Assembly (NCBI GenBank): GCA_030295235.1
Contig: AP026125.1
Location: 1,054,001-1,118,000, forward strand
Origin: Fistulifera solaris
Taxonomy: Eukaryota > Bacillariophyta > Bacillariophyceae > Naviculales > Stauroneidaceae
DNA: 64,000 nucleotides
Reading direction: 5' to 3'
Part shown: positions 1-64,000 of the stretch, in pieces
Layout of the letters: each line of letters opens with the position of its first letter
Position numbering within the stretch: position 1 is the stretch's first letter
Made by a program: the position numbers and the translations under genes
Notes under the pieces: model-generated
Databases searched by the model: none
What the model was told of the DNA's origin: nothing
Seen by the model: only the letters and a program-made list of their open reading frames with translations

Positions 1-2
1 AC

Positions 3-1289
3 ACTGCCTTTGTTGGCCGCTTTGCCGACTCGCCGGTAGAGCTCGCTGGTATGGGATCGGCAGTGCCCATCTTGACGTTTTCGTTCTATCTATTTAACTT
101 TTTGTGCACTGCCACAACACCACTGGTTGCTTCGAGTAGAGCGGCCGGCCAAGCGAAAGAAGCTGCCGCAGTGGGAGCGCAGGCGTTGACTTTGTCACTG
201 GTTCTTGGTGCTACACTGACTATCACGTTACTGTCCTTGAAGCAAACGTTACTGACAGTCATGGGTACAGATATTACCGGAGAGATCGCCAATGGGTACG
301 CGCTTGCGTTTCTATCAGTACGCGCTCTTGCCGCTCCAGCAGTATTGTGCATCGAAGCCTCCACAGGCGTTCTCAGGGGATATCTCGATACAAGGACACC
401 CATTGTAATACTCATTGTTGCCAACTTGTTAAATTTGGCTCTCGATATAGTCTTGATTGCATTCGCTGGATTGGGACCTATGGGCGCCGCAATTGCTACC
501 ACTACAGCCGAGTGGGTAAGCGCTGGATTATTTCTGGGTGTACTTTCCGGTACAATTCCTTCCGCATCTTCGTCTGTTGACGCTATCGAAATAAGGCCTT
601 CTTTGTCAATCCCCACATGGCAAGAAGTTCGTCCCTTAATTGTTGCCTCGGCATCGGTGTTTTTTCGGGCTGTTGTATTGCAAGTGTCGCTTTCTGGCGC
701 GGCTGCAATGGCAGCTCGAAGTGTATCTGAAGAAGCTGCGGTTGCAGTTGCTGCTCATCAAATCGGCATACAATTGTGGATTTTGTGCAGTTTCTTTTGC
801 GACTCGCTAGCTGCCGCGAGTCAGGGTTTGGTCGCCGATGCTTTGGGCAGAAAAGACCCTGATGGTGTACGGGAAGTATCAAGAACGGTATTCGCTTATA
901 GTCTATGTCTGGGGCTCTTCTTGGGACTACTCCTTCAAGTAGGAGAAGCAACAGGCTTGCTCTTTGAAATATTTACCGACGACGATTCAATCCAAGCCGC
1001 GCTCCATAAAATTCTTCCACTTATCGTTATTGCCCAACCACTAAATGCAATGGTATTTGCAGCCGATGGCGTCATTCAGGGGGCGTCAGAATTTACATTC
1101 CAAGCGAAAGCGATGGCATTATCGGGTTTGACGGCTGTATCTACCTTTGTGTGGCTTGAGATGGGCAATGCGGATGTTGCGACCCTGGTACATGTTTGGA
1201 CTGCGCTTATAGCGCTCCAGTCAATGCGTGGTCTCACGAGTTTATGGAAACTTGCTCAAAAGGACGGCACTATCAATCTCTTTGGATAA
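3..1289 (+). CDS. MATE-family multidrug/toxin extrusion transporter (5' end cut by window)
   Basis: This is an integral membrane antiporter of the MATE family, which exports organic cations or metabolites using an H+ or Na+ gradient. The frame is open from base 3 with no stop, and the codons before the first ATG (base 51) already read like the conserved MATE N-terminal region (TAFVGRF..., then LAGMGSAVPI), so the real start lies upstream of the window. About ten hydrophobic segments follow, and small-residue loops such as GYLDTRTP between helices are typical of the eukaryotic/DinF-like branch. The stop is at 1287-1289. Substrate and membrane cannot be inferred. The family call is sound; the exact subfamily is not. 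Confidence 0.85.
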   Translation, partial: TAFVGRFADSPVELAGMGSAVPILTFSFYLFNFLCTATTPLVASSRAAGQAKEAAAVGAQALTLSLVLGATLTITLLSLKQTLLTVMGTDITGEIANGYALAFLSVRALAAPAVLCIEASTGVLRGYLDTRTPIVILIVANLLNLALDIVLIAFAGLGPMGAAIATTTAEWVSAGLFLGVLSGTIPSASSSVDAIEIRPSLSIPTWQEVRPLIVASASVFFRAVVLQVSLSGAAAMAARSVSEEAAVAVAAHQIGIQLWILCSFFCDSLAAASQGLVADALGRKDPDGVREVSRTVFAYSLCLGLFLGLLLQVGEATGLLFEIFTDDDSIQAALHKILPLIVIAQPLNAMVFAADGVIQGASEFTFQAKAMALSGLTAVSTFVWLEMGNADVATLVHVWTALIALQSMRGLTSLWKLAQKDGTINLFG

Positions 1290-1477
1290 GCAACTGGTAC
1301 TATTCTCTTATCAGCGGGGTAAGTGCACTACTAGGTCACACAAAGGTCTTTTTGATGAGGACTACACACTAATTCAAAGATCTTGTTTCTAATTGCGATT
1401 CATCAAAGAAAATGGCCACGAGATAATGTCCATGAGACTTTACGACAAAAAGAGGCAGCAGAATACGGAATAAGATT

Positions 1478-2661
1478 TCAGAGTTCGACGTGACTCAAAA
1501 GTGCTTGAAACTTTAGGCCCATTTCTTGTTTCAGATGCAACGCCGACTGTTCGATCTCGAGAATGTTTCCGTGTTTCATATTCAATTCCGCTGATAAATC
1601 AAGAATTTTATCTTCAAAAGTTTTCCACCCGTCCTCAAACTGCAGATTCTTACTCATGATCGATTGAAAAAGTTCTTCGAATGATGGATCTGGCGAATCA
1701 ATCGCATCTTGTTCGGCCGTAACACCATCCATACACACATCACCCGTTTTAGTGAGTACTTCATCCGGTTCTTCTTTTGAGACATTTGTAGGATTGACTG
1801 CGCTTACATTTTGCACGTCCGAGGTCGCGGTGTTATCATTTTTACGTGGCGGAGCATTCAATAGAGATGAGCTCTTCTCGATTACGTTAGTGTCGGGAAT
1901 GTTTCTTGTCAATGTTGTAGTTCCTGGGGGGCTCTCGTCGCAACTGAAAGTGTCCATTCCTCCTAAAGTCACACGGCGCGGATTCACATGTACAGCGTCA
2001 GATTCTCCATCGAATGAAGTTCGTAGTTTTTCGTACGAGCCCGAGACGTCTTTACTCGCGTTTGCGAGTGTGTAGGACTCGAACATGGACTCGACACTCT
2101 TCGTCGAAGGCGCCGGAGTGATCACCGACGAAAGCTCAGCATGGTTCTTGCCAATCGAAACACCTTTCTGATTTTGCCGGCTGGACAATGAAGGACTTGT
2201 TCCTCCCGCCGTTTGTTGAGGTAAGACGATCTGGATCGGTGTAGCACCACTGTCATCGTTTTTTGCGGTCGGAGGGCTTTTCACCGCACGTGGAGCACTT
2301 AAAAGAAACTATTCGGAAAAATTCCATTTTTCTCGACAGGCTTTGGAACTGGAAAGCCGTCATTGTTCTGCTGTAACAGTATAAAAACAAGTGTGTAAGA
2401 CGACAGTGCAATATCATCACCAGATCAAGCGCTCGCGGGTCTTACGATTTCTCCGCCGAAAGGCATCTCATCTAGCCCAGAATCAAACCCAAACCCACTA
2501 CCAAAATCAGAAGATCCCCAGGCGATATTATCACCAACAGAGTGGGTGGATTCAGGTTGCCCGGTCTTCGCATCGGACTTGCCACCGACACCAGAGTTCC
2601 CTCCAGCGGGTTCTTTCGGCTCCGGTTTACGGGCGAAGCGCGAGAAGCCTCCTGTCTTCAT
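1478..2661 (-). CDS. Uncharacterised protein, two exons, one probable frame break
   Basis: I do not recognise the product. Exon 1 (2661-2446) starts with ATG and encodes a Gly/Ser/Pro-rich N-terminus (MKTGGFSRFARKPEP...). A clean GTAAGA donor at 2445 and an ACAG acceptor ending at 2371 define a 75-base intron in phase 0. Exon 2 begins QNNDGFPVPKPVEK and runs into a TAA at 2301-2299. One extra T in the T4 run there (2301-2304, minus strand) joins it to the long open frame ending at 1478, which otherwise lacks an ATG. The C-terminal part is acidic, Ser/Thr-rich and ends in a predicted helix or coiled coil (about the last 65 residues). The alternative is two separate small genes, or a second splice acceptor near 2310. 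Confidence 0.5.
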
Positions 2662-3075
2662 TGTTTCTTTGACCAGTAGAAATATGTTTTATATCTCTGA
2701 AGTGCACTAAAAGTACTGTTTACTCTTCGCAATGCCCGCACCTTGCAAACAATTAATTTTATGATCCAGGAGAATTTTCTTTGCAAATGCGAGAAAATGC
2801 GCGCATGCGAGGTGCGAGAGGTGCGAGGAAAAGATCGCGATCGGAAAAGGGTTCAACGGACAAAGTTATCCGTTGGCTTACAACGTAATCTATAGAATAT
2901 CGATAACTATATACTGAAGTGTACAGGTACTTTCAAATGGATACATGCTTTATGAAACAAGCTAAGACGAAATCCGCGAGGTTTAGTTTCTGGAAATTGA
3001 GTGTCGAGAGCTGAGGCTTCAGCGATTCACACCAACTTAGAACGCGGCCCTTCATACTTCATATGCAATGAAAGC
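2662..3075. other. Intergenic, 414 bases
   Basis: This lies between the 5' end of the uncharacterised gene and the 3' end of the YqeH-like GTPase. It contains a short purine-rich GCGAG-type microrepeat near 2800-2830. I see no coding sequence or RNA gene. Confidence 0.5.
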
Positions 3076-5447
3076 TTATCGTCGCCCTACTCCTTTTCGC
3101 CGCTTCCCACTGCTGCTTTTGGAGGTCTTTCTAACCGCCTTATTTCCTGTGTACTTGGCTGTCGATTCCCACATGTCAAATGGCATCAATGGCGGCCGGA
3201 CTGATATTCCGATGCTCTTCGGAACACAAATTTTCACTTTTGCCGGTCCAGCTCCAGTTACAGCCACCCAGCCAAGACCTGTTATGGTGATGTCAGCGGC
3301 AGCTTCCTTCCATCCGGATCCTTCAATCTCCACGACATGTTCTTCGAAATCGCCAATTTGTTCCATTCTTTCTACCCCGGGAGTAAGAGGCGGGGTAAGA
3401 ATTCCACCTGCGTGCTTTTTCACAAAATCACTTGCTTTATCGACACTTGTTGGGTGAAGTTTGATATCATTAGAAACAAAGAACGTAAAAGGAATGGCTT
3501 GCAATCATCCATGAGCTCGATGCGTGCTAGGCCTCCTATAAGTACACACTTTCCTGGTTCAATACGAAACGTTATTGGCTCTACTCGTCTAATGTCGAGA
3601 TGCGTTAGCAAGAAGAAAATCAGTCAAATATAAGGCCCCCGGAACACTTACTTTGACGGAACAACCATTTTCAGCTCGTCTGCTGTTAACAGTTGAGTGA
3701 ACGTTCCTGGCACAAGTAGCCCTGGTGTATCATAAAGAAAGCGACCATCCCCCAAATCGACCTTAATAAAGCGCAGGGTCGTCCCTGGAAGAGGGCTGGT
3801 TGTGACCTGCCCTCTTCGCGCGTTAGCATTTCCCGCGCGTCTCTTTCGTGGTTCCCCATCGTGGCTTCTATAACCACCAAGAATGTGATTGATAAGGGTA
3901 CTTTTACCGGCATTGGCTGAGCCGATCACGTAAATATCGCAGTCACGCTCTTCAGCAAGCTGTCGCGCCTTATCGAGCATTTTATCGATTCCCACCCCAG
4001 TCTTGCAACTCACTAGTCTCACGGAGCCACCAATGTTTGCTAATGATTTTACACCCAAATACTCCAACTCTCGACGAACCCAATTTTCAGCCCGAAGTGT
4101 TCCCATTTTCGATGGAAGAAGATCGGCTTTATTTGCAGCCAGGATGACGGGGTTATCTCCAGCTATCATGTCAAGCTCCGGCAGCACAGACCCGCTAAAG
4201 TCAAAGAGATCTACGAGGGCAACAATAACTGCCGTCTTTTCTCTCAGCGGACGCAATAACTCAAGAAATTTCTCCTGGGATATCATGGGTTCCTTCGTCC
4301 ATCCTGGTCGTAACGTTTCGTCTACTTTCCCAAAATTTTGAAGCCCGTGGCAGCGCTTACAAATAACCTTCTTTTCTGAGAGCTTCGACAAGTCCAGTTC
4401 CATCTCCTCCGCCATGGTATTGATATCAATATAATTGTCAGAATTTGGTGAATTTTCTTTTCCACTTGTTTGAATCAACCATTCAATTTCGTCCTCGGGG
4501 GTCCAACTATCAGAATCTGCTTTTTCTTGCAGTCTTTGCATCTCTTCTAACTTGCTCAGTTTGACTCGTAAGTCGAATTTTTCGGGTGGCAAGTAGCCAG
4601 GGCGGTTTTCGCTTGTACTCTGAAAATCAACTCCGCAAGCTGAACATGTCATTGCGTTGGTAACTAACTTGGTCAAGTTTTCTCTCTGCTTGGCTATTTG
4701 CCCTTCAGCTACATACCCTAGCGCCCCAACATCGTCAGCTGAAAATTGCCGAGCGTATTCATCAAGCTGTTCTGGTACGGAAAACTTTCCTGTTCTCAGT
4801 TCCGATGTAGCAGCCGCAATTCGAGCTTCCATGCTATCGTCGTCTGATGTACGTTGTATTTGCTCTGACCTCTCGATTAGTCGAGAATCAACATCATCGG
4901 TAAAGTCGCTTAAGTCAAAACGACTAAAGACCTCACCGCTTTCCAAGTTTTGAAAACCATTTTCGCCGGTGAGAGGGAACTGTTCATTATATTCAAAGGA
5001 ATCATCGATATCGTCCGCCAAGAAATCTTCATCAGCAAATTCATCTTCAAATGTATCGTCGTCGGCGAAAAACGCCCCAGATGAGTCAAAACCGTCTTTT
5101 CTGGCTAATTCATCAAATGCTTGTGCCAGCTTGTCTAAATGGTGCTGCTCGATCTTCTCAACCACTTTTATTTTCTTTCCTTTCGGCCGTGACGCCTTTG
5201 GTTGGCCCGGCCCTTCGGAAGCATCAGCCGATGCCATCCAGCGTAATCCCTTACTGCCTGCGTAACGAAAGTGACGGGTTCCAGGTCTTCCCGCACTTTT
5301 AAATAAATGCGTGTTCATGACACTCGGTGACATCCAGGCCGACGCGGATTTACGAAAATAGAAGCTCATGATGAACGTAAACCAGAGAGACGGGTCAAGC
5401 TGGTAGTGTCTTGCGCCCAGTTTGCGTGGAAAAACTGAACTCCGCAT
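3076..5447 (-). CDS. YqeH/NOA1-type circularly permuted GTPase
   Basis: This is a ribosome-assembly GTPase of the YqeH/NOA1/BPG2 family, which acts on the small subunit in organelles and bacteria. Exon 1 (5447-3652) and exon 2 (3588-3076) are separated by a 63-base GT-AG intron. Visible motifs, in permuted order: two CxxC zinc-ribbon pairs (residues ~268-271 and ~363-366), G4 NKAD (~439), G1 GSANAGKST (~509), G2 near TTSPLPGTT, and G3 DTPG (~573). The C-terminal domain reads GGLARIEL then IPFTFFVSND, but these are in different frames. A one-base deficit near 3497-3504 breaks exon 2, most simply one missing A in AAG. The N-terminus is Arg/Ser-rich with SASAW near residue 36, which suggests organelle import. 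Residues ~120-210 form an acidic insert. The start at 5447 is the first ATG of the open frame. Confidence 0.85.
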
Positions 5448-5746
5448 CAATCTTCGTTGAAAAGAAAAATACTGTTTTGAAAAGAAAGAGCTGTCAAATG
5501 ATAAACAATATGAATCAACAACCCAGTTCGCTGTTTGCTAAGACCTTACAGCACACGCCGAAATAACACATCACAAGCGGAGCTTTTCGAGATTTTGGAT
5601 GGACGACGAGCAAGGAACGAGAACGAGGGACAAAAGCGCGGCGAAGAAAGCAATATCCTTAACCCTACTTCGCATAACTAAGACAAAAGGGCTTAAGTAA
5701 AATGCTACTCAAGTTTGTCAGAGTACATAAGTAAAAGAATTTTTGA

Positions 5747-5762
5747 AATTCAAATTTGAATT
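5747..5762. promoter_or_regulatory. Perfect palindrome, possible binding site (copy 1)
   Basis: The sequence AATTCAAATTTGAATT is fully self-complementary. Its 12-base core recurs at 6078-6089 in the same intergenic region. A dimeric transcription-factor site is a possible role, by inference only. Confidence 0.35.
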
Positions 5763-6077
5763 GTGTACCGTATACCGTTCTGAGTTCTGAACCAATTCGT
5801 ATCACCAAGTATCAGACAGATTTACTGTAAGCTTTTGTATGTAAGACAGGCCGCAAGGCGCAAGGCGCAGGGATTGGAGATTGGAGATCTGGATCTGGGA
5901 TTTATAACTTGCGACCTTGGGAACTTTCGGCTTCTTTTCTATTTACTATCCCTTAAATAATTAATTCTGTTTACACGACAGTGTACTGCTAAGATCACTA
6001 AGCTTTAATTAATTAACATTTAACAAATACAGTTCCGAGTTCCGACGTTCCGACATCATCAGATGGGCTTTATCAAT

Positions 6078-6089
6078 TTCAAATTTGAA
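6078..6089. promoter_or_regulatory. Perfect palindrome, possible binding site (copy 2)
   Basis: TTCAAATTTGAA matches the core of the palindrome at 5747-5762. It lies about 465 bases upstream of the first cyclin start codon. Confidence 0.3.
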
Positions 6090-6552
6090 TCAGTCACGCA
6101 ACGCGAAACACAGAACACAAAAACCGAACTTGTTCGCTTCTTTCCGTTTGATACTAATGCATGTACCCACATCAAACTTTATTGTATCTTTTAATCCGCA
6201 CTTCGGTAGGTCTATTGATAGATTGATAGTCAGTAAACCAAACTGTCTTGACTAATGTGCTCGTCATCATTTCCGGGTCTGCCGAACGTCATTCTTACTT
6301 CTTACGCGACTGTAATTCCTCCAGCGCGCCACCATCCTCCCTCCAACAAAATCCATTTGCAGACGGCTTCGGGGCAGTGCGTGCAGGGTGCGGAATCCGT
6401 AGAAGCAGTACTGGAGGAATCCGTTCAACCCCGATCGCGCTTTTGCTCGTGATGCTTTCCATGCTCGGCACGCAACGTAGCACATTTTTCCAGCCCACAC
6501 ACTTTTTCCTCGACCGCCGCTTGGATCCATCAGCCTTTTGTTTTGCAATAAC

Positions 6553-7641
6553 ATGATGGAGGCTAGCAAAGCAGTTACTCCTCTCAAATCTGAAGAAGGT
6601 ATGATCATTTTCAGTGCTTCAGAGGCGAGCGGAGAGTATTGCAGCGGTGCCGTCGAAGCTGCGGACCACCTCAAGGTTCTCCTGAAGCAAGAAGTGGGCA
6701 CATATTCCCCGTGCGTCGATTATCTGAATATGGTGCGTCAGCTGCCTAATATTGGCTCGGGTGACTTTGTCAGTGAAGGCTGGAGGAGAAAGCTCTGTGA
6801 ATGGAGCTACGAAGTTGTGGATCACTTTGGTTTCGATCGTGAGGCAGTTAGCATTGCGCTGAACTATCTCGATCGCTACGTGGCGACTAAGGTTCAAGAT
6901 TGCAACCATGTTATCGGTCAAAAAGAATTTCAATTGTTGGCTGTAACATGTCTCTACACGGCCCTCAAGATCCACGGAGAGACTGAGGATCCAAATGGAC
7001 AGCGTCGCAAGCTACGAATCGATGCTTTTGTGGAACTAAGCCGCGGGTTCTTTAGCGTGGATATTATCGAAGAAATGGAGCGTGATATCTTCGCCACTCT
7101 CGACTGGAGAGTTAACCCGCCTACCTGTCTACGATTTGTTTCCTCAATTCTTCGCCTTTGCCCCAAGTGGACTATTGGAGGAATTGGTATAGCGCACTCA
7201 AATTTTATTGGAAGTATCTTTGACGTCTCACGTTACTTGACCGAGCTATCCGTTTGTGTCGCTTCATTCTCTTGCACCTTCAAGACATCAGTGATTGCCT
7301 ATGCCTCTGTCCTTTGCGCAATCGAGGCACTGGAATCGACTCGTCCTCTTCCTTACGCGGTCCGTGTAGCATTTCAAAACAATGTCGCGGATGCAACTGG
7401 TCTAACACCGAATTGTCCTGACATTCTTCACGCCAAAGCTATGGTTAAAGAACTTTGCCCTGATATGTTCAACAAACTTGATGCGTTCGACGATATGCCC
7501 GAAGTTCCTCACGAGATCCCAGACTTTGAAAGTCCCTCCGAGTCCGCGCAACAGAATGGCGGAAAGACTTCTCCAATTTGTGTGATGGATGACGTGAACG
7601 ACTCTCGTCGAAAGCGCATTAAATTCTCTCAAAACAGCTGA
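6553..7641 (+). CDS. Diatom-type cyclin (first of a tandem pair)
   Basis: This is a cyclin, the regulatory partner of a cyclin-dependent kinase. The cyclin-N box is clear: WRRKLCEWSYEVVDHF (the equivalent of the MRAILVDW region), then NYLDRYVA, LLAVTCLYTALKIH, and ERDIFATLDWRVNPPT. A weaker cyclin-C fold follows with YLTELSVC and IAYASVLCAIE. The best start is the ATG at 6553 (or 6556); the open frame before it has only a TTG. The protein is about 362 residues. The C-terminus is rich in Pro/Glu/Ser/Thr, compatible with a degradation signal, and ends with a basic RRKRIKF, a possible nuclear signal. The WRRKLC variant is characteristic of the expanded diatom-specific cyclins (dsCYC). The specific dsCYC number cannot be assigned without comparison. 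Confidence 0.88.
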   Translation: MMEASKAVTPLKSEEGMIIFSASEASGEYCSGAVEAADHLKVLLKQEVGTYSPCVDYLNMVRQLPNIGSGDFVSEGWRRKLCEWSYEVVDHFGFDREAVSIALNYLDRYVATKVQDCNHVIGQKEFQLLAVTCLYTALKIHGETEDPNGQRRKLRIDAFVELSRGFFSVDIIEEMERDIFATLDWRVNPPTCLRFVSSILRLCPKWTIGGIGIAHSNFIGSIFDVSRYLTELSVCVASFSCTFKTSVIAYASVLCAIEALESTRPLPYAVRVAFQNNVADATGLTPNCPDILHAKAMVKELCPDMFNKLDAFDDMPEVPHEIPDFESPSESAQQNGGKTSPICVMDDVNDSRRKRIKFSQNS

Positions 7642-8350
7642 AGCGGCAATACCTTTTCGAAACTTGCCGCATTGTAAATATACTTCCACCTCCCACTTTT
7701 CGAACAGCCCTACAATCACAATGATTGTTCGCAGCTGGTGCTCCGGCATTCTTTTATTGACTATCACGAGAGATATGCTTAACTTCTTTCTAACAATTGT
7801 TAATTTTTCTCCACTCTTTTGTTTAACTAAACGCTTTCGATCAACAATCACTCTAGCTAGAGTGGCCCTCCAGAGTCTTGACTCAACGTGCATTCATTCG
7901 TGACGCACAAGATGGTTCAGACGCCAAGAATCATAAGAATTCTAAGTTCCACTTCCAAGTTCGGAGGCGATGTTTCTGCTTCCTTCATTGCTTACCGTAG
8001 ATCATGGAAAGAGAAATATAAAGTGTCGTGGCGAGTCTCGGGTGTCGGAAATCAGACATAATGACAATTGTCATCCTAGACATACAGACATGTACACCTT
8101 CCCTTGAGCTAAATCGCTTTCCGTGAGTTCCATTTATCATTACCTGGGGATTTGGGAAGCTCATAGAAATGCCGAGGATAAGTTGGGAAGGCAGACAATT
8201 CTTCACTTCTTAGTTACACGTTCGAATAAAGTATGTTATCGTAAGAGAAAGCCACAGACTAAAAAGAAAATTGGAGAGAGACCATCCGGTAATCACATAT
8301 TGGAATGCTTACCGCATTACGACCCAATTCATTCATTCTGTTGGCGAGCG
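7642..8350. other. Intergenic between the two cyclins, 709 bases
   Basis: This holds the 3' region of the first cyclin and the promoter of the second. The frame of the second cyclin stays open back to 8123, but only with a GTG, so the first 228 bases of that frame are treated as 5' leader. No other feature is visible. Confidence 0.5.
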
Positions 8351-9229
8351 ATGATTGACATCAAAGACCAAATCCAAGCTCTTGCCAGGAGAGAGCGTGG
8401 ACCATACCGAACAATCAAAGTAAATCATCTATTTTCCAATTGCAAGCCCAAAACAGATTCAGAAGTTGTAGAAGAGGCTTGGAGGCGCAAACTGTGTGAT
8501 TGGTGTTATGATGTCGTAGATACCTTTGGGCTGGACAGAGAAATAGTTTGTATTGCTTTCAACTACTTCGATCGTTTCAACGCAGTCACAAAACCCAGCA
8601 GATTGGCTGATATGACAAGTTTTCAGTTGCTGGCTGTCACGTGCCTCTTCATTGCACACAAGCTTTATGCTAAAAAAGATGACGGAAGTGGCAAGCTAAC
8701 GATCGATGCTTTCGAGCGCCTCAGCAGAGATATGTTCTGCAAGAAAGACATCGAAAACAAGGAAATGGACGTTTTGCAAACCCTTAACTGGTTCGTGAAC
8801 CCGCCGACCTCTTTAGCTTTTCTTATCTGCTTTTTCGAATTGATTCCAAAACTAGACCGTGAGTTACAAGCCGTATTCGAAGTCGCCCGATACTTATGCG
8901 AAATATCCGTGTGTGTCGGGTCGATTTTTCTTTCCTACAAAGAGTCTACGATCGCCTATGCATCCATCATATGCGGTTTGGAGTCGACCTATTCCTCGCT
9001 TGTGATGCGTGTAACCTCACTCGGAGACTTCTATCACGCCGTTAATTCCGCCGCAAACATGTTACCCTCTGATCCAGAAGTTCTTGATGTTTGTTCTTTC
9101 TTCAAGACCGCTTGTCCAGATTTATTCGACAGTCAGAACCTACTTGATAACGCTATCAATACACCACCTGCCTGCCACAAACAATATCTTGGCTGTTCGC
9201 CCTCTAGTGTCGTAGAACTTAACCGATAA
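8351..9229 (+). CDS. Diatom-type cyclin (second of a tandem pair)
   Basis: This paralogue of the upstream cyclin has the same block order: EEAWRRKLCDWCYDVVDTF, then FNYFDRFNA, LLAVTCLFIAHKLYA, DVLQTLNWFVNPPTSLAF, then YLCEISVC and IAYASIICGLE. It starts at the ATG at 8351 (MIDIKDQIQ), giving 292 residues. It is shorter than its neighbour at both ends and lacks the basic C-terminal tail. The shared orientation and conserved block spacing point to local duplication followed by divergence. It probably binds a CDK; the trigger (light, nutrient or cell-cycle phase) cannot be read from sequence. Confidence 0.85.
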   Translation: MIDIKDQIQALARRERGPYRTIKVNHLFSNCKPKTDSEVVEEAWRRKLCDWCYDVVDTFGLDREIVCIAFNYFDRFNAVTKPSRLADMTSFQLLAVTCLFIAHKLYAKKDDGSGKLTIDAFERLSRDMFCKKDIENKEMDVLQTLNWFVNPPTSLAFLICFFELIPKLDRELQAVFEVARYLCEISVCVGSIFLSYKESTIAYASIICGLESTYSSLVMRVTSLGDFYHAVNSAANMLPSDPEVLDVCSFFKTACPDLFDSQNLLDNAINTPPACHKQYLGCSPSSVVELNR

Positions 9230-9287
9230 TCATCGCAACGTCAATTTTATGCTGTATGATAATGTCCCATAACACCAACAGCCTAAA

Positions 9288-11004
9288 TCAAAACTTGTGA
9301 TTCTGCAAAGCATGTCGCGGTACTAAGAAAAATAGGGGCTCGAGCTCGGGCACAAGTTTAGTTAGATCAGTGTTTTCCGGGGGCTGACATTCTTTCGTAT
9401 GCGATGCATCCATGAGATGAGCACCAACCACAAACCAATTAGGCTTGACAAGTCGCAGCCAGACTCTTCCCCACCGAAATCGGTGTAATATGGAAGGCAA
9501 GGCTAGGAAAAGGCGAACGCCGACAAGAACCAACAAGCGAAGTAAAAGAAGACAGCACCATACACCATTACCGTGGTGAAAAGGAACAGAGCGGCAGTAA
9601 AGAGAATAGTCCCGAATAGAAGTTGGGTACTATCATAATTCATTGTGTCCGTCCGTTGGCGTAAGATATTGCGCTTTTTCCCTCGAAACAACCGCCACGA
9701 CGACCGCAATACGAAAAGCTCAACCGAAAATAAAAAGTGGAAAGCCTGGGCGAGCACTTCGAGATGCAGTGTCGTAAGTCGCCAGACGTCACAGAATAGG
9801 GTCAGCATACCTGATCCGCCAGCTAAACCCCCAAGCGACCAAAAGAGAAATGGTTTTCCCGAGACGTATGTACCCAAATCGAAGAACCTGCCGAGAAAGG
9901 TCTCCTGTACATTCAAACATGCTTTAGCCGCTTTCCCCATGGCTATGGTCAGTTTGACGTTAAGCTTGAAGCCGATGGGAAAACTTTCCATCCAATTTAA
10001 CAACATTCTGAGCCAGTGAAAGTGTCTTTCGACTATTGTAGTGAATGCCGCAAATAAGTCTCGTCCAAAACTGGAGAGGACGAAGCACATCAAGACCCCC
10101 AGTAACAAGTCCATAGCCCATCCGATAGTGTCATCCAGCAGACTGATTGATTGGTTCACACTGAAGTAATGCGATTGCACCAATGTGTGGTACTGTTTCT
10201 CACATTTTGTACAATAACCATTGACGCACGTTTTCGCTTGTGATGCGTTGACAAGGGCGCGTAGAATTCGCACAAAGAGCGGGGCGTTCTGCGCATGTTC
10301 TAGAAAGTAGGACTGGAAGGGTAGAGAGACCAAATTGCTCTTTACGGCGTCTGAGAGTCGCTCCAGCGTTTTTTCCTCTACCGATGCTTTTGCGCGGTCA
10401 TCGGGTAAGTTAGATGGTAACACTTGTCCCGTAAGATGAATGGCCTGAATCACTGCATTAGCGTGACTGATTCTTCCCAGAATGTTTTGGGAGAATCGCG
10501 AGTTAACATTAGCGGGTGTGTATAGAACAGCATTCTCAAGCGTCAGAGATTCATCCAGGCAAAGATTGTATACGACAACTTGACGAAAAGGAGTGATAGC
10601 CGAGGATCCTGATGTGGCTATATACACGGGAACTTGTTCCGGAGATACTTGCAGTATCGGCAATAACTTAGTGGCCCTTTGGACTGGCGATGGGTTGCAA
10701 GCGGCGTAGGCCAGCACATCGATGCTCTCAAAACAAAGTTTTCGAGTACACCCCCGCAACCTGTTGGAAGTTTGTTCGGGTCTCGATTACACGAGCAACA
10801 GAAACATGTGTTCGCCCCCAAAAAATCAATTTTTTGAGTCAAATCTTCCAATTTGTCGCAGCCAACAATGCCTGCCACTAACCAGATGTCATCCGAGCAC
10901 CATCCGACGATCCATCCTTCTTCTCTTCCCAAGCCCGATGGCCAAAATATGATACGATCTGCGCCACTTAAGCTCTCCGTCGTTGATTGCTGATAATAAA
11001 TCAT
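9288..11004 (-). CDS. PIGQ: PIG-Q/Gpi1, subunit of GPI N-acetylglucosaminyltransferase (two frame breaks)
   Basis: Gpi1/PIG-Q is the ER-membrane subunit that stabilises the complex making GlcNAc-phosphatidylinositol, the first step of GPI anchor synthesis. Three open frames on the minus strand together cover the family. The first is 11004-about 10750 (GWIVGWCSDDIWLVAGIVG). The second is about 10759-9503, with GFKLNVKL, the long hydrophobic region, and SSWRLFRGKKRNILRQRTD followed by YDSTQLLFGTILFT, the Gpi1 signature. The third is 9536-9288 (VRLFLALPSILHRF). The junctions fall at a C5 run (10751-10755 on plus, one base short) and an A4 run (9544-9547 on plus, one base short). Adding the base at the second junction restores an LLRLLV motif that, as I recall it, is also present in human PIG-Q. 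It is most likely an intact gene with sequence errors; a pseudogene is the alternative. Confidence 0.82.
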
Positions 11005-11042
11005 TTATTGGAACACAATGATAAGTTGTTTTTGACTTTTTA

Positions 11043-11615
11043 AGGTCGAATATCGTTTCATGGCTCGTATAATAAACGGTGTGTGTGTTCGATATGACAA
11101 AATGTCCGGGTACCCCTCTGTCGAAAAATTTCCCTACGAGAGCTACGTGAAATCGCGTAGACATTGGAAGCGTCGAATCTTTGTGATGTTCCATGTTTCA
11201 CTGTCCAACAAAAGTCTAATACTGTTTCATGGCTTGCACAAGCGATGTTGGGCAACGTTTTGTTGACATTGGTGTCCAAACGACGCGAAAGATGGTGTGT
11301 TCCAAATTGGACAATATCCGGGTATCCCCTCTGTCGATAAATTTCCCTACGAGAGCTACGTGAAATCGCGTAGACATTGGAAGCGTCGAAGCTTTGTGAT
11401 GTTCCATGTTTCACTGTCCAACAAAAGTCTAATACTGTTTCATGGCTTGCACAAGCGATGTTGGGCAACGTTTTGTTGACATTGGTGTCCAAACGACGCG
11501 AAAGATGGTGTGTTCCAAATTGGACAATATCCGGGTATCCCCTCTGTCGATAAATTTCCTATGAGAGCTACGTGAAATTACGTAGACATTCGAAGCGTTG
11601 TATTATTCATGGTTC
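11043..11615. repeat. Tandem repeat, period about 213 bases, ~2.6 copies
   Basis: The block GAGAGCTACGTGAAATCGCG followed by TAGACATTGGAAGCGTCGAA recurs with AGCTACG starting at 11141, 11354 and 11566, giving periods of 213 and 212. The block around GTTTCATGGCTTGCACAAGC recurs likewise. Copies 1 and 2 are nearly identical over about 150 bases; the third is truncated. The array lies upstream of both PIG-Q and RFC2. The period is a multiple of three, so a repeated 71-residue open frame appears on the minus strand, but it starts and ends arbitrarily and is probably not translated. Confidence 0.85.
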
Positions 11616-11848
11616 TTATTATTTCAGCAGATTTCAACGATGATGAAGGCATCGATTGACAAAGAGAGACTGCCCTCCGCCTCGGTTAATCATCACGCCG
11701 CAAAATATTCTGCCATACAGGCTTCAATCTACACAAGACTGGATTTTAGTCATGACAACCCTACGATCACTGTTACATAGGAATTTCAACGAAGAGTTGA
11801 CGTTTTATATTATGTTGAAATTTTTTCCAGGCGTTTTTCCCGGAGACG

Positions 11849-11915
11849 ACGTTAAAATTCTGCCTCGCCGTAGGCTCCACGTAGAAACTTGTACTGAGAG
11901 GCAGAATTTTAACGT
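11849..11915. repeat. 18-base perfect inverted repeat upstream of RFC2
   Basis: ACGTTAAAATTCTGCCTC (11849-11866) and its exact reverse complement (11898-11915) flank a 31-base loop. The site is about 160 bases upstream of the RFC2 start codon. Stem-loop, dimeric operator or relic of a small transposon are all possible. Confidence 0.75.
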
Positions 11916-12072
11916 TCATCCCCGCCACTCGAGATTCGAGGTGCACTTTTGCAAAAACTCGTCCGCTGCCCGTGGTCCGCCGAGCTACGCAAAAAGCAAT
12001 GCAATCCTACCATGTCTTGACATATTAACAAAAGTCAAGATAAGCACTAACTCTTCAATCTTCATTATTACC

Positions 12073-13297
12073 ATGCCAAAAGTAGACACCGCCGCACCTG
12101 TCCCCATGTCGATCGACAGCAACAAGGAAAATGCTCGAAAGAGTACGAACCTGACGTCGTATCAACTCCCTTGGGTAGAAAAATACCGTCCGCGCTCTCT
12201 CGACGACGTCCTTGGCAACTCCGAGACCGTGGAACGTCTTCGGTCAATCGCAAAGGAAGGAAATGTGCCGAATTTAATTTTATGTGGACCACCGGGTACG
12301 GGTAAAACTACCAGCGTCCATGCGCTTGCTCGCGAGCTTTTAGGCAGTGCTTACAAGAATGCTGTTCTTGAGCTCAATGCATCGGATGCTCGTGGAATTG
12401 ATGTAAGTTAGGCGAAGTAAATCGCTCCCGAGAGCCAAAAAGTACTTCTTTTCTGACGTTTTGTCGCTTGTTTCCTTGATAGGTCGTACGAAATCAAATC
12501 AAAAGTTTCGCTATGAACAAAGTAACTCTTCCACCGGGTCGGTAGGTGAATTTTTGCGTTGTTTATCTCTCAACATCAAATCATTGATAGCATCTTAATT
12601 CGTGGTTGTTTTTCACAGACACAAGATCATTATATTGGACGAAGCGGACAGTATGACCAGTGCCGCCCAACAAGCACTCCGACGCACCATGGAATTGTAT
12701 TCGAGTACGACACGCTTTTGCTTGGCCTGCAATGTATCGACAAAAATCATCGAAGCCATTCAGAGTCGCGCAGCGATTCTTCGTTATTCCAGATTATCGA
12801 ACGATGACGTGTTGCAATGCCTATTGAAAGTTTGTCAAGCCGAAGAAGTCGCGTACACGGAGGATGGTTTGGAAGCTTTACTGTTTACGGCGGAAGGAGA
12901 CATGCGCCATGCACTCAACAATCTTCAGGCTTCTTCGTACTTGGCAGCGAGTAGCGGAGGAGGAACTGTCAATCAGAATACTGTGTTCAAGGTTTGTGAT
13001 CAACCCCATCCCAAGATTGTCGGTGACATCATCACATTCTGTTCGAAAGGGAAGACGAAAGAAGCAGCCGATACGATGCGCTCACTGTACAAATCAGGAT
13101 ACTCGGCTAGCGACATTATTGGAACTATTTTCAAAGTAGTCAAGGCCCGAACAGACCTTTCGGAGGGCTTGAAATTGGAGTTCATGCGAGAGATTGGTTT
13201 TACCCACATGAGAATTGCTGATGGGGTGAACTCATTGCTACAATTGGTGGGCCTGATTGCTAGACTATCACAGAAAAGCCAGAGTATGGCGTCGTAG
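12073..13297 (+). CDS. RFC2: Replication factor C subunit 2 (human RFC2 / yeast Rfc4 type)
   Basis: This is a small subunit of the RFC clamp loader, which opens PCNA onto primed DNA using ATP. It has three exons: 12073-12402, 12483-12541 and 12619-13297, with GT-AG introns of 80 and 77 bases. Together they give 355 residues, close to the usual size. Visible are LPWVEKYRP at the start, Walker [32 protein letters not shown] (Walker B DEAD), the SRC-box equivalent [10 protein letters not shown] (Ala in place of Cys), [11 protein letters not shown], and the C-terminal collar ending [11 protein letters not shown]. The reading frame is intact. The ATG at 12073 directly precedes conserved sequence. 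The long run of matches to human RFC2 makes the subunit assignment firm. Confidence 0.95.
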
Positions 13298-13378
13298 AAG
13301 ACATATGTATTCTAAAGTGCCCATTGCTATCATCAAAAAGTTTTTCAGTATTACATACAGCATCGTGGATGGAAAATA

Positions 13379-13969
13379 CTATCTTTCGTAAACCGATTTG
13401 TAATTGGACACATCGTAATCCCTTGTTGCATACTCTGTGACATCGTACTCGGATACTTCGTAATCCTGTCCGAAGGTGCCTTGCGGCCCCGCTGACTTAT
13501 TCACTCGACTGCTGATTGATTCTTTTATTAATTTTTCGTCTCGATCTGAAGATCGATCGGATGTTGTACTACTATTATGGCTCACCAAGTTGTCGAGTTG
13601 CGTACGATTACGTGATAACCTATTGGCTTCGTTGACGGCAGCTCTGGCATAATAATTCTGCGCCCAGACATTAGCGTTGGCTCGTTGAATATCTTCTAAC
13701 TCTTGTTCCGCCGAAATTAGCCCGCGGCGAGTAGCTCGATTAATCACAACCCTTCCGCTGCCTTGAACAGCGGACGGAATGCCATCTTCCCCATTAACAG
13801 CGATAGCGTCTTCGACAATATACCCATATTCCGGTGCGAGGGGGACCGCGTTGACGAGACCCTGCTGGTCAGTCGGAGATATTAATCGCGCTGTCGGCAA
13901 CTCTTCGTCGTTACCAAAAATGTCCGTGAATGTGGCTGCTGCCTCTACAGGAGATTGGGAGCTGGCCAT
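13379..13969 (-). CDS. Uncharacterised Tyr-rich-tail protein, 196 aa
   Basis: This is an intact ATG-to-stop frame, convergent with RFC2 (81 bases apart). I recognise no domain. The N-terminal half is acidic to neutral, with EYGYIVEDAIAV. The middle is a helical, Asn/Arg/Ala-rich stretch. The last 35 residues carry a repeated Tyr-Asp/Glu pattern (DYEVSEYDVTEY, then DYDVSNYKS). Such tails can be phosphorylated or mediate assembly, but no function is claimed. The codon-usage look and the clean start (MASSQSPVEAA) favour a real gene. Confidence 0.6.
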   Translation of the reverse strand: MASSQSPVEAAATFTDIFGNDEELPTARLISPTDQQGLVNAVPLAPEYGYIVEDAIAVNGEDGIPSAVQGSGRVVINRATRRGLISAEQELEDIQRANANVWAQNYYARAAVNEANRLSRNRTQLDNLVSHNSSTTSDRSSDRDEKLIKESISSRVNKSAGPQGTFGQDYEVSEYDVTEYATRDYDVSNYKSVYER

Positions 13970-14319
13970 GACTGAATTTTATAGGACAATTAACAACTTG
14001 TGGTTCCTTTTTCTATAGTTCCTTTCGTGTCAAACAAAAAACAAGGAAGGGCGGGGACGAGTCCCGCTTGTCGAATCCCATCTCAATCGTGAAATCGTAC
14101 CGCTCTTCAGAGAGTCCAATCGTATGCTGGTGTGACAGAATTCTTTTTGTTCTCCACGATTGAAATTCGAACCGTTGTGACGCGACAGGTTCGCAAATCC
14201 TTTACTTATTGACATCGCGCTCTCATTTTTCATTTCATTTTGTTCTCATAAATTTCATAAATAAAGCAAATACAGCAATCGACACATACTTTTCACAACC
14301 AAAGCAACAACAAACCACA

Positions 14320-14835
14320 ATGGCTCTCAACCGATACAACACCTTGTTCAACCACCCCTTTGGAGTCGGTTTCGATGATCTCTTTTCCCCTTCTCCCTTC
14401 TTGACGAGCGACCCCTTCGAGCTCATGCCTGTTCTTCGCAACGTCAACCGTTCGCCCGATGCGATCCTTCGTCGCTCATCTCCTGGATTCGAGATCCACG
14501 AACATGAAAAGGAGTACCAGATTAGTGTTGATGTCCCCGGGGTGAAGGCGTCCGACATGAAGCTGGAGTTGGAAGAAGATGGTCGGGTCCTTCACCTCTC
14601 GGGAGGCCGCAAGATTGAACGCGAAGGAAGTGTGACCGAAACACGATTCGACAAGAAGTTCTACGTGGGCGAGAATGTTAACTTGGAGAAACTGAAAGCC
14701 AACCTTGCGGATGGAGTGTTGACGTTGGTGGCTCCCAAGAAGGAAGTGGAGAAACCCAAGTTGACATCCATTCCTATCTCTGAGTCAACACATTCGGACG
14801 AGAAGAAAGAGGAAATGGACACCGAAACCAAGTAG
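14320..14835 (+). CDS. Small heat-shock protein, HSP20/alpha-crystallin family
   Basis: This is an ATP-independent holdase chaperone that binds unfolding proteins and forms oligomers. The ATG at 14320 (MALNRYNTLFNHPFG) gives 171 residues; the open frame upstream has no convincing start. The alpha-crystallin domain spans about residues 48-145: EIHEHEKEYQISVDVPGV, then KLELEEDGRVLHLSG, FDKKFYVGENVNLEKLKA and the signature LADGVLTLVAPK. A C-terminal LTSIPI matches the I-x-I anchoring motif. There is no organelle presequence, so it is probably cytosolic. The 300 bases upstream show no textbook heat-shock element; near misses such as GAAATTCGAA around 14164 do not have the standard spacing. Confidence 0.92.
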   Translation: MALNRYNTLFNHPFGVGFDDLFSPSPFLTSDPFELMPVLRNVNRSPDAILRRSSPGFEIHEHEKEYQISVDVPGVKASDMKLELEEDGRVLHLSGGRKIEREGSVTETRFDKKFYVGENVNLEKLKANLADGVLTLVAPKKEVEKPKLTSIPISESTHSDEKKEEMDTETK

Positions 14836-15827
14836 CGAGTTTAGCGAGATGCGTAGTTCATAGTGAATAAGTAATGTATAACAAGTAGATAAGCTAGCTT
14901 AAAACGACCTTTTGCTTGTCATCGTTTCATAAACGGGTGAACTATAAGCACGTATCACAAGTAAGGAACACTAGAAGTAGGCGTGTAACAAGCGTGTGGT
15001 GTGGTGTCTTCACGTCTCCAAAACTTCTGGGAGAAATGTGTCTTCAAATGCCCGCAGAAAATTCGAAAAGAGCAACGTTCGCGACTCAGAAGCCACACAT
15101 TCCAGGGAGTAGCCGCAAGGAAGTAGCATTATCTTTTGAAGGCTAAGAAGCGCGTCGTTAGTCGTTAGGCACCTCCTTGTCCTTGTCGTCAGGGTCTACT
15201 TGCGAAAAAGTATTTCGCCACGACTCCACTTCAGTCATGAATAATTTTGTGAAGGAATATCGATTGGTACGTGCGCTTCAAATGATGTGAACAGTCATTG
15301 CAATGTGATTTAATCATCAAAGCAACGAGCCATTTTAGCAAAGGAGCCTTGACTGTATAGCAGTGCGTGGCTCGGAAAGAATAGCGTCATGAACTGGCAT
15401 GCTGTCGTGGAAACAGGTAATCTTCACTCTAGTAGGAGTATAGTAAATACGGATAGCAACAGTAGCAACCATCCTCAAAAAATGAAGCTGAAAGCATTGT
15501 AATCTTGTAAGAGACTAATGAGCTTACCACGACGCAGGCATTGCGTTTAGTTGTATAGATCTAGCTGAAGCAATAATACTGTAAACTGAATGAACGGCGT
15601 GCAGTGGAAAACCAGTACGACTCACAATTTATACTGTACTGCGTATTGTAATGTTGATCGAATTATTATATACTGGTAGGCGATGCGACATCCAAGCTTT
15701 TTTACGACGACGGTGACGAATGAAGAATGAATTGCAAACGAGCGAATAGCAATTCTTTTACTACGTAGCTTGTAAGCATTTCCAAAGGTTAACGTGTTGT
15801 TTGCATATTCCAGTTTATGATAGAAGC
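14836..15827. other. Intergenic, about 1 kb
   Basis: This lies between HSP20 and TRM10, which share an orientation. It contains one copy of the dispersed hairpin motif (15218-15240). No credible coding frame: the 76-codon frame at 14916-15146 has no protein-like features. No tRNA is seen. Confidence 0.55.
15218..15240. repeat. Dispersed hairpin motif, copy a
   Basis: CCACGACT, six bases, then CAGTCATGA form an imperfect stem-loop. It matches the consensus CCACGACTG-n(4-6)-CAGTCATGAA found four more times in intergenic DNA of this window. Confidence 0.5.
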
Positions 15828-16763
15828 ATGGCAGACGAGGAGAAGCGGACGGAAACCGTACTGAACGAGAGCAAGGAAATTCCTGCGCCAAGCACTTCAG
15901 ATGGCTTTCAACCCTCTGTTGCAGAGAAAAGCGATGCGACTGAGGACGAAACTGCTCAGCCTCCATTATCAAAGAAACAATTGAAGCGACAACGCAGACT
16001 GGAAAAATTAATGGAAGTCAAGAAGCGGCGCAAATCGCAAGAGAAAGAGGCAAAGAGGGCCAAGGCGATTGCGGCAGGTCGTGACCTGGAAGAAGAACGC
16101 CGTCAAGTGGAGCAACGGACGAAAGATGGGGAAGGAAAGAGACAGCGAGACGAAGCTTGGCTCCAAAAAAAGCTTCCCATGGCCAATAACGCATTTGAAG
16201 TTTGCCTTGACTGCTGTTACGAGGACGACATGACTCTGAAGGAGATCAATAGTTTGGTTTTGCAGATGCGTTACTGCTATTCTAACAACAGGCAGAAACC
16301 TTGTTTTTTCGCCGCGACGAGCGTCACAGGAAAAACCTTGGATCACTTAAAGAATGTTTCAGGTTACGAACAATGGGGCAATCGGGCGTTCACAATCACT
16401 GACCAATCAATGGAGGAGTACTATAAAGATCGAATGGACAGGATTGTGTACTTGACGAGCGATTCAGAAACGACATTACACACGCTGGACAACAGCAAAA
16501 TTTATGTCATTGGCGGTATCGTAGATCGAAACAGACTCAAAAAAGCGGCGCTGAATAGGGCCGACGCGCTCGGTGTAGCCACCGCAAAACTCCCAATTGA
16601 TGAGCACATGAAAATGATGGGGGCAACAAGAGTTTTGACATGCAACCACGTCTTTGAGATACTGCAGCACTGCCGCTTTAATGGCAATGATTGGAAGAAA
16701 GCGCTCGTGGAGGTACTCCCAAAGCGTAAAGATATCAAGGTCCGCGAAGACGAAAGTGTGTAA
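15828..16763 (+). CDS. TRM10: tRNA (guanine-N1-)-methyltransferase Trm10
   Basis: This is a SPOUT-family enzyme that methylates N1 of purine 9 in tRNAs using S-adenosylmethionine. The ATG at 15828 (MADEEKRTE) gives 311 residues. The N-terminal half is strongly basic (KKQLKRQRRLEKLMEVKKRRK), as in eukaryotic Trm10. The catalytic domain shows FEVCLDCCYEDDM, LVLQMRYCYSNNR, YLTSDSETTL, the cofactor loop YVIGGIVDRNR, LPIDEH and LTCNHVFEIL. The frame is intact. Nuclear or nucleolar localisation is inferred from the basic region. It is convergent with NOM1, with stop codons 23 bases apart. Confidence 0.95.
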   Translation: MADEEKRTETVLNESKEIPAPSTSDGFQPSVAEKSDATEDETAQPPLSKKQLKRQRRLEKLMEVKKRRKSQEKEAKRAKAIAAGRDLEEERRQVEQRTKDGEGKRQRDEAWLQKKLPMANNAFEVCLDCCYEDDMTLKEINSLVLQMRYCYSNNRQKPCFFAATSVTGKTLDHLKNVSGYEQWGNRAFTITDQSMEEYYKDRMDRIVYLTSDSETTLHTLDNSKIYVIGGIVDRNRLKKAALNRADALGVATAKLPIDEHMKMMGATRVLTCNHVFEILQHCRFNGNDWKKALVEVLPKRKDIKVREDESV

Positions 16764-16786
16764 AACTGATGACCAGCTATTGAGTT

Positions 16787-19692
16787 CTAATAAAAGTTTT
16801 CTGTATCACATGCTTTGATGGCCGCTTTGAGGTTTGTTCGAAATCTGGATCCTTTCTGGTTCTTAGGACTTGCTTTCAGAACCTGTACGAAAAAGACAGT
16901 AAAGCTGGCGCGAAGCGCTTCACCTTCATCCATGTGACCCATTTCTTCGCTTTCATCCTTGTTCTTCCGTGTTCTTCCTACCCCGTTTTCGAAGAGCTCT
17001 ATTACTTCTGAGGGGTTCTCGTAATATTCCATCAGATCAGAAAAGAACACTGCTAAAAATATGGCTGCCTTTTCCGATAGATCTTCAGGTGAAGCCATAT
17101 CGATCGCCTTTAGTACATTCAACTTGAGATGACGATGCGTGACGACGAGGTGAAATAGAAGTTTGGCAAGGTTGGCAGCTTTGCGTGCATCACAATCATT
17201 GAAAGTTTTGAATGCATCCCAAAAAGCCAACTGAAAAGAGAACTTGCACTGCATTTGAAACTCGCAGATCCTTGCGGCGAGATGTGAATAGTACTTGTTG
17301 AACGACTTCTCCTTTGCGCAACACTCCAAAAGGACCCGAACGGTCTCTCTCTCTGTCTTATTTTTCAGTAAGTTCGCTCGCACTAACTTCTCAAAAGAGT
17401 CATCGCAATCTGCTGACCCCATGATTATGCAGAAAATAGAACGCCGTACGTCCGAGTTCATTCGATACTTCTCTGCCAGTTTCAACAGTTTTTCTTCCTC
17501 TTCGCTTTGAAAGCTTGACTCTGCTTTGGAAATTGAAACTGCTCTTTCTGCATTGTCTCCTGGTTGTTCATCGTTGTAGCTGAACTGATTACCGGCCCAT
17601 GACGCTCCAACTTTCCAATATCGACCTTTGGTTTCTATGTTTAAAATATCGGCCAGAGAAACACGAAGTAATGTAGACCCTGACGCAAAAGCTGCTCCCT
17701 TGGCTCCCGCTTTAACCTGCCCAATCACTTTACGCAGCCTTGCTGTTTTTTCAACAAGGGCGGCATCTTGCTGGTTTCGCTTCTTGTTATTCTTCAAATC
17801 CATAATCGCCGTGACCATGTAATCCACTCTAGCAGCGTTCTTTGAGTTTGCAGCACCTTCCAGCGCACGCTTTTGAACCAACAGAACAATGTCCTTCAAT
17901 GCAGAAGGATCATCCGAACGCAATGCTCGACCCGAATGTCGAAGGATGAGGAGAAGAAGCTCAATGTCGATTTCTTTGAAGCTCTCAAGAAAGTCACGAA
18001 TTATATCGTACACAAGAGAACAATGAATGATTCCGAAGTTGTACATGTAGCAAAGAAAGATAGTCATGTTGGAACCTTGCTTTGCTAGCAGATCGTTGTC
18101 GTCACCCACGGATGTAGACCCAGTTGATTCGCGTGAGACTTTAAGCTCTTCCCACATTTCGATAACAACTTTTCCATGAGAAAGGCACCTAGCTGAGAAG
18201 TGTCGCCCTGAATTGCTTGTACACCTGCAAGAGCAGCCACGTACTCTGGAATAAGCCCTGTCATAAGATGGACCCGAGATATGCATGCACTTTTCGCGTT
18301 TGTCCAAATACATTCATTAACATCCGATGTGGGATAGGAGGGGTATAAGCGTGCGATGGCCTGTGCCACAGATATAACCGAGTCAGATGATAGTTTGTTG
18401 AGTACATGATTTAGTGATCGTTGAATCGCTTGAAGGTTCTCCTGTCTCTTTTGTCGTTCTCAGAATCCAAAGAAGCTTCAGCTTTCCGCATATGAGGAGG
18501 AACGTACTTTCGCGGTGCAGCGTCACCAAGCTGTGTTTGAATCTTTTTCCCGTAAATGTCTTCCCCTTCTGTTGGTTTGTATGTGTGTTGAACATCATGA
18601 TCATCCTCTACATTGTCGCTCTCAGATTCAATCGTTTGGCTCGAGTCATCTCTGGAATCCAGCGATGCATTACCATCCTCGTATTGCGAGCGATGGTCGT
18701 CTTTGCATCCTGGTCTGAATCACTTTCGTCAGCGGAACTGCCATGATATTCGTCTTCAGCAACGCTATCCTCCAAAGACTCCATAGACTTTCCAGTGACA
18801 CGGTTGACAAGATTGTCGAGGTCATCTAGAAAATCTCCAAAGTCCTCACCATATCCTTCTTCTTTGGCGTACTCCTTGCTCAACTTCTTTTGTCTCTACT
18901 GCCCTTCAATCCAAGCTTTGCCTCAAGCTCTTTGATCTCTTCGTCATCTCTACGTAAAGCAGCGACAATGCTTTCATCCCAGTTCAGCTTTGCTTGATCA
19001 GATTTCTCGCGTGTGGCTTCCGTCGTAAGAGTCTCTTCAATGTCCTCATAATCCTCGTCGTCTTCGTTAATGCTTCCGTCATCAAGACTCTCTTCCGCTG
19101 CTTCATCCTCCTCGTCGTTGTCGTCACCACTATCATCCATGTCTTCGCTTTCATTACTTTCTTCCGCACGTTCATCGTTTTCCCCTCCAGACGAACTCTG
19201 TGTGTCATCCTCATTGTTTCCAGACTGCGAAGGCCTTGTCACACGATCAATCATCCCATCTATATCATCCAGAAAGCTAGCAAAGTCGTCTCCGTATCCT
19301 TCTTGCGTAGCAAACTCTTTTTTCAGAAGGTCCTTTCCCTTTCTTTTCGAAAGACCTAACTTTCTGTGCAGAGTGGCAATTTCTTCGTCGTCTCTTCTCA
19401 GGGCGTCTGCCGTAGCGTCATCCAGATGAGCGTACGGATCGCTTTTTCGAACTTTACTTCGCTTTGGTTTCCTTTCTCCCTGTTCTATCTCTGCTTCTTT
19501 ACGTTTTCGATCGTTACTTTTTGCTTCCTTCTCGTTTAACGACGGAACAGCATTTTCATCCTGGGTCTGCTCGGAAACTGCTGGCCGCCTCACCTGACGC
19601 TTTTTGCTTCGCTGCTCTTTGCGTCGTGCTTTTCGTAGTTCTACTTGGGTCGGCATCGACTTCGTTGAATGGGGAGACGCTCTTTGTTTCAT
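16787..19692 (-). CDS. NOM1: NOM1/Sgd1-type nucleolar MIF4G-MA3 protein (four frame breaks)
   Basis: NOM1/Sgd1 is a nucleolar scaffold for 18S rRNA processing that recruits the helicase eIF4AIII/Fal1. The start is the ATG at 19692. The acidic N-terminus contains two copies of a block: RRDDEEIATLHRKLGLSKRK with EGYGDDFASFLDDIDG, then RRDDEEIKELEAKLGLKG with EGYGEDFGDFLDDLDN. KYVPPHMRK precedes the MIF4G domain (YNFGIIHCSLVYDIIRDFL, DIELLLLILRHSGRALR). The C-terminal MA3 domain has RRSIFCIIMGS and ICEFQMQCKFSFQLAFWDAF. The frame shifts four times: at T4 18888-18891, T3 18702-18704, T4 18449-18452 and T4 18170-18173 (plus-strand coordinates). Each is repaired by one additional A on the coding strand. 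Sequence error is far likelier than four independent mutations that leave all domains intact. Confidence 0.88.
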
Positions 19693-20061
19693 GGTATTCT
19701 TTCACTGACACAGAGTTTTCTTCTGAATGTTGCCATGTGGGTCAGCCTTATTGTTTTGCAAGAAGAACGAAATAATTTTGTTTTTCCGTCGTCGCGCGCA
19801 ATTTTTTTCTTGGTTGTCCTTGACCGTGTTTAATTCCCAGAGTCACGAATAGTCTGTCCGCATTTCGTATAGGTTTCCATTTTCCATGTGGAAGTATTTG
19901 ACGCGCGACGTCCGCGCGGTTCACGAGACTACTATAATTTGGATAGCACTTTTTTGACCCTTATTGATGCCGTGAAGCCGAGACTTGAAGACGACGATGG
20001 AGGATGACAAACATGAAACATGCCATTAACTCTCCTTGCTTGGAACAATTAGTTATTGAAT
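19693..20061. other. Intergenic, 369 bases (divergent promoter)
   Basis: Upstream regions of NOM1 (minus) and the plastid YbaB (plus). It includes GC-rich CGCGCGAC-type stretches around 19790-19915. No genes seen. Confidence 0.5.
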
Positions 20062-20554
20062 ATGCAATTCACTTTGATAATTACCGCCCTGCTTTCTGCA
20101 CAGGCCTTTGCCTTCACGAGTCCGTGCGCACAGCCGTCCCACACAACCGCTTTGAACTTGTTTGGCGGGGGTAACAAGGGAGGTCAAGCCAAAGGACCTG
20201 GCATGATGGATCAGTTGGCTATGTTTAAGAAAGCTCAAGAGATGGCGCAGAAAAAGAAAAGACCTGGATAATGAACTGAGTCAAATGACCTTTTATGGCA
20301 CCAGCTCTGACGGAAAAGTGAAAGGAACGTTCAAGTACATTCCCAACACCAACCCTTTGGACCCCAATCCTGAATACGAACCCCGGAACTTTGATTTTGA
20401 CGATGATTTCTTCGCATCTGCTTCACCGGATGATCTATCGGCGGCTATCAAAGAAGCCGTACTCAATGGGATCGAAGAAACGAACACGGCCGTCGCAGAA
20501 AAGTATTCTGTATTACAAGCCGACCTGATGTCTGTTATGGGAGGTAACAAATAA
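20062..20554 (+). CDS. Plastid-type YbaB/EbfC nucleoid-associated protein (one frame break)
   Basis: YbaB/EbfC proteins are small dimeric DNA-binding proteins of bacterial and plastid nucleoids. The ATG at 20062 starts a signal peptide ending AQAFAFTSP, a good match to the diatom plastid cleavage motif (Phe just after the signal peptide). The mature part shows KGPGMMDQLAMFKKAQEMAQ, the YbaB N-terminal helix, then after a frame change DNELSQMTFYGTSSDGKVKG, the diagnostic sheet. It ends with a helix and VLQADLMSVMGGNK. The break is at the A4 run 20257-20260, which is one base too long. The upstream frame otherwise stops at 20269-20271. A second YbaB-like gene lies 3.5 kb away at 24101-24711. 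Confidence 0.85.
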
Positions 20555-20868
20555 TCTGCTTTCGATTAATTTTTAAAATCGTTTGTCCAAGGTTTAGATG
20601 TTTCGTTCTTTAAGTAGGTGAGCAGTTCTACGATTTTTTCCACGGCCGTAACAGAAGTGATTAATCCTAAGTTTACTCGACCCGGTTGAGGCGACTGTAT
20701 TTATAGAGTCAAACAAGAAGAGGGAAAGCGTCATCAAGTCAACTTAGAGATACCTACGAGCTTTCTTAGTACGTTTCGTTTAAGTTGTTCGACGTTTGAT
20801 AAGCCTTCTCTAGTAAGAATCTTGAAGCCAAGTCACTCATTAAACGATGCACCTTATTAGAATAATAT
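20555..20868. other. Intergenic, 314 bases
   Basis: Convergent 3' regions of the YbaB gene and lysyl-tRNA synthetase. Nothing further is recognisable. Confidence 0.5.
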
Positions 20869-22660
20869 TTAGGATCTATCTTCAGCCCGCTTGGCTTTGT
20901 TCTTGGCAAGAAAATCAAGTTGATCGTCAGTTGGTTTCATCGCAGGGAAGAGTAAGACCTCCTTAATGTTGTTCTTATTCGTCAAGAACATCGTGAAGCG
21001 ATCGACACCAAGACCAAAACCACCCGTAGGGGGGAAGCCCGTGCTCAAGAGCTGTGACGAAACCATCATCCGTGATCATCGCTTCATCATCACCAGCACT
21101 GCTCGCCTTGGCTTGTTCTAAGAACAACTCGTACTGTACCGCTGGATCATTCAACTCTGTGTACGCATTGGCCAACTATCAACAAGAAAGGAACGTAAGG
21201 AAAAGTTTGATTCCTGTGATACGGTCCGATGCTTTACTTACCTCGCGACCTGCCACAAACAATTCGAATCGCTCCGTCAAATGCTTCTTCGTTCGATGGT
21301 ACTTGGCGAGAGGACTCATGATCTGCGGATGCTCCGTGATGAAAGTCGGATTGATGATGTCGCTTTCCAAAAATTCACCAACAAGTGCATCCAGAAGTCG
21401 TGCAGTTGTATGAGGCGGTGTGCACTCAACGCCGTGCTTGGCAAGGATAGCAATCAGCTTCTCCTCAACTTCGGGGTCGTCAAGTTCAGGCAGCTTATCT
21501 TTCATCGCTTCCTCAAGACCTTCCATCATGGGAATGCGCTTGAACGGCGGTTCGAAATCAATTTCGATCTCCTTCGCTCCCGGCTTGGGAACGTACTTGA
21601 TCTTGTAACTACCCGTAATTTGCTTGACCATACCGCTCACCATTTCTTCGCACATGGTCATTAGATCGTTGTAGTCAGCGTACGCCATGTAAAATTCCAA
21701 AGTTGTGAATTCAGGGTTGTGCGTCAGGTCAATTCCTTCGTTTCGAAATTGGCGACCGAGTTCATAAACGCGATCGAGTCCACCAATCACCAACATTTTC
21801 AAGTAAAGTTCTGGAGCAATACGAAGATACAGGTCCATGCTGAGATCGTTGTGGTAGGTCACAAATGGCCGAGCAACGGCACCGCCAGGGATCATGTTCA
21901 TCATGGGAGTCTCCACTTCGATAAAATGTCGATCATCCAAATATTTGCGGATGCCATTGATAACTTGTGAACGCACGATGAACGTATTTCGGACATCGTT
22001 GTTTACAATGAGATCCAAGTATCGCTGACGGTATCGGGTTTCCATGTTGGTAATACCTCCAAGATTAGAGTCTCCCTTGGCGAAAGGCAACATGTGCAAG
22101 CAGGGTGACAGTAATTCAATGTAGGTTGGGAAGATTGACAGCTCTCCCTTTTTACTTTTTCCGGGAAAACCCTTGACACCAATGATATCTCCGCGTTTGA
22201 GCTTGTGATGGATCTTGTGAAAGGCTTCTTCCCCTTCCGCATACATCTGCAGACCCGACATGACTTGCACCTTTGCTCCATCTCCTCGAATGTCATAGAA
22301 ATACAGCTTTCCCTGTCCTCGGACGGACACGATACGGCCCGCAATACTGACGGATGTATCGAGATGCTCACCATCTTCCGTCTTGGACATGAATTCCTCA
22401 CAATAGTCCGGAAGGCGGTAATCGACATGAAACTTGTGCGGGTAAGGATCTTCACCGTTTTCCTTGAGAGCCTTAACAGCAGCCTCACGGTTCGCCTTGA
22501 ATTGACTGGGATCCATTTCCTCTTCATTTTCTGCCTTGGGATTGTTTGCCGCTTCGGCAGCTCTCTTGGCTTCCTTTTCTGCCTTGGCAGCGGCCGCCTT
22601 TTCGGCTTTGAGCTTTTTCTTGAGCGCGTTCTTGGATAGTTCTTCTCCTTCTTCTGTCAT
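20869..22660 (-). CDS. KARS: Lysyl-tRNA synthetase, class II (one frame break; possible longer N-terminal form)
   Basis: This enzyme charges tRNA-Lys. Exon 1 (22660-21242) and exon 2 (21175-20869) are split by a 66-base GT-AG intron after FVAGRE. It has a Lys/Ala-rich N-terminal helix typical of eukaryotic cytosolic LysRS, an OB-fold ([20 protein letters not shown]), motif 1 region [11 protein letters not shown], motif 2 [14 protein letters not shown], and motif 3 [15 protein letters not shown]. The frame breaks at the G6 run 21029-21034 (plus), which is one base too long, between HGLPP and [10 protein letters not shown]. The frame is also open upstream to an ATG at 22930, adding about 90 residues that begin with a hydrophobic, signal-like [18 protein letters not shown]. 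This could encode a second, organelle-targeted form. The start at 22660 gives the standard cytosolic protein. Confidence 0.94.
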
Positions 22661-23019
22661 GATGATGATGTGAGAGTAGTAAGTTGTGAACACGAGAAGG
22701 TGTTGAATGTAAACGCAACGGTCGATGAAAAAGGAAAACGACGATGGGACGCGATTTTCTCGGACGGTGGAGAAAATGCGGCGCGCGTGTTTTTGTACGG
22801 CTCCGAGAAGATGAGGTCGATCCGTCGTCCGCTGCGAGGCTACTTTTCGACTTATAGTGGGACATGTCGATGCGAGATGCGATGCGGACGCCAAACAGAA
22901 CGAAGCAAAAGACAGCCACCATGAAAACATGTTGAGACTGTTGCACAACAAAAGCAACAATAACGACCCCAAGACGAATATCTATTTGCGTTTCTCATCA
23001 ATCAATTCGTAAATAAAAG
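22661..23019. other. Divergent promoter, 359 bases, overlapping an open LysRS extension
   Basis: Shared upstream region of lysyl-tRNA synthetase and eIF3h. On the minus strand the LysRS frame remains open through 22972 with in-frame ATGs, so part of this may be translated. Confidence 0.45.
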
Positions 23020-24111
23020 ATGGCCGCCGTAATTGAAGCTTCGGAACGTATATCGCAAGTTCACATTGAGGGATTGGTAAGGAGTAACTATCAGATTATT
23101 TATTTATCTTGATGTCGTCATTACTTGGCCGTAGATCTCACGTATCATGCCCTTTCTTTCTTTAAATAGGCCCTCATGAAGATTGTGAAGCACTGTCATG
23201 AATCGCTTCCTCACATGGTGAGCGGTTCCTTACTCGGCCTGGAAGTGAGCGGCGGGATTTTGGAGGTGACGCATGCTTTCCCCTTTCCCGACAGTCGAGC
23301 CGCCGCAGGTTCTGCTGCGGCTGTTTCCGATACCATGGAAGGCGACCAAGACGGACACGAGTATCAGATTGAGATGATGCGAATGCTGCGAGAAGTCAAT
23401 GTCGACAACAATTGCGTAGGATGGTATCAAAGCATGTATCTTGGCATTTACTCGACGTCCTCGTTGCTAGAGAATCAACTTTCCTACCAGACGGATCTGA
23501 GTCCCAACGCCGTGGTGATTCTTTATGATCCTATGCAAACAACACACGGAAAATTGGCGCTCAAATGCTATCGTTTGACAGAAGAGTGTATCCGACTAAA
23601 GGAAAACGAAGAAAATGCGTTCATTGATCCCCGAAAGATTTTTGAGGAAGTCCCGGTCAAGCTCACCAACCCCGGACTCGTCAAGGCGCTTCTCATGGAT
23701 GTCGCCGACGGCGTTCACGACGACTCGAGCAACCTTCAGCTTTTTGAAAAGGAACACAACACGAATCGTCTTGGTTCGTCTACCGTGAAGACTACCTTTG
23801 ATCGCTTGGACTTGAGCACGAATCCCTACTTGGAGAAGCATCTCGAATTTCTTTGCGGATGGGTGGATGACTTGGCGGTGGAACAACAAAAGATGCAATT
23901 TTACGCCCGGCAACTACATCGCGACAAGCATAGACGGAAAGATTCCTCGGCGGGCGACGCCTGGGCCAGCAGTGACGCCCCACGAAGAATGGAAAGTCTT
24001 CTCATTACGAATCAGATTCGAAGTTATTGCGAGCAGATGAATCAGTTTACAAGTGAAGGAATTGAAAAAGTATACCTCATGAGTGGTATGCAAAGAAGGA
24101 CTAATTTGTAG
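23020..24111 (+). CDS. EIF3H: Eukaryotic translation initiation factor 3 subunit H
   Basis: eIF3h is an MPN-domain subunit of the eIF3 complex. Exon 1 (23020-23076) encodes MAAVIEASERISQVHIEGL; a 93-base GT-AG intron in phase 0 follows, and exon 2 (23170-24111) continues ALMKIVKHCHESLPHMVSG. The total is 332 residues. The MPN fold is seen as GSLLGLEVSGGILEVTHAFPFP, then VGWYQSMYLGIYSTSSLLEN and AVVILYDPMQT. As in other eIF3h proteins there is no JAMM zinc motif, so it is non-catalytic. The C-terminal helical region ends with NQFTSEGIEKVYLMSG. The 3' end overlaps the convergent YbaB-like gene by 11 bases. Confidence 0.93.
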
Positions 24112-24711
24112 TTGTTAAGCCCAGCTCAGAGTATAGATTCTTCATCTTTTCTTCCATTCGATCCAGCGACTTGCCGTGAGCTTCTTCCATAGCAATCGTC
24201 AAGGCGGTGCACAAATCTACGACTCCCGTACTGTCGTGATAATTCTCGTCGATGAAAACATTGATAGGGCGTTGTTGACAATCCATGGTGACTTTGACCT
24301 TGCCGTCGGCGGCTGCACCTTCGACCGTCGTAGAAGCTAGCTCCTGTGTCAGACAAGCCGTCATTTTACCCACTCGTTGTACACGCTTGAAGTTTTCCAT
24401 GGAATCGACGACACCAGCGACACCGACCATCCCACTACTTGCGCTTGAACTCAGTTTCGACCCATCTCCCAGCATGGCTGAACTGCTGACATCCTCGTCA
24501 TTCTCTCCGTTATTTTCGTTTTTGAGAACCAGTTGAAACTGATGAACAGCGTTGATGGAAGACGAAGTGTAGTGGAGTTCTTGCCTACGCGTTGCACTTC
24601 CACAAAGGCCGACTGAACGATTTGAATGGAGAGAAGAAGCAGCAGAAGAAGAAGAGTATACTGACAACATGGTGATGTCGGAGCCTTCGGTCGATTCCGG
24701 AAATCAGTCAT
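24101..24711 (-). CDS. Second plastid-type YbaB/EbfC-like protein (one frame break)
   Basis: The C-terminal part has a YbaB layout: VDSMENFKRVQRVGKMTAC, then DGKVKVTMDCQQRPINVFID, then a long helix ending MKNLYSELGL. The N-terminus that makes biological sense is the ATG at 24711: a basic start, a Leu8 hydrophobic core, and VQSAFVEVQR at the predicted cleavage site, a plastid-type presequence. It lies one base out of frame with the body. The switch is near 24578-24582, where one extra A in GGCAAGAACTCC on the coding strand would join them. Without that, an alternative start at 24670 gives a Ser-rich N-terminus with no targeting logic. The role is probably nucleoid DNA binding in the plastid, but it is more diverged than the copy at 20062. 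Confidence 0.72.
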
Positions 24712-25009
24712 GATGTCGGTTGGGCTTTCCTTTTATCAACTTATCTGCACAGGTAGCGTTGTTCAAAGAATGAATCTAAAAATATTTCTTTCTAGAGAGA
24801 CTACGACGGTGGCAGGGTAACGAGTTTCATGTTTTCGTGTAAAAAAATTGGAAGATCGCGTCCGCAAATAATACTCAGTGTCACTCTGGTTCTCAACTGC
24901 CTATGTAATAAATGACGGCTGACTGACGGACGGTCAAAATTTCAACGCCATCTTCAAATCTGTCCGCTGATGCAATGGAATGATTTCAATCAAAAGATAA
25001 TGAATTACC

Positions 25010-25090
25010 GGTTTGAACAGGATTCGAACCTGCGAAGGCACAGCCCATTAGCTTTCAAGGCTAACTCCTTAGCCACTCGGACATCAAACC
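25010..25090 (-). tRNA. tRNA-Ser(UGA)
   Basis: The 81-base class II tRNA has a 7-bp acceptor stem (GGTTTGA with TCAAACC), D arm GTCCGAGTGGCTAAGGA, anticodon stem TTAGC/GCTAA around loop CTTGAAA (anticodon TGA), a long variable arm (GGGCTGTGCCTTCGCA) and T arm GGTTCGAATCC. It has no intron, and CCA is not encoded. Confidence 0.95.
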
Positions 25091-25459
25091 AATGACGGGT
25101 TAAAAAGCAAGTCTCAAAACATAGCATCAAAATAGCGAACGAAATCGTCCGTTGCGAGTTTTTGACCCGATGCGTTGCGTTTTCACGAGAAATCAAATCG
25201 ATGATAAAGTCGGAAGCTAAGCTGTATGCTCCTCTTCGAATGCTGTGCTATGAGAAGAGCGAAAACCTCTTTGTTGGAAAGAATATGGTTGATTGTAGGC
25301 TTTGAACGGGGCTCACAAAATCGTATTGTTGTTGAAAATCAAAAGCACAAGAAGAGAGGGCTATGACCCAGCAGAACGCCAGAATGGTCCGGTAGGATTC
25401 CTGCTTTGCTCAAGCGCCCTTCAAGCCTTCCACGTCAACGGCCACAACGACAAGCTCGT

Positions 25460-28429
25460 TTTTGAAGAAACAAGTTGCGAAACGGAGTGATGGCTTGAGC
25501 GGACAAGATTTTTATCGGCGCAGAAGGGCGATTTTTCTCGAAAGGGAATTGGATATTGCAGAACGAAGCCTCTCATTGATATATGAGGCAATGTCAGTGG
25601 TTCAACTAATGGCGAAAGAAAATCGGGCAATAAAGCATTTGAAGTGTGCTAAGTGCTTTGACGTGGCTCGCAAAGCCGTCAAGCGTATCAGATCGAGAGT
25701 AGACACAATCGATTCTGCGACAAGAATAATGTGTTGTAGTGGGATCATCTACCGGTAAAAGGAAACCGGGGTGAAGTATTGACACGGAGTAAACGTTCGC
25801 AAAGGTACGGCTGAAACTCTCTGCAAACACGAAAAACCGTGCATCAACAGGCAACTCTATTTCTGATCTTCGATCCCTCTTCAATGAAATCGCCATTCAT
25901 GATTACAGTTCTACGTCCGACTTTGTCGAATTTAAGTGTAATGCTGTTGCCATTGAAGCGGAAGCCGCGTCCTTTTCCAATCCGGTCGCATCCTCGCGCG
26001 CTGCTGCCGCCGAGACCATTCATGATTCGAGTTCTGGGGTCGCCGATGTTGATGCCGTGCTTATCTGCGAAGACGAGGCCGCCACTGACCAGGATTCGAT
26101 CGTTGACACTGATTCAGAGTCATCCGACGATGACGAGCCTATGGAAGATCTCGATTTGCAGGACTGCAAACTACCCGATCTGGCGACCAAGTTTATACCG
26201 TCGATACCCTAAGAAGATCCACGAACGTTTGACGCCTACGATCCGAAGAACAAAAAGTGTTATCCACATGGTGTGAAGTTTGACAACGTACCCAGGCCCC
26301 CCGCACCCAAGCCCTTGTACGAGGCGTTTTTGAAAGACGCCGAGCTTTCCAACCAAGAGGGTACAGTCTTTCGGAATCCAACGGGTACTTTTTATCTCGA
26401 TACGGGTCTTATGCATTCTTTGCAGAATGATGAGAAGTTGCGCACAGTCCCACGTCATATTCAAGCCATTCTGAGAACGAACCGGACGAAGCTTGTGCCT
26501 GGACAGTGTCTTCGAGTGTCGCAGACCGATGAATTCACGCCCTTGTGGGGAGGTCGACAGCCAGGATCGCACGGCGACGTCGATGATGATACTTTCCTAT
26601 ATATTGCAGAGAACAGGACCATTCATTATGGAGTGAAATATTACGTGAGTTACTTAGGTTTGGTTGTATCAAGCCTTCACCGGTGGATGACTCGAAAGAA
26701 AGCGGTGAAGCATCTAAACGCTGGAACAGGCGTGGTCATCGGTTATCTGGCTTACAAGAACAAACATGGCCGAATTATTCGTCTCTGGTGCGTCGTGAAT
26801 TACAACTTGCTATTGGCTGGCCTGAACCCGGAGAACTATCGGTACGTCAATGTGGCCGATGAAGACTGCAGCGATACGCGGTACAAAGTTGCAGTGGCGG
26901 CCTTTATTGCTGGGGCGTATGATGGAGTGCGGCCATCAACTGACCCTGTTGTCCATCATATGGGCGACCGATTCAACAACAATAAGGAACTGTTAATATG
27001 GATGACGCAACAGGAGAATATGCTGAAAGAAAACCGCACCCCAGGGTAAGTTAACCAAGTTTGTGATACCACTAGGAACCGCTAACAAGCCGATTCTTTT
27101 TTTCTGTTTCAAGGTACGATTCAAGCCTGCGAGAGTCGACGGAAACTCTGGAAATCAAGTACAAGAATCTCTCAGACGAGGAAGAATGGTTGCCGCATCC
27201 ATTTCTCCCCGTTATGATCAATCGGCGCGGTGATCACTGTTTCTGTATACCGACTGGGTCCTTCCTCCCTATCACTATCATCACGTACAAGCTATGGAAC
27301 GAGAATGCTAAAGTCCAGCTTGTCAAAGTCATGATAACCGTTTGCGGGGAAACGTATGTTTTTTACCAACTCGTGCTGGAGTGCAAGCTGCAAGACTTGT
27401 TGACTGACCAAGAAATAGTCGATCATGAAGACCGTTACCGAAAGAACAAACACATGGATAATCTGCACGCTGTTTCATCGTTTGAGAGTGCTAACAACAA
27501 GTCCACAACGACCAAGTATCGCCAAGATGGAACAATGCGCGGTGTGTACTTTAAGGAGGGAGAATTCTACATGGCACAGTTCTCCGATTACGATGTCTTC
27601 AAGACGAAGTTACGCGCACGCATGCGCCGTCGCTATTTTTGCTTTTATCAATACGGCGGTCCTGAAAACGAGTTACGGTGTGCAATGGAGTTTCGAGAAC
27701 AAAAGATGAAGGAAAACGCGGAGTTTCGGAAGAAATTCAGTTTGCAGCATCGTGGGAGGTCGTAAGATGGAAATCCACTTGAGGCCGTTTCCACAAACTC
27801 TTTCAGACGCAAGTCTCCAAACAGCGATGGCTTGGAAAGTAAGCGATTCGTACGTGACTACTCCGGCATGGATTGCGAAGCCGCGAAACAGAAAAAGAAA
27901 GAAGTCTGGGAAGAAGGAGCCCGTCTTTGGACTCAGCGGGTACAATTGAACTCGACTCGCACGGAAGCTGACCGCTTTCATGGTCACTATAAAGCGGAGG
28001 AATGTGCAAGATTACCGGATCTGAAACATCATTGCGAGGAATATCTCATTGCTACTACTGAACGTTCAAAGAAAGATGAGGTCTTAAATGACTACCGTCA
28101 CCTGAAAGACCACTATCGGAAGAAGCTTGCAAAGCAGAAGCCAAAACCCAAGCGAAAACCTCAGAACGCCCCTGGGAAGAAACGATATTTACGTAATTAT
28201 TCAGGTATGGATCCCGAAACCAAGAAACGGCATCCAGCGCAGAATTTTGAACAGGGATCGTGCCGAAGCCGACCAGTTCCATGGCACTTTCAAGGCGGAG
28301 GAATGTGCAACGAGGCCTGATCTGAAGCATTACGGAGAAGAATATCTTCGCGATACCACCGATGCTGATGACGTAGAAGGAGTTCTTGAAAAGTATCGAC
28401 GCTTGAAGCAGCAGTATCAAGCAGCGTAG
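25460..28429 (+). CDS. Large uncharacterised gene with damaged reading frame
   Basis: I do not recognise this protein. Coding-like blocks, all plus strand: ~25460-25757 (basic, helical, DFYRRRRAIFLERELDIAER and a KCAKCF pair); ~25800-26209 (acidic, TDSESSDDDEPMEDLDL), which meets an in-frame TAA at 26210-26212 and then continues EDPRTFDAYDP; 26213-27045; and 27114-27761 after a convincing 68-base GT-AG intron. A further junction at 27762-27806 can be a 45-base intron or an in-frame stop. From 27807, two similar repeats follow: RFVRDYSGMD...EADRFHGHYKAEEC and RYLRNYSGMD...EADQFHGTFKAEEC. The second repeat changes frame near 28215-28230. The start is unresolved. There is no transposase, integrase or polymerase motif. 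It is either a real, error-riddled gene or a decaying member of a family. Confidence 0.55.
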
Positions 28430-28733
28430 AAACCTGATGATCCTTTTGTCAAACTCTGAAAAGTTTGCATGGTGAAGTTATCTATTGTAGCCGCTCTCAG
28501 CCTAATTTTTAGTTTAGAAACTGCAAAGATGAGTACTTCGTAGTAGACATCATCGCTTTGGCGGCGATAGCCTACAATAACGCAATCACCAACAGATGTT
28601 ACTAAAACACATAGAATGAAAAGCTCATACCAATTGTACTGAAACATCATTTATAGTTTTAAACATTCATAAGATACTAAACAAACACAGTTCCGAAAGA
28701 ACTGTGTCGAAAAATTGTGGCGTTCAAGTCAAA
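28430..28733. other. Intergenic, 304 bases
   Basis: Convergent 3' regions of the uncharacterised gene and allantoicase. AT-rich; nothing recognised. Confidence 0.45.
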
Positions 28734-30083
28734 TTACTGACGATCGCCGGGTTGTCCATAAACGCGGACTCGAGAGAGTCCCCCATCCGGGTAGATGGAT
28801 ACTCGAATGTGAGAGACAAAGCGTTCATTATTCACAATCTGATGCGAATCAAAGACGTGTTCCGAATCGGGTGCCATGCGGCATCGCGGAACCAGAGGAA
28901 ACCATTCGATTTCACACTCCTGAAACTCCGTAGTCTCGGCGAAACAGCCTTCTACTTTCACAGACTCGGGGTAGTTGCCCCGAAAATGTTTCGTATCAAG
29001 GATGATGCGTTTAATACCGCCTTCGGCAATGCTGCCAAGCTTGATAATGCACCAGTCGGACAAAGGGGAATCGACGAGGCTTGTGTTCGGGTCCTTCACG
29101 AGAATAGAAGGTCGATTAGGGTGACGAGCAGTTTCCCAGCCATCGCCCATATCCTTACCTAAGCTGTACTGAATGAGATTCCAAGGATCGCCGTAGTGCT
29201 TGTTAGAACAGGTGAGGCCCATTCCGCCATTCACTTCCGATGAAAGCTCGGGATACTCGAACGGCTGTCGTGAAGGAATGATTGCCTCTTTGTGGGATAC
29301 CACCGTGCATCGAGTACCCGTCTTGATCGGAACGTAAGCCGGGCGGCCACGAGGCTTCGGAGTCTCCAACGGGATACCCCAGAATCGCATTCTGGCGATC
29401 CCTCCATCTGGATAGTAGTTGATTCGAACGTGTGAAGCTTCCACTGGGACGCTTAGAGTGAAGTAATGCAACCGCGTTTCATCGTAACCTGGAAGAAGGT
29501 TCGTCTTGGGAAGAATTTCTGCCCATGTGACGCCGCTGACGCCGCTGCAAGCCTCTTCCGCTTGTTGCACTTCCGCGGGGGACGCTCCCGTTCCCTGAAC
29601 GCAACCATGAAGGAGGCGCTCCAGAGCCCCGGGAAATCGAGTCACCATGGCAACCTCATCGGTATGAGTGAGGTCAGCCACTTGCAAACTAATGGCGGGT
29701 ACATGGTTGCCTGTGAAGAAAGCAGTGTCAACTTCAATCCCATAGATTTTCGTTCGTTGAGCAAGTCTTACAATCGACCAATCATGACCTTCCTCTCGGC
29801 GTCTTCGAGTCTCCCAGCCGTCCATGACCTTGCCTTGCTCGCAGTATTCATCCGGATCAAAGACCGGAGGCCCATCTTTCAAGAGATTATCCGCCGTAGC
29901 AAACCATTCGTCCGTTGCGAAAAGAATACGAGCTCCACTTTTGGAGCTAGCGGCGTTCACGTAACCCTGCTGCTCGAAGGATGAGACTTGATTTTCTTCT
30001 TTGACTCCGGATACATCCACAAAGTTGTCCAGGTCATTTACACCGGTGATACTAGGGGAATGAGAGAGGAGAGTGGCAGTCAT
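28734..30083 (-). CDS. ALLC: Allantoicase
   Basis: Allantoicase (EC 3.5.3.4) hydrolyses allantoate to ureidoglycolate and urea in purine breakdown. The ATG at 30083 gives 449 residues with no frame problem. Two homologous jelly-roll repeats are visible, each with a WET...W.I..L pattern and an NYYPDGGI/IYPDGGL signature. Repeat 1: GKVMDGWETRRRR, IYGIEVDTAFFTGN, HVRINYYPDGGIARMRFWG. Repeat 2: GKDMGDGWETARHPNRP, KRIILDTKHFRGNYPESV, HIRVSIYPDGGLSRVRVYG. There is no signal peptide or plastid motif, so it is probably cytosolic or peroxisomal. In diatoms the product urea can feed the urea cycle or urease; that is family knowledge, not shown here. Confidence 0.95.
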   Translation of the reverse strand: MTATLLSHSPSITGVNDLDNFVDVSGVKEENQVSSFEQQGYVNAASSKSGARILFATDEWFATADNLLKDGPPVFDPDEYCEQGKVMDGWETRRRREEGHDWSIVRLAQRTKIYGIEVDTAFFTGNHVPAISLQVADLTHTDEVAMVTRFPGALERLLHGCVQGTGASPAEVQQAEEACSGVSGVTWAEILPKTNLLPGYDETRLHYFTLSVPVEASHVRINYYPDGGIARMRFWGIPLETPKPRGRPAYVPIKTGTRCTVVSHKEAIIPSRQPFEYPELSSEVNGGMGLTCSNKHYGDPWNLIQYSLGKDMGDGWETARHPNRPSILVKDPNTSLVDSPLSDWCIIKLGSIAEGGIKRIILDTKHFRGNYPESVKVEGCFAETTEFQECEIEWFPLVPRCRMAPDSEHVFDSHQIVNNERFVSHIRVSIYPDGGLSRVRVYGQPGDRQ

Positions 30084-31382
30084 CAACAGATGAGAAGTGT
30101 AAACGTGTGTTGTGTTCTTGCTTGAATTGAAAGAGAAGAAGCTGCGTAGACTTCCGTTTTATGAGTGCGTTTGGAGCTGAGGAAATTTCAACGATCGCAT
30201 TCGCCTCGGTGCGGGTGTGTGAAGAATTAGTGCGAAGGAGAACTCAGAACATGGTCGCGAACAAAGAATTCTTTCCAGTTCAATCGGCATGCTGGCTCGC
30301 AGGAACGCGGAGTCGCACATTTAAATCGATTTGATTGGTCCAAACGAGAAACGCAACGAATTCACTCGTCCGTGTCCTACATGTTTCTCTATAGTAGCAG
30401 ACATACGAATGAAAAGACCGTTTTCACTTGTCCCGAAGGCAACAAAACTCCCGATTCCCAACAAAAAGACCGAAGCAAAACGCTTACGTTCGGAGGGAGT
30501 TTGGCATTCAAAAACCTTTTGAAAATGAGCGGTGGAGAGCGAACGAGGGCATCCGGTATACGTAATTAGAGCATGCTACGTGGCATAACGTGTTGCTCTT
30601 CAAAAATATTGCGCGAAATAGATGACGTAGGCTGGAGTCATCGCGGTCATCGTCAGTCGTCAGTTCAGAAAACTAATGCCGTGTTAATAACGTTTTTTTA
30701 TAAAAAAATATAATACTCAGTCGACGCACACGAAACAAAGATTAGTCGGCCTTCCTTTTCAAACATAAGCAAGACGTTAATGATAGACTAGAACTATCCC
30801 TCTAGTTTCAGAGATCTAGTTTTCTAGAGGGCCGCATCCTACGCGCCTCAGAACCTGAATCCACGAGAGAAGCAAACGATTTGTAAGGATTATCGTCGTA
30901 AACGATCAAGTAAAAGAATGCGAGTGTCCGTAGTCCTTCATACCGATGATATTCGCTTTTATAGAGCGATATAATATGTACTTTGAGACTTCGCGGTAAG
31001 AGAAGAATCGTCGTCCAGGTTCATGACTGAAATCCAGTCGTTGACTTGTCTAGAGCCTGCACGTCAGTAATGAAAATTTCGTAATGCCTTGCGAGTAGTC
31101 TATGTAGGGTAAATAGCAAATTTTTCCAATTTAGCACATTCCTACGCAAAGCTTAATTTATATCGGAAACCATACAGTCGAAAGTTTATCATTTTGGCTT
31201 GGGGGTCTGTATTAGGGTGGTTGTGCTGAGATAATTCATTCGCACCGTGTGTCTAGTTTAAACAATTACGCGCCGTGATATCCTAGTACCTTCACTTAAT
31301 TTAAATTATTTAAAAAACACAATGATCTCTTAATTGACTGCCTAAAACTCAGGTTAGTGAAATTGATCTTCTTTCGCTGAAA
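30084..31382. other. Intergenic, 1.3 kb
   Basis: Between allantoicase and the p24 gene. It contains an 8-base inverted repeat CCCTCTAG/CTAGAGGG (30798-30805 and 30824-30831) and one minus-strand copy of the dispersed hairpin (31021-31043). Small open frames here (30331-30569) lack protein-like composition. The stretch at 30660-30720 is very AT-rich. Confidence 0.5.
31021..31043 (-). repeat. Dispersed hairpin motif, copy b
   Basis: TCATGACTGAAATCCAGTCG; read on the minus strand it is AACGACTG, gattt, CAGTCATGAA, matching the family consensus with a 5-base loop. Confidence 0.5.
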
Positions 31383-32434
31383 CTAACGTCCAAGGACCGG
31401 CGCCCCCTTAAACCATCGTCGAATGGTATAAACTTGATATCCAGTAACCAGCATGAAAAGAATCGTTTCCATTAAAGAGTTGAGAGCCATACGGGAATGC
31501 GAATGTTCGTTCGTCGCGGCATGGACAGCCAGTCGGAGACGTTCTTGACTCTGTTTGGTCTGAATGTCATTTAGCAGTTTGCGCAGTTCTTTGAGTTGCG
31601 TACGAGTTGCCTGGAAGTCCTTGTCCTTAATGCCTTCTATCGCGGCAGTGTCTTGGTCCATGGCTTTTTCCTCTTCTTCCATTATTCTTTGTTGATTGGT
31701 CATGACGTGCCCGTCCTCATCCAATCCGCCAAGCTCGCTTTCTTTGCGCAAATCAATTTCGGCCGTGATTTGATTAAACGACGCTTTTACACAGAAACGG
31801 TACCATCCAGCAAGAGGCGCCTGAATGGTACGAAGGTACGGCTCTGCTTCGGTTTGCACCTTTTTCTTTTGCTTTCGAGCGTGCATCTCTTTTTGATGCC
31901 GTGCTTCCAGAATTTTTCTCCGTTCTTCCGCACGACGCGTCTTTCGCTCTTCTGCCGTCTCGCCCGGCACAGACTCCAACACGGGGTCTTCAAATTCCGG
32001 TTCCCCTAAATTCAAATGCTCAAAATCCACTTCACCGGAAACATCCAGACTCCCTTTGGGCCGTCTTCCTTGATCGAAGGCATCAATGCCGTCTTGTAAC
32101 GCCATCCCCGAAACGACGGCAGCATCCGCTACAGGACCGCTGATTTCTACCGTAGCCCGCAATGATTTTCCGGAAAGCACAAAAAGCGAAAAGGTGGCCG
32201 CCTCGCTAAAACGATTGCGCAGAAAGATACGGCGAAATCCGATGAGTGCGATGTTACATGAGAATTTTGTGACACGCATATGAGAATTTAAAGAAATAAA
32301 CAAGTGATTCATTACCTTTCTTCGAGCTTTTCATACAAACACTCGGATGATCGTTGATTAATAAGGAACTGAAGAGGAAGCGCATGACAAATAGCAAGCA
32401 ACAGAGCGAATCTTGATGCTATAAATAAAACCAT
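31383..32434 (-). CDS. p24/TMED (emp24/gp25L) cargo receptor with a long insert
   Basis: p24 proteins are type I membrane cargo receptors cycling between ER and Golgi in COPI/COPII vesicles. Exon 1 (32434-32316) encodes the signal peptide and the first GOLD strand (FLINQRSSECLYEKLEE), which matches the p24 N-terminal Cys pattern. A 110-base GT-AG intron leads to exon 2 (32205-31383), continuing AATFSLFVLSGKSLRATVEI. Then come GWYRFCVKASF, a coiled coil, and the transmembrane end SLMETILFMLVTGYQVYTIRRWF. The total is 313 residues, against roughly 200-220 usual. The extra length is an acidic then Lys/Arg/Glu-rich helical insert in the middle of the GOLD domain (roughly residues 95-160). The tail GAPVLGR lacks a dilysine. 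Confidence 0.87.
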
Positions 32435-32827
32435 TTTTATTATCTTTTGCGCCGTAGGTAGGAAGGAAAGGATGCCTCAAGGTTACTGTACTTGTCACTG
32501 CAATGTCTTTTGAATCATACACTCCCGTGCTCTTCTTTGATTGTTTGATAAAGTGCAACCGATGCGTCCATGTCCATGGTCGTTGTCGCGCCGGTGATTT
32601 TTATTGCGGTCGGTCGTAAAACCACAAACCAGAAAGGCATCGTACCGGTTTTGATGAACCCGAAATCAATCGCGGATCGTCTCGCTCTCGACTCTCGAGC
32701 GCAATAAACGTGGAAACGCAATAAAAAACTCACAGCATTTTTTTTTCATCCAAGAAGCGACGAATGAATCATCATCATGACCAGGTAACTGACGAACATT
32801 GATTATCGAACAACGTGAGTCAAGTAT
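32435..32827. other. Divergent promoter region, 393 bases
   Basis: Between the p24 gene and the SLC49-like transporter. No gene or clear motif. Confidence 0.45.
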
Positions 32828-34286
32828 ATGTTGGGAGAAACGACGCAGAGAGGCGACATGGCAGCGCTGCATCAGCAGTCAAGAGAAGACGATGAAGAAT
32901 CACTTGTACAACGAGATGAATCTACCGAAGAATCTAGCAACCCGTCGAAAATACCCGTACATGCCGACCGCTGGCGTGTCTTATTCTCCTTTGCAGTACT
33001 CTCCATGTCAAGTGCATGGATCTGGATTACGTGGTCTCCGATTGTACGACCAGCAGCCGCTTTTTGGAATGTTCCTTTGGGTCATGTCGATGCATTGGCG
33101 GGCATCTATTTGTACGTCTATGTCCCCTGTTCCTTTCTATCACTCTATCTTGTGGTCAACTGTCTCGGCCTTTACAATGGCTTACTCGTCGGGGCCGTGT
33201 TTAATGTGACGGGTGCAGTGATACGGTGGGCATGTCTTCGATCGTATCAGATGGTCTATATCGGCACCTTGCTTTGCGCCGTAGCGCAGACTTTCACGCT
33301 TTCGACTCCACCACTCATTGCTGCTCGATGGTTTGGTAACTCGGAACGAGCTACCGCCACAGGCCTCGGAGTCTTGGCGAACCAACTCGGTACAGCCGTG
33401 GGTCTCGGAGCTACCATTGTTGTCGATTTCGCAGCGACAGACGACAAAACGTCCTCCTTTCTGTTAGACGAGTCCAAGCTACGTACTTATTTGGGTCTGC
33501 AAGCTGTCGTAGCGATGACTGCTATTGTATTGATTTCTGTATTTGGAAGTGAAGAACCACCAGCGACACAAGACGGTGGCGTAGAGACTCACCAAACGGA
33601 ACCAACTCAAACGGAACAATCGTTATTGGTCACGTCTCAATCACCTCAAGAGAAAAACAACCGTCTCAACAATCGACCGAAGTATATCGAGTCCGTGGGG
33701 CGAGTCTTTTCCAGTCCCAATAACATTGCCTACATGCTGTCGTTCGGCATGGCAGTCGGAGTATTTTATACCATTCCAGCATTTATCAGCCAGATGACAC
33801 CGCTCTCGTGGTCCCCTCGAAGCAATGGCTGGTTGGGCGTGTTTTACCAGGTCGTCGGAGCTTACGCCTCCTTTCAAACTGGTCGCATTGTGGATGCCAG
33901 TCAACAGCATCGCAGGGTATGTTTGACACTGTTATCGGTCGCTAGCTTTTCGCTGGTCGCTCTTCTCTTTACGCAAACATTGCTCAAAACTGAAACATGG
34001 GAGAAAGATGCGGTCGTCTTTATTTTGATCTCGTTAGTTGGGTCTTCGTTGGCTTCATGGAACTCGGTCGGGCTGGAACTCGGGACTGGTATATGCCACC
34101 CTGCCAACGAGGCTGCGGTCGGGGGCGTGCTCGAGGCCGCGGCTGAGCTTTTGGTTTCCTTTGGGTCTTATTGGGGGCCAACTGATTGAGACCCCGATAA
34201 TGTTTTTGGCTCTTCTGGCGGGTGTGATATCAGTCGCCGGTATGATTCTATCAAACCTAGATACAAGAATGAAGCGACCGTTATGA
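32828..34286 (+). CDS. Major-facilitator transporter, FLVCR/SLC49-like (one frame break)
   Basis: This is a 12-helix MFS carrier resembling the SLC49 (FLVCR) family, whose animal members move heme, choline or ethanolamine. Family-like segments: RWRVLFSFAVLSMSSAWIWI near helix 1, LYVYVPCSFLSLYLVVN, GAVIRWACLRS, and ERATATGLGVLANQLGTAVG in helix 5. A hydrophilic loop rich in Glu/Thr/Gln separates the two halves. The ATG at 32828 leads a 45-residue acidic cytosolic tail. The frame breaks at G5 34173-34177 (one G short). Restored, the last helix reads QLIETPIMFLALLAGVISV and the stop is at 34286. Without it the protein ends at 34189 and lacks its last helix. The substrate is unknown. Confidence 0.82.
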
Positions 34287-34604
34287 GATTGATTTCATCC
34301 GTAGTCAACGAATTTGAAACATCGTTTTCATCTTAGGCGATAGTCGAACATCAAACACCGCCCCCTCCAGAGACTCTAGCCTACGGAATCGCACTTTCAA
34401 GCCAAATGTGCAAGTTCCCTTTATCCATTTTTACATGCGATAAATCAAATCAATCTGTAGATGATCTATAGGCGGTGATGTATAGATGAACTCGATCTAT
34501 CATAACAGGTGTACTGAATTTACTTCCATCATACCAGGCTCGCTACAATGACTGGCCACGACAGACATACTTTTGACTTCCGCGAAGACTGGAAATTGAC
34601 GGGC

Positions 34605-35101
34605 TTAATCCAAGTCCTTGCACTTCTCCCGCATTTCTCCTCGTACCACTAGATACTGCCACAACCAGCCCTTGATGCCATCGTAAAACAATTGACAGTC
34701 TCCTTCGTTTCGGTCTACGATGATAAGACCCGGCCATCCGATTCTCATGAATCCTGTCAATCTTACGAGCTAATCCAGAATATCCGCTCGCTTGCGCTTG
34801 GAAGTAAGGTGATGCGAGTAAACGAGTTTTCGACACAGACAAGCATGTGAATCTCGAGCGTCCGGGGTAACATGATCATCATCCTCACTCGCTTCTCTGT
34901 GCGCATCTTCGTTCATCCACTTGTCTTCATTCTCGTGCATCCATTCCTCAACAGCGTTCAAGACAGCATAGAGAGCTTCTTCGCCTGGTAAAGATGCTGC
35001 TACTTGTTGAAATACTTTATGTAAAGCTGGTTGTAGCTGAAAAGCAACTTTGCGGTCGATTGTATTCTCCTCATCCACTTTCAATTCAATTTGCAATATC
35101 T
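34605..35101 (-). CDS. RWD-domain protein (RWDD2/DUF1115-like), 5' end unresolved, in-frame stop
   Basis: Two pieces in one frame resemble RWDD2-type proteins. Upstream is the end of an RWD domain (IELKVDEENTIDRKVAFQLQ, ALYAVLNAVEEWMHENEDKW), then the DUF1115 hallmark KLVYSHHLTSKRKRADILD. A TAG at 34770-34772 interrupts it, after which the same frame reads TGFMRIGWPGLIIVDRNEGD and WLWQYLVVRGEMREKCKDLD before a stop at 34605. The family has about two more residues between ILD and TGF. A neighbouring frame there reads LARKID, so a compensating pair of indels is more likely than a true nonsense codon. The N-terminal part is not found with confidence; an exon upstream of a CCTAG acceptor near 35125 is possible. 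Confidence 0.6.
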
Positions 35102-35995
35102 CTCCTTCACCGGGTTACTGCCTAGGCAAAAATAAGCACAAAAGCCACGCCGGAGGACCGGCTTTCAAAGAGCGATGTACAGTAACAAGTCATCCTTCCT
35201 TCGAGCAGCAGGCTTCGGTCCGTTCGTAAACGGCTTTGACAAATAATTCGAGTCCATTTTCTTGTCGTATTCTATCATTCATTATTTGACTGGTAGATAT
35301 ACTTTAGCGCATGAACAGCGCGTTGACGCCGAATGAATAAATCACTCCATTCTTGAAGGAACGTTGTCGATGTTATTTGCTGCTTGCATCACAGATCACA
35401 AGGCCAATGTTTCCTTTTCATGGCGGCAACCCGCCACATAACCACAACCGCATCATCGCGTCGCGTCGTCGCGTCTCATCCGCTTTCACAAAAGCTCTGC
35501 ATGCTGACGTCGACTATAGATAAGATAGTATGAACAATATGAGTCACGGTCATGCAGTTTGATCACGAGTCTGAAAGAGGGTCCAGTCTGTCCGTGCGTC
35601 CTGAGCGACATTTTTCATACACGCTCCGACATGTCGCATTCTGAAAGTACCGCTCCGAGCACTAGACTACTTATATAGGTTATATCATCAGAATGCCTAC
35701 TTTACTATCCTAGTGTAGAAATCCGTGATTTTTTGCTCCCAAAATGCAAGGGGGTTGCCCATGATTTTTGGCTCGATTTTACCATAGATACATAGTACCG
35801 TAAGTGAATGTTTTTGTTGCCCAATCTTCAAACAAAACGTCCCTCGTAACCTTTTCTTTATCTCCTTCATAGAAAAAGCCGAGAACTCTGCTGTTTTGTC
35901 GACGCTTCGAGTGAGTCGATCGTCGTCCCCGCACAGCACGTCATCTGACCACGTTTTGTCAAGGCATTTCGTTTTTGTATTGGCGTCCACGTGCG
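35102..35995. other. Intergenic, about 0.9 kb, may hold the first exon of the RWD gene
   Basis: A short minus-strand frame from an ATG near 35280 (MNDRIRQENGLELFVKAVYE) reads like protein and could be a first exon of the neighbouring gene. The rest, including a GTCGCG-rich stretch near 35460-35480, shows nothing recognisable. Confidence 0.35.
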
Positions 35996-37061
35996 ATGAA
36001 AAGGACATCTGACGAGAAATCCGCTTCATTTCCTTATCGAGATTGTTACCACTTGTTTGCAAGCCACACGACGTATCATTGTGCATTGAACGGTTGCGTT
36101 CCGTGCGCGTACAAGATTGGATGCTTTGATGTTGCGTTGGATAAAGAATTCTGTAAAGCCGCACCAAATCAACGACCCGAGCAGTGTCCTCGGTCTTTGA
36201 GCGAAAAGGGAGAATCGGGAACGCTGGGATATCAGAAGGGGATGAAAATTTTGACCGTTGGGGATGGTGATTTTTCATTTAGTTTAGCACTGGCTCGCAT
36301 CATATCAGGGAATGGTTTAATAGCAACGTCGTATGAATCTAAACAAACATTGATGCAGGTTTACCCTCAAATTGAAGTCACCATGGCCGAACTGGAGAGT
36401 TTGGGTGCAATACTGCACTTTCAGGTGGATGCAACGCGCATACGAGAGACGCTAGATACTGCGAGACCGGGTCTTTACGACCGGATCGTCTGGAATTTCC
36501 CCCTGTCAAGCAGTTGCCAAAGGACGAGACGGACAGAATGAAGAAATGGAGAACAACAAGAAGCTTGTTGCGGATTTCGTTTCTAATGCGAAAGGGCTAA
36601 TGGTGAGAAAAGGTGGACAAATTCATATCAATCACAAAACCAAGGTATGGGAAATGTCAAGGTTGAATTGATTGCTTTCCAATCGTTGCTCATTTTTCTT
36701 TCATCAGCCTCCCTTTAACCAATGGAAAATAGAGGATGTGGTAACGGCATCGTCTACAGACGCTCCTCAACTACACTATTACGGGCGAATTTGTTTCGAT
36801 CGTTGTTTGTTTCCACCATATATACCCCGCAAAGCCTTGGATAAGAAAAGTTTTCCCGTGCACGATGCCTGTACATATATTTTCGGTTTAGACGGTCAAA
36901 GCAATCCTTTATCCGACTCGGTTCACGAATGGGAAGGCTCACAAAATTCAAGCTTGCTTATTAAGGTGAATGAGGAAAGCATCTCGCATATTCGACAATC
37001 CATTCTAACTAGAAAAGACGTTTCCAATCGCATTCATAAGCGGCTAAAGTCAAGATATTAA
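35996..37061 (+). CDS. BMT5-like 25S rRNA (uridine-N3)-methyltransferase domain protein (one frame break)
   Basis: The domain is the Rossmann-like DUF2431 of fungal Bmt5 and plant homologues, which use S-adenosylmethionine; Bmt5 makes m3U2634 in 25S rRNA. The start is the ATG at 35996. The core begins MKILTVGDGDFSFSLALARI (SAM-binding GDGDFSFS), then TSYESKQTL, FQVDATRI and YDRIVWNFP. At the C5 run 36499-36503, one extra C shifts the frame. Without it the reading continues through KKLVADFVSNAKGLMVRKGG and IHINHKT to a GTATGG donor near 36643. After an intron, exon 2 (36707-37061) continues PPFNQWKIEDVVT and ends RLKSRY. Residues before the core carry several Cys and may bind metal. Confidence 0.85.
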
Positions 37062-37154
37062 TCTCTTTTTAACAAGTATGCCTCCAGTTCTCGGTCTGTC
37101 TTAGCTGGACTTTCGTTTCGATTGCGACATAAAGTCAAGTTGTTCTCCTTGCCA

Positions 37155-39159
37155 TCAGTATCCCATCTGGTACTGGGTTGGCTGTGCTGGGGGCGCTTGT
37201 TGCGGCTGGGTGGCCCACGGGTCTTGAGGTGGTTGCGGCTGGTACGGGTTATACCCTTGAGGTTGAGCCGATTGTTGATAAGCCTGAGCCGGCGGGTACG
37301 ACTGCTCTTGTTGATAAGGAACCATTGACTGTGTGGCTGGTGGTTGCTGGTAGGGCATGGAGGGGGCTCCCGGATAAGCTTGCGGTGCACCGGCTGGAAT
37401 CATTGCATTTTGATATGGCTGTCCGGGCATTGGATATGTTTGCTGAGGCACCTGCCCATAGCCAGCATTGGCAGCAACAGGGGCTTGGGCACCGTATGCC
37501 GCTGCGTACGGTGCCTGATCATACTGAGGGACAGCCGATTGGGACGGAACGTCATCCCAATTGTTAACATCCAACAAATCAGCCTCTTCACCAGGTTCGT
37601 CATCCTTCGTTTCTTGTGCGTGAATTTCGTCATCTCTTGCTGATCGGCCGCCTTCTCGTCCGTAGTCACTGCCACCGTCTGATATTGAAAAGAATCCGAT
37701 TAGTCGTGTTGCTTGTTTATAGGCAACCAACGAGTGTGACAGCAATCTAACTTACCGCGATCCTTTTCCTCTTGAGTCGGAGGCCGTCGAACAGCACCGG
37801 TAGCTCGAATGCCACCGCTCAGAGGTGTGTTGCGCATGCACTCTACCAACGCTTCACGCAAATCATCGACCTCCTTGGGATTATAAGATCCAAAAGCCGC
37901 AGCAATGGTCGGCCCATAATCCATCCACCGCTCCAGCTTGAACTGGCGTACCATTTTGTTGCCGTAGGCTTTCGTACGACACTGCGTCACCTGATATCCT
38001 CGTACGTTGGGCTTGTACAAATCATGAACAAAGTTGACCGCGAGTTTGATGAGAAAGTTGCGCTGCGTCTGATCATGATAAGGGTTATTTAACCAGTCAT
38101 CGAAATCTGCTTCCGAGCGAAAGAAAAGCATAGTGTGTGGTCCATAACGTATCCAGAAGACTTGTTTCCATTTCTTGATCACAATCGTGCGAAACGAGAT
38201 ACGCGCCAGTACATATCCCCGCTTTTGCACGAGTTCCGCCTTGGGAAGGGGAGAAGCGCCCATCGGAGCTTCTCGCGCTAGTTCGGTGCTGAATTTGTTG
38301 CGCGGTGATCCGGCCGGAATTTCGTCATTGGCCGAAACATTTTCGACATTGCGATACGCGGGGTGTTCATCGGCTCGTACCGACGGTGGTGCCTCACTTT
38401 TGGCTGATAACGCGGCAGACTGGCGACATCCGCAGTCGGAGCTGGAGCCGGCGCTGGCTGTGGGGCATTTCCAAAGAAATCAAGATCGTCCGCTGGCGGC
38501 GCGGTTTGCGGAGGGGGCGCATAGTGTTGCCCGTAGGCTCCAGGTTGCGGAGGAGGAACGGCCTGCGGGGTATACGAGGCTGGCGTAGGAGCTGGAGGAG
38601 GGGCCGTAGCAAAAGGATCGAACGGATTTCCGCCTGGTTGGGGTTGACTAGGCGCATACGCTCCGTAAGGATTACTTTGAGTCTGAGAAACGACCAGCGC
38701 ATTGTCGTAAGCAGGAGGCTGTTGAGCATAGGGGTTGCCTTGATATTGCGAAACAACGAGAGCATTGTCAATCGGTGGTTGAGGTGGAGCTGCGGCATAG
38801 GGAGCGTATGCGGAAGGAGCCGGGCCTTGTTCGGGTGGAGCATAAGGGGACGTTTGCTGCCCAAAAGGATTGTGACCATACGGATTGTAGTTTGCGGGGG
38901 CAGGAGGTTGCTGCTGCTGAGGAGGAGGCGCTGCGAATTGCTGAGACGATTCATAGGAGTAAGCTGAATAGCTCTGCCCTGCAACACTTTGATTGTCAGG
39001 TTGCCCATAGGCAGATACACCAAACGGATTACTCGGCTGCTGCTGCTGCTGCTGCTGCGGTGGTGCTGTATTTCCGCCGCCCGTTGCACCGAAAGGATTA
39101 CCGGCCATGGGAGCTTGACTTTGAGCAGAACCTCCAAAAGCAAACGGATTATCAGTCAT
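37155..39159 (-). CDS. NPF/DPF-rich protein with a central PH-like region (one frame break)
   Basis: This is probably an endocytic or vesicle-trafficking adaptor, by motif content only. The N-terminal ~250 residues are Pro/Gln-rich with NPF motifs (TDNPFAFG, GNPFGATG, SNPFGV, HNPFGQ) and a DPF (NPFDPFAT), the ligands of EH domains and AP-2 ears, plus two copies of DNALVVSQ. A central 150-residue domain (KAELVQKRGYVLARISFRT, WKQVFWIRYGPHTMLFFRS) looks like a pleckstrin-homology fold. A C-terminal acidic segment, DLLDVNNWDDV, precedes another Gln/Pro/Tyr-rich tail. Exon 1 is 39159-37756 and exon 2 is 37678-37155, with a 77-base GT-AG intron. The frame breaks at T4 38398-38401 (plus), one base short; restoring it links QPKSEAPPSV to the PH-like part. 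The family is not named. Confidence 0.7.
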
Positions 39160-39463
39160 GTTACGAGAAAAAGGTTCTTTCGCGGTAGGGTATCAGGTTT
39201 TTTTCTTATTAACAGGCTTCTCGTGGCAGTCGCATGTCAAAGATGCGTTGGGGCATCGTTTTGTTTTTCGCATGATCGATGTATTTCAGTTTCACACACG
39301 TGTCGGCGGTCGGCGCGGAGCAGATTTTGACAGGACAACTCTCCACTGTAGAGTACGAAGGAAAAAAGCCGATGAAGTGCCATAAGACAAAGGCGTAGTC
39401 GTACAGGTTTTCGGATCGCTATAATCCGTATTTACTATGCTCCCAAAGTGAAGACGACCTTCT

Positions 39464-39486
39464 CCAGACTGCATCCCAGTCATGAA
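39464..39486 (+). repeat. Dispersed hairpin motif, copy c
   Basis: CCAGACTG, catcc, CAGTCATGAA. It sits in the first unit of the 39.4-40.3 kb array. Confidence 0.5.
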
Positions 39487-39684
39487 TCAAATCATTCCGA
39501 GCCACACTGCTACACAAGAAGGGATCTTTCGGCTAACATGGTTCGCTATAATTGCTTATATCACATTGAAATGGTCAATAACATCTTTTGCGACGCACGT
39601 ATCGATCGATTCCGCCAGAAAATAACGGAGAGCCAATTTTTCTTGTATTTACTATACACCGAAAGTGTGATGGTCTCAACTTTG

Positions 39685-39708
39685 CCACGACTGCAATCCA
39701 GTCATGAA
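39685..39708 (+). repeat. Dispersed hairpin motif, copy d
   Basis: CCACGACTG, caatc, CAGTCATGAA. It sits in the second unit of the array, just before the MITE insertion site. Confidence 0.5.
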
Positions 39709-39723
39709 GCATGATGTTCCGAT

Positions 39724-40029
39724 TAGACATGTGACTCCCTCTAAAATTCTGTGGCAGTGAAGTGACTTCCATGGCAAGCTCTCGGCAGTGAAGTGGAAGT
39801 GAAATCACTCCCGTGTCGCACTGAGTATAGTATGTGCTAAACTGTACTCTTGTCAGTCACTTACTCTAGGGACTGCCTCAAGTGCACTAGGGTTTTGACT
39901 TCCTACGTAGCTTTACGTAGGTGTAGTACTTGGCAGTGAACCCTTTTGGCTTGGAAGTGAAGTGAAGTGGAAGTGAAATTTCCTCACGGCAGTGAAGTGG
40001 ACGTCAGCAGTGCAGAAGTCACATGTCTA
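39724..40029. mobile_element. MITE, hAT-like, 306 bp with 8-bp target duplication
   Basis: Perfect 13-base terminal inverted repeats, TAGACATGTGACT (39724-39736) and AGTCACATGTCTA (40017-40029), are directly flanked by the 8-base duplication GTTCCGAT (39716-39723 and 40030-40037). The interior has several copies of a subterminal block GGCAGTGAAGTGGAAGTGAAAT in one orientation. There is no coding capacity. The 8-base duplication and subterminal repeats fit hAT-type elements; TAGAC at the tip is close to, but not exactly, the usual hAT terminus. The unit 220 bases upstream carries the same locus without an insertion (ATTCCGAGCCACACTGC). Confidence 0.85.
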
Positions 40030-40215
40030 GTTCCGATCCGCACTGCTACACAACCGACGCTCGTTCCGCTATTGTAAGCGCGAATTGTCGTGGTCACAAT
40101 GCAGTTATCAACAGCAGCATTTTCACTGCACGCCTTCGAATTTTTACTTCGGAAAGCCAGGAGGCTTGCCTCAATCCAAATTTATTATATACCCATAAAT
40201 GTTGTCCGTTTATCT

Positions 40216-40238
40216 CCACGACTGTTTTCAGTCGTGAA
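40216..40238 (+). repeat. Dispersed hairpin motif, copy e
   Basis: CCACGACTG, ttt, CAGTCGTGAA. The eight bases CACGACTG and CAGTCGTG pair perfectly. It sits in the third unit of the array. Confidence 0.55.
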
Positions 40239-40260
40239 TCACTATTTTCCTAATCATAGA

Positions 40261-40811
40261 TTGCCTACCGGACCGCCGTTTCTTCTGCTTGTTAATCCAG
40301 AATGTTTTCATTACAATACAGCATCTTACAGTGTCATGTGCAATGTGTCCCTCAATTCATTTCGTCGATCGATAATGAATGATTGTGGAAATCCTTGTCA
40401 TCAGTATGTACTAAACCTGGTACACCTGACTTAGGTTTGAAAAGAAGTGGCCTAGTCTATGTCTATGCGAATGATGGGAGCCTTAAACGCATCAAGATTC
40501 CCTCCTTTTCACAGTAATACATACTAATGGACCGATTACATGAATCCAAATGCTGAATTACCTCAGTTTAATGGGTTGATAGTCTAGACAGCCGTGGACG
40601 CTTTTTACCACTTACGTTTCAATAGTAACCAGAGAGTAACTTATAGAACGCAGCAGCAACTGTTGAATGCGATACCATTTTAGCTGTAAACATCCCATGC
40701 TGTAGCCAGCGCGCAAAGCTCAACCGACAAAATAGTCGCAGCAAAAATCTGTTTGAGGCATAGCTATTCCATTTGTTAAAATTTCATGCGAACGTCCCGC
40801 CGTTCCCTAAT
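40261..40811. other. Intergenic, 551 bases
   Basis: Between the array and the small minus-strand gene. No coding or structural signal seen. Confidence 0.45.
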
Positions 40812-41114
40812 TCACCGTTTGCCTTTTTTTACCAAAGTCTTTGACTGCACCATCATATCGATCAGAGCCCATACTTGCAACTCTTGGGGCGATTTACAAC
40901 CATCGGAAGCGAGATTCTGTTCACGTTCCAGCGCCTCTAAAGCTTCTTTTCGCACTCGATCACCCACTTCAATGAGTGTTTTATCGAACAAGTCAGTGAA
41001 ACGCTTTGGGGCGCCATTCGGTTTGGCCAGTGCTTCGCCGAATAATGCAGCCAGTCTTTCGCGTCGCGACTCGTCCGTCGGCTCCAGTGAGAGAGAAAGG
41101 ATCAGTTCTTTCAT
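40812..41114 (-). CDS. Small uncharacterised protein, 100 aa
   Basis: This is an intact frame from an ATG at 41114 to a stop at 40812. It is almost entirely helical by composition: MKELILSLSLEPTDESRRE, LAALFGEALAKPNGAPKRF, TLIEVGDRVRKEALEALERE, ending QVWALIDMMVQSK. No Cys pairs, signal peptide or membrane span. I recognise no family. The composition and well-formed amphipathic helices favour a real gene. Confidence 0.5.
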   Translation of the reverse strand: MKELILSLSLEPTDESRRERLAALFGEALAKPNGAPKRFTDLFDKTLIEVGDRVRKEALEALEREQNLASDGCKSPQELQVWALIDMMVQSKTLVKKGKR

Positions 41115-41710
41115 ATCTTCTGTTTCTTTTCCGAATCTGACGACTTTGTCAGCAGAAACCGCGCAGGAAGCCTTGTGGCGGCGGGAACTCGAAACGCCAA
41201 TGAATCGTTATCGCAAAAAACGAATGTAAAGCATGCAATTATCACTGATAATCTCATCGTGAAAGTGAATTGGGAATTCGCTATTTATCTTGCGCAGTAG
41301 ATAGTGTCTCTGTATTGAAAGAGAGATTTTACTTAAAAATTTTCGAGAGAATTAAAGAGGATAGCCGTGTATTCGCATTGCCAGTGGGCTCTTCCTCGCA
41401 TGAGAAGATCATCATCTTCAAAAATCTCAAAACAACAAGATCCGCGATGCGGAGGAGAAAAAACCCGCGCTTTAGATTACCAGTATTTACCTTCTCGAAA
41501 CGTCATTCAGTACATTTACTTAACGATTTGGGTACCGTAAGGATGCCATAAATGTTTGCCCCCAACGCCCGCAACGCTTTTCGCGGACATTATAGTGCGA
41601 GACATTTCCTTTTGCATGCCGAAAGAAAAGATCTTACTTGCACGCTTTCAGCGAAAAAAACTTCCATTTCTTGGTTTCGTAGTGCCTTTTGTCAGAAACC
41701 GTAACCGAAT
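41115..41710. other. Divergent upstream region, 596 bases
   Basis: Between the small protein and the kinase. A plus-strand open frame at 41270-41551 is Arg/Lys-rich without protein-like pattern and is treated as leader sequence. Confidence 0.4.
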
Positions 41711-43246
41711 ATGGCAGAGCTATTTGAGCCTCAGCCAAAGGAATGGCCGGGAGAGGTTGAGAAAAAATACCAACGCTTTGAAGTTCTTGGAAAAGGTTCG
41801 TTCGGAATGGTTTGGATGTCACGAAGAACCGAAATTCCGGAAGACGAAAATGATGACGAATTTGTGGCGATCAAAGAAATTAAGATCAAAGACGAAAAGA
41901 GCGAAGTGTACGCAGAACGGGAAATTTCAATTCTGTCGGAAATCAAGCATCCGAATATTATCCGCATGATCCGAGCGTATCCTGTTTATAAAGGTTCCCG
42001 AGTCGTGGTGATGCAGCTGGCACGAGGACCCAACCTGCATCAACTTGTGGTCAAGAGGGGAGCGCTCGGACTCCCTCTTGCTCGACTTGTAAGCCGGGAA
42101 CTGATATCGGCTGTCTCGTATCTACACGGAAGAGCGGTTATTCACAGGGATATCAAGCCCAGCAACTGTATACTCGCGTGCAATGCATTGAAACCGACAG
42201 AAAACTACGACTGGACGAGAGATAACGCCATATGGAGCAGTAACGAAGATGCGGAACGTGCAGTAAGAGAAAAGCGATGGAAACTGTACCTTGTAGATTT
42301 TGGCTTTGCACGCGCTTTAGAAAAGGAGGAAATAGACGCACAGACACGTCATCTGCGAAACTCAATTCTTTTCGAAAATGCGCCACCCGCGGAGAAGCCC
42401 CAGCCACCGCAAAGTACAGAAATTCCTACTACCTTTAGGAACATTCGAGACAAAGTAATTGCCGAGGATGATTCAGCGGCTTCAGACGACGAAGCCTTGG
42501 CTCAAATGGTGGAAAATGCAGCGTCGAAAATGAGAAATACGTCCTTTACGCCAACTAACAATATTGAGGACGAGATCATGGGTACTGGAGGCAGGCGGCA
42601 AAGACTTTCCGGTATTTCTATGCAAATTCCTGAGAGTATGCCGAAGAGTAACAAGCGCGTATCTCATGCTCGACAAAACATTCGATCGATGAGTGCTCTG
42701 GGTACAAAAGCGTACGCAGCTCCAGAAATCAGGAAGAAACTCAGACACAAGACAGAAGAAGATCTAGGCAAAGAAAACGCGGCTTTAACAGAATGTGTAG
42801 CTGATTATGGAATGATCGTGGATGCCTATTCAGTGGGCTGGACGCTTCGAGTTGCGATAACTGGTGTCCCACCGAACTTTACTTTGTCCGAATACATGAA
42901 GGAGCGTGAGTCCGTCGTTTTAGACAGTCAAGAGGAAGAAGAAATAGCTTCCTTAGGGTGCTGCTGCTTCTTTTCTGGAGCTGCGCAGCCGCTAGTAAAG
43001 GTTCGCGATCCATCGCAAATTCCTCGTGAAGCAATGCTGTTAATCACCAGTATGACCGAAAAGAAACCAGAGGATCGAATGACCGTTCGGGAAGCTCAGC
43101 TGCATCCTTACATTGCAGGAGGATCAGGGGAAGAATCATACAGTCCTCCTCAAGGTGACATCCCATCTAGCCACGGAGATCCTGTTGTTCCCCTGGTATG
43201 CGCTTCCGCACTTTCAAAGCTGACCATCAAATATCACATGACATAA
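41711..43246 (+). CDS. Protein Ser/Thr kinase with a ~140-residue activation-segment insert
   Basis: This is an intact 511-residue frame from an ATG at 41711. Kinase motifs: glycine loop GKGSFG (27-32), catalytic Lys in FVAIKEIKIK (55), YAEREISILSEIKHPNI (helix C Glu), catalytic loop VIHRDIKPSN (143-152), DFG (196-198), and GTKAYAAPEI (331-340). All catalytic residues are present, so activity is expected. The distance from DFG to APE is about 140 residues, against about 20-35 normally, and is filled by an acidic, Ser/Arg-rich sequence with possible phosphosites. HRDIKPSN to DFG is also lengthened to ~45. The late lobe has LGCCCFFSGAA, a Cys cluster that could be acylated or redox-active. The group is not assignable by eye. 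Confidence 0.88.
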   Translation: MAELFEPQPKEWPGEVEKKYQRFEVLGKGSFGMVWMSRRTEIPEDENDDEFVAIKEIKIKDEKSEVYAEREISILSEIKHPNIIRMIRAYPVYKGSRVVVMQLARGPNLHQLVVKRGALGLPLARLVSRELISAVSYLHGRAVIHRDIKPSNCILACNALKPTENYDWTRDNAIWSSNEDAERAVREKRWKLYLVDFGFARALEKEEIDAQTRHLRNSILFENAPPAEKPQPPQSTEIPTTFRNIRDKVIAEDDSAASDDEALAQMVENAASKMRNTSFTPTNNIEDEIMGTGGRRQRLSGISMQIPESMPKSNKRVSHARQNIRSMSALGTKAYAAPEIRKKLRHKTEEDLGKENAALTECVADYGMIVDAYSVGWTLRVAITGVPPNFTLSEYMKERESVVLDSQEEEEIASLGCCCFFSGAAQPLVKVRDPSQIPREAMLLITSMTEKKPEDRMTVREAQLHPYIAGGSGEESYSPPQGDIPSSHGDPVVPLVCASALSKLTIKYHMT

Positions 43247-43621
43247 AATGGATTTCGCAATTCAGCCCAACAAACTTCTCAATGTACTATGATGAGACAA
43301 GGTTCTAGCTAGAATATATGTATAAAATGTGAAAGTGGCGATTTTGAAAAAAGCTATAGTCTAGGCGCCTTATGTAGCCCTAGCGATTTATAATTGTCCG
43401 CGTGCACGCGCGGAGGAAAATTGCACCTCTGGGAACCCGGAAATGAACACGTACGAGAACAGAGCCGATCAATTTGAAAGCCAACCAAAAGAAAAACCGA
43501 AGAATTTGCGATCCTTTCGATTCATTCGATTCATTGCAGACGAGACACTGGAGTAAAATTTTCAACCTAGAATCACTAAGTTTCTTCGTTGCCCAGTCTG
43601 TCATTTTACTCAATATCAACC
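43247..43621. other. Intergenic, 375 bases
   Basis: Between the kinase and RRS1, which share an orientation. Nothing recognised. Confidence 0.45.
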
Positions 43622-45151
43622 ATGGTAGCGAAGAAACAAAAGACGAAGAAAAGCAAGAATGTTGAAGAAGAGGAAGTCGACTATGCCGCAGTCGCTGACC
43701 AGTTTGCCGACCTTTCCGACCACGATAGCGTCGAAGAGGGCGACGACGACGATGATGACGATGAAAACGATGAGTCAGCCAGTGGGGATAGTGGTGATTC
43801 AAATGATGAAAACGAGAATAGCGGAAGTGATGACGATAAAGAGGATTCGGAAGACCACGATGATTCGGAAGAGCACGATGATTCGGAAGGAGACGAAGAG
43901 GACGATGATGGCGAAGAGGACAACATCGCGAGGAAAATTACAACGAACTCGTTTGCTGGCCCAGAACCATGTTCTTTCGATATGCATAATTTGTTAGCGA
44001 TCAACTCTCACCAAATGGACACATCGAAAATGTACATTAAGAAAGCAGGAAAATACAATGATGAAGAAGACATAACAATACCACCTGAATCGTTGGAGCT
44101 TGCCGTGAACGAGAAGTATCTTTTAGAGAAGGCTGCTTCCGGTTGCACCCAGCTCATTGCTGCCCTTTGGCAACTTCCGATCGAGTCTAGTGACGTCGGC
44201 CCCATGGTATCCTTGCCAATTCATGATGGAAGTAAAATACCTCGTCAGCTGGTACGTTTATGCTCACTTTCTCGATGCTCTTTCCTCTTGGTTCAACACC
44301 TCTAACGCCATTATACAGCCCCTCCACCTCCCAAAAAGGAAACAAAATGGGAAAAGTTTGCCAAACTAAGAGGCATTTCACTGAACAAGGAAAAGAGATC
44401 ACAAAAGGTGTTCGATGAAGCTACTGGAGAATGGATGTATCGACATGGTTATCGAAAGGCGAATGATGACACGAAAGAGTGGCCTATTATGGAAGTCAAG
44501 GGTAATGACGACCCTTACGCTGATCCTTGGGAAAAGCAGCGCGAAGAGAAGCGTTCTCGCAAGGATAAGAATATGGAAAGTCGTATGCGAAATGAAGAGC
44601 GCGCTGGCAATCTCGTCAAAGGCACGACGAACAAACTTCTGAAAAACCGAGATAAAGCCCGCATGGCCGGGAAGGCCGGTGGTGATCTCGATCGCTACAA
44701 CGTTCCACCTTCCGGTGTTCCAGTAGACTTGAAACCGACAAAAGGCAGCGGTGATATCAAGAGTATGAAACGTGGAAAAGCGTCCATCACGAACGCTTTA
44801 TTGGCTACCCAGCGTTCTACGGCATCGCTTGGAAACTTTGACAAGATGTTGGAAGGAGAACCAGAGCGGAAGAAGAATCATATCGGTGCAAAGAAGCGCA
44901 AATACGAAGGAAGTACGGATAAGGCGGTCATTTCCACTGAGGCTGAACGGGCTATGAAAGTTTTCAAGCACGTAGTTGATGGAGGCGGTGCGCAGAAAGA
45001 GAAAGCTCGACTGAAGGGCCGTCTGGCGAAGGGAGAAACGGCGTACGACTATGAATTCAACGACGGGTTGGGTCCTTCAACCTTTCAAAAGAAGAAAGGG
45101 CGTGCTGCAGCTGGCAAGATGAAGAAAATGACCAAGAAGCGCATCAAGTAA
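43622..45151 (+). CDS. RRS1: Ribosome biogenesis regulatory protein RRS1 (one frame break at the splice junction)
   Basis: Rrs1 assembles 5S RNP with Rpf2 into the 60S precursor in the nucleolus. Exon 1 (43622-44251) has a Lys-rich start, a ~90-residue Asp/Glu/Ser tract, then ELAVNEKYLLEKAASGCTQL and IAALWQLP, the Rrs1 core. A 67-base GT-AG intron follows. Exon 2 (44319-45151) carries KWEKFAKLRGISLNKEKRS, VFDEATGEWMYRHGYRKAND and DDPYADPWEK. The two exons do not join in frame: the C4 run at 44319-44322 is one base short, and a fifth C gives a Pro run then KKETKWEKF. The acidic N-terminal extension is much longer than in yeast. The C-terminus is Lys-rich (MKKMTKKRIK). Confidence 0.92.
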
Positions 45152-45238
45152 GGCAATAGCGTTTAAGTCAAAGTTTGAGTCTCTAAATTAACTTCATGAT
45201 CTTTTGATGTACTAATATGATGCAACTAATTTAGACTA

Positions 45239-45659
45239 TTATTTCAGTATTTTCTCCCATGTCATGATCTCGGGATGACGTTCGAGTATTTCGCAAGGTA
45301 GTGCGCTAGCATCATTCATTGCTTCAATGGTATCGAAATCACCGACAAACTCTACGCTCTCCTCGCCTAACAAGAAAAATTGAGGGTAGGTTCCCCTTCG
45401 ACCACTGATGCTGAACAATTTATTTCGGCTAACAGAAACAAAGGCGTAAGAGGCCACGTCCAAGACGGCAGGATGCAAGCGTTCAATACACTTACGTCTC
45501 ACGATTTTCCGGATCAGCTCCATCAATGGTTTCGTACGGTATACCTCGTCCTTCTAAAAGATGCATGGCTCGCTCCTGATTTTGGCGTTGCGCTCTGTTC
45601 ATGCCCAGTCCAGTCATCAGCATTACCACGCATTTTCGATGTTGTTCGCTCTTCGCCAT
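45239..45659 (-). CDS. Small thioredoxin-fold protein (SH3BGR/glutaredoxin-like)
   Basis: Exon 1 (45659-45496) encodes MAKSEQHRKCVVMLMTGLG, QERAMHLLEGRGIPYETIDG. A 67-base GT-AG intron follows, then exon 2 (45428-45239) with RNKLFSISGRRGTYPQFFL and EFVGDFDTIEAMND. The total is 117 residues, intact. The cis-Pro (TYPQFFL) and the G-D-F-D-T-I-E-A helix start fit the SH3BGR/glutaredoxin-like branch of the thioredoxin fold. There is no CxxC, so redox catalysis is unlikely; a binding role is more probable. Confidence 0.75.
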
Positions 45660-46019
45660 TGTAAATTATTGTTTCCAGATGGGGTGGTTGATAAAACGAG
45701 TCAAGTAGTATGAGAACGAAAGATTAATGAATGTTGTGGTGTAAATCGTGTTGTATCTCTCCGAGCTGTTCTCGAAACGTCTCTTCACCTTTTCGTAACA
45801 AAAAGAGTGGCCTGTGGCCGTCGCAAGAAATAGATAACAGGGAGCATTGATTTTACTATTGCCGATTGGGTGTACGGGCGCGCAGCAACGGAACTAAATC
45901 GAGCCGGCATGTTTTCACTCATTCTTGCCTTTCTATTTCTATACTACGTACCAGTATATTGCGAAATGTACTCTCATGACCAAAAATCCGATACCAATCC
46001 CGCCCAAACGAGAGCCTAC
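45660..46019. other. Intergenic, 360 bases
   Basis: Upstream of the thioredoxin-fold gene and before the 46-kb tandem repeat. No gene seen. Confidence 0.4.
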
Positions 46020-46610
46020 GTCCTTAGTGTCGGCTGCATTTGCAAATGATCGACTTGTAAGTGTACCCAAATGTTTGTTCTAGAATTGCTGATACTCTGA
46101 TATTGCAAATCAAACGAAAAGGCAATTACTTGTGCTGCATGCACAAAAGACAATAGTTTTCGTTCCATTGTTTTCTTTTTAAAATAAAAAATCCAGTCAT
46201 GGCTGCCGTAAACCAACATTCTGGGGGATAGTAAAAGCATGCGCATCACGAAATGAGAGCCCTGTCGGCTGGAAAAGCAATTGATTGACTTGTAAGTGTA
46301 GCTGGTATTTACTCTAGTCTTGTAAAACATTGATCTTCCAAATAAAACGCAAAGGCTATATTTTTGTGCTGCACACAGAAAAGGATTGTTATCGTCTCAA
46401 TCCAGTCATGAGTGCCTGAATCTACACTCTGGGCGATAGTAAAAAGTATGCTCATCACGAAATGAGAGCATTGTTGGCTGGAAAAGCAATCGATTGACTT
46501 GTAAGTTTAGCTGATAATTACCAATAGTCTTTTATTAAAATATTTCGATATTCCAAACAAACGCTAAAGGCTTTATCTTGTGCTGCACGCACCAAGCGTC
46601 AACGTCTCAC
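46020..46610. repeat. Tandem repeat, period ~209-235 bases, ~2.5 copies
   Basis: The block CGGCTG...GATTGACTTGTAAGTGTAG recurs with GACTTGTAAG at 46052, 46287 and 46496. GTGCTGCA-CGCAC, ATCCAGTCATG and CATCACGAAATGAGAGC also recur in order. Copies are diverged by point changes and small indels. The ATCCAGTCATG half of the dispersed hairpin is present at about 46191 and 46400, without a good left arm. Confidence 0.75.
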
Positions 46611-46677
46611 ACGACGGGGACCAAAAATAATGATGACGTCACAATAACGCATTGATCTCGTTCGCCGCCGACGCGCA

Positions 46678-47109
46678 TACAGCTGGGATTCGTTCGTCAT
46701 TACACCTCGAAAATAATTTTACGTAAAATTTCCCATTTTCATGCTTATTTTTATCTATCATAAAAACTTCGGATGAATAAGATAATTATATAGATAGATT
46801 CAGAATTTTGAGAGCTACAAAATAAGTTTTTCGATCCGCGAACTGGGCCTTATTTGACGAAGAATATGGATATTTTTGTAGTACGCGAAAGAAGGCTCAG
46901 TTCGCGGATCGAAAACTTATTTTGTAGCTCTCAAAATTCTGAATCTATCTATATAATTATCTTATTCATCCGAAGTTTTTATGATAGATAAAAATAAGCA
47001 TGAAAATGGGAAATTTTTACGTAAAATTATACAGTAAAATTTTTGTGGAGCCTCTGGTAGATTTTCTACGAGGTGTACATGGTGTAATGACGGACGAATC
47101 CCAGCTGTA
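46678..47109. mobile_element. Foldback inverted repeat, ~430 bp
   Basis: Inner arms 46715-46850 and 46893-47028 (136 bases each) are almost perfectly complementary around a 42-base loop. Differences are one base in a homopolymer and one or two substitutions near GCGAACTGGGCC versus GGCTCAGTTCGC. Outer arms of 29 bases, TACAGCTGGGATTCGTTCGT... (46678-46706) and its complement (47081-47109), differ at one base. Eight bases separate outer and inner arms on the left and 52 on the right, so the left arm looks partly deleted. No target duplication is obvious. It ends 110 bases before the lipoyl synthase ATG. Foldback or MITE-type element is the likeliest class. Confidence 0.8.
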
Positions 47110-47219
47110 CCCTTATTTTTGCTGTCTCTTTTTGCTTCACATCGTTATAACATTTCTTTCGTCCTTCGTGTATTCAACATTGGGAATTCAAACAATCTAC
47201 AGCCCACCATCTATATAGA

Positions 47220-48374
47220 ATGATAAAGCAAATGATGGGCACCGCTTCCTTTCGAAAGCTGCTGACTGAGTCTGTGATGCGACGAAACTTAAGCTCGGAA
47301 ACGGCTGTTAAGATTACCAAGCATGATGCTTCTACCGGCGTAGACCGACTCGCATCGCTCCGTGCTCAGCTAGCCGCTGATGACGCTACCATTGACGATT
47401 TTGCTAAACAAAGCGACAGGCCTGTTCGAAGAAAAGCCGCACCTCGGAGTAGCAAAGTCCTCCCCAAACCGCGCTGGCTCAAGGCAGCCCCCGCCACCTC
47501 CGATAATTACAAAGAACTCCGCAACACCGTTCGTGAATTAGGACTAGCTACTGTTTGCGAAGAGGCACGCTGTCCGAACATTGGAGAATGTTGGGGTGGA
47601 AGTGACAGCGAAGTCGCCACCGCAACCATCATGATCATGGGAGACACGTGTACGAGAGGATGTCGCTTCTGCTCGGTAGCCACCAGTCGTAACCCGGCGC
47701 CACTGGACCCCGAAGAGCCCGAAAAAGTTTCGACTGCTATCGCCAAGTGGGGTCTTGACTATGTCGTGTTGACCTCCGTGGACCGCGATGACTTGCCCGA
47801 TCAGGGCTCGCAACATTTTCGTTCGGTAGTACAGCGATTGAAGGAAAAGAAACCTGGGTTATGGGTAGAAGCGCTTACTCCTGATTTTCGCGGTGATCGC
47901 GACTTGATCCGTGCCGTGGCAACCTCGGGTTTGGATGTTTACGCGCATAACGTGGAAACAGTAGAGGATCTGACGAGTCGTGTTCGGGATCGACGTGCCG
48001 GTTACCGCCAGTCGTTGGATGTCTTGGAGTATGTGAAGAGTCTCTCGCTTGAGAAAGATGTCATCACAAAGACTTCGCTCATGTTAGGACTCGGAGAAAC
48101 GGACGAGCAAGTCCGGCAGACTTTGCGAGATTTACGAAGCGTCTCTGTTGATGTGGTGACATTCGGACAGTACTTGCAACCAACGAAGAAGCACTTGGCC
48201 GTGAAGGAATACGTGACGCCGGAAAAGTTTGAGGAATGGCAGAAAGAGGCCGAGGCTATGGGCTTTTTGTACGTGGCATCAGGTCCGTTGGTTCGCTCCA
48301 GTTACAAAGCGGGGGAATTTTTCCTCAAGAATTATCTGAAGCAAAGGCAGCAACAACGCGAAGAGGCAGTTTAA
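47220..48374 (+). CDS. LIAS: Lipoyl synthase, mitochondrial type
   Basis: This radical-SAM enzyme inserts two sulfurs into protein-bound octanoyl groups to make lipoate for PDH, OGDH and GCV H-protein. It is an intact 384-residue frame. The auxiliary cluster cysteines are in [13 protein letters not shown], and the radical-SAM cluster is CTRGCRFC. Also [59 protein letters not shown] and the C-terminal [15 protein letters not shown]. The N-terminal ~50 residues are rich in Arg, Ser and Lys with few acids before [11 protein letters not shown], as in a mitochondrial presequence. The start at 47220 lies just downstream of the foldback element. Confidence 0.96.
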
Positions 48375-48480
48375 AATTTATCTAAACAAAAAAGTCCGTT
48401 TTTGAAATGCATATCAACCCATTTTAAACGTCAATAAGTCTTTAGCTTAAACTGTCAAACGGGCTTTCGCTAGTCTACTG

Positions 48481-49638
48481 TTATAGTTCTTCGTTTTTAC
48501 TGGAACTTGATCCGTCCCCCAGAATCGCCCTGATCGCTTCCTTTTGTGCTGCGGTGAGTTCATCCGGGAAATCAACTTCAAATGTCAAGTACAAATCACC
48601 AAAGCCTCTACCGTTGCGTCGTGGCATTCCCTTTCCATGAACTCTTAGGACGTGATCGCAATCGGTCACCTCGTTAACGTCTACAGTGAACGGTTCCCCA
48701 TCCAAATGGGTGAGAGTAATAGAAAATCCAGTCAAGGCATCGACCAAAGGGATTTCCATTGTTTTGAAAAGATCATCTCGGTCTCTGTGGTAGTCAGCGT
48801 GTGGCTCTTCGAAAATAACAAAATGAAGATCACCGGGTTTGTAGCCAGGACGTTCATCAGTCACTCCTTCAAACGTAATTCGTTCTCCAACACGAAGTCC
48901 AGCGGCTACTTCAATCGTCAAGTCGATCGACTCGGATTGCGTCCTTTCTGGGCAAGCTTTGCAGTTCGGATTCCACATCTTTCCTTGCGCCACACATTTC
49001 TCATCGGCTTGTTGCACCGTCTGAACAAAACCAGGCGCGAGTTGCTGTCGAATGACGCGGACACCAGGTCCATGACATTCTGGTGCCTGTTTAACACACA
49101 TCTCCCACTGCAAGCAAAGAACTTGACGTACGTATTTTACTTCGAGTGTCTTTCCGGAATAGAGTTCATTGAGAGTCAAGTGAAGAGGAATTTCGACTGA
49201 TGGTGTCGTTTGCTCCTGATTGCCGCGACGACGACCTCCCCCACCAAAGTTAAACATTTGCTCAAAGATATCATCGAATCCCCCACCGCCGCCGCCTCCG
49301 CGCTGTTCGTGTCGTTTCAATCCCTCCTCGCCGTGACGATTGTAAATGTCCCGCTTCTCTTGGTCACTGAGAACTTCGTAAGCATAGTTGATTTCCGCAA
49401 ACCTTTCCGATGCTCCTTCTTCTTTGTTCTTATCGGGATGATATTCCAGACTCTTTTGCCTATACGCTTTCTTGATCTCCTTGAGAGTCGCATCTCGAGA
49501 AATTCCGAGCAGTTTGTAGAAATCGGCCGCCGAAACGACTTGCACGAGCGTCAAAAGAAAAAGGCATTTCCACCATGCCGAAGCCGCCGCAGTGCTGTTT
49601 CCGCAACCTCCTTCCGTTGTTTGTCTGGTCGGAAGCAT
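48481..49638 (-). CDS. ER luminal DnaJ co-chaperone (DNAJB11/ERdj3/Scj1-like)
   Basis: This is an Hsp40 that stimulates BiP in the ER. The ATG at 49638 leads a 385-residue intact protein with a signal peptide (CLFLLTLVQVVSAADFY). The J domain follows immediately: YKLLGISRDATLKEIKKAYR, EYHPDKN (HPD), YEVLSDQEKRDIYN. Then a Gly-rich linker (GGGGGGGFDDIFEQMF), the substrate domain beginning SVEIPLHLTLNELYSGKT, a six-Cys insert around CHGPGVRVIRQQLAPGFVQ, and HVLRVHGKGMPRRNGRGFGD. The C-terminus is KNEEL, a plausible ER-retention KDEL variant. The palindrome CCACGTGG lies ~195 bases upstream. Confidence 0.93.
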   Translation of the reverse strand: MLPTRQTTEGGCGNSTAAASAWWKCLFLLTLVQVVSAADFYKLLGISRDATLKEIKKAYRQKSLEYHPDKNKEEGASERFAEINYAYEVLSDQEKRDIYNRHGEEGLKRHEQRGGGGGGGFDDIFEQMFNFGGGGRRRGNQEQTTPSVEIPLHLTLNELYSGKTLEVKYVRQVLCLQWEMCVKQAPECHGPGVRVIRQQLAPGFVQTVQQADEKCVAQGKMWNPNCKACPERTQSESIDLTIEVAAGLRVGERITFEGVTDERPGYKPGDLHFVIFEEPHADYHRDRDDLFKTMEIPLVDALTGFSITLTHLDGEPFTVDVNEVTDCDHVLRVHGKGMPRRNGRGFGDLYLTFEVDFPDELTAAQKEAIRAILGDGSSSSKNEEL

Positions 49639-50011
49639 GAGTTAATCTTCTAGTATGTTCTTCGATTCTACAATGACTAATGGTTTTATATTTTGTGGAT
49701 TGTGCTGTTTGTTTGAGCGATGTTTTCGGTTTCATTATTTTTGCGCGTGTGCGCGTGCATTTGCTGGACCGGTGCGGGACACGAATACAGCAGTGAGAAC
49801 CAATGCACAAAGATTCGTGACTGACAGAAGCGGCCACGTGGAAGTTTCTCGTTTCACAAACTAATTTCTTTGTCGGTCCGGTTTCAATTTAACGGTCCGC
49901 GTTATTGTTGCCGTTGCGTCGTTGACAAGGAAAAAAGATTTTCATCAAAACGCATCAAAATCAAAGGTCTTGACATGCAATGATGTCAATCATCTCGAAT
50001 GTTACGCAACG
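49639..50011. other. Divergent promoter, 373 bases
   Basis: Shared by the ER DnaJ (minus) and the FkbM-like gene (plus). It contains CCAAT (49800-49804) and the palindrome CCACGTGG (49834-49841). No coding evidence. Confidence 0.5.
49834..49841. promoter_or_regulatory. G-box-like palindrome CCACGTGG
   Basis: An ACGT-core palindrome, the usual target of bZIP/bHLH factors. The half-site CCACG also occurs in ER-stress elements, and the gene to its left encodes an ER chaperone partner. The functional link is inference. Confidence 0.3.
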
Positions 50012-51144
50012 ATGGCGCAAAGATATCGTCCCAGTGATCTCACTCTAATCTTTGTAATCCTCGTCACAATCGGTGGACTTTTCCAGACGTATGTTTCGGT
50101 GCTAACTTTGCCTAGAGCATTGGATGAAAAGACGTCGAGGTCATATCTTTCGATTTCGAAGTTAACGGAGTATATTCCTGCTCCGATTGAATCGTTTTTG
50201 ATCGAAAATGCAGTCAAAATAGGATTTCACACGAATGGGCCGCAAGAAGGATGTCGAATTTGGAAAGATCCGGAAGCTACATCGACAAGTGTGCACTTTC
50301 AACTGCAATTGTTCTTGGAAGATTTGAATGAATACAACGAACTCGTGGACAATTTCAAGCCACAATTTCTCGACTTGCGCACGCAAATCAACGAAACTAG
50401 TCGCGAAGATATCTGTCAAACCGTTGAGCTTCACAAGGATGGTTTAATGGCTGTATTTGCAAAAGCCAGCAACTTTCGCTGACATCGGCTGGCTACGTAG
50501 AACCGTTACTGCCACCCATGCGCCACCCCTCCTTTTGTGAGATTGGATACAAACGACTCCTCGATCTCAATTACATGGTTCATGATTTCGGAGCCATGTG
50601 TCGCAGTCTCAAAGCAACGTCGCGCGTTGTCTTGTTTGACATGGGCGCGTCGTTGCAGTTTCATGGAAAACGAGGCAGCCCGGCTATTTATCTGACCGAT
50701 CTCTACGAACGATTTGGTTTCCCATTCGATCATATATACGCCTTTGAGATAAAAGCGAAAGACCCGGGTGAAGTATTTCGACTTCTTCCCCCCAAACTGT
50801 TGTCGGCCTATCACTGGATTAACGTGGGAGTGTCTCCAGAACCCGACCATCCGCTCAATCCATTCACCATTCTCAAGCAAAGGTTCAACAAGGATGACCT
50901 GATTATTGTGAAGCTTGATATTGATACTCCAGCTGTTGAAATGCCGCTCGTTCGGCAGCTATTGGGAGACGACGAATTGATCGAACTGGTGGATCAATTC
51001 TATTTCGAACATCACGCTCAACTGGCCGAAATGAAGCCTTATTGGGGAAAGCAAGTCGAGGGAACGGTGAAGGATAGCTTAGATCTGTTTCATGAGCTTC
51101 ACCAGAAAAGGCGTATGCACATTTTTGGGTATAATCATTTTTGA
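50012..51144 (+). CDS. Membrane-anchored FkbM-like methyltransferase-fold protein (one frame break)
   Basis: The ATG at 50012 begins a short cytosolic segment and a signal anchor (LTLIFVILVTIGGLF, residues ~12-28), giving type II topology. The C-terminal half, FDMGASLQFHG, FPFDHIYAFEIKAKDP, YHWINVGVSPEP, DLIIVKLDIDTPAVEMPLV and QFYFEHHAQL, has the layout of the FkbM methyltransferase fold as seen in a large diatom/stramenopile family. The frame breaks at A4 50461-50464, one base short; restoring it links AVFAK to SQQLSLTSAGYVEP. The Asp-Met-Gly-Ala site could bind S-adenosylmethionine, but activity is unproven. A Golgi location is inferred from topology. Confidence 0.75.
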
Positions 51145-51550
51145 AAAGCGAGCTACTGCGAACTTTTTCGTAGTGGTCATAGAGAACGGAAGAAAGCTTC
51201 ATTAATCAATAATGGTAGACTAGGCTCTCTAGTCATTATATGTCGATAAGTAAAATAGATTACCTCTTAATTAGAGTTCCTAGTTTCACGTGACTCCTCC
51301 TCGCATCGCCATTACATTCGTGTGACCTGCCCGTCCGTCCGCCGCTCAAAGGCTCCACGTGTGAAAAGATCGTGCGACTTTTTCTCGCAACGTTTGTTCA
51401 ACTTCAACAAGACGCAAAACGGGCAAAAGAAAAGCAATACTTGTAGCCGACATCTCAACTTGTTGTTGACCTTGTTCTACCCTCGCAATCAGCTGTATTT
51501 TTATTTTTACTTATACTATTTGAAGAGAAGTCAATAGTCTCTAATTTACA
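51145..51550. other. Intergenic, 406 bases
   Basis: Upstream of the STI1-like gene. Nothing beyond an AT-rich stretch (51495-51530). Confidence 0.4.
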
Positions 51551-52221
51551 ATGTTTTCGCTACGATTTCTCTTCAGCGTTTTCGCCCTCCTGATCCTCTC
51601 TGTCGTGACATCGGCCGATGATGTCGCCATCGGCTTGGAAGGTCTCCGACAAGCCGCTGCTGATCCGGCCATGTTGGCTCAATTGATGCAAGATATGCAA
51701 GATCCTGAAATTATGGCCGAAGCCAAGAAGATGATGGAATCTCCTGAATTTCAAAAACAAATGAAGAAGTTGTCGCAGTCGAAAGAATTCAAAGACACGA
51801 CGAAGCAGTTTGAACAGAAAATGAACGACCCGAACCACGCCGCCCAAATGGAAGCCAAAATGGAGCATATGATGAAAGTAGGTCAAGAGCAATTGAAGAA
51901 GAACGCCATGCAGGGTGTCGAAGGTGCCATGGCGGCCATGAACGACCCCCAGGTTGTGGCCGAAATGAGCAAGATGTTGAAAGATCCTAGCTTTGCGAAA
52001 CAATTGAAAGAAATGCAGAACTCTCCCGAGTTTCAGCAATACGTAAATGCGGTACGTTGGATCTCTTGCAATTTGTTCCTCGTTTTATAACGAAGCAAAT
52101 CGATTAGTCTCACGGACGATCACCCTGCGTTCATCTTTCACAGATGCAAGAAATGTTGCAAGACCCCGCAAAGAGAGCTCAATTCGATCGTGCAAGTGAG
52201 GCTGTCCGAAGCGCGCTGTAA
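51551..52221 (+). CDS. Secretory-pathway protein with STI1-like DP repeats
   Basis: Exon 1 (51551-52051) and exon 2 (52144-52221) are joined across a 92-base GT-AG intron; 192 residues, intact. It has a clear signal peptide (FLFSVFALLILSVVTSADD). The body is helical and Met-rich with repeating DP/SP-helix units: MLAQLMQDMQDPEIMAEAKK, ESPEFQKQMKKL, MNDPQVVAEMSKML, KDPSFAKQLKEMQNSPEFQQ, MQEMLQDPAKRAQF. This is the pattern of STI1/DP domains that bind hydrophobic helices in co-chaperones. No plastid cleavage Phe is seen, so ER, secreted or periplastidic location is open. Confidence 0.75.
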
Positions 52222-52524
52222 TTCTTTTATAGGCTTCGCACATAGAGAAAAGCGTTGTTGGCGTAAGCATGTCGTTTTTAATCATGAGATATCTTTCTAA
52301 TCCATCCGATTTGCAACACAAATGTGTTTTCTATTGCTTATTTTTCATTTGACGTGCTACGGTAGACTAGAAAGGCGGACAACGAGTAGTATAGTATGGA
52401 TTTCACCTTTCACGTGAAAGAGTGACTAGCGATTCGGGACTAGGTACTCTAATCGCTACAGTAATGGTGCCGCCCGCATAGGCAACGAAATATTCTTTTC
52501 TCACAAAAAAAGAACATTGACACA
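52222..52524. other. Intergenic, 303 bases
   Basis: Between the STI1-like gene and the hydrolase. Nothing recognised. Confidence 0.4.
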
Positions 52525-53890
52525 ATGGTTGCATTCATGACTGTTTTTACTTCTCTTTCATTCTCTCTCGGCTTGTTGCTGTCATTTTCGTCTACTGCAC
52601 GAGCATGGCATGCTTGTGACGCTGGAGGATTGTGCCCAGATCAGAATACGTGCTGCCCGAACGTCGACGACCCCACCGCATCGTTTTGTTTGCCCTCGAA
52701 AAATGAACGAGGAGGAAGTTGTTGCGTCGAACCGCACAACACGGGCTGTGGAGACGACTATTCGTGCGACAACGATGAAGACGGAACGCCTATATGTCAA
52801 AAGACGAACGATGATAATGAAGATGCGCCCGAGCATCTTCCCCGTTATCGAGCTTGTTCGCTGCCGTGGGATGCCTTGACACAGATTCACGGGCTTGTCA
52901 TCGATTCTACAACCCCCGATGGACCCGTTGCAGCTTACATGTCTACCGGTAGCTCGTTAAATCATGTCCACGATCATATTAAGACGCTATTTGTGGTAGT
53001 ACATGGTTCCGGACGAAACGTTGAAGATTATTTTTGTTCGGCGCATGCTGCTTTACCGAATCCAGATACGACGCTACTCATTGCGCCGTGGCTTATGGCA
53101 CCGGGTGACGAAAGCGACTCTTTGTATTTCCCAATGAACCTCTGCGATGGGCGGAATACGGTCCTGTACACGATGACGTTCCCTTCTTTCATACATGGAG
53201 GTACGGAGCCGATGCCACCAATGCACCTGTGAGCTCGTATGCGGTAGTTGACCGGATACTTGAGTAATAGCCACGGCGTCACTGCCCCGCTTACGAGAAA
53301 TAATCGTTACGGGGCATTCCGCCGGTGGACAATTTGCCCAGCGATGGGCGCTCTTGTCGAATAGTCACGTATGGAAAACACATCCTGTACGAGTTGTGGT
53401 CGCGAATCCTCGGAGCTTCTGCTTTCTTTCTGCCGAACGTCTCATCAACGGTACTTGGCAGATACCCAACGAAGAAGATTGTCCCGTCTACAACGAATGG
53501 GAGTGGGGACTGGGACCAGGAGATTGGTTATCAACACCCTACAAGGATCAAGCGATCGATGATGTCGGAGGAGTCGACGAAATCATTCGCCGATATCCCT
53601 CGCGAGATATAGTATATTTGGCGGGCGAACAAGATATAATTCCCAATGGTGACTGCCAAGACCAGCTCCAAGGCGCATTCCGTCGTGTTCGTAGTGAAAA
53701 TTTCATGGCATCTCTCGAACGAATTTATCACCGCCCGGTTCATCGTCGCTACGTAGCGTCCGGTATCCCCCACGACCACACATTGCTTTATCAAAGTCCA
53801 GAAGGACAGCAAGCTCTGTTTGGTGACAGTGAAGCGGACATGAAAGGCTCTTGGCAAAGAGAAGAAATTACAGAAACTAAGGTCCAGTAA
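52525..53890 (+). CDS. Secreted alpha/beta hydrolase with Cys-rich N-terminal domain (two frame breaks)
   Basis: The ATG at 52525 gives a signal peptide (SLSFSLGLLLSFSSTARA), then a compact domain with ten Cys (CDAGGLCPDQNTCCPN, SFCLP, GGSCCVEPHNTGC) resembling granulin. The catalytic part has TLFVVVHGSGRNVEDYF (oxyanion region) and, in a second frame, the nucleophile elbow VTGHSAGGQFAQRW. It then continues through GPGDWLSTPYKDQA, VYLAGEQDIIPN (acid) and SGIPHDHTLLYQS (His). The frame changes twice: at G3 53149-53151 (one G short, then EYGPVHDDVPFFHTW) and near 53258-53264 (one base short, between DRILE and VIATASLPRLREI). All triad elements are present, so an active enzyme is likely if the breaks are errors. 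Confidence 0.78.
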
Positions 53891-54123
53891 CGGTACCGGT
53901 ACCTACCCTTGTAGTCAGTCCCGTGAGACCCACGAACTAAATAGAATGCAAACGTCACAAAACAGCAAAAACGAATGCGTCGATCGATCGCAGACATTTT
54001 TTCGTCCACGTCTCGTTTTTGCGCGTCTTTCTCCTTTCTGTGCGACGATGATGGCAATGTGAATGAATACTTCATAATGATTGCGACATATCAGACGTAC
54101 GTAGTATATATTTCAGACCAACC

Positions 54124-55101
54124 ATGTCTCCTAAAACTATTTGCGTCCTTGACAATCGAGATTCCCCACTATGGGATCGATTTCTGGGTGCTTTAGGGGT
54201 GGGTTCGTTTGTGACGCTCTGGCTTTCGTCGCTGGCATCGCCATTGGTGTTTTACAAAGCCGTGCGCGGTGAAAATTATGTTGTCGCCACTTCACTTTTC
54301 GCCACAGCCGTTCTCGCGTATTTGCCTTGGGAACGAGGCACTTTGAGTCGTTCTATTCGTATGTTCCTGTATCGCTATCACCCCAAGTACTACCGCTCCT
54401 GTAAAGTTCTATTTGAAGAGTGCTTACCGGATGCGGCCGATAAAACTCCCACATTTTACGCGGTGCATCCACACGGTGCTTTCACTTTGGGATGGGCGTG
54501 CATGTACTGCCTGCCAGAGTTGGAGTCAGTGCGATTCAATTTTGCGTCGGCACTCTTTGCCACGCCATTGATTCGTTTATTCACTCGCGTGGTGGGTAAA
54601 CCGGGCGCTGCCTCAAAAGGAGCCATGGTCAGGTGCATGGAAAAGCAGCAAGACATGGCTTTGTTGCCTGGTGGTTTTGAAGAAGCGACAATTACCTCAC
54701 TTCAGCATGACCGTGTGTTCATTCAAAAACGCACAGGTTTCGTACGACTGTGTTTACAGTATGGCTATCAAATACGACCCGTGTATGTGTTTGGCGAAAA
54801 GAAACTGTTTTGGAACATACAAGGAGCTTTCCCTTTCCGCCTAGTGATGAACCGTTACAAAATTCCTGGTATCCTGATCTGGGGCAACTCCATCATTCCC
54901 ATTCTGCCCAAGGCGTCTTCTGATTTGTTGGTTGTCATAGGTGCTCCCATCCGCATTCCTCAAATATCGAATCCAACTGCCGAAGACGTGAAGTTCTGGC
55001 ATTCCAAGTACATGGCCGCTTTGCAGAAACTGTTTGAAGAACACAAAGAGGCGGCCTACGGAGTAGACGAGGCGAAAGTAACAAAGCTTGAAGTTTGGTA
55101 A
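54124..55101 (+). CDS. DGAT2: Acyl-CoA:diacylglycerol acyltransferase, type 2
   Basis: DGAT2 makes triacylglycerol from diacylglycerol and acyl-CoA at the ER and lipid droplets. It is an intact 325-residue frame from an ATG at 54124. Hydrophobic hairpin at residues ~24-70, then MFLYRYHPKYYRS, the active-site HPHG (115-118, TFYAVHPHGAF), SKGAMVRCMEKQQDMALLPG (R.G / LPGG block), PGGFEEATITS, RTGFVRLCLQYG, PVYVFGEKKLFW and VVIGAPIRIPQI. The Phe-Tyr-Ala before HPHG replaces the YxFxxHPHG pattern only slightly. Diatoms carry several DGAT2 paralogues; which one this is cannot be stated. Confidence 0.94.
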   Translation: MSPKTICVLDNRDSPLWDRFLGALGVGSFVTLWLSSLASPLVFYKAVRGENYVVATSLFATAVLAYLPWERGTLSRSIRMFLYRYHPKYYRSCKVLFEECLPDAADKTPTFYAVHPHGAFTLGWACMYCLPELESVRFNFASALFATPLIRLFTRVVGKPGAASKGAMVRCMEKQQDMALLPGGFEEATITSLQHDRVFIQKRTGFVRLCLQYGYQIRPVYVFGEKKLFWNIQGAFPFRLVMNRYKIPGILIWGNSIIPILPKASSDLLVVIGAPIRIPQISNPTAEDVKFWHSKYMAALQKLFEEHKEAAYGVDEAKVTKLEVW

Positions 55102-55575
55102 TAATGCGGCGAATGGATTGAAATTAATATTTATTTGTGCGTTTTTCTGTTTGATGATTCACATGACAAGGCTATTTGCTAATGGAGCCTCGTAGCTAAG
55201 ACTGAAAAGTGGTGCTATGCTAATTTGCTGTGATGCTGTAATCAGGTTATTCACAACTAATCGAGTATTAAAGTCAAAATTTTTTACTACCATCGTTTCG
55301 GAAAAAGAGATAAATTAACCTCATGCATGGATCAGAATCATCAATGCCTCGACACACTTAAAATGTCCGGGACTGATTTCAAGTTGAGTCGGGCTTTCCG
55401 TAAACCATCTCTTTGCGCTATAGTTGAATTTCTTAGTACCGGTACGATAGAGGGAAATCGACGACGACACGACAACGAAAAAAATGACAAAAATTACTCA
55501 CTCATTGTCGTTCATAGTCTATCTTCATTATCATCTTCGTTACCATCCGAATATTAAAAACATAGAGGATGAGCC
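55102..55575. other. Intergenic, 474 bases
   Basis: Between DGAT2 and the histidine phosphatase. A small open frame at 55327-55557 is Ser-rich at its end and unconvincing. Confidence 0.4.
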
Positions 55576-56427
55576 ATGTCGTCGGCTGTATCTTTGAAAG
55601 CAGATATGTTGTCGAGCGCCTCCTTGAATCACGCACTTCAAGAAAAAGCAGAGCACATGGAAGGCATGGAAGATGTCGTTACAGCTATGCGTCGGAAACC
55701 ACTTCAGATTCGTGCCTATTCCCTTGAAAATGCCCCGCAGCAAATTTCCAATTCACTCAAAATAGTTCATTTCGTCAGACACGGCCAAGGCTTTCACAAT
55801 CTCATGGCAGATATTGCTCGAGAACAAGGACGAAAATGGGTTTCGAACATAAAATCACCCGACAACCCTTATACAGCACCCGAGATTGTGGATGCTCCTC
55901 TGACAGAAAAGGGACGCCAGCAAGCTTTATTGTTACAAAAACATGTTGCTGAACTGCAACATGCGCCCGAATTAGTGGTACTATCCCCCAATTGTCGAGC
56001 CCTACAAACGGGGCTACTAGCCTTTGAAAGTCTCTTGCCGACCCAACCGGGAGAACCAGGGAAAGCACGTTTCGTGGCGCACGAAATGGTGCGGGAAGAA
56101 TTTGGTGTCCATTGCTGTGATCAGCGACGTTCTGTCTCTCGACAGTCACGGGAATTTCCGTACGTGGACTTTTCATTGCTTGAAAGTGATGAAGATAGAC
56201 TGTTTCGAGAGGAAAGTCGGGAGACCAAACTGGAGGTTGGAGAACGTGTGTATAGCTTCATGGAATGGCTTTCCGAACGAACGGAACGTCATGTGGCTGT
56301 TTCGAGTCACTCAGCATGGTTGTTGACTGTTTTTAATGGTGTATGTCAGAGCGACGACAGATTGAAAGATTGGTTCCTTACCGGAGAGATGCGCAGCGTC
56401 GTTTTAGAATTTTTTAAAGAGGGATAA
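55576..56427 (+). CDS. Histidine-phosphatase (phosphoglycerate mutase-like) protein
   Basis: This is an intact 283-residue frame with ATG at 55576. The catalytic signature is KIVHFVRHGQGFHN (Arg68-His69-Gly70), followed by DAPLTEKGRQQALLLQKHV, VVLSPNCRALQTGLLAFE (second Arg), VREEFGVHCCDQRRS and a late VAVSSHSAWLLTVFNG (second His). This is the layout of the broad-specificity PGM-like phosphatases rather than glycolytic mutase. The ~60-residue N-terminus has no targeting features. The substrate is unknown. Confidence 0.87.
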   Translation: MSSAVSLKADMLSSASLNHALQEKAEHMEGMEDVVTAMRRKPLQIRAYSLENAPQQISNSLKIVHFVRHGQGFHNLMADIAREQGRKWVSNIKSPDNPYTAPEIVDAPLTEKGRQQALLLQKHVAELQHAPELVVLSPNCRALQTGLLAFESLLPTQPGEPGKARFVAHEMVREEFGVHCCDQRRSVSRQSREFPYVDFSLLESDEDRLFREESRETKLEVGERVYSFMEWLSERTERHVAVSSHSAWLLTVFNGVCQSDDRLKDWFLTGEMRSVVLEFFKEG

Positions 56428-56491
56428 CTATGCTTATGACAAACATTGGTAATAGTAATTCGTTGATATGTCTTACATCATATCGCTAGTT

Positions 56492-57550
56492 TTATAATGA
56501 GTTAGCAATCGAATAAGACAGTGCACCGATCAGCGCCAGGGTGATTCCCAATATATTCAGGTTAGAAAAAGGATGTCCACCAAACATGGCTCTTCCTGCA
56601 AGTATGATTGCCAGACGACGCATTGAGTCACAGGCACCGTACGTGATGGGTTGTACAAGTTTGACAAACATTAAAGAGAGCATGTACTCTAAATGGTAGG
56701 CGGTGACCGCCATGACTGTCAACCACGGCGGTGGAATATCTGCTTGTTCAGCAAGCGGTGTCCGTCGAGACTGTGACTTTGTTCTTGCTGCAAATTGGTC
56801 TTTCAAGCTTCCCAAAACTGTCATAAACACTGACAAGCCGAAGCCCACGGCCACCATGGCGCGCTGCGCAGCCAGACCACTGATTCCTGCCTTGACCATC
56901 GCCTTCTTACTCGTCACATTTAAAGCACTCTGGGCGGTCGTAGAAACCATTGCGGCGAGAAACCCTAGTAATTCAAACGTCGGTGAATTCCAGGATGCCG
57001 CAGCAATGCCAATGGCAATCGGCACTAATGAAAGGAGTGCTCGAGTATTCGGTAAAGTAGTCATTCCGTCCATTAATATTGTCAAGAGTACGGTCATGAG
57101 CGGGATCGCACATTTTGAGGTGTAAGTGAGAGATATCCCGATTCGATTCAAACTAATAGAGTTTGCGTAATTCGCAATAAACAGAAAGATTGCAGGTAGC
57201 GTAAAATGCGGAATGTTGGTGAGAGTCGACTGGACTCGTTGAGCGATCAAATGTAAATTGGGATGTAGCAAAAGTCCCATCAGCAGCGAGCCACCGAATC
57301 GGCAGATGGTTAAAAGAGCAGGTCGTGAAATTCGTGTCGTCAAAAATGGCTTTTGTTTGGATACCGATGGATCGTATCGAAGAAACGCACTTGTCGAGTA
57401 AGTGGTAAAGAAGGCACTCGAAATCACCCAAGCAGCACCAACCACCAAAGAATGCGTCGGAAAGCTAAGAAGCAGCTTTGAAGCCCCAATACTAGGTGCT
57501 GCCGTGGCTACCTCCGGAAGGCTAGAGAGCGATAAAGTAGCGATATCCAT
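56492..57550 (-). CDS. Drug/metabolite transporter, triose-phosphate-translocator type
   Basis: The ATG at 57550 (MDIATLSLSSLPEV) gives 352 residues; the open frame above it offers only a TTG. About ten hydrophobic helices. TPT-like features: LLSFPTHSLVVGAAWVISSA, IGISLTYTSKCAIPLMTVLL (helix 3-4 equivalent), LGFLAAMVSTTAQSALNVTS (typical TPT/NST helix 6), and VKLVQPITYGACDSMRRLAI followed by LGITLALIGALSYS at the end. A polar loop before the last pair contains RTKSQSRRTP. It could move a sugar phosphate or nucleotide sugar. There is no plastid presequence, so Golgi/ER is as likely as the plastid outer membranes. It is convergent with the phosphatase, 64 bases apart. Confidence 0.8.
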   Translation of the reverse strand: MDIATLSLSSLPEVATAAPSIGASKLLLSFPTHSLVVGAAWVISSAFFTTYSTSAFLRYDPSVSKQKPFLTTRISRPALLTICRFGGSLLMGLLLHPNLHLIAQRVQSTLTNIPHFTLPAIFLFIANYANSISLNRIGISLTYTSKCAIPLMTVLLTILMDGMTTLPNTRALLSLVPIAIGIAAASWNSPTFELLGFLAAMVSTTAQSALNVTSKKAMVKAGISGLAAQRAMVAVGFGLSVFMTVLGSLKDQFAARTKSQSRRTPLAEQADIPPPWLTVMAVTAYHLEYMLSLMFVKLVQPITYGACDSMRRLAIILAGRAMFGGHPFSNLNILGITLALIGALSYSIANSL

Positions 57551-58075
57551 TCCTTTCCCTAGCGACCGCGGCGAACGAGCAAAAGTGAATCTAACAGCTT
57601 GGACGATAATAAGTAGCGATGAACGGGGAAAGCTGACTTTTTGCAAGTAGGAAAAGTCTCTTATTACGTCGGGTATGCTGGTGGTAGCAATAGGAAAAGG
57701 TTCCCTTAGACGAATCTTCTTCGCAGCAATGAAGTTATTATTGTGCGATCTTCGCGTTTCTCATCAAAATTATGACAAACATCACAATCGCGATGTCGTT
57801 TTTCTGACTACTACGTGACCACGTAGATCCTACACAACAACGAACTCAAGTCCTAGCGGTACCTGACGTCTTTCCGTCGCTCTTTTGAATGCATTATTTT
57901 GCGCGAGGCGCGAATAGAGCCAAAAAAATAATAAAGCACCTCGTCGTTTTTATCAATCTGCGTCTAGAGTCATTCATTGTTGCCAATTGCCAAACTTTTC
58001 GCACCTTTTACAAAGCATTTGCAACCCCGCATATCGTCTGAGTGCAGGCAGAAACATCAGCGGGGCGAAGAAAAG
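57551..58075. other. Divergent promoter, 525 bases
   Basis: Between the TPT-type transporter (minus) and a plastid-type protein (plus). It contains the inverted repeat CTACGTG-AC-CACGTAG (57811-57826) and a GCGCGAGGCGCG stretch near 57901-57912. Confidence 0.45.
57811..57826. promoter_or_regulatory. Paired ACGT-core inverted repeat
   Basis: CTACGTG and CACGTAG, exact complements separated by two bases. Such paired ACGT cores are typical bZIP-type sites. Placement in a divergent promoter supports a regulatory role, by inference only. Confidence 0.35.
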
Positions 58076-60025
58076 ATGGGAAAAACGAATGGATTGCCGA
58101 TCATCGTCGCGCTCTCATTTTTGTTGCACACAACAACAGCGTGGAGTTTAAACATCGTACACATTTCCCATCCACGAGTAGCAACATGTTCACGGACATC
58201 TTTGTGGGTAGTTCCTGGAGCTGATATAGAACAACCACCAGTAGAGAATTTCGATTCATCGACGCTACAAGAGAGTACGGACCCATCGGCTGGGGATATT
58301 CCTCTGCTAGTTTCGCGAGGAAAAGTCAATGAGATTGATTTCTGTATCGCTCCGGCGGATGTTTCATTATCGCGAGCGTACGGAACGACTACATCACAAA
58401 CCACGACTGCTCAACCGACCTTGTCGCTGACACGAGCCCTCAATAACGCTTCGAACCGAGCCGTCCGGCGCATCATTCTCGCACGTTCCTGGCCTTCCGC
58501 GGAAGCTCTCAATCTTAGTCTGCGACAGGTTGCCAAAGTGGAAAAGGAACGAGAAGAAGCTGCGCAGATGGCTACTAAGTCGACGAATGGGGAAGCGGAT
58601 GATAGCAACACTGCGAGATGCCCTGTTCCCCGTCCTATTCTTAATGTCTTGACGCGTCGTCGCAAAGACAAACAAGACAAGGCCAAGACAACAGACGACA
58701 AAGAAACGCCAATTCCACGTAGTAGGACTGACACAGAGTATATTCATGATCAAATCAAAAATTTTAAAGAGCGGTACGGAAAGCTTCCTGGATACAGTGT
58801 GGCCCAAGACTATTTGGAAGCAATTCTTTGTTTGGCTACTTCCGGTGTTGAATCGACGACGGTGGCTAATGTTTTGCAAGATGGTGTTTATGACGAAGCA
58901 TACAAGAGAGTTATTGCTGTTCTCAACAGTGTCGGAATTGTTTTTGAAGTTGATCCGGAGACGAAACGCCAGAAGATCGCGTCGAAAATCATTGATCAAG
59001 ATATCTGTTTGTCGATGATCGACAAGATTCAGCTGCGCAACCCAGTACCCGATCCCGTAGTTGCAAACACCCTATCTTCGGAAAATACTGCATCAGAAGA
59101 AGATTACCAGATTACTAAAGAGGACCTGGGCGGAGTTTTGCTCAGTGCCAAAGAACCCAGCATGACACGACAACTCAACTCGTTGGCCAACATTGTGGAA
59201 CGCGCTCTTCTCTTTGGCGGTGACCAAGAACTTCTTGTTCTAGCAGAAACGCTGGATGCTGATCGCGCCGCATTTGTGGATCGATGGTACCCAGACACGG
59301 GTGGTCTCGATGAGGATAAACCGTGGGATGCCGAGAGGCGTCCCGGAGTGCAGTTCCTGAACTGCTTAGTACATCTCTTGCGTGACTGCTACACGAATGG
59401 TGTTGTTACTACACTAGACCCGCCTTTTGCTTTGGCAAACAGTTATGCCAATGCTTATGAACGCCTGGTAGCGTCAGTTGTAGAGCTAGGAAGTGGATAT
59501 TTGAAACCGGTACCCAGTGATATACTCGCTCTGCCAAAGCCTCGCACCGCCCAAGAGGAACTAGGTCGCTTCGCCGTTTGGGAAACGACTTTCCGACAGC
59601 GACAAGATCCGGATGTATTAATCAACAATAATCCCAGCGACTTAGTAGGTACATGGGAAGTTCGCGATGTTATCGCAGGTGAAACGATAGGTACTACCTC
59701 CGTGAAGTTGCTGGAGAGCGGTAGTGTTCAAGTGAAAGAGCCTTTGGAAGGATTGACGTGGAGGTTGGATCCAGGACCCACACATTTAGATACATGCACC
59801 TTTCAAGTACTCAGCAGTGATGGGACCGTCCTTCAGTATCGGGGTTTCCTCGACAGAGGCGCCAGACTAGAGGCTCGTTTTTCCAAACGACCCATCCGTA
59901 TAAGAGGTTCGGTTCAATTTCAAATGCGTGATGGTTCGATCGACTACTATAAAGATATTTTGCCGATTAATTACAAATCGGGGACAACAAAGTTTATCAT
60001 GACGAAGATCGATGGTGAGCAATAA
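58076..60025 (+). CDS. Plastid-type protein of unknown function, 649 aa
   Basis: The ATG at 58076 starts a signal peptide (NGLPIIVALSFLLHTTTAW) followed by SLN, close to the diatom plastid cleavage pattern with aromatic Trp. The middle contains Lys/Asp-rich linkers and a helical domain (YIHDQIKNFKERYGKLPGY, QDYLEAILCLATSGVES). The last ~110 residues form a beta-rich module: DLVGTWEVRDVIAGETIGTT, SVQVKEPLEGLTWRLDPG, TCTFQVLSSDGTVLQYRG, similar to lipocalin-like PAP/fibrillin ends. The frame is intact. No catalytic motif is recognised. Thylakoid or plastid lipid association is only a guess. Confidence 0.7.
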   Translation: MGKTNGLPIIVALSFLLHTTTAWSLNIVHISHPRVATCSRTSLWVVPGADIEQPPVENFDSSTLQESTDPSAGDIPLLVSRGKVNEIDFCIAPADVSLSRAYGTTTSQTTTAQPTLSLTRALNNASNRAVRRIILARSWPSAEALNLSLRQVAKVEKEREEAAQMATKSTNGEADDSNTARCPVPRPILNVLTRRRKDKQDKAKTTDDKETPIPRSRTDTEYIHDQIKNFKERYGKLPGYSVAQDYLEAILCLATSGVESTTVANVLQDGVYDEAYKRVIAVLNSVGIVFEVDPETKRQKIASKIIDQDICLSMIDKIQLRNPVPDPVVANTLSSENTASEEDYQITKEDLGGVLLSAKEPSMTRQLNSLANIVERALLFGGDQELLVLAETLDADRAAFVDRWYPDTGGLDEDKPWDAERRPGVQFLNCLVHLLRDCYTNGVVTTLDPPFALANSYANAYERLVASVVELGSGYLKPVPSDILALPKPRTAQEELGRFAVWETTFRQRQDPDVLINNNPSDLVGTWEVRDVIAGETIGTTSVKLLESGSVQVKEPLEGLTWRLDPGPTHLDTCTFQVLSSDGTVLQYRGFLDRGARLEARFSKRPIRIRGSVQFQMRDGSIDYYKDILPINYKSGTTKFIMTKIDGEQ

Positions 60026-60081
60026 TGTAAGTTCGGTGTACTTAATATAAATACATTGCTACTTTTGTTAGTTAAATGTCA

Positions 60082-60759
60082 CTACCTCCTATGTTGGTTG
60101 CGCGGGGCGGACTGGTTGTTGTTTCGACGATGAGGTTGCTTTGATTGTACCAACGCTAATCTATTCTTATGCGGTTTCGACATCAAATGCTCTTTCAACT
60201 GCGCAGGACTGGTAAGCTGCTTCCGACACAATTTGCAGTACGACGCTTTGCGCTCAACCTCAACGGCTGTGATATGAAATTCACTTTTCTGGTGCTCAAC
60301 AAATTCTTGCTCTGAGGTGTATTGTTTCGCACAAACTCTACAGTAGAACGGTAAGCGCTCCGCAGATCGCGGCTTGTAACCATCGAGTAACTCTTTCACA
60401 GCTGCTCTAAGTCCATCTTTCGATTCAACGACCTTCTTACGCTTCAATGGCTCCACTGGTCGATCAATCCCTTTCAGAGGACGCTTCTTGTTGCTGGGCA
60501 AAAGATGTTCCGGAAGCTTGCCTATGCGTTCTGTTTCTACAGATGATAGATTCAGCACCTTTCGGTCATTACTGTCTGACTCATCGTCCGAGCTACTAGA
60601 GTCCTGAGATGAATCATCGCTGTTTTCAAGCTCAGCTTCTAATCGTTTGATCTCGTCATCAATATCGACGTCGGCTCGATCCGACGCCAGCTCGTTCTTA
60701 GCACTTTTCTCAATTCGCCGGCGTAGCAGCTCCGCCGCTAAAATTGGGGGCTCCGACAT
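60082..60759 (-). CDS. U1-type C2H2 zinc-finger protein, 225 aa
   Basis: This is an intact frame from an ATG at 60759. The N-terminal half is helical then acidic and Ser-rich (DSSQDSSSSDDESDSND). The C-terminal half has two U1-type fingers: FYCRVCAKQYTSEQEFVEHQ ending KSEFH, and SYCKLCRKQLTSPAQLKEHL ending SKPHKNR. The tail is Arg/Asn/Gln-rich (RRNNNQSAPRNQHRR). U1-type finger pairs bind double-stranded or ribosomal RNA, so a role in RNA processing or ribosome assembly is likely; the specific orthologue is not clear. It is convergent with the 58-kb gene, 56 bases apart. Confidence 0.82.
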   Translation of the reverse strand: MSEPPILAAELLRRRIEKSAKNELASDRADVDIDDEIKRLEAELENSDDSSQDSSSSDDESDSNDRKVLNLSSVETERIGKLPEHLLPSNKKRPLKGIDRPVEPLKRKKVVESKDGLRAAVKELLDGYKPRSAERLPFYCRVCAKQYTSEQEFVEHQKSEFHITAVEVERKASYCKLCRKQLTSPAQLKEHLMSKPHKNRLALVQSKQPHRRNNNQSAPRNQHRR

Positions 60760-61233
60760 TTACGAAAGGAAAATAGCTATCCTCTAAATTTTTGTTATAA
60801 TAAAGACGATATTCAATGGGGCGAGACAATATAGGCGATGCTTACTGGCACTGGTGTGTTGTTTGCACCAAGAGGTTTGCAAGGAGCAGGGCGGGGGAAA
60901 AGGCGTGGAAGGAATGAATGTGAATGGGCTGTGGCAAAGGCGGATTCCAATTAAATCAATAGATACCAGTACGATGTTATTCGAATTTTTCTGGATGCGG
61001 AAATGTAACATACAGTAAAACTCACAGTAAGGAAGACGATATGATACACTCTAAAAAAAAAAAAAATAAAAAAAAAAAAAGTGATGTCAGCGATTTCGAC
61101 GCTTTTGATGTTGATGATGGGCGACGAAAACAACACATTGCTTCGCAAAAACCGTGCTCGCATACAAAGCATTTATTTTCTTGTCATGTAGGAAGAGCCT
61201 GTGTCACTAATTGGATAGCTAGCAGTTTATTCG
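60760..61233. other. Intergenic, 474 bases with a long A-run
   Basis: The region contains a near-continuous adenine stretch (61051-61080, interrupted by one T). This lies in the divergent promoter of the zinc-finger gene and the plastid-type protein. No gene seen. Confidence 0.5.
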
Positions 61234-62592
61234 ATGAGGTTACCGCTTCTCCTTCTACTTTTTCTGGCGATTCCGACCCAATCATTTTTGAGTTTGTCGT
61301 TCGATTCGACCCATTTTTTGGTTGCGACAAGAACGGAGCGAGTCTCAAGTACGGCGAAATATGGCTTGCGAACCTTTGTGAAAAAGCGGATCGCTGGTTG
61401 GCTGCCCAAATACTCACGCCGTAAGAGAAATGGAAAGCAAGAGCCTCAGATAGACCCAGAATATGAGCGTAGCGTAGCGCAACCGATCGACGCGTCGGAA
61501 TCGTCACCCGAGTATTTGTCATCATCTTCGTACGGTGAAGAGGAAGAGTATGCGATCTCGCAGAAAGAGCCGATCTCTGCCACTGCGCTTTTGAATACGG
61601 ACGAAAAGCCTACACCACAAACAAGCTCTAGATATGATTCAGATAGGTTGTACAACAACTTATCCAACTTGTCGTCGCAGGCACTGTACTCCTTGCCTCC
61701 TCTGGACCATGAACTGACCGAACTTGAGCAAGAATTTCGACAGATACTCTCGGATTTTACGCAATATACAGCCCGGGATATTTTGTGCTTGCGAGACTAT
61801 CGCACAAGGGTCCTTTGTGAGGGTGTTATAGCGAGCGCGGATGAACCCTTGGTGTATCGGGCATTTGAAATTCTGTTTGAAGATCTGTATCCTCTGAGAG
61901 TTGCGGGGCGAATTGTTGCGAAAAAGCTATTCAATGTGATTGAGGAATCGATTCAAGATCACGAAAGAGAGGTCGCCGAGGTTACTGAGACGACGGGATT
62001 GGCCCAGAAAGACGTGGAAGGGGCCAGACTCGGCTTTCTATCTGTTGCTGTTCCACTAAACGGAAAACCCTATTTCACCGTTGATCAACTGCTGAAAACC
62101 GCTATCGCTAGTACAATTGTTGATACGTTGGGGTTTGATAATCCGCGAGTATTTCTCGAACGAATCAACACCCAAACCACCGGTCGCTTACAGTTTTCTG
62201 AGCTCATGATGGGATTGCATAAGTGCGCTGAAGAACTCTGTGCATTGGAAGACTGCAATGCAGCTCAAACGATCCAGCAGATTGTCGTTGATTTGGTGGA
62301 GTTTCCTTCCGCGCTTCCTTCGGAGAAAGATGCTAAACGCCAGCGCTATTCTGAGCGCTACGATGACATGGTACACGCTTTTCGTCAATGGGAAGGACGC
62401 ATGCCTGAGAATAGCCCCGATATGGGTCGGCGACAGGAGCGAATCATGGAGGTTGTTCAGGGATGTTTCAGAGGGGCAGAAAATAAGTACGTTGTGAACG
62501 CACTCCGAATCCTGTACACCGACTATTCGGGCTTGCGCGTTGCTGGCGACCTTATCTTCGGAATTGTGTCGAAATTGATGAAAAATAGATGA
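61234..62592 (+). CDS. Plastid-type protein with a duplicated ~55-residue domain, 452 aa
   Basis: Signal peptide MRLPLLLLLFLAIPTQ then SFLSLS: a Phe at the cleavage site followed by a Ser/Thr/Arg-rich transit-like segment, so plastid import is likely. A disordered acidic region (residues 70-140) precedes the body. Two related segments are visible: ~182-237 (VLCEGVIASADEPLVYRAFE, DLYPLRVAGRIVAKKLFNVI) and ~400-452 (VVQGCFRGAENKYVVNALRI, DYSGLRVAGDLIFGIVSKLM). Both contain LRVAG between helices. The function is unknown. The frame is intact from an ATG at 61234. Confidence 0.75.
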   Translation: MRLPLLLLLFLAIPTQSFLSLSFDSTHFLVATRTERVSSTAKYGLRTFVKKRIAGWLPKYSRRKRNGKQEPQIDPEYERSVAQPIDASESSPEYLSSSSYGEEEEYAISQKEPISATALLNTDEKPTPQTSSRYDSDRLYNNLSNLSSQALYSLPPLDHELTELEQEFRQILSDFTQYTARDILCLRDYRTRVLCEGVIASADEPLVYRAFEILFEDLYPLRVAGRIVAKKLFNVIEESIQDHEREVAEVTETTGLAQKDVEGARLGFLSVAVPLNGKPYFTVDQLLKTAIASTIVDTLGFDNPRVFLERINTQTTGRLQFSELMMGLHKCAEELCALEDCNAAQTIQQIVVDLVEFPSALPSEKDAKRQRYSERYDDMVHAFRQWEGRMPENSPDMGRRQERIMEVVQGCFRGAENKYVVNALRILYTDYSGLRVAGDLIFGIVSKLMKNR

Positions 62593-63021
62593 AGCGAGTA
62601 CGTCCACTTAACCCAGCGATACAATGCGGCGAGAGTAACCCGCGATTGCGGTATTCTTGGCTTTTTAGTGGGGAATATTACTAAGCGTGCTTTCAATCCG
62701 CAATGACCCTCTTGGACGCCAACTATGCGGGATTGTGCATGGTAAACGGGTTGGTATTCGTCAGGTGGAGAGAACGAACGAAACGCTTCCGCTGTCTTGG
62801 TGGGGAGGGGATAACAGGCTCAAATCATCTACCATTTTGTTGCAGAAATTTGTTTCTCGATTGACCGCCTGTTCGGCACTGGCGACGGGATGCAGCGTCG
62901 GCTGCTAGTAACGACAGCCTTTCGCCCCCATCTTTCATTGTCGACATAATCCTAACATAGTAAAACACTTTCTACAAAGCCCTAGGAGTACAAAAGAAAA
63001 ATGCAGATTTCAAATCCCGTT
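62593..63021. other. Intergenic, 429 bases
   Basis: Convergent 3' regions. No gene recognised. Confidence 0.4.
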
Positions 63022-63944
63022 CTATATTGTTTGTCTATCGACTGTCCCTTTCATATCTGACGAATCGACGGGATGTAATGCGCTTGTTGCAGTAGGCGGT
63101 AAGGGGCTTGAGCTAGGCATATCCGGTGGTCCAGTTGTCCGCGGTGAGCTAGTAGGGACTATCATCCGATCCGATAACAGTAACTCATCTGGATGGGAGT
63201 GCGACACTGGTCCAATGGACATGGGGTTCACTTCACCTACAACCATGCTCTCTCCCATATAAGGCTCCGTAACGTAAGATTCGGGAAATCCCTGGATTCG
63301 AATATTGAGCCGCCGAAGAGTCATGAACTATGGCCAAACAGTGAGTATACTAGAGTTTGAAGTGGATACGAAAAACGACCGGTACATCTTACCTCATCTC
63401 TTTCCACTTGAACTGCAGCATTTCGAGTCTCGGGTGGTGGCTCATCCGGGCGGCGTTTCACTTTTGCTTGATAGGGACAGACATGTCCTTTCTTAGGAAC
63501 GCCACACTGTTTTGAATGCACGAATAAGCGGTAAGACCAAAGTGATCAAGGAAGCTATTACACCTGACATGTGCTGAATAAATCACTTACCCTTCCGCAT
63601 TTGTAACTACCTCGTCCTTTGTCTTTTCCGCTTTCCCCAGCAGAAGACTCAGCTCCATCCTCATCATAAAAGGATGGCTGCGAAGGCTGCTTAATAGTCA
63701 TTGTCGTCATGTAGCCCATTTCTTCGCCTCGACCCGGTGGATAAGGAGCCATCATATCCTGTCTAGGAGGACCTCGAGAAGACGATTTAGACCAGCCGTT
63801 CGGTGCGCTTGGATATACACGATTCGGTTGTTGCCAGTATCCTGGGGGAGCATCTCGGCGATAAGGCCCGGGAGGAATATGTGTCGGTGGACTGCCCCCC
63901 GGTGGAGGCCCGCCTGACCAGTATCGAGGCGCTGGACCTTCCAT
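63022..63944 (-). CDS. Three-exon protein with stramenopile Cys motif (5' end may lie beyond the window)
   Basis: Exon 1 (63944-63591; the frame stays open to the window edge, so the true start may be outside) is Pro/Gly/Arg-rich (APRYWSGGPPPGGSPPTHIP) and ends GRGSYKCGR. After an 84-base GT-AG intron, exon 2 (63506-63393) begins CGVPKKGHVCPYQAKVKRR. A 65-base intron leads to exon 3 (63327-63022), FMTLRRLNIRIQGFPESY, then a Ser/Pro-rich tail. All junctions are phase 0 and in frame. Splicing assembles YKCGRCGVPKKGHVCP, a CxxC...C putative zinc knuckle that I have seen repeatedly in stramenopile regulatory proteins. Exact function unknown; nucleic-acid binding is a reasonable guess. Confidence 0.72.
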
Positions 63945-64000
63945 TTCATCTTCACGATGATTCGTTTTCGGTTTTCTACTTCGCGGATACGGACCGCTCC

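Follow-up and report, generated by a model that had tools for sequence, protein, structure and literature searches.

The stretch of Fistulifera solaris DNA analysed here, 64,000 nucleotides on contig C5 (the window), contains a 306-bp element that is well supported as an ordinary hAT MITE; the family is new, and its kind is already known. With a probability of roughly 85%, we favor a history in which this MITE was mobilised in trans and amplified in one parent's lineage shortly before hybridisation, and in which a larger transposase-bearing element on contig C8 represents a sister lineage. An hAT transposase supplied in trans would recognise the 13-bp ends of the MITE and its subterminal GTGAAGTG repeats, and the MITE would be excised and reinserted through an 8-bp staggered cut that produces the flanking duplication, a cut-and-paste route taken from known hAT biology. 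Amplification would have occurred in one parent's lineage shortly before the parental genomes joined, leaving no close MITE copy on the other parental chromosomes, which is the distribution observed for the labelled contigs.

The MITE occupies positions 39724-40029 of the window (+ strand), with boundaries set by script and by genome search. The 13-base perfect inverted ends claimed in the initial annotation were confirmed by script on the window copy. The terminal inverted repeat (TIR) TAGACATGTGACT lies at 39724-39736 (+) and 40017-40029 (-) and is perfect over exactly 13 bp, the inverted identity ending at base 14. The perfect 8-bp target-site duplication (TSD) GTTCCGAT, also claimed there and found by sequence reading and script, flanks the element at 39716-39723 and 40030-40037. 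A simple model with equal base frequencies predicts about 1e-5 chance occurrences per 64 kb of a 13-bp TIR with an 8-bp TSD at a spacing of 100-1000 bp.

The repeated subterminal block that had been noted is real. The motif CAGTGAAGTG occurs at element positions 32, 63 and 267, and AGTGAAGTG additionally at positions 233 and 238, all in a single orientation. The 5' CAGTGAAGTG repeats (positions 32 and 63; window 39755-39795, +) are probable transposase-binding sites; the 3' AGTGAAGTG/CAGTGAAGTG repeats (positions 233, 238 and 267) lie at 39956-39999 (+). A similar motif layout was seen in larger relatives on C8, C10, C18 and C54. The internal stretch at 39830-39902 (+), approximately element positions 107-179, is specific to the MITE and unmatched in the C8 element. 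No ORF of at least 80 aa was found inside the 306 bp, in agreement with the earlier statement that there is no internal gene.

Copies of the element in the genome

A search of the genome (51.7 Mb, 61 contigs) with the MITE gave 17 matches: seven MITE loci, a 62-bp left end, eight matches representing the two ends of four larger elements, and a 117-bp relic. The seven loci, window included (C5, C15, C21, C40, C45, C17 and C25:850868), were 94-100% identical. Six are complete (C5, C15, C21, C40, C45 and C17), each with a different perfect 8-bp TSD, and the seventh, on C25, has lost its left 31 bases. The expectation that other copies would be found in the genome was thus borne out, and the outcome of no other copies is false. 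The copies on C5, C15, C21 and C40 differ pairwise at 1-4 of 306 positions, and among complete copies the pairs involving C45 or C17 differ at 13-17; the C45 copy has one end mismatch in its TIR. A perfect 8-bp TSD was absent in the C18 and C54 elements, the shortened C25 copy and the C25 fragment. This fragment, the 62-bp left end (L013 2003-2064; C25:831602), is flanked by the 7-bp repeat TCTGGAT and may reflect a one-ended insertion or a later deletion. The 117-bp relic, on C18, shares 73% identity with the MITE and is possibly an old copy. Exact TAGACNTGTGACT sites numbered 33 in the genome, 22 of them in the elements described here or in C30 and 11 elsewhere. The chance expectation is approximately 6 (12 fixed letters), and a control with the reversed pattern had 0 sites in the forward and 3 in the reverse orientation.

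One could suppose that the window sequence is no transposon at all but either part of a tandem array or an inverted repeat, flanked by repeats, that arose by chance. The window MITE does lie inside diverged repeat units, which are themselves dispersed, but the six complete copies share exact ends and differ in their flanks and in their perfect TSDs, and no such repeat lies within 300 bp of three of the MITE loci. The six complete copies with different perfect TSDs refute membership in a tandem array, and we regard the whole alternative as having a negligible probability. The five complete copies outside the window settle the status of the element as a transposon without recourse to any empty site.

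The element is short, non-coding and multicopy, with TIR and TSD, as is usual for a MITE, and seven loci is a low copy number for one. Its hAT-like character, as first read, is supported by the copies, the TSDs and the hAT transposase in a related larger element. Hermes belongs with the Ac family. Members of the hAT superfamily (Ac family: hobo, Hermes) have 8-bp TSDs and short TIRs, as does the MITE; an 8-bp TSD was found in 6/6 complete MITE copies and in the larger C8 and C10 elements, and the TIR of 13 bp falls within the hAT range of 5-27 bp given in PMC3517528. That article also describes Mar, a Drosophila hAT MITE family of the Buster type (TSD nnnTAnnn) with about 94 sequences in D. 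willistoni, as against seven loci here. As described there, Mar resembles the present case in being a gene-less MITE with an 8-bp TSD and a larger-hAT origin, accompanied by a broken full-length relic in the same genome.

Larger relatives and a second hAT family

The initial annotation placed the transposase source elsewhere in the genome. This was borne out to the extent that an hAT element with matching ends (~88% identity) is present on C8; in this assembly we detected none that combines ends identical to those of the MITE with an intact transposase, and the MITE's exact source is therefore missing from it. The C8 element (757478-761926) is 4449 bp long, has the TSD CCAGTGAA on both flanks, and ends in TAGACTTGTGACT and AGTCACATGTCTA, which match in inverted orientation at 12/13 positions. 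Its first 106 and last 127 bases are 88.7% and 87.5% identical to the MITE, and the MITE middle (about 107-179, ~73 bp) has no counterpart in it.

The last ORF of the C8 element encodes an hAT dimerisation domain (PF05699, E = 4.9e-17 in Pfam), as in known hATs, and the other four of its five ORF pieces had no match in Pfam. Searched against PDB, the piece bearing PF05699 matched four transposase chains at E = 9e-9 to 1.4e-8, including two with the name Hermes; the remaining six rows were weak and unrelated. An hAT transposase domain is thus present in an element whose ends are 88% identical, not identical, to those of the MITE. The C8 transposase is fragmented: its open pieces are spread over three frames, and a conserved stretch contains a stop. 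The frame interruptions may in part be introns.

A read-through search with the C8 region, in which only the candidates sharing most words were scored, gave 9 proteins at E up to 1e-3, including FisN_2Lu388 of Fistulifera solaris and a less interrupted 490-aa protein. FisN_2Lu388, which has an hAT C-terminal domain, matches the opening and closing parts of the C8 transposase region at 98-100% identity and the interrupted middle at 56%. Because of these identities, it is probably the same element as C8 or an allelic one; its 446-aa gene model leaves out a portion of the stretch where C8 is interrupted, and the matched record shows no TIR, TSD or MITE.

Three shorter elements are internal deletions of the C8 type, 96-99% identical to the C8 element. 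The C10 element is 1377 bp long with the TSD ATCAAGGT, and those on C18 (859 bp) and C54 (850 bp) represent one common insertion in a duplicated chromosome end. The duplicated segment was seen at the C18 end (L012) and on C54 (L011), with related sequence at C24, C4, C52, C32 and C45.

The existence of these derivatives makes it natural to ask whether the MITE is itself a direct internal deletion of the C8 element, mobilised by it, in which case the subgenomes would be irrelevant. The near-identical TIR, the similar subterminal repeats and the 8-bp TSDs speak for such an origin, as does the fact that true C8-type deletions (C10, C18) occur. The MITE ends, however, are only ~88% identical to C8, compared with 96-99% for the real derivatives, and the ~73-bp MITE middle is unmatched. 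We rejected a direct deletion on these two points and consider it improbable. The same end identity and unmatched middle suggest that C8 is not the exact progenitor but belongs to a sister hAT lineage carried by the second parent.

Matches to the transposase C-terminal end on C39, C26 and C24 (two) proved to be elements of 590-598 bp that form a second hAT MITE family of four copies (L059 4791-5384, L060 4805-5397, L062 4365-4962 and L061 4307-4896). In three of the four, both ends carry the TIR TAGAGGTGTGGCT and the 8-bp TSD is perfect; in the fourth, the ends are altered and the TSD has decayed. These elements, of a 594-bp type, enclose a piece of the transposase C-terminal end. Three copies differ from one another at 3-12 of ~594 positions, and the fourth differs from them at 32-37 of ~580. 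A search with one copy gave 9 matches: the four copies, a 57-bp piece that adjoins one C24 copy, one weak match in C8 and three in C43.

The two hAT families have 11 perfect TSDs between them, and all fit nYnnnnRn, a pattern noticed afterwards and counted with imperfect TSDs left out. Position 2 was T in 6/11 and C in 5/11; position 7 was A in 7/11 and G in 4/11. The pattern contains the Ac-type nTnnnnAn reported for hobo (PMC8961557) but is looser. The Buster pattern nnnTAnnn was not seen as a rule here, TA occupying positions 4-5 in 1/11 TSDs (C21).

A diverged hAT transposase region was also present on C30 (L063 1-6215), with a right end TAGACATGTGACT followed by TTCTGTGG. The first 8 kb contain a single occurrence of the latter, and on the left the region enters telomeric CCCTAA repeats, so C30 is not demonstrable as a complete element. 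Its left side is possibly a chromosome end healed inside a transposon.

Distribution between the two subgenomes

Positions 36500-44500 of the window aligned with contig C6 at 81-89% identity in three long blocks. Ten 300-base coding chunks taken beside ten element loci were used as queries for homoeologs; a single homoeologous contig was obtained for 9/10, at 82-93% identity, and the tenth, from the C18 end, matched several chromosome ends. The pairs were C15/C16, C21/C22, C40/C41, C45/C46, C17/C18, C25/C26 (two loci), C8/C7 and C10/C9, which with C5/C6 makes nine tested pairs. On these alignments, the genome appears to behave as an allodiploid. Next to the MITE is a kinase ORF that shares 96% identity with FisN_4Lh476 of Fistulifera solaris. 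The C6 kinase copy is nearer to this protein, at 99% identity over 222 aa in one frame and 97% over 303 aa in another. The two frames of the C6 gene (L064 5236-6767) may reflect a frame break, an intron or an assembly error. The GC content of C5 exceeds that of C6 in the two blocks compared (51.0 v 50.3% and 45.9 v 44.7%), which would fit Fso_h, and the letter L in the two FisN names may mark the other subgenome.

Contigs were labelled X when they carried a 31-base tag of family A, a ~213-bp tandem repeat found in the window at 11101-11609, and Y when they were partners of such contigs. The tag had 98 exact matches in the genome and 0 in the control, and occurred on C1, C3, C5, C7, C9, C11, C13, C15, C17, C19, C21, C23, C25, C27, C28, C30, C32, C34 and C40. 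Within the eight tag-carrying pairs it was absent from every partner (C6, C8, C10, C16, C18, C22, C26 and C41), and neither C45 nor C46 carried it. The tag is thus a ready subgenome marker, independent of transposons.

Six MITE loci and the 62-bp fragment, 7/7 of those that could be labelled, lie on X (C5, C15, C17, C21, C25 twice and C40); C45 is untagged. The tag-labelled contigs with the MITE were thus on one side in 6/6 cases, and their partners had no match of 94% or more. In the genome search, none of the partners in the nine pairs had a MITE match at or near the homoeologous place. The C8-type loci were found on Y in 3/3 labelled cases (C8, C10 and C18), with C54 untagged; the label of the C18 locus is weaker, its segment being duplicated on several chromosome ends. 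The second family was also on Y in 4/4 copies, C26 by its tested partner and the two on C24 and one on C39 by contig numbering. The C23/C24 and C38/C39 pairings are taken from that numbering, C23 carrying an exact tag and C38 looser family A matches only.

The one-sided exact probability of this division is 2.9e-4 for 7 X versus 7 Y loci and 0.0011 for 6 versus 6 contigs, counts that are small, that come from a grouping found after looking, and that leave out the C18 73% relic, the C30 relative and the C43 weak matches. For the seven X loci versus the three C8-type loci the probability is 0.008, and with tested partners only (7 versus 4) it is 1 in 330. Reciprocal subgenome confinement of the hAT families is likely, over few loci. 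The simplest reading is that each parent had its own young hAT burst and that no close copy has crossed since hybridisation. Taken further, a young hAT MITE family of its own would be private to each subgenome, with none crossed either way; the near-identity of the copies would make hybridisation very recent relative to the parental split and would speak against a burst set off by the merger, a combination towards which we lean.

At fourfold sites in four ORFs, C5 and C6 differ at 83/517 positions (16%, corrected 0.18). Since the young MITE copies differ at 1-4 in 306 positions, the last X-side activity would be recent relative to the split, at about 2-7% of it if equal neutral rates are assumed. 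The same small differences, which make the last events recent, are also what is expected if the MITE was still mobile after hybridisation, its presence in one subgenome being due to chance or to an insertion bias (chromatin, tandem repeats). We consider this second explanation unlikely, although less so than the direct deletion of C8. Under random placement after the merger, the probability that all three further young MITEs would fall on X and both further young second-family copies on Y is about 1/32. This figure favors MITE activity before hybridisation and does not prove it.

A comparable pattern is described for subgenome-specific transposons of allopolyploids in PMC10235133, which treats such elements as markers that arose in the progenitors. 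Repeats that multiplied in one parent ahead of hybridisation label that parent's chromosomes, as proposed here; the word 'diatom' has 0 occurrences in the main text of that article. For F. solaris, the subgenomes have been assigned tentatively by GC ratio and codon usage (PMC5935921); the same article names a transposon-relic method as an alternative that needs long-read, robust assemblies, and its authors state that allopolyploidy had not been reported earlier in eukaryotic microalgae. The elements were undescribed among the matches listed in a search of open-licence PMC titles and abstract openings for F. solaris or diatom transposons, satellites and subgenomes. Reciprocal private hAT MITEs and the 98-copy tag together offer an independent test of the F. 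solaris subgenome assignment. They can also be used to check the suspected exchange on chromosome 10 and to set a relative clock for the hybridisation, and the one-sided MITE copies may help to separate the two parental genomes.

Tandem repeats at the insertion sites

The initial annotation put the MITE in the third of three tandem units. Profile matches placing all three show it in the middle one. The first unit (39405-39602, +), of the family B type, is uninterrupted at the corresponding place, the second (39641-40133, +) is split by the MITE, and the third (40152-40345, +), found by profile only, is also uninterrupted. The neighboring unit had been offered as a natural empty site. Both adjacent units are indeed uninterrupted, but they serve as rough empty sites only, because the units are diverged (the first and second are only ~74% identical) and the third was detected by profile alone. 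The homoeologous region on C6 has no MITE, and its unit is continuous across the target (L064 3866-3906, 83% over 41 bp). C6 has one full unit, whose longer alignment, 70% over 222 bp, is to the first unit of the window, which means that it may lack strict orthology with the unit that the MITE splits.

Families A and B together make up 2.2% of the window. Family B, a 229-bp repeat, had 44 exact tag matches, 42 on family A-tagged contigs and two elsewhere (C2 and C31), and a looser search had C2, C31 and the tested partner C16 among the matches listed; the family is strongly biased to X and is not exclusive to it. On C25, an array at L020 2261-3886 is a homogenised 216-229-bp tandem repeat, profile-related to the units around the MITE.

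The insertion-bias form of the rival explanation draws on these repeats. Two of the seven MITE loci lie inside them (C5 in a family B unit and C21 in a family A array), a third abuts them (C25, between A and B units that are 1 and 20 bp distant), and a fourth, on C17, is 83 bp from a B unit; the larger elements on C8, C10 and C18 have no A/B repeat at this range (300 bp). An insertion preference for A/B repeats is possible from these seven loci, and because the homogenised A and B arrays are mostly on X, such a preference could send MITE insertions there. Against this, A/B repeats were absent within 300 bp of 3/7 MITE loci (C15, C40 and C45) and of the 62-bp fragment, and a preference for X repeats leaves unexplained the second MITE family and the C8 type, both on the opposite subgenome. 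Amplification in one parent's lineage before hybridisation remains the preferred reading.

On one homoeolog the MITE sits upstream of the ORF at 38278-39159 (-), 565 bp from its start; the other homoeolog is without the MITE, which provides a natural promoter comparison for this ORF. Rfam had no match to 39000-40800 at E values up to 1. Diverged intergenic units of ~200-220 bp occur at 39405-40345 and also at 15267-15463 and 31015-31077, and contain the hairpin GACTGNNNNCAGTCRTGAA. This hairpin has 44 exact copies in the genome, compared with 0 for a reversed-pattern control, and is found in both subgenomes.
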